A stretch of DNA of 64,000 nt. It comes from Wenzhouxiangella marina (GTDB lineage Bacteria > Pseudomonadota > Gammaproteobacteria > Xanthomonadales > Wenzhouxiangellaceae). The translations under genes and the position numbers were made by a program. Below the pieces are notes generated by a model. The model saw only the letters and a program-made list of their open reading frames with translations, was not told where the DNA came from and ran no database searches. This document shows, one piece after another, positions 1 to 64,000 of the stretch (the stretch's first letter is position 1; each line of letters begins with the position of its first letter). Location: NCBI RefSeq assembly GCF_001187785.1, contig NZ_CP012154.1, forward strand, positions 1,606,501 through 1,670,500. The letters are read 5' to 3'.

Positions 1-1
1 C

Positions 2-121
2 GGCATGGTCGATGTGACCCTGAAGCAGGGCATCGAAACGACCATGAAGCGTGAAATTCCGGAGTTGCGAAGCGTGATTGACGCCACCGATCACAGCAAC
101 GGAAGCAACCCCTACTACTGA
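2..121 (+). CDS. nfuA: Fe-S biogenesis protein NfuA, C-terminal end (partial)
   Basis: Only the last 39 residues are present; the gene begins before the window. The peptide starts [12 protein letters not shown], which matches the segment just after the CxxC of the Nfu domain, and ends in SNPYY, close to the HSYY tail of E. coli NfuA. NfuA is a cytoplasmic carrier that delivers 4Fe-4S clusters to apoproteins, mainly under oxidative stress or iron limitation. The cluster-binding cysteines lie outside the window. The stop is at 119-121. The assignment rests on the short C-terminal motif only. Confidence 0.85.
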
Positions 122-127
122 ACCGAG

Positions 128-162
128 CGGGGTGGAGCGGTCCGGTGTCCGAACCGCCCCCG
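128..162. other. intergenic hairpin between convergent nfuA and cytochrome genes
   Basis: Two nested stems, CGGGG/CCCCG and GCGGT/ACCGC, form a GC-rich hairpin between the nfuA stop and the cytochrome stop. No T-tract follows on either strand, so it is at best a weak or Rho-assisted terminator. Confidence 0.35.
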
Positions 163-172
163 AGAAACCGGA

Positions 173-508
173 TCAGTCGACTTCGAGTTCGACCAGGCCG
201 TCCTGACGCGAGAACCAGGCGGCCAGATCTTCGATGTCCTGGTCGCTGAGGTTCTGGGCGAAGGAGGCCATGATGGCGTTGTTGCGGGCGCCGGAGCGGT
301 AGGCCTTGAGCGCAACGACCAGATAGTCACGATGCTGACCGGCCAGACGCGGATACTCGGGTGAGAGCACCGTGTTGCCGTCGATGCCATGGCAGCTCTG
401 GCAGACCTGTCCGGCCAGTTCCTGACCACGGCTGGGGTTGCCGGAAGCCCAGGCCGCGTTGGCAAGCAGCAGCGACGCGAAGACCGTAGCGAGCGTCATT
501 CGAATCAT
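173..508 (-). CDS. secreted mono-haem cytochrome c (c4/c553-like), second of a pair
   Basis: A 111-residue protein with an N-terminal signal peptide (about residues 1-21, ending AWA) and one haem-binding motif CQSCH at residues 36-40. The region YPRLAGQHRDYL, then ALKAYRSG and a distal Met in NAIMASFA, is typical of cytochrome c4/c553 domains, with the Met as likely sixth ligand. It should act as a periplasmic electron carrier. Its start overlaps the stop of the upstream cytochrome by four bases (505-508), so the two are translationally coupled. Both put the haem at residue 36, like the two halves of a di-haem c4 encoded as separate genes. The electron partner cannot be told from the sequence. 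Confidence 0.85.
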   Translation of the reverse strand: MIRMTLATVFASLLLANAAWASGNPSRGQELAGQVCQSCHGIDGNTVLSPEYPRLAGQHRDYLVVALKAYRSGARNNAIMASFAQNLSDQDIEDLAAWFSRQDGLVELEVD

Positions 509-834
509 TCCGAATCCTCCGTCAGGCTGACGAAATAGGCAGCGATGTCGGCGATGTCCTGATCAGACAGGGTATTGGCCTGCGCCTGCATGGTGGCATG
601 CTGGCGCTCACCCGAGCGGTAGGCCTTGAGCGAGGCGACGATGTAGCCCTCGGTCTGGCCACCGATGCGTGGCACGGAGTAGCTCGGGTAGACATTCTTC
701 TGATAGGGGATGCCGTGGCAGCCCGTGCAGGTGTAGGCCAGGATCCGGCCTCGCTCGGCGTCGCCCGATTGGGCGACGGCGGGCATGGCCAGTCCGGCGC
801 ACAGTGCCAGCATGAGGAACAAACGATTCAGCAT
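505..834 (-). CDS. secreted mono-haem cytochrome c (c4/c553-like), first of a pair
   Basis: A 109-residue protein. The start at 834 was chosen over an upstream in-frame ATG at 987 because MLNRLFLMLALCAGLAMPA is a clean signal peptide (cleavage near AVAQ), and the longer form would overlap the divergent acyl-CoA dehydrogenase gene. The haem motif CTGCH is at 36-40, followed by the c4-like segment GGQTEGYIVASLKAYRSGER and a Met in HATMQAQA. It is followed by the second cytochrome with a 4-base overlap. It is probably a periplasmic electron carrier for a terminal oxidase or an oxidative stress enzyme. Family assignment is firm; the physiological partner is unknown. Confidence 0.85.
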   Translation of the reverse strand: MLNRLFLMLALCAGLAMPAVAQSGDAERGRILAYTCTGCHGIPYQKNVYPSYSVPRIGGQTEGYIVASLKAYRSGERQHATMQAQANTLSDQDIADIAAYFVSLTEDSE

Positions 835-870
835 GAAAATCGGCCAGTCAATGTGGAGGTCAAGCCTCGC

Positions 871-876
871 ATTATA
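871..876 (-). promoter_or_regulatory. -10 element for the cytochrome pair
   Basis: The minus strand reads TATAAT here, which would place the transcript start about 30 nt before the cytochrome start codon. No good -35 hexamer is seen 16-18 bases upstream. Confidence 0.35.
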
Positions 877-980
877 ACGCTCGAAGGCCTCGCCGTGGAA
901 GCATCGAATGCGGCTGATTTCATTCTCAGCGCATCGGAAATCCACTAAACTACCGGGTTTATCCGACGGCAAGGACTTCC

Positions 981-2144
981 ATGGCATCCCTCGATCCGCT
1001 CGATCTTTTCGATATCCAGTCCCAGCTCAGCGAAGAAGAGCAGATGATCCGCGACAGCGTGGCGCGCTTCGTTGACGAAAAAGCACTGCCGCTGATGGCG
1101 GAATGCTTCGATCAGGGCCGGTTTCCGAAGGAACTCATCCCCGAAATCGCTGACCTGGGCCTGCTCGGCTCGAGCCTCGAAGGCTATGGCTGTGCCGGCC
1201 TGAACGGCGTCAGCTACGGTCTGATCTGTCAGGAACTCGAGCGCGGTGATTCGGGCCTGCGCAGCTTCGTGTCCGTGCAGTCCTCGCTGTGCATGTATCC
1301 CATTCATGCCTTTGGCTCCGAGGAGCAGAAGCAGCGCTGGTTGCCCGACATGGCCGCCGGCCAGGTCATCGGTTGTTTCGGCCTGACGGAGCCTCACGGC
1401 GGTTCGGACCCGGCCAACATGAAGACCCATGCCAAGCGCGATGGCGACGACTGGATCCTGAACGGTGCCAAGATGTGGATCACCAACGGGACGCTGGCCG
1501 ATATCGCGATCGTCTGGGCGCGGACCGAAGAGGGCATCCAGGGATTCATCGTCGAGAAGGACTTCCCGGGCTTCGAGGCCCGTGACATCCGCTCCAAGAT
1601 GTCCCTGCGGGCATCGGTCACCTCCGAACTCTATTTCGACAATGTCCGGGTGCCGGACGCCAACCGTCTTCCGGGCGTCGTGGGTCTGAAGGGGCCCTTG
1701 TCCTGCCTCAGCCAGGCCCGCTACGGCATCACCTGGGGGCCCATCGGCGCGGCCATCGCCTGCTTGAAGGAGGCCTTGGACTACACGGCCGATCGTGAGC
1801 TCTTCAAGCGCCCGCTGTCGTCCAACCAGGCCGTCCAGATCCGCCTGGCCGATCATGCTCGCCGCATCACCCTGGCGCAGTTGATGAGTCTGCGCCTGGG
1901 GCGCCTGAAGGATGCGGGCAAGGTGCATCCGACCCAGATCTCGATGGCGAAGTGGAACAACGTACGCATGGCCATCGATATCGCCCGCGACTGCCGTGAC
2001 CTGCTGGGCGGGTCCGGCATCACGCTGGAGTACGTGGCCATTCGCCACGCGCTGAACCTGGAGTCGGTCATCACCTACGAGGGCACGGAAACCGTGCATC
2101 AGCTGGTGGTGGGTCGGGAGCTGACCGGTCACAACGCATTCTGA
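981..2144 (+). CDS. gcdH: glutaryl-CoA dehydrogenase
   Basis: A 387-residue flavoenzyme of the acyl-CoA dehydrogenase family. It oxidatively decarboxylates glutaryl-CoA to crotonyl-CoA with FAD, in lysine, tryptophan and benzoate-type catabolism, passing electrons to ETF. The sequence follows human GCDH closely: DSGLRSFVSVQSSL (the Arg that binds the glutaryl carboxylate), GCFGLTEPHGGSDP, WITNG, RDLLGGSGI, and the catalytic Glu in YEGTETVH at about residue 367, with the characteristic C-terminal GRELTGHNAF. It is full length. It is followed after 81 bp by a fused E1 dehydrogenase, so the pair may feed acyl-CoA into central metabolism; the operon itself is an inference. Confidence 0.95.
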   Translation: MASLDPLDLFDIQSQLSEEEQMIRDSVARFVDEKALPLMAECFDQGRFPKELIPEIADLGLLGSSLEGYGCAGLNGVSYGLICQELERGDSGLRSFVSVQSSLCMYPIHAFGSEEQKQRWLPDMAAGQVIGCFGLTEPHGGSDPANMKTHAKRDGDDWILNGAKMWITNGTLADIAIVWARTEEGIQGFIVEKDFPGFEARDIRSKMSLRASVTSELYFDNVRVPDANRLPGVVGLKGPLSCLSQARYGITWGPIGAAIACLKEALDYTADRELFKRPLSSNQAVQIRLADHARRITLAQLMSLRLGRLKDAGKVHPTQISMAKWNNVRMAIDIARDCRDLLGGSGITLEYVAIRHALNLESVITYEGTETVHQLVVGRELTGHNAF

Positions 2145-2225
2145 TGCCGGTGCCTGCGCCGGCGCGTTGAGTGGTTTCAATGGCGGCGCCCGGAGGGGCG
2201 TCGCCAGTCTTGATGGGATAAGGGC

Positions 2226-4457
2226 ATGAGTCAATCTTCGGGAGCCCGCCAGATCAACCGCGCTGAAGTGGTGGATCTGGCCTTCTTGGATCATCTTCGG
2301 TCCATCGCCGCTGGCCGAATCGAACCCGAACGTGGGGGAGCGATTCCTGATCGGGATCTGCTGGAACTGTTCGACAGCCAGATGGTGTCTCGTCAGCTCG
2401 ATCTGATGGCCAGGGTAAAGCGGCTGGAAAACAAGGTCTTCTACACGATCGGATCGTCCGGCCACGAGGGCAATGCCCTGCTCGGGCGCTTGACCCGGTC
2501 AACCGATCCGGCCTTTCTGCACTATCGTTCGGGCGGCTTCATGGCCGAACGCTATCGCAAGGCCGAAGGGCAGGACTTCATCCGCGACACCTGCCTGAGC
2601 TTCGCTGCCGCGGCCGAAGACCCGGCCTCGGGTGGGCGCCACAAGGTCTGGGGCTCCCAGCCGCTATGGGTGCTGCCGCAGACCTCGACCATCGCATCGC
2701 ATCTGCCCAAGGCCGTCGGCACGGCCCTGGCCATCGCCCGAGGCAGTGCAGGCCATGATCTGCCGGTGCCCGAGGACAGCCTCGTCGTCTGTTCCTTCGG
2801 CGACGCCAGCCTGAACCATGCCACGGCCCAGGCCGCGCTCAATACCTGCGCATGGACGCGCCATCAGAACCTGCCGCTACCGATCCTGATGGTGTGCGAA
2901 GACAATGGCATCGGCATCTCCGTGCCCACGCCCAACGACTGGGTCCGACAGAGCATTTCCAGCCGCCACGGCATCGAATACCGCCAGGCCGATGGCCTCG
3001 ATCTGACCCGGGGCTACGCACCGGTGGCCGAGGCGGTCGAAGACTGTCGCCGCCTGCGTCGCCCGGTCTTCCTGCATCTTCGAACCACCCGCCTGATGGG
3101 TCATGCCGGAACGGACTTCGAGATCGATTACCGACCCATGGCGGAACTCGAGGCGGCCGAAGCCCTCGACCCCCTGATGCGTTCGGCCGAACGCGTGGTG
3201 GCTCGTGGTTTGATGCGTCCCGAAGAGATCGAACAACGCTACGAGGCGCTGCGCCGACAGTGTCTGGCTGAGGCCGATCGTGCCGACGCCCGTCCACGCC
3301 TGACCACGCGCGAGGCGGTGATGGCGCCGCTGGCGCCCTACCATCCGGCCGAGGTCATGGCCGAGGCCCGTCGTGCGCCCGAACGGGACCAGCGGATCGA
3401 GGCCTTCGGCAGTGAACGTGGACTGCCGGAAAACCAGCCGCCGCGTCATCTGGCCATCCAGATCAACCGCGCCCTGACCGACCTGATGCTCAAGCATCCC
3501 GAGGCCCTGGTGTTCGGCGAGGACGTGGCCAGGAAGGGCGGGGTGTACACGGTCACTCGCGGTCTCTGGGAACGCTTCGGTCGTCGACGGGTATTCAACA
3601 CCCTGCTCGACGAGACCACCATCCTGGGCCTGGCCCAGGGTTTCGGCAGCATGGGTTACCTGCCGATCCCCGAAATCCAGTACCTGGCCTACTTCCACAA
3701 TGCCTGCGACCAGATTCGCGGCGAGGCCTGCTCTCTGCAGTTCTTCTCCAACGGCCAGTACCGCAATCCCATGCTGATGCGTATCGCCAGCCTGGGTTAC
3801 CAGCGCGGTTTTGGCGGGCACTTCCACAACGACAACTCGATTACCGCCCTGCGGGACATCCCGGGACTGGTCATCGGCTGTCCCTCGCGGGCCGACGATG
3901 CGGTGAACATGCTGCGGACCATGGCGGCCCTGGCCCTGGTGGATGGACGGGTCTGTGCCTTCCTGGAGCCGATCGCGCTCTACATGACCAAGGATCTGTA
4001 CGAGCGCGATGACGGGCAATGGTGCTTCGACTATCCGCCACCGAACGAGGCGCTCGAGCCCTGGGCGCCGAGGCTCTACAACGAATCCGCCGATGATCTG
4101 CTGATCGTGACTTTCGGCAACGGCGTGCCGATGGCTCTGCGCGTCGCGCGTCGCCTGGCCGAGGAATATTCCATCGGGGCGCGGGTCATGGATCTGCGCT
4201 GGATCAAACCGATGGACAAGCAGGCCCTGGCCGAGCACGCTTCGGCCTGTTCGAGCGTGGTGGTCTTCGATGAGGGCCGGCCGGACGGCGGTGTCGGGGA
4301 AGCGGTGTTGACCGCTCTGGTCGAAGCGGGGCTGGCGGATCGGCCGATCAAGCGGGTCACGGGCGCCGACTGCTACATCCCGCTGGCCGATGCGGCGAAT
4401 CTGATCCTGGCATCCGAAAGCGAACTGTTCGAAGCCTGCCTGTCGACCTGCGCCTGA
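2226..4457 (+). CDS. fused alpha/beta E1 component of a 2-oxoacid (branched-chain type) dehydrogenase
   Basis: A 743-residue single-chain thiamine diphosphate enzyme. Residues about 40-390 match E1-alpha (SSGHEGNA, HYRSGG, and the TPP motif GDASLNHA through MVCEDN near residues 192-226). Residues about 405-743 match E1-beta (VFGEDVARKGGVYTVTRGL, DETTILGLAQG, RWIKPMD). E1 decarboxylates a 2-oxoacid and acylates the lipoyl domain of E2. In most bacteria alpha and beta are separate genes; here they are fused, and no E2 or E3 lies nearby. Branched-chain 2-oxoisovalerate is the most likely substrate, but pyruvate or another 2-oxoacid cannot be excluded. Confidence 0.85.
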   Translation: MSQSSGARQINRAEVVDLAFLDHLRSIAAGRIEPERGGAIPDRDLLELFDSQMVSRQLDLMARVKRLENKVFYTIGSSGHEGNALLGRLTRSTDPAFLHYRSGGFMAERYRKAEGQDFIRDTCLSFAAAAEDPASGGRHKVWGSQPLWVLPQTSTIASHLPKAVGTALAIARGSAGHDLPVPEDSLVVCSFGDASLNHATAQAALNTCAWTRHQNLPLPILMVCEDNGIGISVPTPNDWVRQSISSRHGIEYRQADGLDLTRGYAPVAEAVEDCRRLRRPVFLHLRTTRLMGHAGTDFEIDYRPMAELEAAEALDPLMRSAERVVARGLMRPEEIEQRYEALRRQCLAEADRADARPRLTTREAVMAPLAPYHPAEVMAEARRAPERDQRIEAFGSERGLPENQPPRHLAIQINRALTDLMLKHPEALVFGEDVARKGGVYTVTRGLWERFGRRRVFNTLLDETTILGLAQGFGSMGYLPIPEIQYLAYFHNACDQIRGEACSLQFFSNGQYRNPMLMRIASLGYQRGFGGHFHNDNSITALRDIPGLVIGCPSRADDAVNMLRTMAALALVDGRVCAFLEPIALYMTKDLYERDDGQWCFDYPPPNEALEPWAPRLYNESADDLLIVTFGNGVPMALRVARRLAEEYSIGARVMDLRWIKPMDKQALAEHASACSSVVVFDEGRPDGGVGEAVLTALVEAGLADRPIKRVTGADCYIPLADAANLILASESELFEACLSTCA

Positions 4458-4502
4458 GGCGACCCTCGGAAGAGGGCGCTGCGCCGCGGTCGTGGCGGGC
4501 CT

Positions 4503-6155
4503 TTACCGGTCCTCGTACAAGCGCTTGAGCTGTTCGGCGTCGACTTCGCGCGCGAACAGCCAGCCCTGAACCAATACGGGCTCGAGGGCGGCGAGCGCGT
4601 CGCGCTGCTCCTGGGTCTCCACGCCTTCGATCACGACCTCGAGGCCGAGTTCGCGGGCCATTTCCGTCACCCGGGGGACCAGCACGGCCTTCGGGCTGTC
4701 GGTGGCCACGGCGGCGGTCAGCTGCTGGCAGATCTTGATGCCGTGGATGTCCAGTTCGTTCAGGTAGGCCAGGCCGCAGTAGCCGACCCCGAAGTCATCC
4801 GCGAACAGAGTCAGTCCCATCGCCGCCAGACGCTCGATGCTGGCTCGCGAGGCTTCCCCCGCCAGCATGGTGCGTTCGGTGATTTCGAGCACGATCTGTC
4901 CGGGCTGGATGCCGCGGGCGAGTAGGTGGCGTTCGATCTGACCGACCAGGCTCGGATCGCTGAGTTCGTCGGGGGAGATGTTCAGGGTCAGGCGGAGCTG
5001 CGGCTGCGCGGCCAGCCAGTCGCCGAGTTCCTCGCCGATCGAACGGATCATCACCGCGCTGACTTCTCGAATGAGACCCTGCGATTCGGCCAGGGGAATG
5101 AACTGGTCGGCCGGGACAGTCTGTCCACGTTCGTTCTTCCATCGGGCCAGCGCCTCGAAGGCGGCCAGTTTGCGGCCGGGCAGGGTGACGATGGGCTGAT
5201 AGGCCGGCCGAATCCACCCTTCCTTCAGGGCCTGTCGTAGCGCTCGCTCGGGCGTATTGCGCTGGCGCCAGAGGCTGACGGCGATCATGAACAGGCTGCC
5301 GCCGAGAGCGCCACCGAGGCCGGCAATGACCGCGTGAGTCGCACCGGTGGCGGCCGGCTTGCTCAGACCGAGTCGGATGCGGGCGCAGATCCCGGTCTGT
5401 TCGCTGCACTGGGCGCGGCTTTCCGGACGGCTGCGGAAGACGCCGTTGTCCGGCCGGGTCAGAAGGGAGAAGGGCAGCCACTGGCGCGGGCTGTCGCTGG
5501 CCACCGCCACCTCGATGTGGGCCTGGTCGAGGCCGGTGACCAGATCGATGACCTGACGCGAGTCGACCAGCGCGTTGAAGTCGCCGCGCTCGACGACCAT
5601 GGACCGGAGCTTGGCCGAGGCGAGCACGGTCCGGTCGGTTCTCAGTCCGATACCGCCATCCAGTCGCAGCGGGGGCGCGGTGCTGTGGTAGGGCTCTTCG
5701 AGGGAACCCAGGGCGGTACTGCAGTAGAGCGAATAGCCGCGCACGCCACCGATGTCTCGCAGGTAGCGAGCTTCGAACAGCAGGGTGCGCATGTCCTGAA
5801 TCTGCGCTTCGCTGCAGTGCGCATGACCGCGGGCAGCCAGGCTATCGAAGACATCGAGGGCTTCGCCGATGATGTCGTCGAGTCGTTCGAGCACGCGCTG
5901 CGTGGATTGGTCGATCAGGGTGGCGGTTCTTGCCTGGTCGAGTCGCTCGGCGACCCACCAGCCGAACAGGGCACCGACCACGCTGAACGCCGCGGCGGCC
6001 AGCCAGATCAAGGGACGACTGGCCAGCGACCTGGATGCAGAGTCCCGCAAGCGCGGCGACGCAGCGCTCTCGCTCAATGCCGTGTCGGCTGGCATCTTCA
6101 GTGGCTCGGTCCCCGTCGATGCATCGTCCCCAAACCCCTTGTTCTGCGCGGTCAT
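4503..6155 (-). CDS. CSS-motif EAL-domain c-di-GMP phosphodiesterase
   Basis: A 550-residue inner-membrane protein. A hydrophobic segment at about 49-69 and another at 271-295 bracket a periplasmic region with paired cysteines (C114, C145 in the YCS motif, C250, C257), the layout of CSS-type sensors. There a disulfide is thought to control the cytoplasmic EAL domain. The EAL domain (about 305-545) keeps the catalytic set: E334 in FEALARW, N392, E424, D453-D454, K474, E510/E513 and Q530. The loop reads FGVGYCGL and KIC instead of the usual FGTGYSSL and KID. It should hydrolyse c-di-GMP to pGpG in response to envelope redox state. It has no adjacent GGDEF partner; one lies about 54 kb away. Confidence 0.88.
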   Translation of the reverse strand: MTAQNKGFGDDASTGTEPLKMPADTALSESAASPRLRDSASRSLASRPLIWLAAAAFSVVGALFGWWVAERLDQARTATLIDQSTQRVLERLDDIIGEALDVFDSLAARGHAHCSEAQIQDMRTLLFEARYLRDIGGVRGYSLYCSTALGSLEEPYHSTAPPLRLDGGIGLRTDRTVLASAKLRSMVVERGDFNALVDSRQVIDLVTGLDQAHIEVAVASDSPRQWLPFSLLTRPDNGVFRSRPESRAQCSEQTGICARIRLGLSKPAATGATHAVIAGLGGALGGSLFMIAVSLWRQRNTPERALRQALKEGWIRPAYQPIVTLPGRKLAAFEALARWKNERGQTVPADQFIPLAESQGLIREVSAVMIRSIGEELGDWLAAQPQLRLTLNISPDELSDPSLVGQIERHLLARGIQPGQIVLEITERTMLAGEASRASIERLAAMGLTLFADDFGVGYCGLAYLNELDIHGIKICQQLTAAVATDSPKAVLVPRVTEMARELGLEVVIEGVETQEQRDALAALEPVLVQGWLFAREVDAEQLKRLYEDR

Positions 6156-6197
6156 CGCGGCTTACGAGATCCAGCATAGACCAGTCCAGAGGGCGGA

Positions 6198-7679
6198 TCA
6201 ATCGCCCGGCCGGCGGTAGGCGTCGGGGTCGAAGCGCGAGGTCCTGGCTGCGAAACGCCAGGTGAAGTCAGGCCAGAGTGTGGTGTTCCGTCCGCTGCTC
6301 GGGTGCAGGTACCAGCTTCCGCAGCCGCCGCGTGACCAGACCGAGCGTTCTAGGCGGGCATCGAGGGCCTGATTCCAGGCCGCTTCCCGGTCATGGCGAA
6401 CCTCGAGCGGGCCGGGGTGCTCGTCCTGCCAGTCCAGCGCCGACAGCAGGTAGCGGATCTGGGCCTCGATCATCAGCAGGACCGAGTTGTGTCCAAGCGC
6501 GGTGTTGGGACCCAGCAGGGTGAAGAAGTTCGGAAAGCCCGGCACGGTCGTGCCCTTGTAGGCGCGCGGTCCGTCGGCCCAGGCCTCGGCCAGATCGCGC
6601 CCGTTGCGGCCCTGGATCAGGCCCTGAGGAATCGGGCGCGTGGCTTGAAAGCCGGTGGCCAGGATGAGCACCTCGGCCGGCCTTGATCGACCCTGTCGGT
6701 CGACGATTCGATCGACCTCGATGCGCTCGATCCTTTCGGGAATGAGCTCGACGTTCTTCCGGTTCAGTGCCGGGTAGAAGTCATTGCTCATCAGGACCCG
6801 TTTGCAGCCCATCGCGTAGTCGGGCGTCAGGGCCTGCCTCATTGCGGGATCGGCCACCTGGCGATGGAGATGCTCCAGGGCCTTGCGGCGGTGGAACCAG
6901 GTCAGGCGGGACGACCAGTTGAAGGCGGGCAGGCGGCTTTCGAGCAGCAGGTAGAGCCCCAGGCGTCGTAGCAATCTGGTTGGCGGAAGGCGGCGGTAGA
7001 GCGACTGCTTCCAGGTCGGAATCGAGCGGTCCGGTTTCGGCAGGATCCATTGCGGCGTTCGCTGGTAGAAATCCAGCTGGGCAACCTCCTGAGCGATCCG
7101 GGGCACGAACTGGATGGCCGAGGCGCCGCCACCGATGACCGCGACTCGCTTGCCTTTCAGCTCGAGATCCTCGGGCCAGCGCTGGGAATGGAACACTGCC
7201 CCCGAGAAGGTCTCGAGCCCTGGGATCTTCGGCCAGGCCGGGCGGGAGAGTCCGCCGATGGCGCTGACCAGCACCTCGGTCCGGTATTCCCGGCCATGCT
7301 GGTCCAGGAGTTTCCAGTCCTGAGTCTCATCCTGCCAGCGCGCCTGTTCCAGACGGGTGTCGAGGCGCAGATGGGAGCGGAGGTCGAAGCGCTCGACGCA
7401 GTCGTCCAGGTGTGCCTGAATCTCCGCTCTTGGAGCGAACTGCCGTGACCAGTCCGCCTTGGGTGCGAAGGACAGGGAGTAAAGGTGCGACTGCACGTCG
7501 CAGGCGCAGCCAGGGTAGCGGTTGAGCCACCAGGTGCCGCCGACCCCGCTTTCGGCTTCCAGGATCAGGAAATCCCGGATGCCGCGCTGGCGCAGGCGAA
7601 TGGCCAGTCCCAAGCCGGCGAAGCCTGCGCCGATGATGATCAGACGATGTTCCTTTGGAGGCCCGACCGTCTCAGCCAT
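6198..7679 (-). CDS. flavin-containing monooxygenase, Baeyer-Villiger type
   Basis: A 493-residue flavoprotein with two Rossmann motifs, GAGFAGLG near residue 17 for FAD and GGGASAIQ near residue 185 for NADPH. The Baeyer-Villiger fingerprint FxGxxxHxxxWP is present as FSGAVFHSQRWP. Further motifs are GGTWWLNRYPGCACDVQSHLY and ILATGF. Such enzymes insert oxygen next to ketones or oxidise heteroatoms; the substrate is not predictable. The start overlaps the stop of the upstream K+ channel gene by 8 bases, so the two are co-translated, which is an odd pairing. A 42-bp gap separates it from the EAL gene downstream. Confidence 0.88.
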   Translation of the reverse strand: MAETVGPPKEHRLIIIGAGFAGLGLAIRLRQRGIRDFLILEAESGVGGTWWLNRYPGCACDVQSHLYSLSFAPKADWSRQFAPRAEIQAHLDDCVERFDLRSHLRLDTRLEQARWQDETQDWKLLDQHGREYRTEVLVSAIGGLSRPAWPKIPGLETFSGAVFHSQRWPEDLELKGKRVAVIGGGASAIQFVPRIAQEVAQLDFYQRTPQWILPKPDRSIPTWKQSLYRRLPPTRLLRRLGLYLLLESRLPAFNWSSRLTWFHRRKALEHLHRQVADPAMRQALTPDYAMGCKRVLMSNDFYPALNRKNVELIPERIERIEVDRIVDRQGRSRPAEVLILATGFQATRPIPQGLIQGRNGRDLAEAWADGPRAYKGTTVPGFPNFFTLLGPNTALGHNSVLLMIEAQIRYLLSALDWQDEHPGPLEVRHDREAAWNQALDARLERSVWSRGGCGSWYLHPSSGRNTTLWPDFTWRFAARTSRFDPDAYRRPGD

Positions 7680-8148
7680 GCGACTGGTGCGAGCCCCAGG
7701 TTCTCGCCATGACCAGGTAGGTGAAGGACGCCGACCAGGTGATGAGCATGAAGCCGATCAGGGACTCGGTCCCCGCCAGCAGGCGAAGCGGACCGATGGG
7801 CCAGAGATCGCCCCAGCCGACCGTCGAGTAGGTGGTGGCGGAGAAGTAGACGCAGTCGAGCAGATCGAAGCTGTCGTAGCCTCCGATGCTGCCGAGCGTT
7901 TCGAAATGCATCAGGGCCCAGTAGGCGATCCCGAACAGCCAGATTTCGACCACATGGACGAGCAGCAGCGCCAGCATGACCACCATCAGGGTCGGGCGAT
8001 GATAGCGGTCCGGACGCAGGGCCCGGGTCTGACGAATGACCCAGCGATTGAGCATCGCCAGCACCTCGAAGTGCAGACCGACCGTGGCCAGGGTGACCCC
8101 GAGGGTCACGCCGGCGACGGTCCATTCCGCAGCCCCGATCGGCAGCAT
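7672..8148 (-). CDS. two-TM potassium channel family protein
   Basis: A 158-residue membrane protein with hydrophobic segments at about 10-28, 54-76 and 124-146. A pore loop before the last segment carries the filter-like sequence TTYSTVGWGD. That matches the K+ channel signature TVGYGD with Trp in place of Tyr. There is no cytoplasmic RCK or cyclic-nucleotide domain. It probably conducts monovalent cations, and the altered filter leaves ion selectivity open. The 3' end overlaps the monooxygenase gene by 8 bases, and a 17-bp gap separates it from kbl upstream. Confidence 0.75.
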   Translation of the reverse strand: MLPIGAAEWTVAGVTLGVTLATVGLHFEVLAMLNRWVIRQTRALRPDRYHRPTLMVVMLALLLVHVVEIWLFGIAYWALMHFETLGSIGGYDSFDLLDCVYFSATTYSTVGWGDLWPIGPLRLLAGTESLIGFMLITWSASFTYLVMARTWGSHQSHG

Positions 8149-8165
8149 GGTCGCCTACCGTGCCA

Positions 8166-9359
8166 TCAGTCGATCACGCCGAGGCGACGGCCGACTCGGG
8201 TGAAGGCATCCACTGCGCGATCGAGGTGCTCGCGCGTGTGTGCGGCCGAGATCTGCGTGCGAATCCTCGCTTCGCCCTTGGGCACGACCGGGTAGAAGAA
8301 ACCGATGACGTAGATTCCTTCGGCCAGCAGCTCGTCGGCCATCTTCTGGGCCAGCGGTGCGTCGTAGAGCATGACCGGGACGATCGGGTGGTCGCCCGGC
8401 TTGATGTCGAAACCCGCTTCAGTCATGGCCTTCCGGAAATAGGCGGTGTTGTCGGCCACCTTCCGACTGAGTTCGCTGGATTCGGTCAGCATCTCGAAGA
8501 CCTTCAGGCTTGCTGCCACCAGGGACGGCGTCAGGGAGTTCGAGAACAGGTAGGGTCGCGAGCGCTGGCGCAGCATGTCGATGACCGGCTGTGCGGCCAC
8601 GGTGAAGCCACCCATGCCTCCGCCCAAGGCCTTGCCCAGGGTCGAGGTGAAGATGTCGACCTTGTCCATCACGCCGTGGTACTCGGCCGAGCCGCGGCCC
8701 GTCGGGCCGAAGAAGCCGGTGGCGTGGCAATCGTCGACCATGACTAGCGCATCGTACTTCTCGGCCAGCGCGGTGATCTCGTCGAGCCTGGCCACGTAGC
8801 CGTCCATCGAGAACACCCCATCGGTGGCGATCAGCCGGGTGCGTTTGTGCTGGGTGGCTTTCAGCGCCTCTTCCAGGGCGTTCATGTCCGAATTGGGGTA
8901 GCGATGCCGCTCGGCCTTGCACAGGCGGATGCCATCGATGATCGAGGCGTGGTTGAGCTGGTCGGAGATGATCGCGTCCTCCGGACCCAGCAAGGGCTCG
9001 AACAGGCCGCCGTTGGCATCGAAGCAGGCCGCGTAGAGAATTGCGTCGTCCTTGCCGAAGAACTCGGCAATGGTGGCTTCCAGGCGCTTGTGGAGGTCCT
9101 GCGTGCCGCAGATGAAGCGGACCGAGGCCAGACCGAAGCCGTAATCGTCGAGCGCCTGACGAGCCGCGGCGATGACGTCCGGGTGGTCGGCCAGACCGAG
9201 ATAGTTGTTGGCGCAGAAATTCAGCACCTCCGCGCCCGACTCGGTGCGGATCTCGACCCGCTGCGGGGTGGTGATCGGCCGCTCGCGCTTGTACAGCCCA
9301 TCGGCCTCGATCTGGGCCAGCTCGGCGCGCAGCCGATCCAGTGTTGCCTTGTCACTCAT
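8166..9359 (-). CDS. kbl: glycine C-acetyltransferase (2-amino-3-ketobutyrate CoA ligase)
   Basis: A 397-residue PLP enzyme of the alpha-oxoamine synthase family. It cleaves 2-amino-3-ketobutyrate with CoA to glycine and acetyl-CoA, completing the threonine dehydrogenase pathway. Visible motifs: [41 protein letters not shown], and the PLP lysine in STLGKALGG. It is full length compared with E. coli Kbl. tdh lies directly upstream on the same strand, 167 bp away, with a hairpin repeat between. The two enzymes are usually encoded together because the intermediate is unstable. Confidence 0.96.
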
Positions 9360-9416
9360 CTCGATTCACCTGTGTGCTTGTGGGCTGGCGTGCCGCATCG
9401 TCCAGCTGGATTGTCT

Positions 9417-9492
9417 ACCACGGAGGGCGCGAAGGGCACGAAGCAAAGCCCCAAGACCACTTTTCTTCGCCTTTCTTCGTGCCCTTCGTGGT
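9417..9492. repeat. inverted repeat of the CCACGAAGGGCACGAAG type between tdh and kbl
   Basis: A 13-bp perfect stem, GAAGGGCACGAAG (9431-9443) against CTTCGTGCCCTTC (9475-9487), is extended by ACCACG/CGTGGT with an 8-nt bulge on the left arm. The loop is about 31 nt. It lies in the 167-bp tdh-kbl gap and would form a strong hairpin in a tdh-kbl transcript, possibly setting relative expression. Its internally repetitive arms (CGAAGGGC units) suggest a dispersed intergenic repeat. Confidence 0.7.
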
Positions 9493-9526
9493 TCATCAAC
9501 AGAATGCGCGCCTGGCGCAATCGCGA

Positions 9527-10582
9527 TCAGGCCGCCGCGTCGATGTCGCCGGTCCAGTCGCAGACGATCTTGCCGCATTCACCGTGCGCCATCAGCTCGA
9601 AGCCCTGTTCGAAGTCGTCGATGGAGATCTGGTGCGTCATCGCCTTGTGCAGCGGGAAGCCGGTCAGCACCATCTGGGTCGTCTTGTACCAGGTCTCGTA
9701 CATGCGCCGGCCGTAGATGCCGTGCATTTCCAGACCCTTGAAGATGACCTTGTCCCAGTCGATGCCGGTGCCCTTGGGCAGAATGCCGAGCAGGGCCACC
9801 TTGCCGCCGTGGTACATGCAGGTCAGCAGGTCGTTGAAGGCCTGCGGGTTGCCGGACATTTCCATGCCGATGTCGAAGCCGTCGATATCGAGTTCATCGA
9901 GCACATCGGTCAGTTTCTCCCGTGCCACGTTGATCGTGCGGGTGGCCCCCATGTCGGCGGCCAGCTGCAGGCGGTAGTCGTTGACGTCGCTGATCACCAC
10001 ATGGCGAGCGCCGACGTGGCGCGCGATACCGGCGGCGATGATGCCGATCGGTCCGGCCCCGGTGATCAGCACGTCCTCGCCGACGAGATCGAACTGCAGG
10101 GCGCAGTGGGCCGCGTTGCCGAAGGGGTCGAAGAAGGCGGCCAGTTCCGACGGAATCGCATCGGGGATCGGCCAGAGATTGCTGGCCGGAACGACGACGT
10201 ACTCAGCGAAGCCACCGTCGCGATTGACGCCGATGCCCTCCGTGTGCGGACACAGATGAGGCTTGCCGGCGCGGCAGTTGCGACAGACGCCGCAGACCAC
10301 GTGCCCTTCGGCCGAGACGCGTTGCCCTTCTTCGTAACCGCGCACGCCCTCGCCGATGTCGACGATCCGGCCGACGAACTCATGGCCGATGACCAGGGGC
10401 GGCTTGATCGTTCGCTGCGCCCAGTCGTCCCACTGGTAGATGTGGAGATCGGTGCCGCAGATCGCGGTCTTTTCCAGCTTGACCAGCACCTCGTTCGAGC
10501 CGGGCCGAGGGATGGGCACATCTCGCATTTCGATGCCAGGGGCGGCCGAAGCCTTCACCAGGGCGCGCATCTTAGCGGTCAT
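9527..10582 (-). CDS. tdh: L-threonine 3-dehydrogenase
   Basis: A 351-residue zinc alcohol dehydrogenase that oxidises threonine to 2-amino-3-ketobutyrate with NAD+. It is close to E. coli Tdh: catalytic zinc ligands in TAICGTDLHIYQWDDW and GHEFVG, the structural-zinc cysteine cluster GHVVCGVCRNCRAGKPHLC, the Rossmann stretch GAGPIGIIAAGIARHVGA, and FKGLEMHGIYGR. The ATG at 10582 was chosen because GGAG lies 8 bases before it. A GTG nine bases further upstream is in frame but would overlap that ribosome site. kbl follows and takes the product. Confidence 0.95.
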   Translation of the reverse strand: MTAKMRALVKASAAPGIEMRDVPIPRPGSNEVLVKLEKTAICGTDLHIYQWDDWAQRTIKPPLVIGHEFVGRIVDIGEGVRGYEEGQRVSAEGHVVCGVCRNCRAGKPHLCPHTEGIGVNRDGGFAEYVVVPASNLWPIPDAIPSELAAFFDPFGNAAHCALQFDLVGEDVLITGAGPIGIIAAGIARHVGARHVVISDVNDYRLQLAADMGATRTINVAREKLTDVLDELDIDGFDIGMEMSGNPQAFNDLLTCMYHGGKVALLGILPKGTGIDWDKVIFKGLEMHGIYGRRMYETWYKTTQMVLTGFPLHKAMTHQISIDDFEQGFELMAHGECGKIVCDWTGDIDAAA

Positions 10583-10611
10583 CGCAGTCACTCCAGAAAG
10601 GCAGAAGGCGA

Positions 10612-10617
10612 ATTATA
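10612..10617 (-). promoter_or_regulatory. -10 element upstream of tdh
   Basis: The minus strand reads TATAAT about 30 bases before the tdh start. The matching -35 position falls inside the terminal repeat of the adjoining palindromic element (from 10631) and is a poor match, so the element may have altered this promoter. Confidence 0.4.
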
Positions 10618-10630
10618 GAAGATCATGCGT

Positions 10631-10900
10631 CTAGTGGGCCATGCGGCCAATTAGGTGACACTCAGCCGTCGCACCAGCGTCGTGTGCAAGGCGCGCGAGT
10701 GCCGGCGTCCTTGCCGGGCCGTTCAACGAGTGGAACGCAGTACACGGCGCTGGTGCGGCGGCCCTTCGGGAGTCACTGTGCCGGCACGACTCGGCGTTGC
10801 GTTTCTTCGCAAGGGAGCGGCCATTCCCTGCGAAACGCGCCTTGATTCGCACCGGCACAGTGGCTCTGAGCGTCACCTTATTGGCCGCATGGCCCACTAG
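10631..10900. repeat. 270-bp palindromic intergenic element (MITE-like or structured RNA)
   Basis: Terminal inverted repeats of 35 bp (10631-10665 and 10866-10900) match at 33 positions and begin and end with CTAG. Inside are two further palindromes. Arm A is 10666-10687 with 10740-10761; all three of its mismatches would be G-U pairs in a plus-strand RNA. Arm B is 10771-10784 with 10852-10865, with a nested stem around GCGTTTC/GAAACGC. The whole element folds as a closed stem with two side arms. It fills the space between the sirtuin stop (10907) and the tdh promoter and has no convincing ORF. It could be a non-autonomous transposable element whose CTAG ends are a target duplication, or a structured transcript or terminator. 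Confidence 0.8.
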
Positions 10901-10906
10901 CGGCCT

Positions 10907-11671
10907 TCAGATTCGCTCGACGAGTCTGGGCAGGCATTCGGCCGACGGCCCGACCAGGCGCCAGTCCACCGAATCGCTCAGGGCCGTGCGTTCGGGATTG
11001 ACCTCGACCAGACAGGCGCCCGCCGAGGCCGCCAGGCGAGGCAGGCCAGCGGCAGGGTGGACCAGACCGGAAGTGCCGACGATCAGCATGAGTTCGCAGT
11101 CGCTCGCTGCCTGGCAGGCCTGCTCCAGCGTATGAGCGTCGAGCGCTTCGCCGAACCAGACGACATCCGGGCGCGCCAGCCCCTGCGGGTGATGCGGCGA
11201 GGGTGGCGGCTCCTGCTCGGCATGGCGCTCGAGCCAGTCCGGATCGATCGCTCGGCGGGTGCGCGAGCAGACCGTTCGGGCGAGGTTGCCGTGAAGCTCG
11301 ATGACGGAACGAGCGCCGGCGCGCTGGTGCAGGCCATCGACGTTCTGGGTGATCAGGCGCAGCTCCGGGATCGTCCTTGCCAGCTCGACGAGGGCGCGGT
11401 GTCCGGCATTGGGCTCACTGCGGTCGACCAACTTGCGACGCCACTGGTACCAGCGCCAGACCAGGCCCGGATCCTCGGCGAAACCTTCCGGCGAGGCCAG
11501 GCGCATGGGGTCGTAGCGGGCCCAGAGCCCGGTCTGGGCCTGGCGGAAGGTCGGGATGCCGGATTCGGCCGAGATGCCCGCGCCGCTGAGCACCGTGATT
11601 CGCTCCGAGTCACGGAGTCGATCCTGCAGCGACTTCGGGATCGTCTGCTTGGCCGAAATCTCCCGAGGCAC
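10907..11671 (-). CDS. sirtuin-family NAD-dependent protein deacylase, zinc cysteines missing
   Basis: A 254-residue class III-type sirtuin. NAD-binding motifs are GAGISAESGIPTFR and TQNVDGLHQRAG, the catalytic His is H127 in ELHGN, and RPDVVWFGE and GTSGLVHPAAGL follow. Y75 and R78 (WYQWRRK) match the Tyr-x-x-Arg pair that binds succinyl or malonyl groups in SIRT5 and CobB, so desuccinylase activity is likely. The small zinc module is abnormal: the segment between H127 and the RPDVVWFGE motif has one cysteine (C135) instead of four, with HHP where the second CxxC should be. No frameshift is visible. It should act on cytoplasmic proteins if stable without zinc. Confidence 0.85.
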   Translation of the reverse strand: MPREISAKQTIPKSLQDRLRDSERITVLSGAGISAESGIPTFRQAQTGLWARYDPMRLASPEGFAEDPGLVWRWYQWRRKLVDRSEPNAGHRALVELARTIPELRLITQNVDGLHQRAGARSVIELHGNLARTVCSRTRRAIDPDWLERHAEQEPPPSPHHPQGLARPDVVWFGEALDAHTLEQACQAASDCELMLIVGTSGLVHPAAGLPRLAASAGACLVEVNPERTALSDSVDWRLVGPSAECLPRLVERI

Positions 11672-11672
11672 T

Positions 11673-13325
11673 TCAGCACTCCCGGGCCAGGTGGCCGTCC
11701 TGGCTCTTGATGAGTTCGTTGAGAATCGGATGATTGAGCGAGTAGTCGACCGGCAGATCGATCAGCTTCACTCCCGGGGTGTCCAGGCAGGTCGAGAGGA
11801 TCCTTCCGAAGTCCTGATCGCTTTCGGGGCGGAAGCCCCGGGCGCCATAGCTTTCGGCGTAGCGAACGAAGTCCGGATTGCCGTACTGCAGGCCGAAGCG
11901 CTCGAAGCCCAGGTCGGTCTGCTTCCACTCGATCATGCCGTAGGCGCCATCATTGAGGACGATCACGGTCAGGTCCAGCTTCAGGCGGACGGCGGTCTCC
12001 AGCTCCTGGGAGTTCATCATGAAGCCGCCATCGCCGCAGACGGCCACGACCTGGCGCTCCGGGTTGAGCATCTTCGCCATCATCGCCGACGGCAGGCCGG
12101 CGCCCATCGAGGCCAGGGCATTGTCGAGCAGCAGGGTGTTGCGTCGATAGGCCTTGTAGTTTCGGGCAAACCAGATCTTGTAGACGCCGTTGTCCAGGGC
12201 CACGATGGCGTTCTCATCGAGCCGTTCGCGCAGCTGATGAACGAGGCGCTGGGGGAGCATCGGGAAGCGGGTGTCGGAGAAATAGCGGGCCAGGCGGGTT
12301 TCGAGGTGTTCGCGAATGCGATCGAAGCATTCGAAGTCCCAGCGACTCCGATCCTGGATACCGCTCGCCAGACGCTCCATGGTCGAATCGATGTCGCCGA
12401 CCACATTGAGCTGCGGGAAGTAGACCTCATCGACTTCGGCGGCCTGGAAATTCACGTGAATCACCTGGCTGCCCCCCGAGCGCATGAAGAAGGGCGGCTT
12501 TTCGATCACGTCATGGCCCACGTTGATGATCAGGTCGGCCTGCTCGATGGCATCGTGGACGAAGTCGTCGGCCGACAGGGCCGCCGTGCCGATGAAGTGG
12601 GGGCTGCGCTCGTCGATGACGCCCTTGCCCATCTGGGTGTTGACGAAAGGAATGCCCGTTCGCTCGACGAACTCGGTCAGCACGCGACTGGTGTTCTTGC
12701 GATTGGCGCCCGCACCGATGAGTAGCAGGGGGTGCCGAGCCTGCTCGATCATCGAGATGGCCTCGTCGATGGCGCGCTCCGAAGCGTTGGGTCGCAGGCT
12801 TCCGACGGGGTCGAGAATCTCGCCGTCCGTGTCTTCCCGGGCGACGTCTTCGGGCAGCTCTAGATGGACGGCGCCCGGACGCTCTTCGATGGCCAGGCGC
12901 ATGGCTTCCCGGACCAGTGGCGCGATCATGTTGCCGTCGACGATCTGGCGGGCGAATTTGGTGACGGGCTGCATCAGGTCGACCACGTCGATGATCTGGA
13001 AGCGTCCCTGCTTGGACTTCTTGATGGGCTTCTGCCCGGTGATCATCAGCATCGGCATGGCGCCGAGCTGGGCATAGGCGGCCGGCGTGACCAGATTGGT
13101 CGCTCCGGGCCCCAGGGTCGAGAGGCAGACGCCGGGCTGGCCCGTCAAGCGACCGTAGGTGGCCGCCATGAAGCCGGCCCCTTGTTCGTGTCGGGTCAGG
13201 ATCAGTTCGATGGAGGACGTCCGGATCGATTCGAGCAGGTCGATGTTTTCCTCTCCGGGGACGCCGAAGATGTAGCGCACGCCCTCGCGCTCGAGGGCCT
13301 TGATCATCAGATCGGATGCTTTCAT
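11673..13325 (-). CDS. acetolactate synthase large subunit-type thiamine diphosphate enzyme
   Basis: A 550-residue TPP-dependent enzyme. The start at 13325 is where the family homology begins (MKASDLMIKALEREGV); the longer open frame is spurious. Visible features: the catalytic Glu at residue 47 in RHEQGAGFMA, LGPGATNL, GHDVIEKPPFF, and the TPP-magnesium motif GDGGFMMNSQELE near residue 428. It should condense two pyruvates to 2-acetolactate. No regulatory small subunit (ilvN/ilvH) or ilvC is adjacent, so it fits the single-subunit catabolic type better than the valine-leucine enzyme. Its stop is 1 bp from the sirtuin start codon, so the two are likely co-transcribed. Confidence 0.85.
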   Translation of the reverse strand: MKASDLMIKALEREGVRYIFGVPGEENIDLLESIRTSSIELILTRHEQGAGFMAATYGRLTGQPGVCLSTLGPGATNLVTPAAYAQLGAMPMLMITGQKPIKKSKQGRFQIIDVVDLMQPVTKFARQIVDGNMIAPLVREAMRLAIEERPGAVHLELPEDVAREDTDGEILDPVGSLRPNASERAIDEAISMIEQARHPLLLIGAGANRKNTSRVLTEFVERTGIPFVNTQMGKGVIDERSPHFIGTAALSADDFVHDAIEQADLIINVGHDVIEKPPFFMRSGGSQVIHVNFQAAEVDEVYFPQLNVVGDIDSTMERLASGIQDRSRWDFECFDRIREHLETRLARYFSDTRFPMLPQRLVHQLRERLDENAIVALDNGVYKIWFARNYKAYRRNTLLLDNALASMGAGLPSAMMAKMLNPERQVVAVCGDGGFMMNSQELETAVRLKLDLTVIVLNDGAYGMIEWKQTDLGFERFGLQYGNPDFVRYAESYGARGFRPESDQDFGRILSTCLDTPGVKLIDLPVDYSLNHPILNELIKSQDGHLAREC

Positions 13326-13427
13326 GCAGGCGGAAGGCCGGAGCCTGTGTCGGGTGTATCCCGATCCTAGCATCGGCCCGTCACGGGAATTGTTAGGGTA
13401 GAAGGCGAACCCGCATCGACTGGATCG

Positions 13428-13937
13428 ATGGAACGTCCCGGACAACGCAGGGCAAGACGAATCGCCGCCGTCTTCATCGCTTTGATGGGGCTGTGGCTGT
13501 TGAGCGATCGGCTGGTCCTGGTGCAGCAGGGTCTGGCCAGTCGGTCCTGGCCGCAGGTCAGCGGCCAGGTGGAGGCGCTGGAGCTGGTGCCCCTGCGCTC
13601 CGGTCGTCTGCGGCCGAACTGGCGCATCGAGATCAGCTATCGATACCGGGCGGCCGGTCGGGACTACCGGGGCGAGAGAATTCGCATCGACGATGCCGGA
13701 CGGCGGCTCAATGCCGAACAGCGAGCGCTCGCGGAGCAGCGTTATGCAGCGGGTCAGGCAGTCACGGTCTTCCACGCGCCGGCGGAACCCGATCGCGCCT
13801 TGCTCGAGCCCGGGGTGGGCCGGCGTGCCTGGCTTGGCCTGGGGCTGGCGCTGGCGATGTTGGCGATTTCGGCGCTGTTCTGGTTCGTGCCGACCCGCAT
13901 CGAGAACTCGGACCCATCGACCGCGACCGGTGACTGA
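13428..13937 (+). CDS. DUF3592 membrane protein
   Basis: A 169-residue protein with a hydrophobic segment at about 12-31 and another at 134-155. Between them is a beta-rich region, WPQVSGQVEALELV..ISYRYRAAGRDYRGERI, then YAAGQAVTVFHAPAEPDRALLEPG, typical of DUF3592. The function of this family is unknown. Both ends lie in the membrane with the middle domain on one side. It converges with pspF, with 4 bp between the stops. Confidence 0.75.
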   Translation: MERPGQRRARRIAAVFIALMGLWLLSDRLVLVQQGLASRSWPQVSGQVEALELVPLRSGRLRPNWRIEISYRYRAAGRDYRGERIRIDDAGRRLNAEQRALAEQRYAAGQAVTVFHAPAEPDRALLEPGVGRRAWLGLGLALAMLAISALFWFVPTRIENSDPSTATGD

Positions 13938-13941
13938 ACCT

Positions 13942-14937
13942 TCACCGGGTCTTGATGCCGTGTTTACGAAGAATGCCGCGTAGCTGGTCGTAGCTCAGCC
14001 CGAGCTGTTTCGCCGTGGGTTTCAGGCGTGCGTCGTTGGCCTCCAGCGCGGCCAGGGTGCAGTCCTTTTCGATCTGGTCGAGGTGGGCCCGAAGATCGTC
14101 GGGGATCGACCCCGAAGCAGGCTCGAATACCCGGTTTTCCGAACTCCGCTCGACCGGTCGCCAGGGCGATTCGAAGGGATCGAACTGGATGCGACTGACC
14201 GGTTCTTCGGCGTCATCCAGGCGGTACACCGCCCGTTCGACCACGTTCTTGAGCTGGCGTACATTGCCTGGCCAGGGGAAATTCAGCAGGCGCTCGATGC
14301 TGGCGCTGCTGAAGCCGGCGAACAGCTCGCGGCCCATCTCACGCGTCATCCGGATCGCGAAATGCTCGGCCAGTGGCAGGATGTCTTCCCGGCGGTCCCG
14401 CAGCGGCGGCAGGGTGATGACATCGAAGGCCAGCCGATCGAGAAGGTCGGCTCTGAACTCGCCGCGCTCGGCCAGGCTCGGCAGATCGACGTTGGTGGCG
14501 CCGATCACTCGCACATCGACCTCGAGGGTCCGGTTGCCTCCGAGGCGCTCGAACTGACCGTATTCGATCACTCGCAGGATCTTCTCCTGGACATTCATCG
14601 ATGTGGTGGCCAGCTCGTCGAGAAACAGAGTCCCGCCGTCGGCCCGCTCGAACCGTCCGGCTCGCCGGGCGCTGGCATCGGTGTAGGCGCCGGCCTCGTG
14701 GCCGAACAGTTCCGATTCGAGCAGGGCGTTGCTGATCGCGGCACAGTTGAGCTTGACGAGGGCCTGGTCCCAGCGGGGCGAGAGAAAGTGCAGCCGCTCG
14801 GCGATCAACTCCTTGCCCGTGCCACGCTCGCCGACGATCAGTACCGGGCGATCGAGCGCGGCCGCTCGAGAGACTTCCTCGAGCACGGAGAGGAAGGCCG
14901 GGGATTCACCGATGATGGGTTGCTCGTCGCGTTTCAA
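13942..14937 (-). CDS. pspF: PspF-like sigma-54 activator with altered GAFTGA loop
   Basis: A 331-residue bacterial enhancer-binding protein without a receiver domain. It aligns end to end with E. coli PspF: Walker A GERGTGKE (36-43), Walker B GGTLFLDEL (about 100-108), RADLLDRLAFDVITLPPLRDR, WPGNVRQLKNVVERAVYR, and a C-terminal Fis-type helix-turn-helix (AKQLGLSYDQLRGILRKHGI). PspF drives the phage-shock promoter together with sigma-54. The sigma-54 contact loop, GAFTGA at 83-88 in E. coli, reads GAYTDA here. No pspA or other phage-shock gene is next to it. It diverges from radA with 93 bp between start codons. Confidence 0.88.
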   Translation of the reverse strand: MKRDEQPIIGESPAFLSVLEEVSRAAALDRPVLIVGERGTGKELIAERLHFLSPRWDQALVKLNCAAISNALLESELFGHEAGAYTDASARRAGRFERADGGTLFLDELATTSMNVQEKILRVIEYGQFERLGGNRTLEVDVRVIGATNVDLPSLAERGEFRADLLDRLAFDVITLPPLRDRREDILPLAEHFAIRMTREMGRELFAGFSSASIERLLNFPWPGNVRQLKNVVERAVYRLDDAEEPVSRIQFDPFESPWRPVERSSENRVFEPASGSIPDDLRAHLDQIEKDCTLAALEANDARLKPTAKQLGLSYDQLRGILRKHGIKTR

Positions 14938-15030
14938 GCTGGAATCCGATGCCGTTTGGGTCGCAGGGAAAGCGGTGCCGTTGTCGTGATGAAACGATCA
15001 CGCCATCGAATCCAAGGGTATCCTAAGCCG

Positions 15031-16383
15031 ATGGCGAAATCGAAATCGATCTACACCTGCCGCGAGTGCGGCGCCAGCTTCCCGAAGTGGTCCGGTCAAT
15101 GCCCCGACTGCTCCGCCTGGAACGCCCTGGAGGAAGCCGTGGCGGCACCGGCCGGGGGCGGCGGTCCACGGGGGCGTGGCAACTGGACCGGGACGGCCTC
15201 GGCCAAGGTCGTTCGCCTGGCCGAAGTCAAGGCCGAAGACACGGGTCGCCGTCTATCCACGAGCTTGAGCGAACTCGATCGCGTGCTCGGTGGTGGTCTG
15301 GTGCCGGGCTCGGTGGTGCTGTTGGGGGGTGATCCGGGCATCGGCAAGTCGACCCTGCTGCTGCAGGCGCAGGCCGAACTCGGCGGGCTTTACGTCACCG
15401 GTGAGGAGTCTGCCGGCCAGGTGGCGATGCGCGCGCGGCGTCTCGACCTCGACCCGGGCAGGCTCGAATGCCTGACCGAGACCAGTCTGGAAGTCATTCT
15501 GGCCACCGCAGCCGAGCGGCGGCCTGCCTTCATGGTGGTCGATTCGATCCAGACCCTGTGGACCGAGAGTCTGCAATCGGCGCCCGGGGCGGTCGCTCAG
15601 GTGCGCGAGTGTGCGGCTCGGCTGGTCCAGTTCGCCAAGCAGACCGGCTGCGCGGTGGTCCTGGTCGGGCACGTGACCAAGGAAGGCGCGCTCGCGGGTC
15701 CTCGCGTGCTCGAGCACATGGTCGATGCGGTGCTCTACTTCGAGTCCGATTCGGGCAGTCGCTATCGTTTGATTCGCGCCGTCAAGAACCGCTTCGGCGC
15801 GGCCAACGAGCTGGGGGTGTTCGCCATGACCGACAAGGGCCTGAGCGCGGTCGGCAATCCTTCGGCGATCTTTCTGTCGGGTCAGGACGAGCCGGCGGCC
15901 GGGAGCTGCGTCCTGGTCACCCGCGAGGGCACGCGACCCCTGATGGTCGAGGTGCAGGCCCTGGTGGCCCCCTCGACCCTTTCCAATCCGCGCCGGGTGG
16001 CGGTGGGTGTCGACCCCAATCGCCTGGCCCTGCTGCTGGCGGTGATGAATCGTCATGCCGGCCTGCAGATCGGCGATCAGGACGTGTTCGTCAACGTCGC
16101 CGGTGGGATTCGGATCAGCGAAACCGCCTCGGATCTTGCAATCGCGCTGGCCTTGAAGTCCTCGCTGCGGGAGAAGCCGCTCCCGCGCGGCCTGGTGGCC
16201 TTCGGTGAGATCGGTCTGTCGGGGGAGCTGCGCCCGGTCTACAACGGTGAGGAACGCCTGCGCGAGGCGGCCGGCCAGGGCTTCGATCAGGCGCTGGTAC
16301 CGGAGGGCAATCTCAAGGGGGTCAAGGCGCGCATCACGGCGCGCGGCTATCGCAATCTCGCCCAGGCACTGGCCTCGATCTGA
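15031..16383 (+). CDS. radA: DNA repair protein RadA
   Basis: A 450-residue RecA-related ATPase that drives branch migration of recombination intermediates. The start at 15031 gives MAKSKSIYTCRECG; a long upstream open frame is spurious. Visible are the N-terminal zinc finger C10-C13-C24-C27, Walker A GGDPGIGKST (99-108), VVDSIQTLW (Walker B), the RadA signature KNRFGAANELGVF, and a C-terminal Lon-like domain (ETASDLAIALALKSS, FGEIGLSGELRPV). It is full length. It diverges from pspF and is followed 124 bp later by a lipoprotein gene. Confidence 0.97.
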   Translation: MAKSKSIYTCRECGASFPKWSGQCPDCSAWNALEEAVAAPAGGGGPRGRGNWTGTASAKVVRLAEVKAEDTGRRLSTSLSELDRVLGGGLVPGSVVLLGGDPGIGKSTLLLQAQAELGGLYVTGEESAGQVAMRARRLDLDPGRLECLTETSLEVILATAAERRPAFMVVDSIQTLWTESLQSAPGAVAQVRECAARLVQFAKQTGCAVVLVGHVTKEGALAGPRVLEHMVDAVLYFESDSGSRYRLIRAVKNRFGAANELGVFAMTDKGLSAVGNPSAIFLSGQDEPAAGSCVLVTREGTRPLMVEVQALVAPSTLSNPRRVAVGVDPNRLALLLAVMNRHAGLQIGDQDVFVNVAGGIRISETASDLAIALALKSSLREKPLPRGLVAFGEIGLSGELRPVYNGEERLREAAGQGFDQALVPEGNLKGVKARITARGYRNLAQALASI

Positions 16384-16507
16384 AGCCCGATCGTCAGGAT
16401 GCCTGTAAACTGTTCAGTCGGTATTCAGGGCAGGGCGCGCATGCTGCGCCGCAGTCCGGTCCTGACAGACACCTTGCGCAGGTTCAAGTAACCCTGGAGA
16501 AAAGCTC

Positions 16508-17095
16508 ATGACCCGTTTCGTCTCCCTGCTTGCGATTGCATCGGTCCTTACCCTGGCCGCTTGCGTGACGATCAATGTCTATTTTCCGGAAGCGGCTGCC
16601 GAGCGCGCGGCCGATCGCTTCATACAGGACGTGCTCGGCGAGTCTGCAGGCGCGCCGGAGGCACCGGATGCCTCGCCGCCCCCGAGCGCATCTCGTTTCC
16701 GCTTCTCGGATCTGTTCATCGCTTCGGCCTGGGCACAGGCGCCGAACATCAACATCGATACGCCCCAGATCCAGGCCATCAAGCAACGCATGGCCCAGCG
16801 CCAGAGCAGCCAGCTCGGTGCCTGGTTCGACGCCGGTGCCATCGGTTTCGGCAACAACGGCCTGGTCGAGATTCGTGACCGCAGTGCCGTGGGCCTGGCC
16901 GACCGGCGCAACCTCGAACGCGTGGTGGCCGAAGAGAACGCAGATCGCAACGCCGTCTACCGGGAGATCGCCGTGGCCAACGGCCATCCGGAGTGGGAAG
17001 CGGATATCCGTCAGACCTTCGCCCGCCAATGGATCGCCAATGCTCGTGCCGGCTGGTACTACCAGACCGATGGCGGCGCCTGGGTCCGGAAGTAA
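16508..17095 (+). CDS. YdbL-family (DUF1318) lipoprotein
   Basis: A 195-residue protein with a lipoprotein signal, lipobox LAAC at residues 16-19, followed by VTINVYFPEAAAERAAD, the segment shared by the YnbE and YdbL families. A linker of about 50 residues rich in Ala, Pro and Ser leads to the DUF1318 domain (QIQAIKQRMAQRQSSQL..NNGLVEIRD..ENADRNAVYREIA). In E. coli, YdbL and YnbE work with the AsmA-like protein YdbH in outer-membrane phospholipid transport; here the YnbE-like start and YdbL-like body appear in one polypeptide. No ydbH homologue is adjacent. Confidence 0.8.
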   Translation: MTRFVSLLAIASVLTLAACVTINVYFPEAAAERAADRFIQDVLGESAGAPEAPDASPPPSASRFRFSDLFIASAWAQAPNINIDTPQIQAIKQRMAQRQSSQLGAWFDAGAIGFGNNGLVEIRDRSAVGLADRRNLERVVAEENADRNAVYREIAVANGHPEWEADIRQTFARQWIANARAGWYYQTDGGAWVRK

Positions 17096-17120
17096 GCCCA
17101 GCACTGCAAGCAAGTTCGCT

Positions 17121-17186
17121 CGGCCGGCTTCCTGGGAGTCGCGGACAGCGCGTCAGCGCCTGTCCTGGATTCCTTCGAGCCGGCCG
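17121..17186. other. 66-bp nested hairpin between the YdbL gene and rlmD
   Basis: Outer arms CGGCCGGCT (17121-17129) and AGCCGGCCG (17178-17186) enclose a second stem GGACAG/CTGTCC (17143-17148, 17160-17165). No T-tract follows. It may be a processing or termination structure or an intergenic repeat. Confidence 0.5.
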
Positions 17187-17221
17187 CTGCTCGTAATCAC
17201 CAATGATGACCGACACAGACC

Positions 17222-18550
17222 ATGGCTAGACGGCGCCGCCGCAAACTACCAAGTGAACCGATCGAGGTTCAGATCACCGACCTGGCGCACGATGGCCGCG
17301 GGGTTGGACGAGTCGAAGGCAAGGCCGTCTTCGTCCACGGCGCACTGCCGGGCGAGACCGTCCGCGCTCGCGTGATCGATCGTGCGCGCAAGCACGATGA
17401 GGCACTGACCGAGGAGGTGCTGATCGCTTCCGGAGACCGGGTCGAACCCGGTTGTCCCTGGTTCGATCAGTGCGGAGGTTGCGCGCTCCAGCATCTGTCT
17501 TCCGAGGCCCAGCGAGCCTGGAAGCACAAGCGCCTGGTCGACAATCTGGAGCGCATCGGTGAAGTCAGCCCCGAGCGCTGGCTGGACCCGATTGCCGATG
17601 AGCCCTGGCATTACCGGCGCCGTGCCCGTCTGAGTGCGCGCTTCGTCAAGGGCAAGGGCCGTGTCCTGGTCGGTTTTCGCGAGCCGCAAGGGCGTTTCGT
17701 GGCCGACGTCGGTCACTGTCGCGTCCTCCATCCGGCTTTCAGTGATCGACTGGAGTCCTTGTCCGAACTGCTCGGCAGCCTGTCGGTGGCGGCGAGCGTT
17801 CCTCAGGTCGAGATCGCCGCCGGTGATGGACAGGCTGCCATGGTGCTGCGTCACCTCGAGCCCCTGACGCCGGATGATCTGATGCGACTTAAATCCTGGT
17901 CCGAGGCCGAGGGCGTGGCGGTCTACCTCCAGTCGAAGGGCCCGGACACGGTGCATCGTCTCTGCCCCGACGAGCATCAGCTCAGCTATCGCCTCGAAGC
18001 CCATGACCTGGCGTTGAATTTTCACCCGCAGCAGTTCGTGCAGGTCAACGCAACCGTCAACGCCCGGCTGATCGATCGCGCCATCGAGCTGATGGAACTC
18101 CAGGGGCATGAACGGGTGCTCGATCTGTTCTGCGGCCTGGGCAACTTCAGCCTGCCCCTGGCCCGACGCGCTGAGCACGTGACCGGCATCGAGGGGCTCG
18201 AGGACCTCGTCGAGTCGGCGCGGGCCAACGCGGCGCTGAACGGGATCGACAACGTCGAATTTGAAGTGGCGGATCTCACCGAGGACGTTCGCGACCGCGC
18301 CTGGTATCGCGCCGGCTTCGACGCCGTACTGATCGACCCCCCGCGCTCGGGCGCGCTCGAGATCCTGCCGTTGATGGCCGATTGTGGTGCCAAGCGCCTG
18401 GTCTACGTCAGCTGCAACCCGGCCACCCTCGCGCGGGATGCCGGCGAACTGGTTCGCCGGCACGGCTTCGTGCTGCGCGCGGCCGGCATCGCCGACATGT
18501 TCCCGCACACGGCGCACGTGGAATCGATCGCCCTGTTCGAGCGGGCTTGA
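17222..18550 (+). CDS. rlmD: 23S rRNA (uracil-1939-C5)-methyltransferase RlmD
   Basis: A 442-residue SAM-dependent RNA methyltransferase. It has an N-terminal TRAM domain (EVQITDLAHDGRGVGRVEGKA), the Fe-S cluster cysteines in CPWFDQCGGCALQHL plus a later Cys in VGHCRVL, the SAM site LDLFCGLGNFSLPLARRA, IDPPRSG, and the catalytic Cys in YVSCNPATLARD. It methylates U1939 of 23S rRNA. It heads a co-directional group; nagZ starts 9 bp after its stop. Confidence 0.95.
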   Translation: MARRRRRKLPSEPIEVQITDLAHDGRGVGRVEGKAVFVHGALPGETVRARVIDRARKHDEALTEEVLIASGDRVEPGCPWFDQCGGCALQHLSSEAQRAWKHKRLVDNLERIGEVSPERWLDPIADEPWHYRRRARLSARFVKGKGRVLVGFREPQGRFVADVGHCRVLHPAFSDRLESLSELLGSLSVAASVPQVEIAAGDGQAAMVLRHLEPLTPDDLMRLKSWSEAEGVAVYLQSKGPDTVHRLCPDEHQLSYRLEAHDLALNFHPQQFVQVNATVNARLIDRAIELMELQGHERVLDLFCGLGNFSLPLARRAEHVTGIEGLEDLVESARANAALNGIDNVEFEVADLTEDVRDRAWYRAGFDAVLIDPPRSGALEILPLMADCGAKRLVYVSCNPATLARDAGELVRRHGFVLRAAGIADMFPHTAHVESIALFERA

Positions 18551-18559
18551 GGGAGCAGG

Positions 18560-19588
18560 ATGATGTCGGTCGAACGTCCACTGGGGCCATTGATCATCGG
18601 TTTCGACGGCACGCGTCTGGATGCGGCGACGCGCGAATTTCTGCTGCATCCCGCGGTCGGCGGAGTAATCCTCTTCACCCGCAACTACGACAATCCCGAG
18701 CAGCTGCAGGTCCTGACCGAGGAACTGGCGGCATTGCGTCACCCGCGACTCGTGGTGAGCGTGGATCAGGAGGGCGGGCGAGTGCAGCGCTTCCGCGAGG
18801 GCTTCACCCGTCTGCCCCCGCTCTCGGTGCTCGGGCGCTGGCATGCCAGCCATCCGGACCGGGCCTGCGATCTGGCCTATCGGCACGGTCGGGTCATGGC
18901 GGCCGAATTGCTGGCCCGCGGCGTCGATTTGAGCTGGGCGCCCGTGCTCGATCTGGATCGGGGCAGCACGGTGATCGGTGATCGAGCGATGGCCGACCGG
19001 ACCGAGGCCGTCGTCGAACTGGCCGGCTGGTACCTGGCCGGCATGCGCGACGCGGGCATGGCCGCCTGCGCAAAGCACTTCCCGGGGCATGGCTCGGTGG
19101 AAGCCGACTCCCATCTCGAGGTCGTCGTGGATGCCCGTTGCGAGCGCGAACTGGAAGACGATCTCGCGCCTTTCGCGCGCTTGATCGATCAGGTTCAGAC
19201 CGTGATGATGGCGCACGTCTGCTATCCGGCCGTCGACGCGGCACCTGCCGGCTTCTCAAGGCAATGGGTGGGGGACTGCCTGCGGGGGCGCCTCGGATTC
19301 GAGGGTCTGGTGGTGTCGGATGATCTCGACATGGTGGGCGCCGAGCCGGCCGGCGGCCTGCCCGAGCGACTGGATCAGGCCTTTGCGGCAGGTTGCGATC
19401 TGGCCCTGGTCTGCAAGCCCGAGTCGGCCCGCCGCGTGCTCGAGCTCGATCGGGACTGGCCCGTACCTCCGGCGGCGGCGATGGCCCGCCTGTACGGTCG
19501 GCCGCTGGCCAGCCTGGACGAGCAGCTGACCGTGCCGGAGTTCCGTGCCTGGAGAGACTCACTCAAAGCTTTGAGCAAGGATTCATGA
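18560..19588 (+). CDS. nagZ: beta-N-acetylhexosaminidase NagZ
   Basis: A 342-residue GH3 hydrolase that removes GlcNAc from anhydro-muropeptides during cytoplasmic peptidoglycan recycling. Visible signatures: GGVILFTRNYDNPEQL, VSVDQEGGRVQRFREGFT, the His-containing loop KHFPGHGSVEADSHLE, and the nucleophile Asp in VVSDDLDMVGA. A second ATG at 18563 is equally possible as start. The stop overlaps the mscS start by four bases (19585-19588). Confidence 0.95.
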   Translation: MMSVERPLGPLIIGFDGTRLDAATREFLLHPAVGGVILFTRNYDNPEQLQVLTEELAALRHPRLVVSVDQEGGRVQRFREGFTRLPPLSVLGRWHASHPDRACDLAYRHGRVMAAELLARGVDLSWAPVLDLDRGSTVIGDRAMADRTEAVVELAGWYLAGMRDAGMAACAKHFPGHGSVEADSHLEVVVDARCERELEDDLAPFARLIDQVQTVMMAHVCYPAVDAAPAGFSRQWVGDCLRGRLGFEGLVVSDDLDMVGAEPAGGLPERLDQAFAAGCDLALVCKPESARRVLELDRDWPVPPAAAMARLYGRPLASLDEQLTVPEFRAWRDSLKALSKDS

Positions 19589-20688
19589 ACGACTATCTGA
19601 AACAACTGAGCACCATGATCGGCATTCCCGGCTGGGTGCTGACCGCTTTCCTGATCATCCTGGCCGCCCTCCTGCTGGAGATGCTGTATCGCATCTTCGT
19701 CGGTCATCTGGCCCGGCTGGCCGAGAAGAGCGCCCACCTCTGGGACGATGCGGTGGTCTATGCCGGTCGGCGCCCGGTATCCCTGCTGATCTGGTGGCAG
19801 GGCCTGGTCATGGCCGCCCGCGTGATCGCACCGCACACCGAGGCCATTGCCTTTTCTGCCGATCTGCTCAACGCCCTGCAGCAGCTCGGTCTGGTGGTGG
19901 CGGCCACCTGGTTCGCTTTCCGCCTGGTCACGGGATTCGAGAATGCCTTCGTGGCCGAAAAGCGCAAGCGTGATCAGAGCGTCGACATCACCACGGTCAG
20001 CGTGCTCGGCCGGATCGTTCGCATCGCGGTGATCATGACCGGAGCACTGACGATCCTGAGCATCCTGGAAATCCCGATCTCCGGTTTCCTGGCCGCCGGC
20101 GGGGTGGGGGGGATCGCCGTCGGTCTTGCCGCACGCGATCTTCTGGCCAACTTCTTCGGCGGTTTCATGGTGTTCATGGATCGACCCTTCTCCGTGGGCG
20201 ACTGGGTGCGTTCGCCGGATCAGAACATCGAGGGCACGGTCGAGAAGATCGGCTGGCGCATGACCACGATTCGCAAGTTCGACAAGCGCCCGATGTACGT
20301 CCCGAATGCAACCTTCACCACCATCACGGTGGAAAACCCTTCGCGCATGACCCATCGGCGGATCTCCGAACACATCGGCATCCGCTACGATGATTTCGCG
20401 GTGGTCAGGCCGGTGGTCGATGCCATCCGGGAGATGATTCTCGGGCACGAAGAGCTCGACACGTCACAGACCACCATGGTGCACTTCGACGTCTACAACG
20501 CCTCTTCACTGGACATCATGATCTATTGCTTCACCAAGACCACGGTCTGGACCGAATACCATCGAGTGCGCGAGGACGTGCTGTTGAAGATCGGGGAGAT
20601 CATCGAAGCGCACGGCGCCGAGATTGCCTTCCCGACCCGCACGCTCAAGATCGACTCCGCGCCCCAGCCGACCGAGGCCGGCTCATGA
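19585..20688 (+). CDS. MscS-family mechanosensitive channel
   Basis: A 367-residue membrane protein with transmembrane segments near residues 12-32, 55-80, 85-108 and 145-165. The pore helix and beta-domain junction GVGGIAVGLAARDLLANFFGGFMVFMDRPFSVGDWV is the MscS signature. It should open under hypo-osmotic membrane tension. The start at 19585 was chosen because of the 4-base overlap with nagZ. The stop overlaps the HGPRT start by four bases, so the channel is translationally coupled between cell-wall recycling and purine salvage genes. Confidence 0.9.
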   Translation: MNDYLKQLSTMIGIPGWVLTAFLIILAALLLEMLYRIFVGHLARLAEKSAHLWDDAVVYAGRRPVSLLIWWQGLVMAARVIAPHTEAIAFSADLLNALQQLGLVVAATWFAFRLVTGFENAFVAEKRKRDQSVDITTVSVLGRIVRIAVIMTGALTILSILEIPISGFLAAGGVGGIAVGLAARDLLANFFGGFMVFMDRPFSVGDWVRSPDQNIEGTVEKIGWRMTTIRKFDKRPMYVPNATFTTITVENPSRMTHRRISEHIGIRYDDFAVVRPVVDAIREMILGHEELDTSQTTMVHFDVYNASSLDIMIYCFTKTTVWTEYHRVREDVLLKIGEIIEAHGAEIAFPTRTLKIDSAPQPTEAGS

Positions 20689-21239
20689 GCCGCGCTGAAC
20701 GCTGGGCCGACGCCTGGCCCGAGGGCGCCGAATGCCTGATCACACCGGAGGAGGTCGCCGTTGCACTCGACGCGCAGGCCCGGCGTCTGGACGAACAGCT
20801 CGGCGATCGTCAGGACCTGACGATCATGGCGCTGATGAATGGCGGCATGTATCCGGCCGTCGAACTGGCCAGACGCCTGGACCGACCCTTGCGCATGGAC
20901 CATCTGCATGCGAGTCGCTATCGGGAAGCCATGTCGGGCGGTGAAATGCAATGGGGACGCTGGCCCGACCGGGTGCAGGGTACGATCCTGCTGGTCGATG
21001 ACATCTTCGACGAGGGCTACACGATGCAGGCCGTGGCCCAGCGCCTGCGCGACGAGGGCGCCGATGAGGTCATCACCGTGGCAATGGTGCTGAAGGAACA
21101 CGAGCGCGGTCTGCCGCGCAATCTGGTCGATGACGCCGCACTGCGCGTCCCTGATCGTTATGTATTCGGCTGTGGCATGGACTGGAAGGGGCTCTGGCGT
21201 CAGCTCGACGGCATCTGGGCCGTGGGAGAAGCGGAATGA
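20685..21239 (+). CDS. hypoxanthine-guanine phosphoribosyltransferase
   Basis: A 184-residue type I phosphoribosyltransferase. The PRPP-binding loop is ILLVDDIFDEGYTM, with MALMNGGMYPAVELARRL as the pyrophosphate loop and DRYVFGCGMDWKGLWRQLDGIW at the C-terminus. It converts hypoxanthine or guanine plus PRPP to IMP or GMP. It sits directly before the MTIP gene, whose product would release hypoxanthine, so the two are likely consecutive steps. Four-base overlaps at both ends (20685-20688 and 21236-21239) show tight coupling. Confidence 0.9.
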   Translation: MSRAERWADAWPEGAECLITPEEVAVALDAQARRLDEQLGDRQDLTIMALMNGGMYPAVELARRLDRPLRMDHLHASRYREAMSGGEMQWGRWPDRVQGTILLVDDIFDEGYTMQAVAQRLRDEGADEVITVAMVLKEHERGLPRNLVDDAALRVPDRYVFGCGMDWKGLWRQLDGIWAVGEAE

Positions 21240-21964
21240 GCACCACCCTGGGTCTGATCGGCGGCACCGGCGCCGTCGAATTGTTCGAATGCCTGGAGCG
21301 TAGGGCCATCGAGACGCCCTGGGGGTCTCCTTCGGCCGAGCTGGCGCGCGTCCGCCTGGGGGCGAGTGAGGCCTGGTTCCTGGCTCGCCATGGGAACCCG
21401 CATCGCATCGCGCCGCATCGGGTCAACTACCGGGCCAATATCGATGCCTTTCGGCAGCTCGGTGTCGAGGAGATCGTCGCCGTCAATGCGGTCGGCGGCA
21501 TCGATCCCGAGCTGGACGCCGGCGCCCTGGTGGTTCCGGATCAGTTGATCGACTACACCTGGGGCCGTGAGGCCACCTTCGCCAATGACGAGGATCGTCC
21601 ATTGGTCCATATCGAGTTCGGAGAGCCGTTCAGTCCGGCTCTGCGGGCCCGGCTGCTGGCTCTCGGTCAGCAGGCCGATCTGACGGTCCATGATGGTGGC
21701 TGCTGCGCCGTGACCCAGGGACCACGCCTGGAGACGGCCGCCGAGGTGGCACGTCTTGCTCGGGACGGGGCCACCCTCGTCGGCATGACCTCCATGCCCG
21801 AGGCGGCGCTGGCGCGAGAAGCAGGGATCGCCTACGCCAGTCTCTGCGTGGTCGCCAACCCGGCTGCGGGAGTGAGCGATGAGCCGATCAGCCTCGAGGA
21901 AATCGACGCGGTACTGGCGCGGGCGATGGGTGGGGTACGACGCCTGCTGTCCATGCTTGGCTGA
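21236..21964 (+). CDS. S-methyl-5'-thioinosine phosphorylase (MTAP/MTIP family)
   Basis: A 242-residue purine nucleoside phosphorylase-family enzyme. Motifs: LGLIGGTGAVELF, ARHGNPHRIAPHRVNYRANIDAF, VNAVGGI, GPRLETAAEVARLARDGATLVGMTSMPEAALARE. Where MTA phosphorylases have an Asp pair (TDYD) that reads the 6-amino group, this protein has ANPA, consistent with a 6-oxopurine substrate as in Pseudomonas MTIP. The reaction is methylthioinosine plus phosphate to hypoxanthine plus methylthioribose-1-phosphate. Its place near nagZ also parallels P. aeruginosa. Substrate choice is inferred. Confidence 0.88.
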   Translation: MSTTLGLIGGTGAVELFECLERRAIETPWGSPSAELARVRLGASEAWFLARHGNPHRIAPHRVNYRANIDAFRQLGVEEIVAVNAVGGIDPELDAGALVVPDQLIDYTWGREATFANDEDRPLVHIEFGEPFSPALRARLLALGQQADLTVHDGGCCAVTQGPRLETAAEVARLARDGATLVGMTSMPEAALAREAGIAYASLCVVANPAAGVSDEPISLEEIDAVLARAMGGVRRLLSMLG

Positions 21965-22094
21965 TTTCATGGCCGATGGCGATTGCGGGCCTCCTTCGGG
22001 TGCTCGGACCGTCGTTTGTTGCTGATCCAACGAAATTTTCACGTTCATATTGCCTTGATTGGCTGAACTGTGAAACGGTTCGCGCCGATTTGTC

Positions 22095-22123
22095 TTGGGA
22101 TTTTCACCTCGGGGCATTATGCT
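22095..22123 (+). promoter_or_regulatory. promoter for the unrecognised gene at 22162
   Basis: TTGGGA (22095-22100), a 17-base spacer and TATGCT (22118-22123) lie about 40 bases before the start codon. The surrounding DNA is AT-richer than its neighbours. A clear ribosome site AGGAG is at 22148-22152. Confidence 0.5.
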
Positions 22124-22161
22124 GATTCACATGCATCTCGAACCGTCAGGAGATCAATGAC

Positions 22162-23088
22162 ATGAGCGAGTCGATGACCCTGTCCGCGCTCCACGTGGGT
22201 CCGAAGGATCTGATGGTGATGCGTTCCCTGCTGAACCTGGCGGGCGGACGCGAGGGGGGTCAGCATTGGTCGATTTCCGAACAATCCGGGGGCGACGTCA
22301 CCTTGATCGACGTCGACCACGAGGCCGGCGAGCTTCGCTGGAAGCAGATGAAGGAGAATGGTGAGGTCGCCATTGCCCTGAGCCGTCAGAAGGACTTTCC
22401 GGCCCGGTTTCTGTTGAACAAGCCGCTACGCTCGCGGGACTTTCTCAAGCTCCTGACTACTCTCGCCTCGGGGGACTTCGAGGAGGAGACCGTTCCGGTC
22501 GAACTCGATTCCGAATCCAGTGCCAACGAGTCGATCTGGGAAACCCTCGACATGAGCGATGAGGAGGGTTACTACACGCTGGCCGAACATCTGCGCCGCG
22601 GCAGCTGGAAGAAACCCGTGGCCGTGACCCATCCGGGCTGGCCCCTGCTGCTGATCGATCCGGGCTCCGGTGCCTGGTTCTTCGATGGCTCGATCGCTGA
22701 GCTGTCGCCGCCGATGTTCGCCGAGCCGATGCCGGCGTCTGCCGGCGTGCCTGTGTCCAGCGCGGACCTGGTCGAGCGCGCACAGGGCCACCGCCAGCGT
22801 CCCCTGACCGAATTGAAATGGTTTGCCGGACTGGCGCAGTCGCGCGGGCGTCTGCACCCGGATCTGGCCGGAGAAGTCCAGTTCATGCTGACCCAGGTCC
22901 CGGCGCAGGCGATGAGCAACCAGCAGCTGCATCAGCTCGCGCAGGTGCTCATTCGCGGTCCGATCACCCTGGACGAGCTGCGTGACAGATCCGGCCAGCC
23001 GCCGGAGAACGTGGCGGCCTTCCTCAACGCCTGCTATACGAGCGGCAAGCTGCTGCTCAATCGGATGGCGCAAGCCGCCAGCTTCTGA
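22162..23088 (+). CDS. unrecognised protein with receiver-like N-terminus
   Basis: A 308-residue soluble protein that I do not recognise. Residues about 8-95 look like a degenerate response-regulator receiver: alternating strands and helices, an acidic pair in VTLIDVDHE where the phospho-acceptor strand ends, IALSR at the Ser/Thr position, and NKPLRSRDFLKLLTTL, which resembles the conserved Lys-Pro and last helix. A middle region follows, with a W-rich stretch (PGWPLLLIDPGSGAWFFDGS). The C-terminal 70 residues resemble a winged-helix fold (PITLDELRDRSGQPPENVAAFLNACYTSGKLLL). It has its own promoter and stands alone. It may be a signalling adaptor; no function is assigned. Confidence 0.7.
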   Translation: MSESMTLSALHVGPKDLMVMRSLLNLAGGREGGQHWSISEQSGGDVTLIDVDHEAGELRWKQMKENGEVAIALSRQKDFPARFLLNKPLRSRDFLKLLTTLASGDFEEETVPVELDSESSANESIWETLDMSDEEGYYTLAEHLRRGSWKKPVAVTHPGWPLLLIDPGSGAWFFDGSIAELSPPMFAEPMPASAGVPVSSADLVERAQGHRQRPLTELKWFAGLAQSRGRLHPDLAGEVQFMLTQVPAQAMSNQQLHQLAQVLIRGPITLDELRDRSGQPPENVAAFLNACYTSGKLLLNRMAQAASF

Positions 23089-23136
23089 TCCCGACCCTGG
23101 CCCGTCCAGGGCAGGGGGCGCATCGTGCGGCGGCCG

Positions 23137-23775
23137 TCAGCCTGCCGAGCGAAACACGGCGATGTCCGGTTCCCTGATTTCCACCGTCCAGCCGAAGCGC
23201 TGCGCCAACCAGCGCAGGGTGGATGTGCGATAGAAGACCACATGCGTGGGATCCCGCCGATAGTGCCATCCCGCGAATCGCCCATCATCGGTCTGGAAGC
23301 GGGTCATCAGGCCCAACTGACCACCTGGCTTCAGTAGTGCGTCGAGCCGTTCGAACTCCTCGCCCGGCCGGTGAAAATGTTCGGCCGTCTCCGTGCAGGT
23401 GATGAAATCGTAGCGACGCTGGAGCACGGATGAATCCGGCGCATAGATCGGATCCCAGAGGGCCATTTGCTGACCATTTGCCTCGAGCATGGCGGCCAGC
23501 GCCGGCCCGGGCCCGCAGCCGTAATCGAGGCCCCGCTGCCCGGCTTGCAGGCCGGGACCCATGACATCGATCAGACGCCCGAGGAAGCGGCGATAGCCGG
23601 CGTCATTCGGGTCGTTCTGATGGCGGTCGTATTCCGCCTTTTCCAGCCCCGGATCGGGATGCTGTTGGGGGTCCAGAAACCGGAGATGGCAGTGGTCGCA
23701 GCGAAAATAGCGTCGACCGGCGATCTCCGTCAGCGGTCGAGTCTCCTCGAATCGGCAAAGGGGGCAGGCCGGCAT
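23137..23775 (-). CDS. class I SAM-dependent methyltransferase with N-terminal zinc ribbon
   Basis: A 212-residue protein. The N-terminus carries CPLC and CDHC (about residues 4-7 and 26-29), a four-cysteine zinc ribbon. A Rossmann methyltransferase domain follows, with SAM motif LDYGCGPGPALAAML, FITCTETAEHFHRP, and LKPGGQLGLMT. Such architectures occur in methyltransferases acting on small molecules, sugars or quinone-like compounds; the substrate is unknown. The neighbouring TerB/DUF697 gene ends 4 bp upstream of its start, so they are likely co-transcribed. Confidence 0.82.
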   Translation of the reverse strand: MPACPLCRFEETRPLTEIAGRRYFRCDHCHLRFLDPQQHPDPGLEKAEYDRHQNDPNDAGYRRFLGRLIDVMGPGLQAGQRGLDYGCGPGPALAAMLEANGQQMALWDPIYAPDSSVLQRRYDFITCTETAEHFHRPGEEFERLDALLKPGGQLGLMTRFQTDDGRFAGWHYRRDPTHVVFYRTSTLRWLAQRFGWTVEIREPDIAVFRSAG

Positions 23776-23779
23776 CGGA

Positions 23780-24739
23780 TCAACGGCGCACCATCGACAT
23801 GACCTCGTTCATGTTCACCGACTGGGCTTTCTGCTCGATCTGCGGCAGGTACTCGGTCTGCATCTGCTTGGCCGAACCGAGGGTCTCCTCGAAGCTGCGT
23901 CTGAGCAGCTCGGTCGACATGACGCGACCTCCGGCGTAGTAGCGACGCGCGACCTGGCCGAGTGCATAGGTGGTGGCAAAGCTGAAGGCCATGCCGGTGG
24001 CGCTGCGCCCGATCCGTCCCATGCCTCGCCCGGCGGCCGCACGGAACAGGCCGCCGATCAGCTTGCGGCCGAACTGCTCGATGTACTGCGAGGTCATCCC
24101 GACGCCGAGCGTGGCCAGGAATTCCTTGATGTGGCCACGATCCAGCTCGACCCCGTAGTCCTTGCCGATGCCGTAGACCATCTTGATCTGCAGCGGGATG
24201 ATGGCCATCGACGCCCAGCTCTGGGGCAGCATCTCCAGCGCGCCATTGAGAATCGAGTAGTTGAGGATTCGACGGTCGAGCTCGGCTTCGTCCACGTTGG
24301 ACGGTTCTGCCTGGCGCACGGCCTGGCTCGTCGCTGCCGCCGCCATCGCCGGTGCTGCGGTCTCGTTCAGTTCGACCATCTGCTCGGCCGTTTCCTCGAT
24401 GTCCCGGCTTTCCGAGGCCGCCATGCCGAGCAGGCCTTTCAGATGGTCGAGGAATTCGCGTTCGCGGTCGCTCATCCGGCCGTCGGCATCGCAGACGCCG
24501 ACCGCCATCTCGTAGGCCAGGTGCCGTTCGCCCGCGTCGGCGAGCGCGGCCACGGCGCCATCCAGGGTCGCGCGCTTGAGCAGCACGTCCTGATAGAGCG
24601 AGCGGAGGTCCGGCGCCTGATCGCCCAGGCCCTCCGCGATTCGGCGGATTTCCTCGCGCTCGGCTTCGTGCTTCTCTTCATCGGCGAACGCAGCAAACAG
24701 GGCGATCGTCAGAATGGCGCGGTCACGGTTCTCGGTCAT
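23780..24739 (-). CDS. TerB-like/DUF697 fusion protein
   Basis: A 319-residue protein. Residues about 5-110 are helical with repeated acidic motifs (AFADEEKHEAEREEIRRIAEGLG, VGVCDADGRMSDREREFLDHLKGLLGM) like the TerB tellurite-resistance domain, including a DADGRMSDRE metal-binding-like loop. After an Ala-rich linker, residues about 150-290 match DUF697 (ILNYSILNGALEMLPQSWASMAIIPLQIKMVYGIG..FLATLGVG), the membrane-associated domain found in YcjF-type proteins. A Gly/Ala-rich stretch is probably membrane-inserted. Envelope stress sensing is plausible, but the role is unknown. Confidence 0.75.
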   Translation of the reverse strand: MTENRDRAILTIALFAAFADEEKHEAEREEIRRIAEGLGDQAPDLRSLYQDVLLKRATLDGAVAALADAGERHLAYEMAVGVCDADGRMSDREREFLDHLKGLLGMAASESRDIEETAEQMVELNETAAPAMAAAATSQAVRQAEPSNVDEAELDRRILNYSILNGALEMLPQSWASMAIIPLQIKMVYGIGKDYGVELDRGHIKEFLATLGVGMTSQYIEQFGRKLIGGLFRAAAGRGMGRIGRSATGMAFSFATTYALGQVARRYYAGGRVMSTELLRRSFEETLGSAKQMQTEYLPQIEQKAQSVNMNEVMSMVRR

Positions 24740-24828
24740 GGGGCAGGGCTCCGTCAGGAATCAGCTTGTCGTCCAGCAGGATTCAGTAAGGGCGTCGGCC
24801 CGGGTTTGCAAGACGACGACGGCCCGCC

Positions 24829-26364
24829 TCAGATACCCAGTGGAATCCCCAGGGCGAAGAAGCCCACCAGCAGCAGGGTCCAGATCGTCAGGAAGGCCAC
24901 GGAATAGGGCAGCATGATCAGCAGCATGTCTCCGAAGGCCATGTCGGGACGGTACTTGCGCATGAAGGCCAGGATCACGCCGGCGTAGGTCATCATCGGC
25001 GTGATGATGTTGGTCGAAGAGTCCGCCACGCGGAAGGCGGCCGCGACCAGATCCGGGGTCATGGCCGGATTGACCACGTAGAGCATCGGCACGAAGATCG
25101 GCCCGAGGAGCATCCACTTCGAAGTCAGGCCGCCGATGAAGATGTTGATCACGGCCGTGACCAGGATGAAGCCGACCAGTAGCAGGATCGGGAACTTCTG
25201 CAGACCGAGCGCCTGCAGGAACTCGGCGCCGAGAAAGGTGATCCAGGTGCCCAGTCCGCTGTAATTGAGCAGGCCGAGGAAGTTGTAGGTGAAGAAGGTC
25301 AGCACGAGCACGTAGCCCATGGTGTTCATCTGCCCGACCATGGCCTTGACCACGTCCATGACGCTCCTGAACTTGCCGACCGCCACCCCGAAGAAGGCGC
25401 CGGTGACCACGAAGAACAGGGAGATCAGCAGAATCATGTTGTCGATGTACGGCCGGACCGGATCGCCGGCCTCGTTGGTGAACGAGGCCAGGGGACCGAA
25501 GGCGAGACCGGCGATCATCAGCAGTGCGACCAGGGTCCCGAGTCCGGCGGCACGCAGGCCCTTGCGCTCCAGATTGCTGACCTGGAACTCACCGGGGTTG
25601 ATCTCGGTCGGCACCACGAAATCCTCCCGGTCCAGCCTGGGTTCGACGAAGCGGCGCGTCACCCAGTAGCCGGTGGCTGACAGAACGAAGGTCGAGGCGA
25701 TGATGAAGAACCAGTGCATCGTCTCCGGCGTCAGCGCCTGGCCCGTGGCCGAAACGAACGGCACGCCCTGGGCCTCGGCGAAGGCCTGGGCGTTCTGGCC
25801 GATGATGGCGTCGACCGGGCCGGGAAGCAGGTTCGCACTGAACCCGGCCGAGACCCCGGCAAAGGCGGCCGCCATGCCGATCAGCGGGTTTCGGTTCAGG
25901 CCCGCGTAGAGCAGGCCCGCCAGGGGAATCAGGACCAGGTAGCCGGCATCGGTGGCCATCGAGCTCATGATCCCCAGGAAGATCAGCAGCAGGGGCAGGA
26001 TCGACTGGGGCAGGTGGGAGCCTGCACGCTTGATCAGGGCGCCGAACAGGCCGGAGTTCTCGGCCACGCCCACGGCCAGCATCACGACCAGGATCACCCC
26101 CAGCACGCCGCCGCCGAAGCCCAGCCAGTTGGCCAGCAGGGCATTGTCGAAGATCCAGCGCACGTGTTCGGCCTGGTGCATGCCATTGATCTGGTGGGTG
26201 ACGGTTTCACCGCCGGTGCCGAGGGTTTCGAAGCTATGGCCCGACATCACGACCGTCAGCAGGAAGGCCGCCGGATAGAAGGCCATGAAGATGATGACCG
26301 GATCGGGGATGCGCTTGCCGGCGCGCTCGATGAAACTGGCCAGGGCCTTGGCGTTGATGGGCAT
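24829..26364 (-). CDS. AbgT-family transporter
   Basis: A 511-residue polytopic membrane protein with about a dozen hydrophobic segments. The start at 26364 (MPINAKALASFIERAGKRIPDP) matches family members; the longer frame runs into mutS and is spurious. Diagnostic stretches: DPVIIFMAFYPAAFLL, AAAFAGVSAGFSANLLPGPVDAIIGQNAQA, and DSSTNIITPMMTYAGVILAFM. AbgT proteins import p-aminobenzoyl-glutamate or export sulfonamides with proton or sodium coupling. No abgAB hydrolase genes are adjacent, so an antimetabolite-export role is equally likely. Confidence 0.9.
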   Translation of the reverse strand: MPINAKALASFIERAGKRIPDPVIIFMAFYPAAFLLTVVMSGHSFETLGTGGETVTHQINGMHQAEHVRWIFDNALLANWLGFGGGVLGVILVVMLAVGVAENSGLFGALIKRAGSHLPQSILPLLLIFLGIMSSMATDAGYLVLIPLAGLLYAGLNRNPLIGMAAAFAGVSAGFSANLLPGPVDAIIGQNAQAFAEAQGVPFVSATGQALTPETMHWFFIIASTFVLSATGYWVTRRFVEPRLDREDFVVPTEINPGEFQVSNLERKGLRAAGLGTLVALLMIAGLAFGPLASFTNEAGDPVRPYIDNMILLISLFFVVTGAFFGVAVGKFRSVMDVVKAMVGQMNTMGYVLVLTFFTYNFLGLLNYSGLGTWITFLGAEFLQALGLQKFPILLLVGFILVTAVINIFIGGLTSKWMLLGPIFVPMLYVVNPAMTPDLVAAAFRVADSSTNIITPMMTYAGVILAFMRKYRPDMAFGDMLLIMLPYSVAFLTIWTLLLVGFFALGIPLGI

Positions 26365-26437
26365 GGTCGACTCGCTTCGGGAAAACGATCGAGTATAGCG
26401 GCCCGCGGCGTCTGCGCTGGCCTTGTCAGGCAAGGCT

Positions 26438-29035
26438 TCAGTCCGAGTCGAGGACCTGTTTGAGGCGGTACAGTGCGTCGAGGGCTTCGCGAGGACTGAG
26501 CTCGTCCGGATCGATCGCGTCCAGGGCGTCACGCAGTGCTTCGCTCGCCGGGTCGACGGATACCGACTCATCCGGCTCATCGGACGGCCGCGGGGCTGCG
26601 GCGGCGAACAGGCCCAGCTGAGGAGAGGCCGCTCGCGCTGCGTCCTGCTCGAGGCGGTCGAGGTGCTTGCGCGCCTGGCTGATGACCGGCTTCGGGACGC
26701 CGGCCAGGCGCGCGACCTGGATGCCATAGCTCTGGCTCGCCGGGCCTTCGCGAACGCTGTGCAGAAAGACGATCCGGTCACCGTGCTCGCGCGCATCGAG
26801 GTGCACATTGGCGATGCCCTCGTGGTCCTCGGCCAAGCGCGTCAGTTCGAAGTAGTGGGTGGCGAACAGGGTCAGGGCCCGGATCTTGAGGGCCAGCTCC
26901 GTGGCCACGGCCCAGGCCAGGGCGAGGCCGTCGAAGGTCGAGGTGCCTCGGCCGATCTCGTCCATCAGCACCAGGGAGCGCTCGCTGGCGTTGTGCAGGA
27001 TGTTGGCCGTCTCGACCATTTCGACCATGAAGGTCGACCGTCCTCGGGTCAGGTCGTCGCCGGCGCCGATGCGCGAGAAGATGCGATCGATCGGCCCGAT
27101 GCGCGCCTCGGCGGCGGGCACGAAGGAGCCGGCATGGGCCAGGATCACGATCAGAGCGGTCTGGCGCATGAAGGTCGATTTACCGCCCATGTTCGGACCC
27201 GTGATCACCAGCATTCGGCGTTCGGGGTCGAGGCGGCAGTCGTTGGGTACGAAGGCCTCGTCCTGGACCTGCTCGACCACGGGGTGGCGCCCGTCGCGAA
27301 TCTCGAGGCCCGGCGCATCAACCAGTGTCGGCGGGGCCAGGTTCAGGGTCTGAGCCCGCTCGGCAAAGGCGGCCAGCACGTCCAGGCTGGCGATGGACGA
27401 GGCCACTGCGCTCAGGCGCGCATGTTCGGCGGCCAGGTCCTCGATCAGACTTTCATACAGCGCTTTCTCGCGGCTGAGTGCCCGTTCGCGGGCCGACAGC
27501 ACCTTGTCCTCGAAGCCCTTGAGTTCTTCTGTGATGTAGCGCTCGGCGTTCTTGAGGGTCTGGCGGCGGGTGTACTCGGTCGGCACCTTGTCCGCGTGGA
27601 CCTTGCTGATCTCGATGTAGTAGCCATGCACGCGATTGAAGCCCACTTTCAGCTTCTCGATCCCCGTGCGTTCGCGCTCCTGGGCCTCGTAGCGGACCAG
27701 GAAATCACCGGCGTTCTGGCTGAGGTTGCGGAGCTCGTCAAGCTCGGCATCGAAGCCTTCGGCGATCACGCCGCCATCGCGGATGACCATCGGCGGTTGT
27801 TCGACCACGGCCGATTCCAGCAGGCCACAGAGGTCGGGGCAGGGCAGCAGGGCCTCGGCCAATTCGCGCAGGAGGGCGTGATCGGAAGCCTCGAGCTGCT
27901 CGTTCAGGGCGGGCAGGCGAGCCAGGCCTTCCCTCAGGGTGGCGAGATCGCGAGGCCGGGCCGAGCGCAGGGCGATGCGGGTCAGGACGCGCTCGAGATC
28001 GCCGATGCCGGCGAGCTGGTCCCGGACCGGATCACAGAGTCCGCGTTCGATCAGGGCGGCGATGGCTCCATGGCGAGCCTGCAGGCGTTCGCGCGAACGC
28101 AGCGGATGCGTGATCCAGCGCTTGAGCTTGCGGCTGCCCATGGGCGTGGCCGCGCTGTCCATCAGGCCGACCAGGGTGTGCTCGCTCCGTCCCTCCGGAT
28201 GGACGTCGATTTCCAGATGGCGGCGCGTGGCCGCGTCGAGCACCAGATGCTCGCTGGCCTGGACCGCGCGGACGCCGGTCAGGTGCTTGAGCTCGCCGGC
28301 GAGCATGTCGCGGGCGTAGCTCAACAGGGCGCCCGCCGCGCCCAGGCCCGGGCCGCGTTGTTCGACGCCGAAGCCCGACAGGTCCTGGACGCCGAGCTGG
28401 CGGCAGAGCTCGCGTTCGCCGGACTCGGCATCGAAGTGCCAAGGGGGCGTGGGACGAAGGGCCGCGCCGAGGCCACTGATCGGCACGTCGCTGTCCTCTG
28501 GAAACAGGATTTCCGCGGGTCGCAGGCGCTCCAGTTCGGCAGCCAGCTCGGCGCGGTCGGCCGGTTCGCTGAAGCGCAGACGGCCGCCGGCCACGTCCAG
28601 CCAGGCCAGGCCGTATCCGCGGCGTGCCGGGGCGATGGCCGTCAGCAAACGGTCCTGACGGTCCTCCAGCAGGGCTTCTTCGGTCACCGTGCCCGGGGTG
28701 ACGATCCGCACCACCCTGCGTTCCACCGGTCCCTTGCTGGCTTCGGGGTCACCGACCTGCTCGCAGATCGCGACCGACTCGCCCTTCTTGATCAGGCGGG
28801 CCAGATAGCTGTCGACGGCGTGGTAGGGCACGCCGGCCATGGGAATCGGCTGGCCTGCCGACTGGCCGCGGGTGGTCAGGGTGATGTCGAGCAGCCTTGC
28901 CGCCTTGCGAGCGTCATCGTAGAAGAGCTCATAGAAATCCCCCATCCGGAAGAACAGCAGGATGTCCGGATAATCCGCCTTGATGCGCAGGAACTGCTGC
29001 ATCAAGGGCGTGTGCTGGGGTGTCGTGTCGCTCAT
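26438..29035 (-). CDS. mutS: DNA mismatch repair protein MutS
   Basis: An 865-residue mismatch recognition ATPase. The mismatch-reading Phe and Glu are in GDFYELFYD (F34, E36). The connector and lever domains follow, then the ABC ATPase with Walker [10 protein letters not shown] near residue 613, the [14 protein letters not shown] Walker B and signature, and a C-terminal segment ending [13 protein letters not shown]. The start at 29035 ([19 protein letters not shown]) was chosen because homology begins there and it leaves room for the divergent pncC promoter. It acts with MutL after replication. It is full length. Confidence 0.97.
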
Positions 29036-29063
29036 GCGTTCGTGGGCCGGCCGCTTGCTGACA

Positions 29064-29091
29064 TTTGGAATACGGGACCGGGCATTATAGG
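29064..29091 (+). promoter_or_regulatory. promoter for pncC, nearly leaderless
   Basis: TTTGGA (29064-29069), a 16-base spacer and TATAGG (29086-29091) lie only 4 bases before the pncC ATG at 29096. Transcription would begin at or next to the start codon. No ribosome-binding site is present. Confidence 0.4.
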
Positions 29092-29095
29092 GGCC

Positions 29096-29602
29096 ATGAA
29101 CATGCGAATCGACGATGAGGCGCTGAGCCTCCGGGCGAGTGCCCTGGCCGCCGAGCTGAAGGCCCATGGGCGACGACTGGTCACGGCCGAATCCTGCACC
29201 GGCGGCTGGATCGCCAAGGTCTGCACGGACCTGGCCGGCAGCTCGGACTGGTTCGAGCGCGGGCTGGTGACCTACAGCAACGATGCCAAGACGAGCCTGT
29301 TGGGGGTTCGAGCGGCAGATCTGCACCGTTTCGGGGCGGTCAGCGAAGAGGTGGCGGCTGCCATGGCGATGGGAGCGGTGCGGAACAGCGATGCCGACTA
29401 CGCGGTGTCGGTCTCCGGTATTGCCGGCCCCGGCGGCGGCAGCCCGGAGAAGCCCGTGGGCACGGTCTGTTTCGGCTGGGCGCTGTCGGACGATACGGCC
29501 GAAGGCGAGACCTGCCTGTTCGCTGGAGACCGGGACGCGATCCGGCGTCAGTCGGTGGCGCATGCCCTGGACGGCCTGCTGGCGCGCCTGGGCCGGCGCT
29601 GA
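29096..29602 (+). CDS. pncC: nicotinamide-nucleotide amidase (CinA C-terminal domain)
   Basis: A 168-residue stand-alone CinA C-terminal domain. It deamidates nicotinamide mononucleotide to nicotinic acid mononucleotide, recycling the NMN released by DNA ligase. Motifs: [66 protein letters not shown]. The start at 29096 is the first ATG in frame with the homology; a very long antisense frame over mutS reads into it and is spurious. It begins the pncC-thpR-recA-recX-alaS series; thpR follows 11 bp later. Confidence 0.94.
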
Positions 29603-29613
29603 GGACGCAGGGA

Positions 29614-30138
29614 TTGGCGCCGGCCGAGAGCACGGGCACTCGCCGCCTGTTCTTCGCGCTCTGGCCTGATGCGCCGCTGCGCGAGGAGCTCCTGCGTCGG
29701 CGGGCGCTGCTGAAGCCATCGGGCTGGCGAGCCGTGCCCGCCCACAATCTTCATCTGACCTTGCTCTTTCTCGGCAATCAGCCCTCGTCGGCGCTGGGCG
29801 ATATCGATGCGCTGGGCGGCCAGCTTGGCCTCGAGCGCAGCCGATTGCGCCTGGACCGTTTCGGCTGGTTTCCTGGCGCTCGTGTGCTCTGGCTGGGCGG
29901 CTCGGCGCCCGACCCCATCCAGGCCTGGGTCGATGCCCTGAGCTCGGGCATGGATTCCCTGGGGCTGAGCGTCGAGCGACGCCCCTTCAAGCCGCATGTC
30001 ACGCTGTTCCGTCGGGTGCTCGAGGCCCCGGATCTGCCGGAGCCGGAGCCGTTGGACTGGTCGGTCAGGGGCCTGAGCCTGATCGAATCCCTGCCGTCGA
30101 GGCCTTATCAGGTTTTGAGAACCTGGTCGGTAAACTGA
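29614..30138 (+). CDS. thpR: RNA 2',3'-cyclic phosphodiesterase ThpR
   Basis: A 174-residue protein of the 2H phosphoesterase (LigT) superfamily. Both His-x-Thr motifs are present, HLTLLFLG and HVTLFRRV, with [10 protein letters not shown] at the N-terminus. The family opens 2',3'-cyclic phosphates on RNA and can join 2'-5' linkages in vitro. No ATG is available; the start is a TTG at 29614 with GAGG at 29601-29604, 9 bases upstream. The gene is placed between pncC and recA. Confidence 0.88.
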
Positions 30139-30234
30139 TCGCATCAGCCGCGCAGGGCCGGGCCCGCGGGGAGGAGCGATCCGCCGATCGACTCGAAATC
30201 CGGTAGGAAATCGACTCGACGGGGCGGATCGGAC

Positions 30235-30262
30235 TTGGCCGCCACGGCCCCTGTGAGATAAT
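30235..30262 (+). promoter_or_regulatory. recA promoter
   Basis: TTGGCC (30235-30240), 16 bases, then GATAAT (30257-30262), about 46 bases before the recA start. No E. coli-type LexA box (CTG-N10-CAG) was found around it; the closest, CTGTGAGATAATCCGG, lacks the second half. Confidence 0.45.
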
Positions 30263-30308
30263 CCGGCCAACGCGCAACATCACGCATCGAAGCACGAGGA
30301 ATTCAGCA

Positions 30309-31343
30309 GTGGATGACAATCGCAAACGGGCGCTGGCGGCAGCGCTGGGTCAGATCGAGAAGCAGTACGGCAAGGGCGCGATCATGCGCATGGGCGACGA
30401 CACCGGGCGCAAGGACGTGCCGGTGGTGTCGACGGGTTCCCTGGCCCTGGACCTGGCCCTGGGCGTCGGTGGCCTGCCCCGTGGTCGCGTGATCGAGATC
30501 TACGGTCCGGAATCCTCGGGCAAGACGACCCTGACCCTGCACGCGGTGGCTCAGGCCCAGAAGATGGGCGGCACGGCGGCCTTCGTCGATGCCGAGCATG
30601 CGCTCGATCCGAGCTATGCCGAGAAGCTGGGCGTCAACGTGGACGACCTGCTGGTCTCCCAGCCCGATACGGGTGAGCAGGCGCTCGAGATCACCGACAT
30701 GCTGGTCCGTTCCGGCGCCGTCGATATCGTCGTCGTCGACTCCGTGGCCGCTTTGACGCCGAAGGCCGAAATCGAGGGCGAAATGGGTGATTCCCATGTG
30801 GGTCTGCAGGCACGCCTGATGAGCCAGGCCCTGAGAAAGCTGACCGGCAACATCAAGCGCACCAACTGCATGGTCATCTTCATCAATCAGATTCGCATGA
30901 AGATCGGCGTCATGTTCGGCTCGCCCGAAACGACCACCGGTGGTAATGCCCTCAAGTTCTACTCCTCGGTCCGCCTCGACATTCGTCGCATCGGCGCCCT
31001 GAAGCGCGGTGACGAGGTGATCGGCAACGAGACCCGGGTCAAGGTGGTCAAGAACAAGATGGCGCCGCCGTTCCGTCAGGCGGTGTTCGAGATTCTCTAC
31101 GGCGAAGGCATCTCGCGCGAGGGTGAGTTGATCGAGCTGGGCGTGGAGCATGGTCTGATCAAGAAATCCGGTGCCTGGTACAGCTACGGCGACGACCGGA
31201 TCGGGCAGGGCAAGGACAACGTCCGCCAGTTCCTGAAGGAGAACCCGGAGATGGCGGCCGAGATCGAGCGCAAGGTCCGCGCCAAGGTCCTGCCGCAGTC
31301 CGCGCCCGAAGAAGCGCCCGCCGAGGAAGCCGAAGCCGGTTGA
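30309..31343 (+). CDS. recA: recombinase RecA
   Basis: A 344-residue DNA strand-exchange ATPase. Visible: [21 protein letters not shown], Walker [40 protein letters not shown], loop L2 region [27 protein letters not shown], and an acidic C-terminal tail ([11 protein letters not shown]). The start is GTG at 30309, preceded by AGGA at 30297-30300; a nearby ATG is out of frame. It promotes homologous recombination and LexA cleavage. recX overlaps its stop by one base. Confidence 0.98.
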
Positions 31344-31798
31344 TGGCATCGGAGACCGGGACGATCAACCCGGCGGACCTCCGCGAGGCGGCGGTCCGCC
31401 TGCTGGCCCGGCGGGAGCACAGCGCTCGCGAGCTGGTCGACAAGCTCAGGCGCAAGGGGTGGCCGGTGGCGGAGGTCGAAAAGGCGGTCTCCGAACTGGC
31501 CGAGCAGGGCCTGCAGTCCGACACTCGCTACGCCGAGAGCTTTGTCCGAAGCCGAGTTGGCAAGCATTACGGTCCCGTTCGTATCCGGGCGGAACTGAAC
31601 GAGCGGGGCGTCGATCGGCCGCTCATCGATCGCGTGCTGCGAGAGGCCGGGGTGGATTGGTTTGCCACGGCGGCGGAATGGTACGAGCGCCGCTACGCCG
31701 GTGAGCCTCCGGCCGATTTCAAGGACAAGGGCCGTCGCCAGCAGGCCCTCGCTCGTCGTGGTTTCGAGCATTCCATGGTGCGCGAATTGCTCGATTGA
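31343..31798 (+). CDS. recX: regulatory protein RecX
   Basis: A 151-residue helical protein built of three-helix RecX repeats (AAVRLLARREHSARELVDKLRRKG, YAESFVRSRVGKHYGPVRIRAELNERGV, RRQQALARRGFEHSMVRELL). RecX binds and limits RecA filaments. The ATG at 31343 shares its A with the recA stop (TGATG), so its yield is tied to RecA translation. A TTG one codon earlier is also in frame but lies inside recA. Confidence 0.93.
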   Translation: MASETGTINPADLREAAVRLLARREHSARELVDKLRRKGWPVAEVEKAVSELAEQGLQSDTRYAESFVRSRVGKHYGPVRIRAELNERGVDRPLIDRVLREAGVDWFATAAEWYERRYAGEPPADFKDKGRRQQALARRGFEHSMVRELLD

Positions 31799-31909
31799 GG
31801 CTGCAGCCTCCCGCCTGGAGGGTTTTCTCGTCCACGAAAGCCCACGCTTGCTGGCCTGGCTTTAGAATAAGGGCTTGTTGTCACCGCCCCGATTCCCTAG
31901 AAGCCCAAG

Positions 31910-34543
<2,634 letters not shown>

Positions 34544-34563
34544 GTTTGGCTTCTAACTGATTG

Positions 34564-34591
34564 AAAAAGCCCGCGGTTTGCGGGCTTTTTT
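34564..34591. terminator. bidirectional intrinsic terminator between alaS and tRNA-Ser(CGA)
   Basis: AAAAAGCCCGC, a short loop, then GCGGGCTTTTTT. The A-run on the left and T-run on the right make it functional for alaS on the plus strand and for the convergent tRNA-Ser on the minus strand. Confidence 0.9.
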
Positions 34592-34596
34592 AATGG

Positions 34597-34688
34597 TGGC
34601 GGAGAGGGAGGGATTCGAACCCTCGAACGGGCGTTCACCCGTTAACGGTTTTCGAGACCGCCGCATTCGACCACTCTGCCACCTCTCC
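34597..34688 (-). tRNA. tRNA-Ser, anticodon CGA
   Basis: An intact class II tRNA of 92 nt with encoded CCA. The acceptor GGAGAGG (5' end at 34688) pairs with CCTCTCC (34601-34607), discriminator G, CCA at 34597-34599. The anticodon loop reads CTCGAAA, giving CGA, which decodes UCG. It has a long variable arm and a standard T-loop TTCGAAT. Upstream on the same strand are two tandem broken copies of this gene. Confidence 0.96.
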
Positions 34689-34760
34689 GTAAACTCAATT
34701 GTCGCCGCCGAATTTCAGCGGATTGCCCGGTTTGGTCGATCCGGGCGGTTCTGACGAACC

Positions 34761-34952
34761 GCGGAGGGATAGCTGTCGCTTCGCTCCAGCGAGCTCGCCT
34801 GCGGCTCGGTTCGAACCCTCGAACGGGCGTTCACCCGTTAACGGTTTTCGAGACCGCCGCATTGGCTTCGCGGCTGTGCCGCTCGTCCGGCTGCGCCGGA
34901 TTGCTTCGCACCGAGCTCGCTACGCTCGGTTCGACCACTCTGCCACCTCTCC
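34761..34952 (-). pseudogene. broken tRNA-Ser(CGA), copy 1
   Basis: Pieces match the intact gene at 34761-34770 (3' end shortened by six bases, so the acceptor stem cannot form), 34811-34863 (T-loop through anticodon) and 34932-34952 (D-arm and 5' acceptor). A 40-nt string (34771-34810) splits the T-loop just before TCGA and a 68-nt string (34864-34931) splits the D region at the same motif. It cannot give a normal tRNA. Confidence 0.88.
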
Positions 34953-35024
34953 GTAAACTCAATTGTCGCCGCCGAATTTCAGCGGATTGCCCGGTTTGGT
35001 CGATCCGGGCGGTTCCGACGAACC

Positions 35025-35216
35025 GCGGAGGGATAGCTGTCGCTTCGCTCCAGCGAGCTCGCCTGCGGCTCGGTTCGAACCCTCGAACGGGCGTTCACCC
35101 GTTAACGGTTTTCGAGACCGCCGCATTGGCTTCGCGGCTGTGCCGCTCGTCCGGCTGCGCCGGATTGCTTCGCACCGAGCTCGCTACGCTCGGTTCGACC
35201 ACTCTGCCACCTCTCC
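35025..35216 (-). pseudogene. broken tRNA-Ser(CGA), copy 2
   Basis: Identical in structure to copy 1, shifted by 264 bases, with the same two insertions. It is the most promoter-proximal copy on the minus strand. Confidence 0.88.
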
Positions 35217-35265
35217 GAGACCTGGTGCGTTCGGCGATTTTCTGCCGGGGTCGCTTGGGGCGCGT

Positions 35266-35294
35266 ATTGTACAGAATCTTGGCCGCTGGGTGAA
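35266..35294 (-). promoter_or_regulatory. probable promoter of the tRNA-Ser(CGA) array
   Basis: On the minus strand, TTCACC (35289-35294), 17 bases, then TACAAT (35266-35271). It lies between the cupin gene stop and the outermost broken copy, so a transcript would pass through both broken copies before the intact tRNA. Each copy also has its own weaker GACAAT just before the tRNA 5' end. Confidence 0.45.
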
Positions 35295-35312
35295 CGCGTG
35301 TCTGCGCCAGGT

Positions 35313-35696
35313 TCAGTGATGTTCTGCGGCGTCGGCTTCGGCCTTGGTGTCGTGCTTGACGCCAGCCGCATGCTCGGGTGGGGCGTAGACGGTGTACAGG
35401 CGCAGCGGCTTGGCTCCGGTATTGATGAAGTTGTGCTGAGACCCCGCGTGCACGAAGATCAGGTCGTTGGCGCCGATTTCGCGAGCCTGGCCTTCCAGCA
35501 CGGCCTGGCCCTGGCCTTCGACGATCACCAGGATCTGGTCGTGGTCATCGTGGACTTCTGCACCGATCTCGTCGCCGGGCTGGATGGTCATCAATACCAC
35601 CTGGGCTTCCTTGCCGGTGATGACTTCGTCCCGGAAGGCGTCGTTGTCCATCGTCATCTTGACGATCGGGACGATGTTCTTGTCGATCTCGCTCAT
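35313..35696 (-). CDS. cupin-domain protein
   Basis: A 127-residue single-domain cupin. Motif 1 is GDEIGAEVHDDHDQILVIVEGQGQAVL, with metal-binding residues E-x-H..H/D..; motif 2 is GANDLIFVHAGSQHNFINTGAKPLRLY. The start at 35696 (MSEIDKNIVPIV) was chosen because the upstream frame enters tRNA-related repeats. It resembles small mannose-6-phosphate isomerase-like cupins found in many proteobacteria. Its substrate is unknown. It ends in a His-rich tail (AEHH). Confidence 0.85.
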   Translation of the reverse strand: MSEIDKNIVPIVKMTMDNDAFRDEVITGKEAQVVLMTIQPGDEIGAEVHDDHDQILVIVEGQGQAVLEGQAREIGANDLIFVHAGSQHNFINTGAKPLRLYTVYAPPEHAAGVKHDTKAEADAAEHH

Positions 35697-35817
35697 GCTT
35701 CGATCTCCATGGGGGAGTGGGGATAGTGGGTAGTTTAGCGGTTTTGCATGGAAGGGTTTGGGGAAGAGGTTGGTTCGAACGGGGTTCCAATCCGTGGTCC
35801 CCTTGTCCACGATCATC

Positions 35818-35845
35818 AAAAAAGCCCGCACACGGCGGGCTTTTT
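35818..35845. terminator. duplicate terminator hairpin
   Basis: AAAAAAGCCCGC, loop ACACG, GCGGGCTTTTT: an exact copy of the hairpin at 35984-36011, carried along in the 166-base duplication. Confidence 0.75.
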
Positions 35846-35851
35846 CGATGA

Positions 35852-35870
35852 TGGCGGAGAAGGAGGGATT
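35852..35870 (-). pseudogene. 3'-end fragment of tRNA-Ser(GCT)
   Basis: The last 19 bases of the tRNA including CCA (35852-35854), acceptor 3' strand and the T-stem. It stops inside the T-loop at GGATT and is joined to a palindrome string. Confidence 0.85.
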
Positions 35871-35940
35871 GCTGCGCCACCTTCGGTGGCTTGTCCTTCG
35901 GACTGTCGCTGCGCTCCAGCGAGCTCGCCTTCGGCTCGGT
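35871..35940. repeat. string of triloop mini-palindromes joined to the tRNA T-loop
   Basis: Consecutive short palindromes: GCCACC-TTC-GGTGGC, GTCC-TTC-GGAC, then a 38-nt block (35903-35940) that matches 34773-34810 in the Ser(CGA) array at 36 of 38 positions. It ends GCTCGG directly before TTCGAAC. Confidence 0.85.
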
Positions 35941-36036
35941 TCGAACGGGGTTCCAATCCGTGGTCCCCTTGTCCACGATCATCAAAAAAGCCCGCACACG
36001 GCGGGCTTTTTCGATGATGGCGGAGAAGGAGGGATT
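35938..36036. repeat. second copy of the 99-bp direct repeat
   Basis: Same sequence as 35772-35870; here it runs on into the intact tRNA-Ser(GCT). Confidence 0.9.
35984..36011 (-). terminator. intrinsic terminator of tRNA-Ser(GCT)
   Basis: GCCCGC/GCGGGC stem flanked by A6 and T5, just beyond the tRNA 3' end on the minus strand. Confidence 0.85.
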
Positions 36037-36110
36037 CGAACCCTCGATGAGGCTATAAACCCCATACTCCCTTAGCAGGGGAGCGCCTTCAGCCACTCGG
36101 CCACTTCTCC
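36018..36110 (-). tRNA. tRNA-Ser, anticodon GCT
   Basis: An intact class II tRNA of 93 nt with encoded CCA (36018-36020). Acceptor GGAGAAG (36104-36110) pairs with CTTCTCC (36022-36028). The anticodon loop CTGCTAA gives GCT for AGC/AGU codons. Long variable arm. Partial copies lie on both sides: a 3' fragment at 35852 and a 5' fragment at 36284. Confidence 0.96.
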
Positions 36111-36161
36111 GTAAACTCGAATTGTAACGTTGCCGCCGGTTGCCGGCGACATGATCGACTG

Positions 36162-36283
36162 GGTCGATCGGGCGGTTCTTTCGAACCGCGGGGGAGCGCG
36201 TTGACTGCACGCCCTACGGGCGCTTGCCCTTCGGGTTGCTCCGGTCACTGCGTTCCCTGCGCATCGTCCTCGCGATGCTCGGG
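36162..36283. repeat. palindrome string and leader-like segment upstream of tRNA-Ser(GCT)
   Basis: Begins GGTCGATCGGGCGGTTCTTTCGAACCGCGG, sharing its core with the Ser(CGA) units (34734-34764). Mini-palindromes CGCCC-TAC-GGGCG and CCC-TTC-GGG follow, ending GATGCTCGGG against the tRNA 5' fragment. No gene is seen from here to 36482. Confidence 0.75.
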
Positions 36284-36305
36284 TCAGCCACTCGGCCACT
36301 TCTCC
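36284..36305 (-). pseudogene. 5'-end fragment of tRNA-Ser(GCT)
   Basis: The first 22 bases of the tRNA (acceptor strand, D-stem) followed upstream on the minus strand by the same AGTTTAC leader as the intact gene. The tRNA is cut at TCAG and joined to a palindrome string. Confidence 0.82.
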
Positions 36306-36482
36306 GTAAACTGTATTGTGCCACCTAGGAAGGCGGTTTTGCGGGCAAAGGGGGCTGCTTGGCTCGCGAAGCGCGAAAGGATAACGCCAAAGCCTGTTCG
36401 GGTAAAGACCTGTTGCTGCTAGAATGCCGCAGGAGTATTCACAGTCCGGTGCAATCAGCCGGGCCAAACCGTTGAGGCATTG

Positions 36483-37085
36483 ATGTTGGAAGAGACCCGC
36501 AAGCGAGACAATCGGCGTTCAGTGCGCAGTATCGACTTCTTTCGCGGATTCATGCGCAGTCCCGAGCAGGTGGGTTCGATCATCCCCAGCTCCCGCTTCA
36601 TGGAGCGTCGGATCACGGCGATGTCCGAGCTGGCCGACGCCAGGTGTGTCGTCGAACTCGGGCCCGGTACCGGTGGCACGACGCGGGCGATCCTCGAAGC
36701 GATGCCTGCCGATGGGCGACTGCTGACGATCGAGCTGGATCCGCAGTTTTCGGCCATGCTCGATGACATCGGTGACCCACGCCTGATCAGCCACATCGGG
36801 AGTGCGGCCGATCTGGGTGAAATCCTGGCGAGTCACGGGCTTCCCGGCCCGGATGCCGTCATTTCCGGCATTCCTTTCTCCACGATGCCCAGAGAGATCG
36901 CGGATACGATCATCGAAGCGATCCGGGACAACCTGGCCCCTGGCGGTCGTTTTCTGGCCTACCAGTTTCGGGCCCATGTGGCGAAGTTCAGCGAGCCACT
37001 GCTCGGCAAGCCGGAGGCCTTCGAGTTCGAGCTGTTCAATGTGCCTCCGATGCGTTTCTGGCTCTGGCGGCGGCCGGGTGCCTGA
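36483..37085 (+). CDS. class I SAM-dependent methyltransferase (phospholipid methyltransferase-like)
   Basis: A 200-residue protein. FFRGFMRSPEQVGSIIPSSRFMERRI is the substrate-side segment seen in PmtA-like phosphatidylethanolamine N-methyltransferases and rRNA adenine dimethylase relatives. SAM motif VVELGPGTGGTTRAILEAM, then LLTIELDPQFSAML, DAVISGIPFSTMP, LAPGGRFLAYQF. Likely substrate is a membrane lipid, but this is inferred from family resemblance. The ATG at 36483 is preferred over a TTG one codon before. Confidence 0.78.
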   Translation: MLEETRKRDNRRSVRSIDFFRGFMRSPEQVGSIIPSSRFMERRITAMSELADARCVVELGPGTGGTTRAILEAMPADGRLLTIELDPQFSAMLDDIGDPRLISHIGSAADLGEILASHGLPGPDAVISGIPFSTMPREIADTIIEAIRDNLAPGGRFLAYQFRAHVAKFSEPLLGKPEAFEFELFNVPPMRFWLWRRPGA

Positions 37086-37154
37086 TCGTCCCTCGGTCAG
37101 ATCGATTTGACGGAGCGGGAGGGCTGACTCCGGGACGCTGAAAGGTCCGTTGGC

Positions 37155-37163
37155 TGATATAAT
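37155..37163 (+). promoter_or_regulatory. guaB promoter, extended -10
   Basis: TGATATAAT: a perfect -10 hexamer (37158-37163) with the upstream TG of extended -10 promoters. No good -35. The start codon is 31 bases downstream. Confidence 0.55.
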
Positions 37164-37193
37164 GGCGGGATTTACCTGCCGGAGCCCACGCCC

Positions 37194-38651
37194 ATGCGCC
37201 TGATTGACGAAGCCCTGACCTTCGACGACGTTTCCCTGGTTCCGGACTACTCCGAGGTTCTGCCCAAGGACGTCGATCTTTCCACTCGCATCACCCGCGA
37301 TCTCAGACTCAATATCCCGCTGGCCTCCGCCGCGATGGACACGGTGACCGAGGCCAAGCTCGCGATTGCCATGGCCCAGGCCGGCGGTGTCGGTGTGATC
37401 CACAAGAACATGACGATCGAGCGCCAGGCCGAGCAGGTCCGGATCGTGAAGAAGTACGAAGCCGGCGTGATCAAGGACCCGATCACCGTGGGCCCGTACA
37501 CGACCATCCGGGAAGTCTTCGATCTGACCCGTGAGCACAATATCTCCGGCGTTCCCGTCGTCGACGGCGATGAGCTGGTCGGAATCGTGACCAGCCGGGA
37601 TCTTCGCTTCGAGCGCAAGCTGGACGATCCCGTCCGCAACATCATGACGCGCAAGGACAAGCTGGTCACGGTGGAGGAGGGGGCCAGTCAGGACGAGGTG
37701 CTCGAGCTGCTGCATCGGCACCGCATCGAGAAGGTCCTGGTCGTCAACAAGGACTTCAAGTTGCGTGGCCTGATCACGGTCAAGGACATCCAGAAGTCCC
37801 GCGATTTCCCGAACGCCGCCAAGGATAGCTCCGAGCAGCTGCTCGCGGCAGCGGCGGTCGGGACCGGCGGGGATACGGAGGATCGCATCGAAGCCCTGGT
37901 GGCCGCCGGCATCGATATCGTCGTTGTCGATACGGCTCACGGACACTCGGTCGGCGTGCTCGATCGCATTCGCTGGACCAAGAAGCACTACCCGCAGGTG
38001 CAGGTCATCGGCGGCAACGTGTCCACCTCCGACGGCGCTCGTGCCCTGGCAGAGGCCGGTGCCGATGGCGTCAAGATCGGGCAGGGTCCGGGCTCGATCT
38101 GCACCACGCGCATCGTGGCCGGGATCGGCGTTCCGCAGGTCAGCGCCGTGTCCGCTGCGGCCCAGGCCGTGCGTGATCTCGGCGTGCCGATCATCGCCGA
38201 TGGCGGAATTCGATTCTCGGGTGACGTGGCCAAGGCCATCGCGGCGGGGGCGTCGACGGTGATGATCGGCTCCATGCTGGCCGGCACCGAGGAGGCGCCC
38301 GGCGAGGTGGAACTCTTCCAGGGCCGCTCCTACAAGAGCTATCGCGGCATGGGTTCGCTCGGCGCGATGCAGAAGGGCTCCTCCGACCGTTATTTCCAGA
38401 GTGAGGCCGAAGCCGACAAGCTGGTGCCCGAGGGAATCGAAGGCCGGGTGCCCTACAAGGGCCATCTCAGTGGTGTCGTTCATCAGCTCATGGGCGGCCT
38501 GCGTGCCAGCATGGGCTACTGTGGCTGCGCCACGATCGACGAGTTGCGCACCAAGGCGCGCTTCGTTCGCATCACCGGCTCCGGCGTGCGCGAGTCCCAT
38601 GCGCACGACGTGCAGATCACCAAGGAAGCACCGAACTACAAGCTGGGCTGA
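37194..38651 (+). CDS. guaB: IMP dehydrogenase
   Basis: A 485-residue enzyme that oxidises IMP to XMP with NAD+, the committed step to GMP. Catalytic-loop Cys in [15 protein letters not shown], two CBS domains at about residues 95-205 ([43 protein letters not shown]), [12 protein letters not shown], and the flap [10 protein letters not shown]. Full length. guaA follows with 2 bp between stop and start. Confidence 0.98.
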
Positions 38652-38653
38652 CC

Positions 38654-40228
38654 ATGACCGACATTCATCAGCATCGAGTCCTGATCCTCGACTTCGGTTC
38701 CCAGTACACCCAGTTGATCGCACGGCGCGTGCGCGAGATCGGGGTGTACTCCGAAATCCTTCCCTACGACGTCGGTGACGAACACATTCGTGATTTCGGC
38801 GCCAGCGGCATCATCCTTTCCGGCGGACCCGAATCGGTGGCGCTGGAAGACAGCCCTCGCATTCCCCCGGTGGTCTTCGATCTGGGGATTCCGGTGCTGG
38901 GCATCTGCTACGGGATGCAGGCCATGGCGATGCACTTCGGAGGCCGTGTCAGTGCCTCGGATGAGAAGGAATTCGGCTACGCCGAAGTGACGCTCGATCA
39001 ACCCAGTCAGCTCTTTCGGGGCATCGAGGATCGGGTCGATGGCAACGGTCGCGGTGTGCTCGAGGTCTGGATGAGTCACGGAGACAAGGTTACCGAGTTG
39101 CCCGAAGGCTTCGTCACGACCTGCACCACGGCATCGGCGCCGATCGCTGGCATGGCCAACGATCAGGCGCACCTCTACGGCCTCCAGTTCCATCCGGAGG
39201 TGACCCATACGCAGCAGGGCCGCCGATTGCTGGAGCGCTTCGTCCTCGAGATCTGCGGCTGCGAGGCCAGCTGGACGACCGAGGCGATCATCGAAGACCA
39301 GATCGCCAGGGTCCGAGAACAGGTCGGTGACGACACGGTGCTGCTTGGATTATCCGGTGGTGTCGACTCTTCGGTGGTGGCCGCCTTGCTGCACCAGGCC
39401 ATCGGCGATCAATTGCTGTGCATTTTCGTCGACACCGGTCTGCTCCGATACCGGGAAGGTGACGAGGTGATGGCAATCTTCGCCGAGCATCTCGGTGTGC
39501 GCGTGGAGCGGGTCAACGCTCGCGATCAGTTCATGGACGCGCTGGCCGGTGTGTCGGACCCCGAAGAAAAGCGCAAGATCATCGGGCGCGAATTCATCCG
39601 CGTGTTCGAAGCGGCGGCCAAACGCCATCAGGAAGCGTCCTGGCTGGCTCAGGGCACGATCTATCCAGACGTGATCGAATCGGCCGGCGCGAAGACGGGC
39701 AAGGCCAAGGTCATCAAGTCGCACCACAACGTCGGTGGTCTGCCCGAGGACATGAATCTGAAGCTCGTGGAGCCGCTCCGGGAGCTGTTCAAGGACGAGG
39801 TTCGCCGGATCGGCGTCGAGCTCGGTCTGCCGGCGGAACTGGTCATGCGTCACCCGTTCCCCGGACCCGGTCTGGGCGTCCGGATTCTCGGCGAGGTGCG
39901 ACCGGAGTACGTCGAGCCGCTGCAGAAGGCCGACCATATCTTCATTTCCGAGCTTCGCCAGGCTGGCCTCTACGACAAGGTCAGCCAGGCCTTCGCCGTC
40001 TTCCTGCCGGTCAAATCGGTGGGAGTGGTCGGTGACGCGAGGCGCTACGAGTACGTCATCGCCCTGCGGGCCGTCGAGACCATCGATTTCATGACCGCAC
40101 GCTGGGCCTACCTGGACCACGAATTCCTCGATCATGTCGCGCGCCGGATCATCAATGAAATCACCGGTGTATCGCGCGTTGTCTACGATATTTCCGGTAA
40201 ACCGCCCGCCACGATCGAGTGGGAATGA
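38654..40228 (+). CDS. guaA: GMP synthase (glutamine-hydrolysing)
   Basis: A 524-residue two-domain enzyme that converts XMP to GMP with glutamine and ATP. The glutaminase domain has catalytic Cys in [10 protein letters not shown] and the His-Glu pair in [11 protein letters not shown]. The synthetase domain has P-loop [17 protein letters not shown], then [28 protein letters not shown], and a C-terminus ending PATIEWE. It forms an operon with guaB. Confidence 0.98.
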
Positions 40229-40274
40229 GGGCGTCCCGGAGGGAGCCGGAAGGGCCGGCTCGCTCCGGACGCCC
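40229..40274. other. strong GC hairpin after guaA
   Basis: GGGCGTC and inner GGAG and GAGCCGG arms pair with CCGGCTC, CTCC and GACGCCC over 46 bases immediately after the guaA stop. No T-tract follows, so this may stabilise the mRNA end or assist Rho. Confidence 0.45.
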
Positions 40275-40329
40275 CGGATGCGCTGATCGCCTCGTGCGCA
40301 GCCCCGGGCGAGGAGGGTACGGCCGCTGA

Positions 40330-40836
<507 letters not shown>

Positions 40837-40939
40837 TCGAACGCGCCCCGTAGAGCGTGACTAACGGCACGGATTCGTTTGACTCGGAAGTGCTAATATG
40901 CCCGGCTGGTTCAACCGTTTTACCTCCCAAGGAAACCGC

Positions 40940-43168
40940 ATGAAGAATCATTTGTTGACTTTGCTGCTGGCGCTGATGTCGCTCGCCCTGGTCGCTTGTT
41001 CCGAGCCCCAGACCCCAGCGGAGCCGGCCTCCGAGTCGCCGTCCGAAATGGCCGCAGAGAGCGCGACTTCCACCGAAACCGAGGGCAGCGAGCAGGGTAC
41101 CGAGGCCGACCAGGCCAGCAACCCGCTGCTGGCTGCCAGCCCGCATCCGCATGGCTACCCGCCCTTCGATCAGATCGCCGATGAGCATTTCAAGCCCGCG
41201 ATGGAGCAGGGCATGGCCGAACACCTGGCCGAGATCGAAGTGATCGCCAGTAATCCGGAGCCGCCGAGCTTCGAGAACACCATCGTCGAGCTGGAAAAGT
41301 CCGGCCAGACCCTGAGCTACGTGATGCGCGTCTTCGGCAACCTGTCCGGCGCCAACACCAACGCGAACCTGCAGGCGGTGCAGCGGGAGATGTCGCCCCG
41401 TCTGTCGGCGCATAGCGACGCCATCAATCTCAATCCGGCACTGTTCGCTCGGATCGAGACTCTCTACAACCAGCGCGAGTCGCTGGATCTGGATGCGGAG
41501 TCCCTGCGTCTGCTCGAGCGTTATCACACGGACTTCGTCCGTGCCGGAGCGCGTCTGAGCGCGGAACAGCAGGACGAACTTCGGGCCATCAACGCCGAGC
41601 TGGCGCGCCTGGGCACCGAGTTCAGTCAGAAGGTCCTCGCCGAGGTCAATGATTCGGCCGTGGTCTTCGACAACGCGGAAGCCCTTGCCGGCCTGAGCGA
41701 AGCACGCATCGCCTCGGCGGCCGCGGAAGCCGCCGACCGTGGACTGGAAGAAGGGCAGTACGTGATCACCCTGCTCAATACCTCCGGCCAGCCGCCGCTC
41801 AGCTCCCTGAGCAATCGTGAGGCCCGCGAACGCATTCACACCGCTTCCCTGTCCCGCGGCAGCCGTGGCAACGAGTACGACACCACCGCGATCGTGTCGC
41901 GGGTGATCGAACTGCGTACCCGACGTGCCAACATGCTGGGCTATGACACGCATGCCGACTACGGCCTCGAGCAGCAGACGGCCGGCTCCGTCGAGCGCGT
42001 CAACGAAATGCTGTCCGGTCTGGCCCCGGTGGCCGTTGCCAGTGCTCGCCGTGAAGGTGAAGCGATCCAGGCCAAGATCAACGAAGTCGAGGACGAGCCC
42101 TTCGAGCTGGCTTCCTGGGACTGGGACTACTACGCCGGCATGGTGAAGCAGGACCTGTACAACTTCGACGATTCCGAAGTGCGCCCGTACTTCGAGATGA
42201 ACAACGTGCTGGTCAACGGCGTCTTCTTCTCTGCTGAAAAGCTGTTCGGTATCACCTTCCAGGAGCGCACGGATCTCCCGCGCTACCACCCGGACACCCA
42301 GGTCTGGGAAGTGTTCGAGGAAGATGGAAGCTCGCTCGGTTTCTTCATCACCGACTTCTACTCGCGCTCGAGCAAGCGCGGCGGCGCCTGGATGAACTCC
42401 TACCGGGTCAACTCCGGTCTGCTGGGCGGTGCCCCGGTGGTGGGTAATCACCTGAACGTGCCCAAGCCGCCGGAAGGCGAGCCGACGCTGCTGACCTGGG
42501 ACGAAGTGACCACCATGTTCCACGAGTTCGGCCATGCCGTCCACGGCCTGTTCTCGGACGTCTACTACCCGAGCTTTGCCGGGACCAGCGTCCCCCGTGA
42601 CTTCGTCGAGTACCCTTCGCAGGTCTACGAGGTCTGGGCTTCCTGGCCGGAAGTGCTGGCCAATTACGCAACCCACTACCAGACCGGTGAGCCGATCCCG
42701 ACCGAACTGCTGGACCGTGTGATCGAGTCCGAGACCTTCAATGAAGGCTTCCGGACCACCGAATACCTGGCCGCGGCCATGCTGGATCAGGCCTGGCACC
42801 AGTTGAGCCTGGACGAGATCCCGCCCGCCGAGGGCGTGATGGATTTCGAGGCACGGGCCCTGGCCGAAGCCGGCTTTGACTACGCGCCGGTTCCGCCGCG
42901 TTATCGCACGCCGTACTTCTCGCACATCATGGGTGGCTATTCCGCGGGCTACTACGCCTACATCTGGTCTGAAGTGCTGGATGCGGACAGCGTGCTCTGG
43001 ATCCGAGAGAACGGTGGTCTGGATCGCGCAACGGGTCAGCACTACCGTGACACCATCCTCTCGCAGGGTGGCAGCAAGGACGCCATGGAGCTGTACATGG
43101 AGTTCGCCGGTCGTGAGCCGGGCCTCGAGCCGCTGCTCGAGCGCCGCGGTCTGCTGATCGTCGAGTAA
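40940..43168 (+). CDS. M3-family metallopeptidase lipoprotein (Dcp-like)
   Basis: A 742-residue peptidyl-dipeptidase-type zinc enzyme. It has a lipoprotein signal with lipobox LVAC (about residues 17-20), then a 50-residue Glu/Ala/Ser/Pro-rich linker, then the helical M3 domain. The zinc site is HEFGH at 528-532 (MFHEFGHAVHGLF) with the third ligand Glu in SQVYEVWASWPE. It ends GREPGLEPLLERRGL, like other M3 dipeptidyl carboxypeptidases. It should degrade short peptides in the periplasm, anchored to a membrane. Confidence 0.92.
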   Translation: MKNHLLTLLLALMSLALVACSEPQTPAEPASESPSEMAAESATSTETEGSEQGTEADQASNPLLAASPHPHGYPPFDQIADEHFKPAMEQGMAEHLAEIEVIASNPEPPSFENTIVELEKSGQTLSYVMRVFGNLSGANTNANLQAVQREMSPRLSAHSDAINLNPALFARIETLYNQRESLDLDAESLRLLERYHTDFVRAGARLSAEQQDELRAINAELARLGTEFSQKVLAEVNDSAVVFDNAEALAGLSEARIASAAAEAADRGLEEGQYVITLLNTSGQPPLSSLSNREARERIHTASLSRGSRGNEYDTTAIVSRVIELRTRRANMLGYDTHADYGLEQQTAGSVERVNEMLSGLAPVAVASARREGEAIQAKINEVEDEPFELASWDWDYYAGMVKQDLYNFDDSEVRPYFEMNNVLVNGVFFSAEKLFGITFQERTDLPRYHPDTQVWEVFEEDGSSLGFFITDFYSRSSKRGGAWMNSYRVNSGLLGGAPVVGNHLNVPKPPEGEPTLLTWDEVTTMFHEFGHAVHGLFSDVYYPSFAGTSVPRDFVEYPSQVYEVWASWPEVLANYATHYQTGEPIPTELLDRVIESETFNEGFRTTEYLAAAMLDQAWHQLSLDEIPPAEGVMDFEARALAEAGFDYAPVPPRYRTPYFSHIMGGYSAGYYAYIWSEVLDADSVLWIRENGGLDRATGQHYRDTILSQGGSKDAMELYMEFAGREPGLEPLLERRGLLIVE

Positions 43169-43210
43169 GAGGGTCTTCGCGGCGGCCCGAACGGCCGCAG
43201 CCGGTCCCAG

Positions 43211-43237
43211 AAAACGCCGCCCCCGGGGCGGCGTTTT
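43211..43237. terminator. bidirectional terminator between M3 peptidase and YedK genes
   Basis: AAAACGCCGCC, loop, GGCGGCGTTTT: a symmetric hairpin with A4 and T4 flanks between two convergent genes. Confidence 0.8.
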
Positions 43238-43241
43238 CATT

Positions 43242-43961
43242 TCAGGCCGCCTCCGGGTCCAGCAGGTCCTCCTCCTGATAGCCGGGATTGTTGACCCGAC
43301 GGGTCACTGGCTCGGCGCGCATGGCGTCGTCAGGGGGCGGTCGGATCAGGCCCTCCGCGTCTTCGGGCGAGCCCTCGAGCCAGCGGTCCCAATCGGCCTC
43401 TTCGATCAGGACGGGCGAGCGGTGGTGGCCGATTTCGGTCAGCAAACGATTGGGCTGGGTGGTCACGATCGTGAATGATTCGAGTACCGAACCGTCGGCC
43501 AGGGGCGACCGGTCCCAGAGCCCGGCCATGACCAGGAAGGCGCCGTCACGTGGAAGGATCCGCCAGGGCTGCTTCGGTTTGCTGCGCTGGTCCCATTCGT
43601 AGAACCAGGAAAACGGCACCAGGCAGCGCTGCTGTCTTTTCCAGGCGCTGCGAAAGCTCGGCTTCTTCGAAACCGTTTCGGAAAAGGGCACGCCGGCTTC
43701 CGAGCGGCAGTTGGCGGTGGAAAAATCGGGCAGCTGGCCTTTGAGCCAGGCCGGGATCAGTGGCCAGATCAGGCCAGCGGCTTCGCGGCCGGATTCACCG
43801 GATCGAATGATCGGGACGCGGGTCCAGTGCACCTGGCCCTTGGACACCCAGGACGGGGCCAGGTTGAGAATGCGAATCCCGCCCTCGGGCGCGGGCCCGA
43901 TGAGATTGAAGAACTCCCACAGTCGCTTCCAGTCGTAGTCGATACCGCCACGTCCACACAT
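43242..43961 (-). CDS. SOS response-associated protein, YedK/HMCES family
   Basis: A 239-residue SRAP-domain protein. The catalytic Cys2 (MCGRGG) would form a thiazolidine crosslink with abasic sites in single-stranded DNA. Other conserved pieces: NCRSEAGVPFSETVSKKPSFRSAWKRQQRCLVPFSWFYEWDQ (usual core NARxE) and GHHRSPVLI with the active-site His. A long C-terminal Arg/Glu-rich tail is present. It protects abasic sites from strand breakage. Confidence 0.92.
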   Translation of the reverse strand: MCGRGGIDYDWKRLWEFFNLIGPAPEGGIRILNLAPSWVSKGQVHWTRVPIIRSGESGREAAGLIWPLIPAWLKGQLPDFSTANCRSEAGVPFSETVSKKPSFRSAWKRQQRCLVPFSWFYEWDQRSKPKQPWRILPRDGAFLVMAGLWDRSPLADGSVLESFTIVTTQPNRLLTEIGHHRSPVLIEEADWDRWLEGSPEDAEGLIRPPPDDAMRAEPVTRRVNNPGYQEEDLLDPEAA

Positions 43962-44002
43962 GGCAGGCAGTGTATCGGATTGCTGCTAGAATTCGCACAC
44001 GT

Positions 44003-44088
44003 GCCGAGGTGGCGGAATTGGTAGACGCGCCAGGTTTAGGTCCTGGTGTCTTTATGGCGTGGAGGTTCGAGTCCTCTCCTCGGCACCA
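44003..44088 (+). tRNA. tRNA-Leu, anticodon TAG
   Basis: 86 nt with encoded CCA. Acceptor GCCGAGG (from 44003) pairs with CCTCGGC (44078-44084), discriminator A. The anticodon loop TTTAGGT gives TAG for CUA/CUG codons. A TAGAAT -10-like hexamer is at 43987-43992. The D-arm GGCGGAATTGGTAGACGCG is shared with tRNA-Leu(CAG). Confidence 0.96.
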
Positions 44089-44324
44089 TTCATTCTGCCC
44101 CGATGTCTTCGGGGCCCCCGGAATCACTCTCTTCGCGTCAGAGCCATTGCTGTTGGGCGGCGGGCAAGGCCATTGCTTCGCTGGGTCTGCGCGCTCTACC
44201 GCTACGGCTCCGCGGAGTGGGGTGGCTACGCCTGCGTTCTCGAACGCTTTGCGTCCGAACCACTCCGGCTACGCCGATTGTTCATGGCGCTTCAGGTGCT
44301 GAAGACTGGGAACTTGGGGGGTGA
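44089..44324. repeat. degenerate tRNA-associated repeat region between the two tRNA-Leu genes
   Basis: No protein gene is supported. It holds mini-palindromes such as CCG-CTA-CGG and CGGC-TAC-GCCG. Its last 40 bases (from 44285, GCGCTTCAGGTGCTGAAG onward) duplicate the DNA found just downstream of tRNA-Leu(CAG) at 44443-44482. CGCTCTACCGCT is shared with the string at 44373-44441. Confidence 0.7.
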
Positions 44325-44372
44325 TGGTGCCCAGGGGGAGACTCGAACTCCCACATCCTTTCGAATACTAGC
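44325..44372 (-). pseudogene. 3'-half fragment of tRNA-Leu(CAG)
   Basis: 48 bases identical to the 3' half of the intact gene at 44483-44530, from CCA through the T-arm and variable arm to the anticodon-stem ACTAGC. There the copy breaks and continues into the palindrome string. Offset from the intact gene is 158. Confidence 0.88.
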
Positions 44373-44441
44373 GGGTGAGGTGGCTTCGACTGCGCTCACG
44401 AGCGCGATGCGCTCTACCGCTCCGTCTACGCCGGTTGTCGA
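44373..44441. repeat. palindrome string replacing the 5' half of the tRNA-Leu(CAG) copy
   Basis: Contains GCGCTC-AC-GAGCGC and other short inverted repeats, ending in CGGTTGTCGATGACGCTTCAGG, which leads into the intact copy's downstream flank. Confidence 0.7.
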
Positions 44442-44482
44442 TGACGCTTCAGGTGCTGAAGACTGGAAACTTGGGGGGGTGA

Positions 44483-44569
44483 TGGTGCCCAGGGGGAGAC
44501 TCGAACTCCCACATCCTTTCGAATACTAGCACCTGAAGCTAGCGCGTCTACCAATTCCGCCACCTGGGC
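44483..44569 (-). tRNA. tRNA-Leu, anticodon CAG
   Basis: 87 nt with encoded CCA (44483-44485). Acceptor GCCCAGG (44563-44569) pairs with CCTGGGC across the 3' end. The anticodon loop TTCAGGT gives CAG for CUG codons. It has its own promoter at 44623-44651. Confidence 0.96.
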
Positions 44570-44622
44570 AATTCGGTGTGGCCGTGGGCCATTTGCGGTG
44601 TCGATCACTCGACAGGCCGCGC

Positions 44623-44651
44623 ATTATAAGCGCGGATTTCCGGTTTGTCAT
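44623..44651 (-). promoter_or_regulatory. tRNA-Leu(CAG) promoter
   Basis: On the minus strand, ATGACA (44646-44651), 17 bases, then a perfect TATAAT (44623-44628), followed by a G/C-rich discriminator typical of stable-RNA promoters. Confidence 0.75.
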
Positions 44652-44660
44652 CTATCCCGG

Positions 44661-44777
44661 AAAAAAAATCGGCCGGATTTCAATTATCCGGCCGATTTCG
44701 GAATTAGATGTGGCCGAGGCAAGGGGGGAACCTCGGCCACGAACCGGATAGGGGAAGGGGGGAACCCCACTCCGGAA
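44661..44777 (-). ncRNA. small RNA with two C6 loops, sX13-like
   Basis: About 117 nt, start estimated 7 bases after the -10. It has three stem-loops. SL1 pairs CCGGA/TCCGG and GGGG/CCCC with loop TTCCCCCCTT. SL2 pairs GTGGCCGAGG/CCTCGGCCAC with loop TTCCCCCCTTG. SL3 pairs ATCGGCCGGAT/ATCCGGCCGAT and is followed by eight T: an intrinsic terminator. No ORF is present. The size, three hairpins and exposed C-runs match the sX13 regulator of Xanthomonas, whose C-rich loops pair with G-rich mRNA translation sites. Homology is inferred from structure, not alignment. Confidence 0.82.
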
Positions 44778-44783
44778 ATTCAG

Positions 44784-44811
44784 ATTCTACGGGCCGCGCG
44801 GCCGGTGTCAA
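44784..44811 (-). promoter_or_regulatory. promoter of the small RNA
   Basis: A consensus -35 TTGACA (44806-44811), a 16-base spacer and TAGAAT (44784-44789) on the minus strand. Confidence 0.75.
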
Positions 44812-44919
44812 GTTGGGAATTCTGAAAATGTGATCCATTTCTCATATCTTTTTCCTGCTATCGCCGGTCCAAGAGGCGTCGGAGGGCGCGGAATCAGGGC
44901 AGCGATCACGGCTGGGCGG

Positions 44920-44925
44920 TATAAT
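44920..44925 (+). promoter_or_regulatory. -10 element for the acyl-CoA dehydrogenase gene
   Basis: A perfect TATAAT, about 70 bases before the start codon. No convincing -35 at the right distance. Confidence 0.45.
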
Positions 44926-44994
44926 TCGCGGCCATTGTGCTCTGCCGGCGATTCCGCCGCTTCGCCTTATCAAGATGGAGGTTTTTTCGTTCCC

Positions 44995-46158
44995 ATGGAC
45001 TTTCGACTGACTGAAGAGCAGCAGATGATCCAGGCTGCCGCCCGTGACTTCGCTCGCAACCAGATTGCGCCCGTTGCCGCCGATTTCGACGCCTCTGGTG
45101 AGTTCCCGCTGGACAATATCCGCGCCATGGGCGAATTGGGCTTGATGGGAATCGAGGTGCCGGAAGCCTACGGTGGCTCCGGGCTCGATACGATCGGCTA
45201 TGTCCTCGCCCTGATGGAGGTCTGTGCGGCCGATGCGGCGCATGGGACGATCATGTCGGTCAATAACTCCCTGTTCTGCAACGGCATCCTGAAGTACGGC
45301 ACCGAAGAGCAGAAGCAGAAGTACGTTCGTGCGATCGCTTCGGGCGAGCAGATCGGCGCCTACGCCCTGACCGAGCCCCAGTCCGGCTCGGATGCCTCCA
45401 GCATGAAGTCCCGTGCCGTGCTGAGCGAGGACGGTTCGCACTACGTGATCAACGCACGCAAGTCCTGGATCACCTCGGGCCCCCATGCCCGCTACCTGGT
45501 GCTGTTCGCGTCGACCGATCCGGCCGCCGGGGCCAAGGGCATCACCGCCTTCATGATCGACACCGAGCGCGAGGGCTTCTCGCGCGGCAAGACCGAACCC
45601 AAGCTGGGGATTCGCGCATCGGCCACCTGTGAGATCGAGCTGAACGACTACCGCTGTCCAGTCGAGGACCGGCTCGGTGAGGACGGACAGGGCTTCAAGA
45701 TCGCCATGAGTGTGCTCGATGCCGGTCGCATCGGCATTGCCGCGCAAGCGGTGGGCATCGCCCAGGCGGCCTACGATGCGAGCCTGGCGTACGCGCGTGA
45801 CCGCAAGGCCTTCGGCAAGGAAATCGGCACCTTCCAGATGATCCAGCAGAAGATCGCGGACATGAAGTGCAAGCTCGAAGCCGCTCGATTGCTGACCCTG
45901 CGCGCCGCCTGGGCCAAGATGCAGGCGGTCGAAACCGGGGCCCGCTTCACGGTGGATGGTTCGATGGCCAAGCTGGTCGCCTCCGAGGCGGCCATGTGGA
46001 TCACCCACCAGGCCGTGCAGCTGCATGGTGGCATGGGTTACAGCAAGGAGATGCCGGTCGAGCGCTATTTCCGCGATGCCAAGATCACCGAGATCTATGA
46101 AGGCACCAGCGAAATCCAGCGGATGGTCATCGCTCGCATGGAAACCGGCCTGCGCTGA
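44995..46158 (+). CDS. acyl-CoA dehydrogenase (short/branched-chain type)
   Basis: A 387-residue FAD enzyme that introduces a trans-2 double bond into acyl-CoA and passes electrons to ETF. The start at 44995 (MDFRLTEEQQMIQAAARDF) matches the family. Motifs: YALTEPQSGSDASSMKSRA, KSWITSG, GIRASATCEIELNDYRCP, QLHGGMGYSKEMPVER, and the catalytic Glu in EIYEGTSEIQRMVIAR at about residue 369. Its length and motifs resemble butyryl- or isobutyryl-type members; chain specificity cannot be fixed. Confidence 0.92.
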   Translation: MDFRLTEEQQMIQAAARDFARNQIAPVAADFDASGEFPLDNIRAMGELGLMGIEVPEAYGGSGLDTIGYVLALMEVCAADAAHGTIMSVNNSLFCNGILKYGTEEQKQKYVRAIASGEQIGAYALTEPQSGSDASSMKSRAVLSEDGSHYVINARKSWITSGPHARYLVLFASTDPAAGAKGITAFMIDTEREGFSRGKTEPKLGIRASATCEIELNDYRCPVEDRLGEDGQGFKIAMSVLDAGRIGIAAQAVGIAQAAYDASLAYARDRKAFGKEIGTFQMIQQKIADMKCKLEAARLLTLRAAWAKMQAVETGARFTVDGSMAKLVASEAAMWITHQAVQLHGGMGYSKEMPVERYFRDAKITEIYEGTSEIQRMVIARMETGLR

Positions 46159-46247
46159 CAGGTCGGTCGAGACAACAAACAAGAGGAGCCGCCCGAATCC
46201 GGGCGGACTGACAGCCATATCACGTCGGGAGTCGGGGCCTGATCGAG

Positions 46248-49200
46248 ATGAGCAAGACCGAAGAACAGAAGAAAGCTGCGCATCTGGCGCAGGTCATGGA
46301 TGCAATTCGCCAGGGCGCAGGCAAGGACCGGGCCGCCGATTTCGCGGCGGAACTGTTCCGGCGGGCGCCGGCCGATGAACTGCTCAGTGTGGATCCGCGC
46401 CAGCATGCCGCGCTTGCCACCCAGTTCTTCGATTTCGCCCAGCAGCGCCGGGCCGGGGAGATCAAGCTCAGGATTTACAATCCCGAGCCCGACAAGCACG
46501 GTTGGGAAACCACCCACACCGTGCTCGAAATCATCAACGATGACATGCCCTTCCTGGTCGACTCGGTGGTGCTCGCCCTGTCCGATCTGGGCATTTCGGC
46601 CCACCTGATCGTCCACCCCGTGCTGCACGTTCGTCGCGATCAGGGCGGTCACTGGCTCGGTCTGGACGATAGCGATGGGGATCAGGGGGCATCGGAATCC
46701 CTGATGCACGTCCAGTTCGACCGGCAGACCTACCCGGAAACTCTGGCCCGCATCGAGCGTCGCGTGCGCAGTGGCCTGGCCGATGTGGCTCGCGCCGTGT
46801 CGGATTGGCCGGCCATGGTCGAGCAGGCGCGGCGCATTGCCGAGCGCCTGCCCGAGACCCATGCACCGATGGGGGCGGGAACGATGAAGGAGACGCAGGA
46901 CTTCTTCGAGTGGCTGGCCGACGACCACTTCACCTTTCTCGGCTACCGCGAGTACGTCATCGAGGACTCCCCGCAGGGGCGCGTACTCAAGCCCGTGCCC
47001 GGCAGCGGGCTGGGGATCATGCACGACGAGCACCGTCAGGCGCCGGCTCGCCTGATCACCGATCTCGGGCCCGGCGTGGCCGAGCCCACGGTGCACGACC
47101 CGGTCATCATCACCAAGACCAACGGCACCTCGACGGTCCATCGCGGCGGCTACATGGACTACATTTCGGTGCTGCATTTCGACGAGGACGGGCGCGTCCG
47201 CGGCGAGAAGCGCCTGATCGGCCTGTTCACCTCCGGAGCCTACATCCGCCGCTGCCAGGACACGCCCCTGGTGCGCATGAAGGTCCGTGAGGTGATCGAG
47301 CAGTCCGGGCTGCGACGCGGCAGCCATGCGGGCAAGGCCTTGCAGCACATTCTCGAGACCCTGCCTCGTGACGAGCTGTTCCAGGCCTCCTCCAGCGACT
47401 TGCTGGACCTGGTCACCGGCATCCTGGATCTGCAGGAGCGTAGCCAGACCCGCTTGTTCATTCGTCGCGAGCGTTTCGGGCGGTTCTTCTCCTGCCTCGT
47501 CTTCATTCCGCGCGACCGATTCAATACGGAGAATCGGCAGAAGATCCAGCAGATTCTCAAGCGGACCCTGAAGGGCGAACGCCTCGACTTCGCGGTTCAG
47601 GTCGGTGAGTCCAATCTCGCTCGAGTGCACGTCGTGGTGCGCCCGAAGGGCGGGCAGGCGATCGATTACGACCTGGCCGACATCGAGGCCAAGATCAAGC
47701 AGGCGGTCCGGGCCTGGTCCGACGAGTTGAGCGAGATCCTGGTGCGCGAGCACGGCGAAGAGCAGGGCCTGGAGATGAGCCGTCGCTACGGCGATGCCTT
47801 CCCGGCCTCCTACACGGAGGATGTCTCGCCCAGCGTGGCCGCCTACGACGTGGCCAATGTGGCCTATCTGCGTGATCTCGACGACCTGCGCATGAGCCTG
47901 TACAAGCCGCGCCAGCGTGAGCGCGGCATCCTGCGCTTCAAGCTGTTCAAGCACGGCGATCCGATCCCGCTCAGCGACGTGCTGCCGATGCTCGAGAACC
48001 TGGGCATGCGGATCGTCTCGGAGCGGCCCTACGAGCTGCGCCTGGGTCAGCGCAGTCGCGTCTGGATCCAGGATTTCGACATGCGCCCGCCCGACGGGGA
48101 AGAAATTCGCCTGGATCTGATTCGCGAGAACTTCCAGACTGCCTTCGAGCAGACCTGGCGCCGCCGCTGCGAGAATGACGGCTTCAATCGACTGGTGCTC
48201 AAGGCCCATATGGGCTGGCGCCAGGTCACATTGCTGCGCGCCTGCTGCAAGTACCTGCTGCAGACAGGGATTCCGTTCTCGCAGTCCTACATGGAGCAGA
48301 CCCTGGCGGCCTGGCCGCTGATCGCGCGCCTGCTGGTCGAGTACTTCGAGCTGCGCTTCGACCCCGATCGGGCGCGCTGGAACAAGGCGCAGCGCGGCAG
48401 TGCGCGCAAGCGCCTGGAGCATCAGTGTCGCTCCTTGCTGGCCGGCTATCAGGACGAGGTGCTGCACGAACTGGTCGCCGAGCTCTGCGAAGGGCTCGAG
48501 CAGGGGCAGGCCGACGCGGACGCGATGCCGATCCGCAAGACCATCCTGCGCGCCATCGACAGCGTCACGTCCGCCGATCAGGACCGCATTCTGCGAGCCT
48601 TCTACGATCTGATCCGCTCGATGCTGCGGACCAATTTCTTCCAGCTCGACGCTCGCGGCGAGCCCCATGAGCACATGAGCTTCAAGCTCGATTCCTCGCT
48701 GGTGCCGGAACTGCCGCGTCCGCGGCCGTATCGGGAGATCTGGGTCTATTCACCGCGCGTCGAAGGTATCCATCTGCGCGGAGGCAAGGTCGCGCGCGGA
48801 GGCTTGCGCTGGTCCGATCGACGCGAGGACTTCCGCACCGAAGTGCTCGGTCTGATGCGTGCCCAGAACGTCAAGAACACGATGATCGTGCCGGTCGGTG
48901 CCAAGGGCGGTTTCGTCGTCAAGCAGCCGCCCGAGGGCGAGGATCGCGATGCGATGATTGCCGAGGTGGTCTACTGCTACCGGAGCTTCATCCACGGCCT
49001 GCTCGATATCACCGATAACCTGGACGGTGAAGACATTCGTCCGCCGGAGCGGGTCGTCCGTCACGACGACGATGACCCGTACCTGGTCGTGGCCGCCGAC
49101 AAGGGCACGGCCACCTTCTCCGATATCGCCAACGCGATCTCGGCCGAGCACGGTTTCTGGATGGACGATGCCTTCGCTTCCGGTGGATCGAACGGCTATG

Positions 49201-51191
49201 ACCACAAGAAGATGGGCATCACCGCCAAGGGCGCCTGGGAGTCGGTCAAGCGGCACTTCCGCGAGCTCGGTCTGGACACGCAGTCGGAAGCTTTCAGCGT
49301 CGTTGGCATCGGTGACATGGCCGGTGATGTCTTCGGTAACGGCATGCTGCTTTCCCGGCATATCCGCCTGAAGGCCGCCTTCAACCACATGCACATCTTC
49401 CTCGATCCGCATCCGGACGAGGAAGCCAGCTACAAGGAGCGCAAGCGCCTGTTCGAGCTGCCAAGGTCGACATGGGCCGACTACGACAGCAAGCTGATTT
49501 CGCCGGGCGGCGGAGTCTTCTCCCGCCAGGCCAAGTCGATCGAGCTGTCCGATCAGGTGCGCGAGTGGCTCGGCATCGAGGAGCGCTCGCTGGCGCCGCA
49601 CGAGCTGATCCGGGCCCTGCTCAAGGCACCGGTGGACCTGCTCTGGAACGGTGGCATCGGAACCTATGTCAAGGCCGAGACCGAAACGCACGCCGACGTC
49701 GGCGATCTGGCCAACAACCTGGTCCGCGTCAATGGCAAGGAGCTGCGCTGCCGCGTGGTCGGGGAGGGCGGCAATCTGGGTCTGACCCAGCTCGGTCGCA
49801 TCGAATACGCGCTCAGCGGCGGTCGGATCAACACCGATTTCATCGACAATTCGGCCGGCGTGGATTGTTCCGACCACGAGGTCAACATTAAGATCCTGCT
49901 CAACCTGGCCATGGATCGTGGCCGTCTGGATGTCAGCGCTCGCAACGAACTGCTCAGCGAAATGACCGCTGAGGTTTCTGATCTGGTATTGCGCAGCAAC
50001 TACCTGCAGACCCAGGCCCTGAGCATGATGGAAAGCATGACCGGCGATCGCCTCGGCGCCGAAGAGCACTTCATCGCGATGCTCGATCGGCAAGGTGTGT
50101 TCGATCGCGACCTCGAGCAGCTGCCGGACGAGGAAGCCCTGCGCGAGCGCGTGGCACGCGGCCAGGGTCTGACGCGGCCGGAGCTGTCCCTGCTGCTGTC
50201 CTACGGCAAGATCACCCTGTACAAGGACCTGCTGGCCTCCGATGTGCCGGAAGATCCGTACCTGTCGCGCGAGCTGGAGGGGTATTTCCCGAGCGCGCTT
50301 CGCGAGCGCTTCGGTGATCTGATGCCGGAGCATCGCCTGTGGCGCGAGATCATCGCCACCAAGGTGACCAACTCGATCGTCAACCGGATGGGCGCGAACT
50401 TCGCCATGCGCCTGCGAGAGGACACCGGTGCGAACTCCGCGACCATCGCCAAGGCCTACACGGTGGTTCGCGAGATCTTCGGCGCACGCGACTACTGGGC
50501 GGCGATCGAAGCCCTGGACAACCAGGTGCCGGCGTCCCTGCAGACCGAAGCGATCCTCGAGATGTGGAACCTGCTGCGGCAGATGACGCGTCGCCTGATT
50601 GCCCTGCCGGGCGGTTATGCCATCGACATTTCGAGCAAGGTGCAGCGCTTCGCTCCGGGCATCGAGATCTACTCTTCCTGTCTGGACAAGGTGCTCAGCA
50701 GCGGTCTGAAGGCCCGACTGGTCGAACGTCGCGCGAGCCTGGTCGAGGCGGGCATGCCCGAGGAGCTGGCACAGCGCATCGCACAGCTGCGCTACATGAA
50801 CGCCTCGCTGGACATCGTCGACGAGGCGCGCACCCAGGAGCGCGACGTGGCCGAGGTCACTCGCATCTACTTCGAACTGCTCAATCGTCTCAGCCTGAAG
50901 TGGCTTCGTCAGCAGGTCGAGAAGCTGCCGGTCGAGCGCCAGTGGCATGCCCACGCCCGCGGTAATCTGCGCGACGAGCTCTACGACTACCACCGTCATC
51001 TGACCCGTCGAGTCCTGACCGAATGCGGGGAAGAAGAGAAGCCGGTCGAGGCCTGGTTCAAGCGCTTCGAGGCGGAAATCTCGCGCGTGTCGGTGATGCT
51101 CGAGGAAATGCGCAACATGGGGCAGGCCGACTACCCATCGATGCAGGTGGCCATCAAGGGCCTCGGCCAGTTGCTCAACGCGACCTCCTGA
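46248..51191 (+). CDS. NAD-dependent glutamate dehydrogenase, large (GDH-180 type)
   Basis: A 1647-residue enzyme that deaminates glutamate to 2-oxoglutarate with NAD+, a catabolic role. The N-terminal 700 residues are the regulatory region with ACT-like segments (DDMPFLVDSVVLALSDLGISAHLIVHPVL). The catalytic centre is GGLRWSDRREDFRTEVLGLMRAQNVKNTMIVPVGAKGGFVVK, then SGGSNGYDHKKMGITAKGAWESVKRHFRELG and the Rossmann part VVGEGGNLGLTQLGRIEYAL. Full length compared with the family at about 1600. Its stop overlaps the nadK start by one base, so an NAD-using enzyme and an NADP-making enzyme are co-translated. Confidence 0.96.
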   Translation: MSKTEEQKKAAHLAQVMDAIRQGAGKDRAADFAAELFRRAPADELLSVDPRQHAALATQFFDFAQQRRAGEIKLRIYNPEPDKHGWETTHTVLEIINDDMPFLVDSVVLALSDLGISAHLIVHPVLHVRRDQGGHWLGLDDSDGDQGASESLMHVQFDRQTYPETLARIERRVRSGLADVARAVSDWPAMVEQARRIAERLPETHAPMGAGTMKETQDFFEWLADDHFTFLGYREYVIEDSPQGRVLKPVPGSGLGIMHDEHRQAPARLITDLGPGVAEPTVHDPVIITKTNGTSTVHRGGYMDYISVLHFDEDGRVRGEKRLIGLFTSGAYIRRCQDTPLVRMKVREVIEQSGLRRGSHAGKALQHILETLPRDELFQASSSDLLDLVTGILDLQERSQTRLFIRRERFGRFFSCLVFIPRDRFNTENRQKIQQILKRTLKGERLDFAVQVGESNLARVHVVVRPKGGQAIDYDLADIEAKIKQAVRAWSDELSEILVREHGEEQGLEMSRRYGDAFPASYTEDVSPSVAAYDVANVAYLRDLDDLRMSLYKPRQRERGILRFKLFKHGDPIPLSDVLPMLENLGMRIVSERPYELRLGQRSRVWIQDFDMRPPDGEEIRLDLIRENFQTAFEQTWRRRCENDGFNRLVLKAHMGWRQVTLLRACCKYLLQTGIPFSQSYMEQTLAAWPLIARLLVEYFELRFDPDRARWNKAQRGSARKRLEHQCRSLLAGYQDEVLHELVAELCEGLEQGQADADAMPIRKTILRAIDSVTSADQDRILRAFYDLIRSMLRTNFFQLDARGEPHEHMSFKLDSSLVPELPRPRPYREIWVYSPRVEGIHLRGGKVARGGLRWSDRREDFRTEVLGLMRAQNVKNTMIVPVGAKGGFVVKQPPEGEDRDAMIAEVVYCYRSFIHGLLDITDNLDGEDIRPPERVVRHDDDDPYLVVAADKGTATFSDIANAISAEHGFWMDDAFASGGSNGYDHKKMGITAKGAWESVKRHFRELGLDTQSEAFSVVGIGDMAGDVFGNGMLLSRHIRLKAAFNHMHIFLDPHPDEEASYKERKRLFELPRSTWADYDSKLISPGGGVFSRQAKSIELSDQVREWLGIEERSLAPHELIRALLKAPVDLLWNGGIGTYVKAETETHADVGDLANNLVRVNGKELRCRVVGEGGNLGLTQLGRIEYALSGGRINTDFIDNSAGVDCSDHEVNIKILLNLAMDRGRLDVSARNELLSEMTAEVSDLVLRSNYLQTQALSMMESMTGDRLGAEEHFIAMLDRQGVFDRDLEQLPDEEALRERVARGQGLTRPELSLLLSYGKITLYKDLLASDVPEDPYLSRELEGYFPSALRERFGDLMPEHRLWREIIATKVTNSIVNRMGANFAMRLREDTGANSATIAKAYTVVREIFGARDYWAAIEALDNQVPASLQTEAILEMWNLLRQMTRRLIALPGGYAIDISSKVQRFAPGIEIYSSCLDKVLSSGLKARLVERRASLVEAGMPEELAQRIAQLRYMNASLDIVDEARTQERDVAEVTRIYFELLNRLSLKWLRQQVEKLPVERQWHAHARGNLRDELYDYHRHLTRRVLTECGEEEKPVEAWFKRFEAEISRVSVMLEEMRNMGQADYPSMQVAIKGLGQLLNATS

Positions 51192-51961
51192 TGGCGAAGT
51201 CACCGGCCCTGGCCTTTCTTGCCAGTGAACACCCGGGTGCGCAGCATGCCGCCCGGGTCTGCCGGGAGCGCTATGGCAGCGTGGCACCCGCCCAGGCCGA
51301 CGTGATCGTCGTGCTGGGCGGCGACGGTTTCATGTTGCACACCCTGCACGAACACACCGATCTTGGCCTGCCGGTCTTCGGTATGCGCCTCGGAGACGTG
51401 GGCTTCCTGATGAATCGCTATGCCCCGGACGAGCTGATCGAGCGTATCGAACAGGCGCGTCTGGTCGAACTCACGCCCCTGGTCATGGAGGCCGGCCGTG
51501 AGGATGGCACGAGCCATCGGGCGGTGGCCATAAACGAGGTGTCCCTGCTTCGCCAGACCAGTCAGGCGGCCAATCTGAAGATCATGGTCAACGGGCAGGA
51601 GCGTGTCGAGCGCCTGGTGGCCGATGGCGCCCTGGTGGCGACCGCGGCAGGCTCCACGGCCTATAACCTGTCAGCGCACGGGCCGATCCTGCCCCTGGGC
51701 ACGGAGGCCATCGTGCTGACGCCGATCAGTCCCTTCCGTCCGCGGCGCTGGCAGGGTGCGATCCTGCCTGCCTCCGCAGTGGTAAGATTCGAGGTGCAGC
51801 AGCCGGCCCGGCGGCCCGTCAGCGCCACGGCCGACTACGACGAATTCCGCGACGTGGCCTGGGTGGAAGTGCGGCAGAGTCGGCGCATGCGCCACCGTCT
51901 GCTGTTCGACCCGGAGCATTCGCTCGAAGAGCGGATTCTCAACGAACAATTCCTGACCTGA
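51191..51961 (+). CDS. nadK: NAD kinase
   Basis: A 256-residue kinase that makes NADP from NAD and ATP. The GGDG motif is in VIVVLGGDGFMLHTLHEH, with the second motif in LVADGALVATAAGSTAYNLSAHGPILPLG. NEVSLLRQTSQAANLKIMVNG follows the family. It lacks the longer N-terminus of E. coli NadK and resembles the compact form found in alphaproteobacteria. The start ATG at 51191 overlaps the glutamate dehydrogenase stop (TGATG). Confidence 0.93.
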   Translation: MAKSPALAFLASEHPGAQHAARVCRERYGSVAPAQADVIVVLGGDGFMLHTLHEHTDLGLPVFGMRLGDVGFLMNRYAPDELIERIEQARLVELTPLVMEAGREDGTSHRAVAINEVSLLRQTSQAANLKIMVNGQERVERLVADGALVATAAGSTAYNLSAHGPILPLGTEAIVLTPISPFRPRRWQGAILPASAVVRFEVQQPARRPVSATADYDEFRDVAWVEVRQSRRMRHRLLFDPEHSLEERILNEQFLT

Positions 51962-51984
51962 TCCGGATCCGGACCGACCTTACG

Positions 51985-52914
51985 ATGAGTGACACCGATT
52001 ACCAGGAAAACGAAGCCGAAGGGGCGCCCGGTCCGCTGCTGATCGGGATCTCGTCGCGAGCACTCTTCGACCTGGACTCCACTCACAAGATCTACGAAGA
52101 GCAGGGCCTGGAAGCGTACATGGCCTACCAGCGCGAGCGCGAGGACGAGATCCTGCAGCCCGGCGTGGCCTTCAATCTGGTCAAGAAACTGCTGCATCTG
52201 AACCAGGACGGCATGGATCATCCCGGCGTCGAGGTCATACTGCTCTCGCGCAACAGTGCCGACACCGGGCTTCGCATCTTCAATTCCATCGAGCACTACG
52301 GCCTGGACGTCCAGCGCGCCGTCTTCACCAATGGGGCCAGCCCCTCGCAATACATCGAGCCCTCGGGCGTGCAGTTGTTTCTGTCTGCAAACGAGGATGA
52401 CGTGCGTCGGGTGCTGATGGCAGGCTACGCGGCGGCCACGATTCTGCCCTCGGCCACCCGCGAGAATCATTCCAGCCAGCTTCGCCTGGCCTTCGACGGG
52501 GACGCGGTGATCTTTTCCGACGAGGCCGAGCGAGTCTACAAGGAGCAGGGCCTGGCGGCCTTTTCCGATTCGGAGCGTCGCGCGGCCAGCCAGCCCCTGG
52601 CGGCCGGTCCGTTCAAGCGGGTCCTCGAGGGGATCCAGCGCATCCAGTCGGCCTATCCGGTCGAGGAAAACCCGATTCGCACGGCCCTGATCACGGCGCG
52701 CTCGGCACCGGCCCACAAGCGCGTGATCCTGACCCTGCGTGCCTGGGGTATCCGGGTCGACGAGGCCTTGTTCCTGGGCGGACGGCAGAAGGCCCCGTTC
52801 CTGCGTGCTTTCGGCGCCGACATCTTCTTCGATGACCAGCAGATGCACTGCTCGATCGCCAGCAAGGAAGTCGCGACGGGCCATGTGCCGCATGGGGTGG
52901 CCAACGAGCCCTGA
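51985..52914 (+). CDS. cytosolic 5'-nucleotidase (NT5C1-like)
   Basis: A 309-residue protein of the 5'-nucleotidase family related to animal cytosolic 5'-nucleotidase 1A. Visible: ISSRALFDLDSTHKIYEEQGLEAYMAYQ, EVILLSRNSADTGLRIFNSI, AFDGDAVIFSDEAERVYKEQGL, and LFLGGRQKAPFLRAFGADIFFDDQQMH. These give the haloacid dehalogenase-like catalytic Asp residues. It should dephosphorylate nucleoside monophosphates such as AMP in the cytoplasm. It starts 23 bp after nadK, consistent with a nucleotide-pool operon. Confidence 0.88.
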   Translation: MSDTDYQENEAEGAPGPLLIGISSRALFDLDSTHKIYEEQGLEAYMAYQREREDEILQPGVAFNLVKKLLHLNQDGMDHPGVEVILLSRNSADTGLRIFNSIEHYGLDVQRAVFTNGASPSQYIEPSGVQLFLSANEDDVRRVLMAGYAAATILPSATRENHSSQLRLAFDGDAVIFSDEAERVYKEQGLAAFSDSERRAASQPLAAGPFKRVLEGIQRIQSAYPVEENPIRTALITARSAPAHKRVILTLRAWGIRVDEALFLGGRQKAPFLRAFGADIFFDDQQMHCSIASKEVATGHVPHGVANEP

Positions 52915-53047
52915 TCGGCGGCCGCCCGGCCCAGGCTCATCGGGTCTGACCGAGTGCTTCCATCAAAGAGCTTCCATCCAGGAGCGTGATCCCTGAGTGC
53001 CCGGTTTTCCGTACGGAGAACCAACACTCTTCTTTCTGGAGCACGCC

Positions 53048-54487
53048 ATGTCTGCCTTTGCCTCTCGCGGCCGTTTTCGGATGGTCCCTTTCCTGGTGGT
53101 CTCGATGCTTGCCACTCCGGCCGTTGCGGTCGATACGGTGCCTGACCCGAGCTGGGATGGTGACGGGGTCGCCGTGGCCACCGGTTTCTCCTCCGGGAAC
53201 GCAGCCGTCAGCGATCCTCTCGGCGATCTGTATCGGACCGGTACAGGCAAGCTCGTCATGATCTCCCGCCCGTCGGATTACGACGGGGTGCTCATGTGGC
53301 GCCTGAACGCCGATGGCAGTACCGACACCAGCTTCGGCGGCGGTGATGGCGTCACCGAGCCGGACTGGCTCGGCGGTAATTTCTATCCGACAAGCAGCCT
53401 CCGTCGTTCGGATGGGCAGATCGCGATCGCCGGTCGTGCCAATGGCCATTCCGGTGTCTGTCTTCTTCCTGTGGCCGGGACCGCCTTCAACGGCAGCTTC
53501 GGCGACGACAATGGCTGCGCCACCCACACCTTCCTGGAGTTCACCGAGGGGCTGGACTACGAGAGCTACAGTGACCTGGTCAATCTGCCCGGCAATGCCC
53601 TGCTGGCGGTGGGCCATTACAACGACGACCAGATCCTGATCACCACCACGGCCGTGACCCTGTCCGGAATGGACGATGTGGGTGCGCCGCTGATCGGCTT
53701 CGGCGTCGACGGTCATGTCGCGCTGGAGTGGGAAGGTCTGCTGACGCTCCGGCCCCACGTGACACGGGTACGTGGCGGACAGGTCGTTGTCCTGTTCGGT
53801 GGAATCCGTTACGTTCCCGAATTCACTCAGGACCTCTACGCCGTGCGGATCAATATCGCCGATGGCAGTATCGATACGAGCTACGGTGACAACGGTCTGG
53901 CGCGCGTGCATTTCGATGGTGTGGGCGGCGGTGATGCCCGAGTCGCCGTGCGCGACGCGCAGATGTTGAGCGATGGCAGCGTGGTCGCTGCCCTGCAGCT
54001 CGCCGATGAAGGCGAGCTCGACTGGATCGGTGTGGCCAAGCTCGACCCGGCAGGTCAGGCCGATCCTTCCTTCGGCAATATCGGTGGTCGGGTCTGGTTT
54101 CGCTTCGATGAACTGTTCCAGTATCAGGTCGTCGGCGGCATGACGGTCGACGAGCAGGGGCGCATGCTGATCACGGTGACGATCGGTGACGATCCGGACT
54201 GGCTCAATGGCAGCGAACTGGCCATGGCTCGCTTGTTGGCCGACGGCCGCTTCGACCGACGCTTCGGTGAGTCCGGTCGCTGGCGCATGGAGCTGGACCG
54301 CGCGGGCCCGGGCTCGAAGGACATCGCGGTCTCGGCGCGCTATGAAAACGGACGATTGTTGTTGGGCGCAGTCTCGGACGGGCAGGTCGGGGACCTGATC
54401 GCGGAACTCGAGCCGACCATCCTGGGCTTCGAGTCGACCTTGTTTCGCGATCGCTTCGAGGCGCCGCTGCTGCAGCCGGAACCCTGA
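53048..54487 (+). CDS. secreted delta-60 repeat protein
   Basis: A 479-residue protein with a signal peptide (FRMVPFLVVSMLATPAVAVD). It contains repeated propeller-like blades of the delta-60 type: RLNADGSTDTSFGGGDG, VRINIADGSIDTSYGDNGLARV, VAKLDPAGQADPSFGNIGGRV and ARLLADGRFDRRFGESGRWRM. The start at 53048 has GGAG 9 bases upstream; an upstream ATG at 52997 is also open. Such proteins are extracellular or surface-exposed and of unknown function. Confidence 0.83.
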   Translation: MSAFASRGRFRMVPFLVVSMLATPAVAVDTVPDPSWDGDGVAVATGFSSGNAAVSDPLGDLYRTGTGKLVMISRPSDYDGVLMWRLNADGSTDTSFGGGDGVTEPDWLGGNFYPTSSLRRSDGQIAIAGRANGHSGVCLLPVAGTAFNGSFGDDNGCATHTFLEFTEGLDYESYSDLVNLPGNALLAVGHYNDDQILITTTAVTLSGMDDVGAPLIGFGVDGHVALEWEGLLTLRPHVTRVRGGQVVVLFGGIRYVPEFTQDLYAVRINIADGSIDTSYGDNGLARVHFDGVGGGDARVAVRDAQMLSDGSVVAALQLADEGELDWIGVAKLDPAGQADPSFGNIGGRVWFRFDELFQYQVVGGMTVDEQGRMLITVTIGDDPDWLNGSELAMARLLADGRFDRRFGESGRWRMELDRAGPGSKDIAVSARYENGRLLLGAVSDGQVGDLIAELEPTILGFESTLFRDRFEAPLLQPEP

Positions 54488-54524
54488 TCAACCTGCGTTT
54501 CGGTCGCAGTCACAAGCCATGATC

Positions 54525-54553
54525 TTGACCTCGCGGGCAGGGGCAATTACAGT
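54525..54553 (+). promoter_or_regulatory. promoter of the amidohydrolase gene
   Basis: TTGACC (54525-54530), 17 bases, then TACAGT (54548-54553), about 60 bases before the start codon. Confidence 0.5.
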
Positions 54554-54615
54554 CGACCGGCTTCGCGTTCGACTTCCTGAGCGCTCCTGACGTGCGCCCC
54601 CGCAAGGACTTTTCC

Positions 54616-57600
54616 ATGAAAAACAGCACCCTGACCTTTCTTCTTTTTCTTCTCCTGAACTTCGCCTGGGCACCACTCGCCTTCGCTCAGGAGGAGGATG
54701 TCGAGCCCAGCGAGGTCGAACAGGAGGCGGACGATCCCCGGGAAGACTGGTCGGTCAACGAACCGCCGGGTGAGTGGCAGACGATCGCGATCGACACCGA
54801 GACCGTGACCTGGGCCGACGTCGACGTCAGCCCGGACGGCCAGACCCTGGTCTTCCACATGCTCGGTGACATCTACACCGTCGGCATCGAGGGCGGAGAG
54901 GCGAGGGCGCTGACCGAAGACATCGCCTGGAGCTTTCAGCCCCGCTTCAGCCCGAGCGGCGAGGAGATCGCCTTCATCTCCGACCGCGGCGGTGCCGAAA
55001 ACATCTGGATCATGAAGGCCGACGGCAGCGACCCGGTCCAGGTCACCAGCGAGACCGAGCACCTGTTGCACAATCCGGCCTGGTCGCCGGACGGGCAGTA
55101 CATCGCCGCTCGCAAGGGCTACGTGTCGACCCGTTCGATTCCGGCCGGCTCGATCTGGATGTACCACCGCTCAGGGGGCAGTGGGGTCGAGCTGGTGGCT
55201 CGCACGCACGGGGATCAGTCGCAGAAGAACATCGCCGAGCCCTTCTTCTCGCCCGACGGCGAGTACGTGTACTTCAGCCAGGATGTCACGCCCGAGCGTG
55301 TCTGGGCCTACAATCGCGACGCCAACCAGGGCATCTTCGCCGTTCGTCGCCTGGAGCTGGCCAGCGGCGAGGTCGAGACGGTCACCGGCGGCCCGGGCGG
55401 TGCCATTCGTCCCGTGCTCTCGCCGGACGGCAAGCAGCTGGCCTTCGTTCGCCGCAACCCCACCGAGCTGAGTTCGCGGCTGATGGTTCGTGACCTGGAC
55501 TCGGGCATCGAACACACCCTTTTCGACCGACTCGAGCGCGACAAGCAGGAAACCTCGGGCGACATGGGCAACTACCCCGCCTTCGCCTGGCACCCGGACG
55601 GCGGGTCGATCGTCATCTGGGCCGGTGGTGGATTCCACCGCATCGGTACCGACGGCAGCCATCAGGAAATCCCGGTGCGGATTCGCACCCAGCGCGAGAT
55701 CCGTCCGGCCCTGCAGCGCAGCGTCGAGGTGTCTCCGGACGAATTCCCGATCCGCATGGCACGTTGGACCCAGTCGAGCCCGGACGGTCGGTGGGCCATC
55801 TACCAGGCCCTGGGCTACCTGTGGCTGCACGATCTGGAAGACGGCGGCCATCGTCGCCTGACCCGCCAGAACGAGCACTGGGAGTTCTACCCGCGCTTCT
55901 CGCCGGACTCGCGCTGGGTGGTCTACACGACCTTTGACGATCAGGATCTGGGAAGCGTTCGCATCGCGCCCGTCGGACGAGGACGCGGTCGGGTGCTGAG
56001 CAGCGAACCGGGCCACTACGTCGAGCCGAGCTTCTCGCCCGACGGCGAACACGTGGTGTATCGCAAGACGAGCGGAGGCTACCTGACCTCGCCGAACTGG
56101 TCCGAGCGAACGGGCCTCTATCGAGTGGCGCTCGACGGCGGTGAGCCGGTGTTCGTCACGGACAGCGGTTCGGACCCGCAGTTCTCTGCGGACGGGGAGC
56201 GGATCCTGTTCAGCCAGCGCCTGGATGGAACCCGGATGGCCCTGAATAGCGTCGATCTGAACGGCCAAGATGCGCGCGAGCACCTGGTCGGGGCCTGGAT
56301 CACCGAATACGAAGTTTCCAGCGACGGTCGCTGGGTCGCCTTCGCCGAGCATTACAAGGCCTATGTCGCCCCGTTCTTCGCGACCGGACAGGTGGTGAAT
56401 CTCAGCTCGGGCACGAAGGCCTTTCCGGTCCGCCAGGTTTCGGCCCGTGCCGGCGCGGATCTGCATTTCACCAATGACAACCATACCCTGGCCTGGTCCC
56501 ATGGCGCGACCCTCTATCGTCGTGACCTGAGCGACGCCTTCGCCTTCCTGGCCGACGCGCCGGAGGAACTGCCCGAGCCGGTCACCGAGGGCCTGGACCT
56601 GTCGATCATGGTCGAGAGCGACCGCCACGATGGGCGCATCGCCCTGAGCAACGGTCGCATCGTCACCATGCGCGATGCGCAGAATCAGCAGGAAGTGATC
56701 GAGAACGGGGTGGTACTTGTCGAAGGCCACCGCATCGTCGCCGTCGGTGCAATGGGTGACATCGAGATTCCCGATGGCTATCAGGTCTTCGATCTGGAAG
56801 GCAAGACCGTCGTGCCGGGCCTGTTCGACAGCCATGCCCACGGCGCGATGAGCAACCAGCAGCTCACGCCTCAGCAGAACTGGATGCAGATCGCCAACCT
56901 GGCCTTCGGTGTCACCGCCAGCCATGACCCGTCCAACGACAATGCCGCTATCTTCTCCATGGCCGAGCTCCAGCGGGCAGGGCAGGTGCTGGCGCCTCGT
57001 CTGTACTCCACCGGCAGGATCCTCTACGGCGCCCTGGCCGCCGGGGCCACGGCGCGCATCGACAGCTACGACGACGCCCTGTTTCACGTCCAGCGCCAGA
57101 AGGACCTCGGGGCGATCTCGGTGAAGAGCTACAACTACCTGCGCCGCGACCAGCGCCAGCAGGTGATCGAAGCCGGTCATGAGCTCGACATCATGGTCGT
57201 CCCCGAAGGCGGCATGCGCTTCGAGCAGAACATGAGCCAGATTGCCGACGGACACACGGGCATCGAGCACAGCCTGTCGGTGCATCGCATCTACGACGAT
57301 GTGCAGCAGTTCTGGGGGCAGACCGAGGTCGTCTGGTCGCCGACCTTCGGGGTGGCCTACGGTGGCATGATGGGTGAGGAGTACTGGTACGACAAGACCG
57401 AGGTCTGGAAGAACGAGCACCTGCTCAACTTCGTGCCTCGGTCCGTGGTCTACCCCCGCTCCATCCGTCGTCCGACGGCACCGGAAAACCTCTACAACCA
57501 CATCGCCGTGGCAGAGGCCACCCACCAGATGAACCAGCGCGGCATTCCGGTCGTCATCGGCGCCCATGGCCAGCTGGCTGGCCTGGCTGCTCACTGGGAA

Positions 57601-57960
57601 ATGTGGATGATGGTGCAGGGCGGCTTCAGCCCCTGGGAAGCGCTGCGCGGTGCCACCATCGACGGGGCCACCTATTTCGGCATGGAGGCCGATATCGGAT
57701 CCATCGAAGCCGGCAAACTGGCCGACATCGTCGTCATCGATGGTGACGTCCTGAACGACATCCGCCAGAGCGAGCGGGTCGTGTACACCATGCAGAACGG
57801 CCGCTTGTACGATTCTTCGACGATGAATCAGATCGCCCCGGAGCAGGTCGAGCTGGAACCCTTCTTCTTCGAAACCGAAGGCGGCGATGCCTGGAACCAG
57901 GAAACGATGCAGTACTTCCACGAGCTCGGACACGTTCTGGGCTGGTACTGCCGGGGCTGA
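54616..57960 (+). CDS. secreted amidohydrolase with N-terminal TolB-like propeller
   Basis: An 1114-residue exported protein with signal peptide TLTFLLFLLLNFAWAPLAFA. After an acidic linker there are many PD40/TolB-like blades (VSPDGQTLVFHMLG, FSPSGEEIAFISDRGGAENIWIMKADGS, LSPDGKQLAFVRRNP, FSPDSRWVVYTTFD, FSPDGEHVVYRKTS). From about residue 670 an amidohydrolase domain follows: LSNGRIVTMRDAQNQQEVIENGVVLVEG, the metal pair in FDSHAHGAMSN, and GATIDGATYFGMEADIGSIEAGKLADIVVIDGDVLNDIR. The start at 54616 is given by the signal peptide. Proteins of this architecture are periplasmic; the substrate may be a peptide or cyclic amide. Confidence 0.9.
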   Translation: MKNSTLTFLLFLLLNFAWAPLAFAQEEDVEPSEVEQEADDPREDWSVNEPPGEWQTIAIDTETVTWADVDVSPDGQTLVFHMLGDIYTVGIEGGEARALTEDIAWSFQPRFSPSGEEIAFISDRGGAENIWIMKADGSDPVQVTSETEHLLHNPAWSPDGQYIAARKGYVSTRSIPAGSIWMYHRSGGSGVELVARTHGDQSQKNIAEPFFSPDGEYVYFSQDVTPERVWAYNRDANQGIFAVRRLELASGEVETVTGGPGGAIRPVLSPDGKQLAFVRRNPTELSSRLMVRDLDSGIEHTLFDRLERDKQETSGDMGNYPAFAWHPDGGSIVIWAGGGFHRIGTDGSHQEIPVRIRTQREIRPALQRSVEVSPDEFPIRMARWTQSSPDGRWAIYQALGYLWLHDLEDGGHRRLTRQNEHWEFYPRFSPDSRWVVYTTFDDQDLGSVRIAPVGRGRGRVLSSEPGHYVEPSFSPDGEHVVYRKTSGGYLTSPNWSERTGLYRVALDGGEPVFVTDSGSDPQFSADGERILFSQRLDGTRMALNSVDLNGQDAREHLVGAWITEYEVSSDGRWVAFAEHYKAYVAPFFATGQVVNLSSGTKAFPVRQVSARAGADLHFTNDNHTLAWSHGATLYRRDLSDAFAFLADAPEELPEPVTEGLDLSIMVESDRHDGRIALSNGRIVTMRDAQNQQEVIENGVVLVEGHRIVAVGAMGDIEIPDGYQVFDLEGKTVVPGLFDSHAHGAMSNQQLTPQQNWMQIANLAFGVTASHDPSNDNAAIFSMAELQRAGQVLAPRLYSTGRILYGALAAGATARIDSYDDALFHVQRQKDLGAISVKSYNYLRRDQRQQVIEAGHELDIMVVPEGGMRFEQNMSQIADGHTGIEHSLSVHRIYDDVQQFWGQTEVVWSPTFGVAYGGMMGEEYWYDKTEVWKNEHLLNFVPRSVVYPRSIRRPTAPENLYNHIAVAEATHQMNQRGIPVVIGAHGQLAGLAAHWEMWMMVQGGFSPWEALRGATIDGATYFGMEADIGSIEAGKLADIVVIDGDVLNDIRQSERVVYTMQNGRLYDSSTMNQIAPEQVELEPFFFETEGGDAWNQETMQYFHELGHVLGWYCRG

Positions 57961-58143
57961 TGCCTGGTATCGCCGAAAATTGCGTGCAATCGCAACAGGA
58001 AGTCCTAAACATAGAGCGTCGGCCCGGGTGAATCCGGGCCGATGCTTGGTGAAGCTCCATGAAGGACCTTCGCCCCGGACCCTTTGCTTGCGAGCGTCCA
58101 GGCAAGGACCGACACCGAAAACGATGCTGGAGGCAGCGCAGGC

Positions 58144-58371
58144 ATGACTAGTCACGACGACCCGGAGCACGCTGATCGCATGGCCCAGCTGGAATCCAAG
58201 CTGGCCTTTCTCGAACACACCGTCGACGTGCTGGCCGGCGAGTTGGAAAGCCAGCAGAACGAAGCCCGGATCCTGCACCGGAAACTGGATGCCCTGCATC
58301 GCCAGCTGGAGAGCCTGCAGGACGAAACGGGCATCGAGGGTCAGGCCGACGAACGTCCGCCGCATTATTGA
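58144..58371 (+). CDS. slyX: SlyX family protein
   Basis: A 75-residue coiled-coil protein with heptad-like pattern (MAQLESKLAFLEHTVDVLAGELESQQNEARILHRKLDALHRQLESL) and the typical PPHY C-terminus of SlyX. The function is not known. The start at 58144 gives the normal SlyX length; an upstream in-frame start adds unrelated residues. A GC hairpin (58019-58042) lies in the 183-bp gap before it. Confidence 0.88.
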   Translation: MTSHDDPEHADRMAQLESKLAFLEHTVDVLAGELESQQNEARILHRKLDALHRQLESLQDETGIEGQADERPPHY

Positions 58372-58552
58372 TTCCAGGCGGCTCCGGGGCAGGTTCGAGC
58401 GCGTTCCGGGTACGTTTCCGGCAGCTCGCGCACTGCGGCCCTTTCGCGGCGATTTCGAACGATTGGAGCCTGACCGCCCGTATCGGCACCTGCAGAGCTT
58501 GCTCTGACAAAGTTCCGCCACCGATTCTGTTCAGTCATGTCAGACTATCCGC

Positions 58553-59434
58553 ATGCCGAAGCAAACCGTTCTGACCATCGGCGGCGTCCCCGAGCACTTC
58601 AATCTTCCCTGGCATCTGGCCATCGAAGAGGGTCGTTTTGCGGACGTCGGCATCGACCTGCGCTGGATCGACTGCCCCGGCGGTACGGGCGACATTGCCC
58701 GAGGCCTGGCCGAAGGTCGGCTGGATCTGGCGCTCCCCTTGAGCGAGGGTGCCATCGCGGCGATCGCCCGCGGTGTACCGATGCGCATTCTCCAGTGGTA
58801 TGTCCGCTCACCGCTGATCTGGGGCATCCACGTTCCCGCGGGAAGTGAATTCCAGTCCGTCGACGCACTTCGCGGCCGGCGCTTCGCGATCAGCCGCTAC
58901 GGATCCGGTTCGCATCTGATGGCCTTCGTCGCCGCCCGGCAGCGTGGCTGGAACCCGGACGAAGACCTCTGCTTTGTCGAGGTGGGGGATCTGAAGGGGG
59001 CAATTGCTGCCTTCGAGAACCGGGAGGCGGATGGTTTTCTGTGGGAGCGCTTCACGACCCAGCCCTACGTCGATCAAGGCCTGATGCGGCGCGTGGGCGA
59101 ATGCCCGACCCCCTGGCCGGCCTTCGCCCTGGCGGTAAGCGAGCGCCTGGCTGAGGAATCGCCCGACCTGCTTGCCGCCGTCGGCGCGGTCATCAACGAG
59201 ATCTGCAGCGAGATGGAGGAGCGACCCGACATCGTCGCCATCGTCGCTTCTCGCTACGGACTTGCGCGGCAGCAGGCAGGCGAGTGGTTCGGGCTGACCG
59301 AATGGGCCAGCGACGCAACGCTCAGCCGCTCGGCGCTGCGGCAGATCATCGGTACGCTCGACGATCTGGGTCTGCTCGAGCGACCCGTGACGCCCGAGCG
59401 CTGCTGTGTGTCCGGCTGCCGTTTCAGCGACTGA
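58553..59434 (+). CDS. NMT1/SBP-like protein without signal peptide
   Basis: A 293-residue protein with the periplasmic-binding fold of NMT1/THI5-type ABC substrate-binding proteins: HFNLPWHLAIEEGRFADVGIDLRWIDCPGGTGDIARGLAEGRLDLALPLSEGAIAAIARG, GRRFAISRYGSGSHLMAFV, and EVGDLKGAIAAFENREADGFLWERF. There is no signal peptide or lipobox and no permease or ATPase gene nearby, so it is probably a cytoplasmic ligand-binding or THI5-like biosynthetic protein. The C-terminus CCVSGC could bind a metal. The ligand is unknown. Confidence 0.75.
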   Translation: MPKQTVLTIGGVPEHFNLPWHLAIEEGRFADVGIDLRWIDCPGGTGDIARGLAEGRLDLALPLSEGAIAAIARGVPMRILQWYVRSPLIWGIHVPAGSEFQSVDALRGRRFAISRYGSGSHLMAFVAARQRGWNPDEDLCFVEVGDLKGAIAAFENREADGFLWERFTTQPYVDQGLMRRVGECPTPWPAFALAVSERLAEESPDLLAAVGAVINEICSEMEERPDIVAIVASRYGLARQQAGEWFGLTEWASDATLSRSALRQIIGTLDDLGLLERPVTPERCCVSGCRFSD

Positions 59435-59499
59435 TCCAATGCCGTCCCGGGACCGTGATGTCGAGCCTTCGCATCGGAGCAGCGTTGGCCGATGGTTGC

Positions 59500-60915
59500 T
59501 CAGTCCCGTCGTTCGACCCGATCCCTTCCGCGCCGCTTGGCCGTGAGCAGGGCCGCATCGGCACGTTCGAACCAGCGCTGGAAGTCGTCGTCGGGTCGGG
59601 CTTCGCTGAGTCCGATGCTGACCGTCATGCCCACGTCCGGCACGGCCTTGCAGTTGCGCACCTGCTCGCGCAGCACCTCGAGGCGCGCGAGCGCCGCTTC
59701 CGGGCTGGTGTCGGGGAAGAGGATCACGAACTCGTCGCCGCCGTAGCGCGAGACGATATCGGTGCCGCGGGTGTGTCGCTGCATGATCGATGCGAGCGCG
59801 ACCAGTGCCTGGTCTCCACGAGCGTGTCCGCAGCGATCGTTGATCCGCTTGAAGCGGTCGAGGTCGATCACGGCCATGCAGCTCCTGCTCCCCCGTCGGG
59901 TCCGTGCCAACTCTCGATTCGCCTCCAGCAACAGCAGATCGCGCGAGGCCGCCCCCGTGAGCCGGTCGAACATCAGCTGTTCGCGCAGCTTCTCGTTGTC
60001 GGAGGCCAGCAGTGGGATGGCCAGGCCGAAGTAGGCCGTGGTCGCGACGATCGCAATCGCGAACTGGTAGACGAAGACGAAGTCGGCCAGGCTCAGGACG
60101 GCCAGTAGAACGACGATCAGGAAACTGATCGTGCCCAGGCTCGCGGCGGTCCGCAATGGCGATTCCGAATGGGTCAGCCACATCTGGGGAATGAGCAGGA
60201 AGAAGATGAGGAAGGCGCTTTCCTTCGTTCCGAGCATGGCGGCGGCGGCCATCGCGGCGCCCGTCACCAGACAGGCGACCAGCAACTTGACGGCGAAGCT
60301 GCCCGTGAGACCGTCCTGCCGCACGGTGTCCAGAGGCTCGATCCAGAATGCCGGCTGCCGCACCAACTTGATCAGCAGAGCGCCGAACAGGGGTCCGAGC
60401 ACGACCAGCGCCACGAAGTCGCCAATCCAGAAGGCGAGCCAGGTGTCGACCACCGCATCGGCAGAGAGCAGTCCGAAGAGCACCAGGCTGGTGATCACGC
60501 CGATCGTGGTGGCCATCGAGCTCGCAGTGGCGATGCCCAGAAAGGCGATCACGATTCGTGGCAGGCTGTGGTGTTGCCGGCTGGCGATGCGACGCAGGGC
60601 TGCGGCGCCGATCCCGTAGCAGCCGATATGGGCAATGGCGTTGGCGATTCCGCCGCCGACGATGTCCGTCCAGTCGACGTTGACCTCGTAGAGCCAGACC
60701 GACCACAGCGTCGCGATGAAATTGGCGACGAACAGCCAGGGCAGGGCACGCAGTCCGATCACCAGGAGGGCGGCAAAGGTAAGGGCAGCTGGCGGGTACC
60801 AGACACTGGCGTGCGCGGTGTATTCCGCCAGATGGCCGACGCCCCACACCGCCAGCCATGCGCCGCAGAGCACGAGGCCCTGAAGAGCCCGATCGATCCT
60901 GGTCCGGTCGTTCAT
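59500..60915 (-). CDS. MASE1-type membrane GGDEF diguanylate cyclase
   Basis: A 471-residue protein with eight or so transmembrane segments in the first 310 residues (VWYPPAALTFAALLVIGLRALPWLFVANFIATLW is typical of MASE1). It is followed by a GGDEF domain: RLTGAASRDLLLLEANRELAR, RYGGDEFVILFPDTSPE near residue 392, and VSIGLSEARPDDDFQRWFERADAALLTAKRRGRDRV. The intact GGDEF motif predicts c-di-GMP synthesis; an RxxD inhibitory site is not evident. The start at 60915 was chosen; a longer frame overlaps rimO. Confidence 0.87.
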   Translation of the reverse strand: MNDRTRIDRALQGLVLCGAWLAVWGVGHLAEYTAHASVWYPPAALTFAALLVIGLRALPWLFVANFIATLWSVWLYEVNVDWTDIVGGGIANAIAHIGCYGIGAAALRRIASRQHHSLPRIVIAFLGIATASSMATTIGVITSLVLFGLLSADAVVDTWLAFWIGDFVALVVLGPLFGALLIKLVRQPAFWIEPLDTVRQDGLTGSFAVKLLVACLVTGAAMAAAAMLGTKESAFLIFFLLIPQMWLTHSESPLRTAASLGTISFLIVVLLAVLSLADFVFVYQFAIAIVATTAYFGLAIPLLASDNEKLREQLMFDRLTGAASRDLLLLEANRELARTRRGSRSCMAVIDLDRFKRINDRCGHARGDQALVALASIMQRHTRGTDIVSRYGGDEFVILFPDTSPEAALARLEVLREQVRNCKAVPDVGMTVSIGLSEARPDDDFQRWFERADAALLTAKRRGRDRVERRD

Positions 60916-61060
60916 GGGTGATCGAAGCCTGGCCCCACGCCACCTGCGGAAAGTACCATCATAGCGACACCGCGTCCTCTGGAATGGCCGTCCTGAAGCT
61001 TCATCGAGCCTCAGGCGGACCTTCGTCCCTGCGCAGATCGCCGCTGCCCGGCTCGATGCA

Positions 61061-62410
61061 TCAGGCGAGGGGCGCTTCCGGGTCGTCGATTCGACGTGCG
61101 AACAGGTCGTGCGCGTCCGAGCCTGTGATCTCGACGTCGATGAAGTCGCCGGGCTCGACCGGCCCCGGATTCTCGACGATGACCTGGCCATCGATTTCCG
61201 GCGCATCGCCGTAGCTGCGGGCGATGGCCACGTCCCCTTCGAGCTTGTCGATGACGACGGGCTCGGAGCCGCCGACGCGTCGTTCCAGGCGGCGGGCGCT
61301 GATTTCCGATTGGACTTCCATGAACCGCTGCCAACGCTCGTGCTTGACTTCGTCCGGCACGGGGTCGGCCAGTTCGTTGGCGCGAGCGCCTTCGACGGGG
61401 GAGTACTCGAAGGCACCGACACGATCGAGTTCGGCGGCCCGGAGCCAGTCGAGCAACTCCTCGAATTCCTCCTCGGTTTCGCCGGGGAAGCCGACGATGA
61501 AGGTGGAGCGGATGATCAGCTGCGGGCATTCCTGGCGCCAGGCCTGCACGCGCTGGAGCGTGTTCTCGGACGCCGCCGGGCGGCGCATGGCCTTCAGTAC
61601 CCGCGCACTGCCGTGCTGGAAGGGGATGTCCAGGTAGGGCAGGATCAGCCCTTCGTTCATCAGGCCGATCAGGCTGTCCACATGCGGGTAGGGGTAGACG
61701 TAGTGCAGTCGGACCCAGGCATCGAGCTCACCCAGGGCGCGGGCAAGGTCGTGGATTCGCGTCTCGTACTCGCGCTCCTGCCAGTAGTCGGTCTGGTACT
61801 TCAGATCGACCCCGTAGGCGCTGGTGTCCTGGGAGATGACCAGCAGTTCGCCGACGCCACGCTCGACCAGGGCTTCGGCCTCCCGCATCACCATGCCGAG
61901 GGGACGCGAACGCAACTTGCCGCGCATGTCCGGGATGATGCAGAAGCTGCACTTGTGGTTGCAACCCTCTGAAATCTTGAGATAAGCGTAGTGTTGTGGC
62001 GTGAGTTTCAGGCCGCCTGGCGGCACCAGGTCGATGCGAGGGTCGTGCGGGCGAGGCAGGTGCTCGTGCACGGACGACATCACGGCGTCGGCCTGGTGCG
62101 GACCGCTGACGCCCAGCACCTTGGGGTGGATCTTCAGGATCTCTTCGGGCTTGGCGCCCATGCAGCCGGTCACCAGCACCTTGCCGTTCGCGCTCAGGGC
62201 TTCACCGATCGTCTCCAGCGACTCGGCCTTGGCCGAATCGATGAAGCCGCAGGTGTTGACGACCACCAGATCGGCATCTTCGTAACTGGGAACCAATCGA
62301 TAGCCCTCGGACTTCAGCCGCGAGACGATCTGTTCCGAATCCACCAGGGCTTTGGGGCAGCCCAGGGACACCAGGCCAACGGTCGGGTTCTGATTGGGGC
62401 GATTGCTCAT
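61061..62410 (-). CDS. rimO: ribosomal protein S12 methylthiotransferase RimO
   Basis: A 449-residue radical SAM enzyme that adds a methylthio group to Asp89 of ribosomal protein S12. The N-terminal UPF0004 domain has cysteines in [24 protein letters not shown] and [10 protein letters not shown] for one Fe-S cluster. The radical SAM motif is [11 protein letters not shown], followed by [16 protein letters not shown], a [17 protein letters not shown] loop, and a C-terminal TRAM domain ending [18 protein letters not shown]. Full length. Confidence 0.95.
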
Positions 62411-62495
62411 GCGCGCATTCTACCTCGCAAGACCCCTGCTCCACGGGCTTTGACTCGTCCTGAAGCTGGAAATCCTTCTCGGACGCGTGCCGATT

Positions 62496-63263
62496 TCATT
62501 CGCGGCAACGGCGGACCACTTCGGCCAGCCTGTCGAAGCCCTCGATCAGGCGAGGTCCGGGACGGCCCAGCCAGGCTTCGCTGATCGGGAGCACCCGCCC
62601 GTTTCGGACCGCCGGGAGTTCCGACCAGCCCTCCCGCCGGGTGACGATGTGCGGCCGATACTTGTCTTCGGCTACGCCGCACCAGCTCATCACGATGGCT
62701 TCGGGCTGCGCCGAGCAGGCCTGCTCGGTGCTGATTTCCAGACTCTCGCGATCAACGTCGGCAAAGGGATTGACTCCACCGACCCGTTCGAGCATCTCGT
62801 TCGTCCAGGATCTGCGGCCGGGAACGATCACCGGCTTGGGCCACCATTCGATCAGGATCGGGACGGGCGCATGCGCTGGAGGGGGAAGGTCCAGGCGCTG
62901 CTCGAAGGCCTCGATCAGATGCCGAGCCGCAGTGGCCGCATCCAGCGCCAGGCCGATGCGGCGGATGTCCTCGATCACATCGGTCAGGCCCTGCGGCTGG
63001 GTGAGGAGGAGAGGGAGCCCGGCCGATTGCAATCGTTCCAGGCAGCGCTCGTGACCGGGCACGGTCAGCGAGGTGATGACCAGGTCGGGCTTCAGCGCCT
63101 GCACGCGTTCGACGTCGATGTCCAGGTCCGGACCGATCCGGGGCAGCGTCGAGACGATCTCGGGAGGGAAATCCGAATGATCGTCGACGCCCACCAGCCA
63201 GTCGGCCCGTCCCAGGGCGCAGACGATCTCGGTGTTCGAACAGGTGTGGGAGACGATGCGCAT
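62496..63263 (-). CDS. cobalamin/siderophore-binding-like protein (PBP2 fold) without signal peptide
   Basis: A 255-residue protein with the class III periplasmic-binding fold of BtuF: RIVSHTCSNTEIVCALGRADWLVGVDDHSDFPPEIVSTLPRIGPDLDIDVERVQALKPDLVITS, and ILIEWWPKPVIVPGRRSWTNEMLERVGGVNPFADVDRESLEIS. It has no signal peptide or lipobox; the protein begins inside the fold. It is followed by rimO and preceded by an MFS transporter gene with 3 bp between, so it is probably cytoplasmic and linked to the transporter. The ligand could be corrinoid or another metal complex. Confidence 0.78.
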   Translation of the reverse strand: MRIVSHTCSNTEIVCALGRADWLVGVDDHSDFPPEIVSTLPRIGPDLDIDVERVQALKPDLVITSLTVPGHERCLERLQSAGLPLLLTQPQGLTDVIEDIRRIGLALDAATAARHLIEAFEQRLDLPPPAHAPVPILIEWWPKPVIVPGRRSWTNEMLERVGGVNPFADVDRESLEISTEQACSAQPEAIVMSWCGVAEDKYRPHIVTRREGWSELPAVRNGRVLPISEAWLGRPGPRLIEGFDRLAEVVRRCRE

Positions 63264-63266
63264 GGG

Positions 63267-64000
63267 CTACCTCAGACTGGCCGCGCGGCGTCCGCGGTCC
63301 TCGTTGACTCGAATTCCGATGAGGATGGCCAGGGCAAACAGCAGCAGGCAGAAGACGATCGCCGTGCCGAGCCCGAAGGCAGCCTGCAGCAGGCCGAGGC
63401 CGAGGATGCCGAAGATCGCGGCCAGCTTCGAGGCCGTGCCCCAGAAGCCGAAGAACTCGGCCGAGCGGCCGTTGGGTGTCAGCAGGCCGACCAGTGCGCG
63501 GCCAGCCGATTGGGAGGAGCCCAGGCTCAGGCCCGCCAGCACGCCCGCGCCGAGAAAGACCTGTTCGGCCGACCAATGCACGCCGAACAGGGACCGGCTC
63601 AGTTCGGCAATGGCGGGCGTCTGCCAGATCGCGAGAATCGCCAGCAGCCAGAGCCAGAGGGTGATCAGGTAGGTGCGACGTGCGCCGATCATGGACTGCA
63701 GGACACCGAAACCCAGCGCGCCGATGGCGGCGGTGATCTGTACCAGTACGAACATCAGCACGCGGGTGGACTCGGACCAGCCGATGACCTGGGCGCCGAA
63801 GATGAAGGCGAAGCTGACCACGATGTAGACGCCAGCCATAAGGAAGAAGATCGAGCCCATCAGCCAGGCCAGATCGTGGAAACGTCCCAGCTGTCGAAAC
63901 GTGCCCTGCATCCGCTTCACGGCCAGGCGAAGATAGCTGGCACCGTCGGGCAAGGGGCGTCGGCGACCACGCTCGCGCAGCCAGAGAAAGGTCGGAAGGG
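63267..64000 (-). CDS. MFS transporter, UMF1/Atg22-like (partial)
   Basis: The C-terminal 244 residues of a larger membrane protein whose start lies beyond the window. At least six hydrophobic segments are visible (AWLMGSIFFLMAGVYIVVSFAFIF, VLMFVLVQITAAIGALGFGVLQSMIGARRTYLITL, LAGLSLGSSQSAGRALVGLLTPNGRSAEFFGFWGTASKLAAIFG). The last matches the UMF1/Atg22-type family. The substrate is unknown. The BtuF-like gene follows with 3 bp between, suggesting a joint role in uptake or export. Confidence 0.82.
   Translation of the reverse strand, partial: LPTFLWLRERGRRRPLPDGASYLRLAVKRMQGTFRQLGRFHDLAWLMGSIFFLMAGVYIVVSFAFIFGAQVIGWSESTRVLMFVLVQITAAIGALGFGVLQSMIGARRTYLITLWLWLLAILAIWQTPAIAELSRSLFGVHWSAEQVFLGAGVLAGLSLGSSQSAGRALVGLLTPNGRSAEFFGFWGTASKLAAIFGILGLGLLQAAFGLGTAIVFCLLLFALAILIGIRVNEDRGRRAASLR

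Follow-up and report, generated by a model that had tools for sequence, protein, structure and literature searches.

The closest described relatives of the repeats considered here are the tandem units at the E. coli tyrosine tRNA genes tyrT and tyrV and the RNA family RtT (RF00391). According to passages of one study, the RtT RNA is released from the tyrT transcript and affects the stringent response; the same passages mention tyrT together with many further tRNA operons of E. coli and report Northern signals for two RtT RNAs of Actinobacillus (PMC4986893). Passages of other papers place rtT-like elements within BIMEs and RtT RNAs in other bacteria (PMC2965389), and a 175-bp VNTR at the rtT RNA of Salmonella (PMC2658671). 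In the K-12 sequence, the tRNA 3' half recurs behind tyrV at +162, +340, and +518, with a unit of 178 bp. Each recurrence follows GGTTCG(A/G) and a hairpin string, one more lies between tyrT and tyrV, and the sequence record annotates rttR RNA at these repeats as a small RNA. The unit is present in 4680 of 5426 E. coli genomes at 1 to 9 places each (median 2), a count in which neighbouring units may be merged into one place.

Other described systems also invite comparison. The hallmarks of REP sequences are their tetranucleotides and palindromic-unit structure. Rickettsia palindromic elements lie mostly inside protein genes that stay functional. Elements that integrate into tRNA genes are known to cross over at the T-loop.

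Here, we describe tRNA repeat units of Wenzhouxiangella marina. The window, meaning the whole stretch of DNA analysed, is 64,000 nucleotides long and covers positions 1606501-1670500 of the single 3,675,202-bp contig (genome label G000). By alaS, the closest named relatives are Wenzhouxiangella sp. 15190 (78%) and XN79A (73%). In architecture and core sequence, the window units match the tyrT/tyrV RtT kind. In both cases, tandem units lie behind a TTCGAA-type tRNA gene and each ends with the tRNA's last 17 nt, an arm is complementary to the tRNA end, and GGTTCG(A/G) is followed by a hairpin string (CGAGC..GCGAG..CCCGAAGGGC.AAGC..AA) and TCC. The RtT feature of a hairpin string with a CCGAAGG core between GGTTCGA and TCC is likewise present here. 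The differences are that 11 tRNA genes are involved here, whereas the E. coli comparison covers the tyrosine locus only, and that upstream near-whole copies, D-loop modules, and module-module tandems occur here, with scores below the RF00391 cut-off. The parallel with E. coli tyrT/RtT was missing from the original prediction made for this DNA.

The other systems resemble the window in part. REP/BIME sequences with TnpA-REP (RAYT) share the short GC-rich hairpins in mosaic strings that carry no gene of their own, but the window modules are confined to tRNA copies, have fixed T-loop ends, and are accompanied by no consistent Y1 enzyme. Rickettsia palindromic elements likewise put hairpin modules inside genes, RNA genes included; here, in contrast, spare tRNA copies are hit. 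Islands integrated into tRNA genes, with attL/attR at the T-loop, also show a duplicated tRNA 3' end and tandem accretion, whereas here the units are 140-264 bp long without cargo, and the same tRNA's flanks are duplicated.

The window holds intact tRNA-Ser(CGA) and tRNA-Ser(GCT) genes with partial copies beside them, as follows.

34597..34688, minus strand: intact tRNA-Ser(CGA), T-loop TTCGAAT (ARAGORN; RF00005)
34666..35193, no strand given: 264-bp tandem unit in two copies, 34666-34929 and 34930-35193 (repeat search of the window)
34745..34762, minus strand: hairpin GCGGTTC-GTCA-GAACCGC behind the truncated 3' half of Ser-CGA copy 1 (from the sequence; equivalents in loci L170, L183, and L186)
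34763..34769, minus strand: truncated tRNA 3' half (TCCCTCC) of Ser-CGA copy 1 (from the sequence)
34770..34809, minus strand: short hairpin module M (40 nt) in the T-loop of Ser-CGA copy 1, holding the first 38-nt string
34810..34861, minus strand: body of tRNA-Ser(CGA) copy 1 from D-loop to T-loop, with no difference from the gene
34862..34929, minus strand: hairpin module (68 nt) in the D-loop of Ser-CGA copy 1, after GGTCGAA^T
34930..34953, minus strand: 5' part of a tRNA-Ser(CGA) copy
35034..35073, minus strand: M in the T-loop of Ser-CGA copy 2 (40 nt)
35126..35193, minus strand: hairpin module (68 nt) in the D-loop of Ser-CGA copy 2
35772..35851, minus strand: trailer, terminator, and antisense-like arm a second time, module-free and ending GTTCGAACC (repeat search)
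35852..35868, minus strand: extra copy of the tRNA-Ser(GCT) 3' half, TCCCTCCTTCTCCGCCA
35869..35939, minus strand: hairpin module M (71 nt) between GTTCGAA and TCC, holding the second 38-nt string
35940..36017, minus strand: Ser-GCT unit of trailer, terminator-like hairpin, antisense-like arm, and GTTCGAA
36018..36110, minus strand: intact tRNA-Ser(GCT), T-loop TTCGAAT (ARAGORN)
36172..36189, minus strand: hairpin GCGGTTC-GAAA-GAACCGC behind the Ser-GCT 5' copy
36201..36283, minus strand: hairpin module (83 nt) in the D-loop (GGCTGA) of the Ser-GCT 5' copy
36284..36306, minus strand: 5' part of the Ser-GCT copy that bears the 83-nt D-loop module

Read in tRNA sense, the twice-repeated 264-bp Ser-CGA unit lies upstream of the gene and runs from the 5' tRNA part through the D-loop module and the body to the T-loop module after TTCGAA, then to the truncated 3' half, the hairpin, and the promoter-side region of the next copy. 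At Ser-GCT, the order is trailer, terminator-like hairpin, an arm with partial complementarity to the end of the tRNA, GTTCGAA, M, and the 3' half, after which trailer, terminator, and arm come again. Here, a 99-bp repeat (35772-35870 and 35938-36036) recurs at a spacing of 166 bp, and by sequence comparison 35852-35868 is identical to 36018-36034 of the Ser-GCT 3' half.

The original prediction held that one 38-nt palindromic string sits at the T-loop of two tRNA-Ser genes and marks a mobile or recombinogenic element. The strings at 34773-34810 and 35903-35940 do match at 36 of 38 bases, and both abut TTCGAAC. A whole-genome search gives the 44-nt match at the Ser-GCT place E = 2.6e-13, so it is not a chance match. 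The T-loop junction also stands, but the strings lie in partial tandem copies rather than in working genes: the broken copies had been taken for genes, and ARAGORN finds intact tRNA-Ser(CGA) and tRNA-Ser(GCT) alongside. What had been read as a second insertion in the D region of Ser-CGA is indeed a D-loop site, occupied in both copies by a 68-nt relative after GGTCGAA. The 83-nt relative in the D-loop of the Ser-GCT 5' copy had been overlooked. The term recombinogenic fits the tandem units. For annotation, the warning is that partial tRNAs with inserts are neither tRNA introns nor damaged essential genes.

Genome-wide, the units are partial tandem copies of tRNA gene ends, 140-264 bp long, and modules occur at 11 tRNA genes of many kinds. 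A mechanical test of the own-genome loci finds extra 3' halves at Arg-ACG, Arg-CCT, Ser-GCT, Leu-CAG, Thr-CGT, and Arg-CCG, and reading of the flanks adds copies at Gln-CTG, Glu-TTC, Ser-TGA, Ser-GGA, and Ser-CGA. Thr-TGT also has units, which an island has apparently shifted to a distance of about 8 kb. Tandem units stand directly behind the tRNA gene at Ser-GCT, Arg-CCT, Arg-CCG, Arg-ACG, Thr-CGT, and others. Such downstream units consist of the last ~17 nt with CCA, the trailer, in many cases a hairpin resembling a terminator, and an arm that in part complements the tRNA 3' half; the copies in front of a gene hold a near-complete tRNA. The final ~17-19 nt of the tRNA that the unit includes, with CCA, are decayed in Gln-CTG, Ser-TGA, and Ser-GGA. 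The repeats at E. coli tyrT are familiar chiefly as the origin of a single small RNA; in this genus, relatives stand at about a dozen tRNA genes.

The T-loop sequence sets the rule. Among the 42 tRNAs that ARAGORN reports in the own-genome loci taken, M is present at 10 of 16 with a TTCGAA T-loop versus 0 of 24 with other loops (Fisher p = 9e-6), and at one of two with TTCGAC (Arg-CCT yes, Cys no). At Leu-CAG (TTCGAG), the 3' part is duplicated without M.

Whether the string prefers tRNA sequence depends on how much of it is considered. The short string CTCGGTTCGA alone is not tRNA-specific: it occurs at 30 places in the genome (3 for the reversed control), sorted by eye into 13 tRNA copies, one intact tRNA-Cys T-loop region, and 16 tRNA-free 3-kb loci, and the module is absent from the flanks shown at these 16. 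The whole module, by contrast, is confined to tRNA copies. A BLAST search of the own genome with a 371-bp query gives no convincing copy elsewhere, only four weak isolated hits (E 0.026-0.64). R1, a covariance model built from Wenzhouxiangella copies alone, has 10 of 10 own-genome matches at tRNA copies in a scan that scored 150 of 6704 first-look candidates, and the model misses some module types, for example that of Gln-CTG. Genome-wide dispersal between genes in the TnpA-REP style is therefore not what is found.

The genus shares these elements. R1 matches in 25 of 30 Wenzhouxiangella genomes, and the pattern GGTTCGAACCGAGC occurs in 18 of 25 (own included) and in 2 of 16 other genomes of the order, where the two carriers have no tRNA in their 3-kb loci. 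A GGTTCGAACCGAGC match is not always a module: locus L174 (G001) lacks both tRNA and module, and L178 (G006) retains only CCGAGC. Four small genomes of 1.3-2.1 Mb (G004, G007, G021, and G024) show neither the GGTTCGAACCGAGC pattern nor R1; G024 is 98% complete, G007 95%, and the other two 63% and 84%.

Using nhmmer, we obtain 111 distinct copies from 115 loci; these loci are a part of all genus matches, and the copy counts apply to them. A tRNA shares the locus in 95 of the 111, always at a distance of 500 bp or less and always in the direction of the module, and since the copies share ancestry, these 95 are not independent. The tRNA sense also follows in part because each module lies beside a tRNA 3' half. 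The remaining 16 copies have no intact tRNA in the locus, and 15 of them still precede a tRNA 3' half. Tabulated in tRNA sense for the 64 near-full copies, the 5' flanks are TCGAA in 51, GTCAA in 5, TCGAC in 4, TTGAA in 2, CTGAC in 1, and AGCAA in 1; the junction is nearly constant, as had been suggested. The D-loop module site of the Ser-CGA copy recurs in G009 and G015, and across G000, G009, and G015 it reads GGT(C/T)GAA^TGCGG, which is T-loop-like. In the genus loci, an extra 3' half accompanies 53 of 79 TTCGAA tRNAs versus 5 of 26 with other loops (p = 3e-5), a count biased by the selection of loci for their modules; the five other-loop cases are Arg-TCT (two), Arg-CCT (two, TTCGAC), and Arg-TCG (one).

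Module identity is highest within genomes. Modules at different tRNAs of one genome are 0.774 identical (86 pairs; 56 near-full copies), compared with 0.736 for the same tRNA in different genomes (146 pairs) and 0.725 for pairs sharing neither (1295 pairs). Label shuffles reach the observed excess in 0 of 2000 trials for genome and 121 of 2000 for tRNA. The higher within-genome identity indicates that modules spread or were homogenised within genomes.

Near-whole copies in front of the tRNA gene, their T-loop holding the module, are also seen at L170, L181, L183, L186, and L191. These copies end early in the acceptor stem and continue with a hairpin, e.g., GCGGTTC-GAA-GAACCGC, and then with the promoter side of the intact gene.

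Beyond the genus, kinship with RtT is recognizable at lower scores. RF00391 matches the whole own genome once (E = 0.0068), gives no hit at E<=1 in 34400-36500, and no Rfam family exceeds its cut-off for the window units. The best own unit among the loci scored reaches 27 bits and falls short of the RF00391 gathering score of 45 bits. Because the units tested lie below this cut-off, we call them RtT-like and file them as a variant. In the reverse direction, R1 ranks the E. coli modules 1, 2, 3, and 6 of 15 hits in the 94 kb searched, the first two of them with the module ends placed exactly, at modest E-values (0.038-0.35). RF00391 is found at E<=0.01 in 81 of 369 genomes of the class, 23 of them over the cut-off, and in one of 14 control genomes, which is E. 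coli. We opened 25 RtT loci from other genera, chosen by RtT score; of their tRNAs, 19 of 25 of the TTCGAA type (Gln, Tyr, Ser) carry the additional 3' half versus 0 of 16 with other T-loops (p = 7e-7). As a baseline, an extra 3' half accompanies 6 of the 84 tRNAs in 78 alaS loci from other genera, mostly behind a hairpin string ending AA; after collapsing, the small numbers are 6 of 71 for TTCGAA and 0 of 9 for others. The module core CAGYCCGAAGGRCAAGC occurs in two of the 369 class genomes, our own and that of L246, where neither tRNA nor module is present; since RtT modules differ, RtT units escape this search.

The novel T-loop junction TTCGAA^TCC contains a hairpin string of mostly about 40-100 nt. 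From 120 candidate arrays, we kept the 42 that start with CCGA, end like CAA, are shorter than 110 nt, and do not extend another; an additional left-end type (GTTCGAC-TTGCGCGC...) and chance hits were dropped. The skeleton of the 42 is CCGAGC-hairpin-GCGAG(CTCG/GACG)-hairpin-CCGAAGG.CAAGC-hairpin-GCGCAG(T)CAA, with variable stems, some of them shortened. The predicted unit RNA can fold such that the tRNA 3' half closes the structure. An arm/3'-half complementarity of at least 10 of 12 pairs is seen in 38% of 29 units from other genera and in 23% of 62 units from the genus, against a null of 13% in both, and is thus weakly above null. The motif GRTGAGMA recurs in 13 of the 29 and 12 of the 62. 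Together, arm complementarity and motif suggest some constraint on structure.

Our main reading, to which we assign a probability of about 0.55, is that these are RtT-like tRNA repeat units whose modules and duplications spread through homology or microhomology and need no dedicated enzyme. The notion is that module and duplication would spread jointly. The hairpins, flanked by (G)GTTCGAA and AATC(C), sequence common to most TTCGAA-type T-loops, could stall replication forks and so bring about template switching or homeologous recombination, both from one tRNA locus to another and among tandem copies. An event would persist as long as it left one intact tRNA and would be lost if it destroyed the sole copy; any unit RNA would be a by-product or a later function. 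The T-loop rule, fixed ends, single orientation, and tandem units together argue for a DNA-level process guided by the conserved T-loop; the recombination step is one that we infer from sequence comparison. Also consistent with it are the shared unit anatomy, the within-genome identity excess, the T-loop-like D-loop sites, the 1 to 9 places in E. coli, and the lack of a Y1 match in several near-complete carriers. Counting against it are the RF00391 shortfall, the modest R1 E-values in E. coli, and the exceptions to the T-loop rule, namely the Leu-CAG duplication without M and the five other-loop tRNAs of the genus; the hint of structural constraint given by arm and motif also weighs against it. 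In addition, the D-loop site GGCTGA and the module-module junctions (GTCAA^CCGAG and AGCAA^CCGAG) have only 2-3 bases in common with the T-loop, which looks more like a target motif than homology. A broader proposition, tentative and one that we would on balance not hold, is that the modules are enzyme-free selfish DNA of gammaproteobacteria that invades T-loops, and rarely D-loops, by homology to GGTTCGAATCC, with Wenzhouxiangella as the runaway and tyrT as the tame case. Such selfish modules would spare the host because each event duplicates the tRNA end that it breaks.

The main rival is RNA function. The units may have been kept because the transcript past the tRNA gives a structured RtT RNA that the tRNA 3' half closes and whose hairpins vary while the fold is retained; such an RNA could, for instance, act as a regulator when amino acids are scarce. 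The annotation of rttR as a small RNA in E. coli and the RtT passages of PMC4986893 speak for this idea, as does the tRNA sense of the copies. Folding is better than that of shuffles for the Arg-ACG unit (z -5.2), the window Ser-GCT unit (z -2.1), and E. coli (z -2.0), but the modules alone fold modestly better (Ser-GCT, z -1.5 as RNA and -2.0 as DNA) or no better than shuffles (the 34773-34809 string, z 0.4 as DNA). RNAalifold keeps 11 pairs, with changes on both sides of the stem at 6 of the 11; template switching also perfects palindromes, so these changes are no proof. The T-loop sequence rule, the D-loop modules, the module-module tandems, and the decayed 3' halves at Gln-CTG, Ser-TGA, and Ser-GGA are left unexplained, and we consider RNA function an unlikely origin of the repeats. 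We find a non-autonomous mobile element more doubtful still. A single-stranded-DNA hairpin enzyme (IS200/IS605-like, another HUH enzyme, or a hairpin-recognising recombinase) would insert the module after (T)CGAA or TCAA in the loops of tRNA-gene hairpins. The sharp ends (CCGAG...CAA), the flanks TCGAA, TTGAA, or GTCAA in 58 of 64 near-full copies, and insertion behind another module suit such an enzyme. GNA loops are very stable in DNA, and 71 of 92 perfect triloop hairpins in the 42 arrays have one. The own genome has one match to Y1_Tnp (PF01797), at 29 bits (cut-off 23) and E 2.8e-6.

The distribution of this domain, however, undercuts the linked transposase or TnpA-REP-like enzyme that had been proposed. 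We rejected TnpA-REP/Y1 as the driver after a search of 41 genomes, in which it is not consistent with the carriers: PF01797 matches in only 7 of 25 genus genomes, own included, and the 18 without a match include the 99% complete carriers G003, G013, and G020. Since TTCGAA is a palindromic target, an enzyme would be expected to insert in both orientations and elsewhere, yet all 95 are in tRNA sense, none was found away from tRNA copies in the own genome, and the phage and plasmid collections hold no match. Homology or microhomology template switching is thus favoured. The least probable explanation, and a very unlikely one, is that the units are tyrosine-recombinase footprints, i.e., tiny integrative elements or remnants with the tRNA 3' end as attL/attR. 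It accommodates the duplicated 3' ends in tandem and is in keeping with the apparent real island in tRNA-Thr(TGT), but the duplicated end includes the same tRNA's terminator and arm, which differ per tRNA, upstream copies duplicate the 5' side, units of 140-264 bp are too short for an integrase gene, and the junction contains a module rather than an uninterrupted core.

Regarding phage or plasmid origin, which we also rejected, a 211-bp query has no match in 50,697 phage and 72,556 plasmid records. Among viral contigs, 28 match a 17-nt pattern, none with a tRNA copy or module in the flanks shown; at one (L265), a tRNA gene lies about 1.3 kb from the match.

In the literature searched, titles and abstract openings hold nothing on T-loop module insertions at many tRNAs or on repeats of this type in Wenzhouxiangella, and passages of the report on the AB-CW3 genome (3,844,697 bp) make no mention of them (PMC7691419). 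Within these searches, the features that seem new are the occurrence at about a dozen tRNA genes in a single genome, the T-loop modules in near-whole copies, the D-loop modules, and the TTCGAA rule. The shared rules, that is, TTCGAA T-loops, fixed ends, tRNA sense, and GNA triloops, make the origin of the repeats testable through close strains.

Some loci show related arrangements. At L205 (about 3055.8-3063.8 kb), some 8 kb separate tRNA-Thr(TGT) from a displaced tRNA 3' part and two Thr units; apparently, a genomic island entered this tRNA gene after the units had formed. Upstream of tRNA-Ser(GGA), at L157, 5' copies are broken after GGGCTC by a different, module-free insert. At tRNA-Leu(CAG) (window 44288-44530), a ~158-bp tandem copy of the 3' part starts near the variable-arm TTCGAA and has an antisense-like anticodon-arm piece (44288-44305 and 44445-44462) and a hairpin-rich insert; this unit resembles the others except that its junction falls elsewhere in the tRNA.
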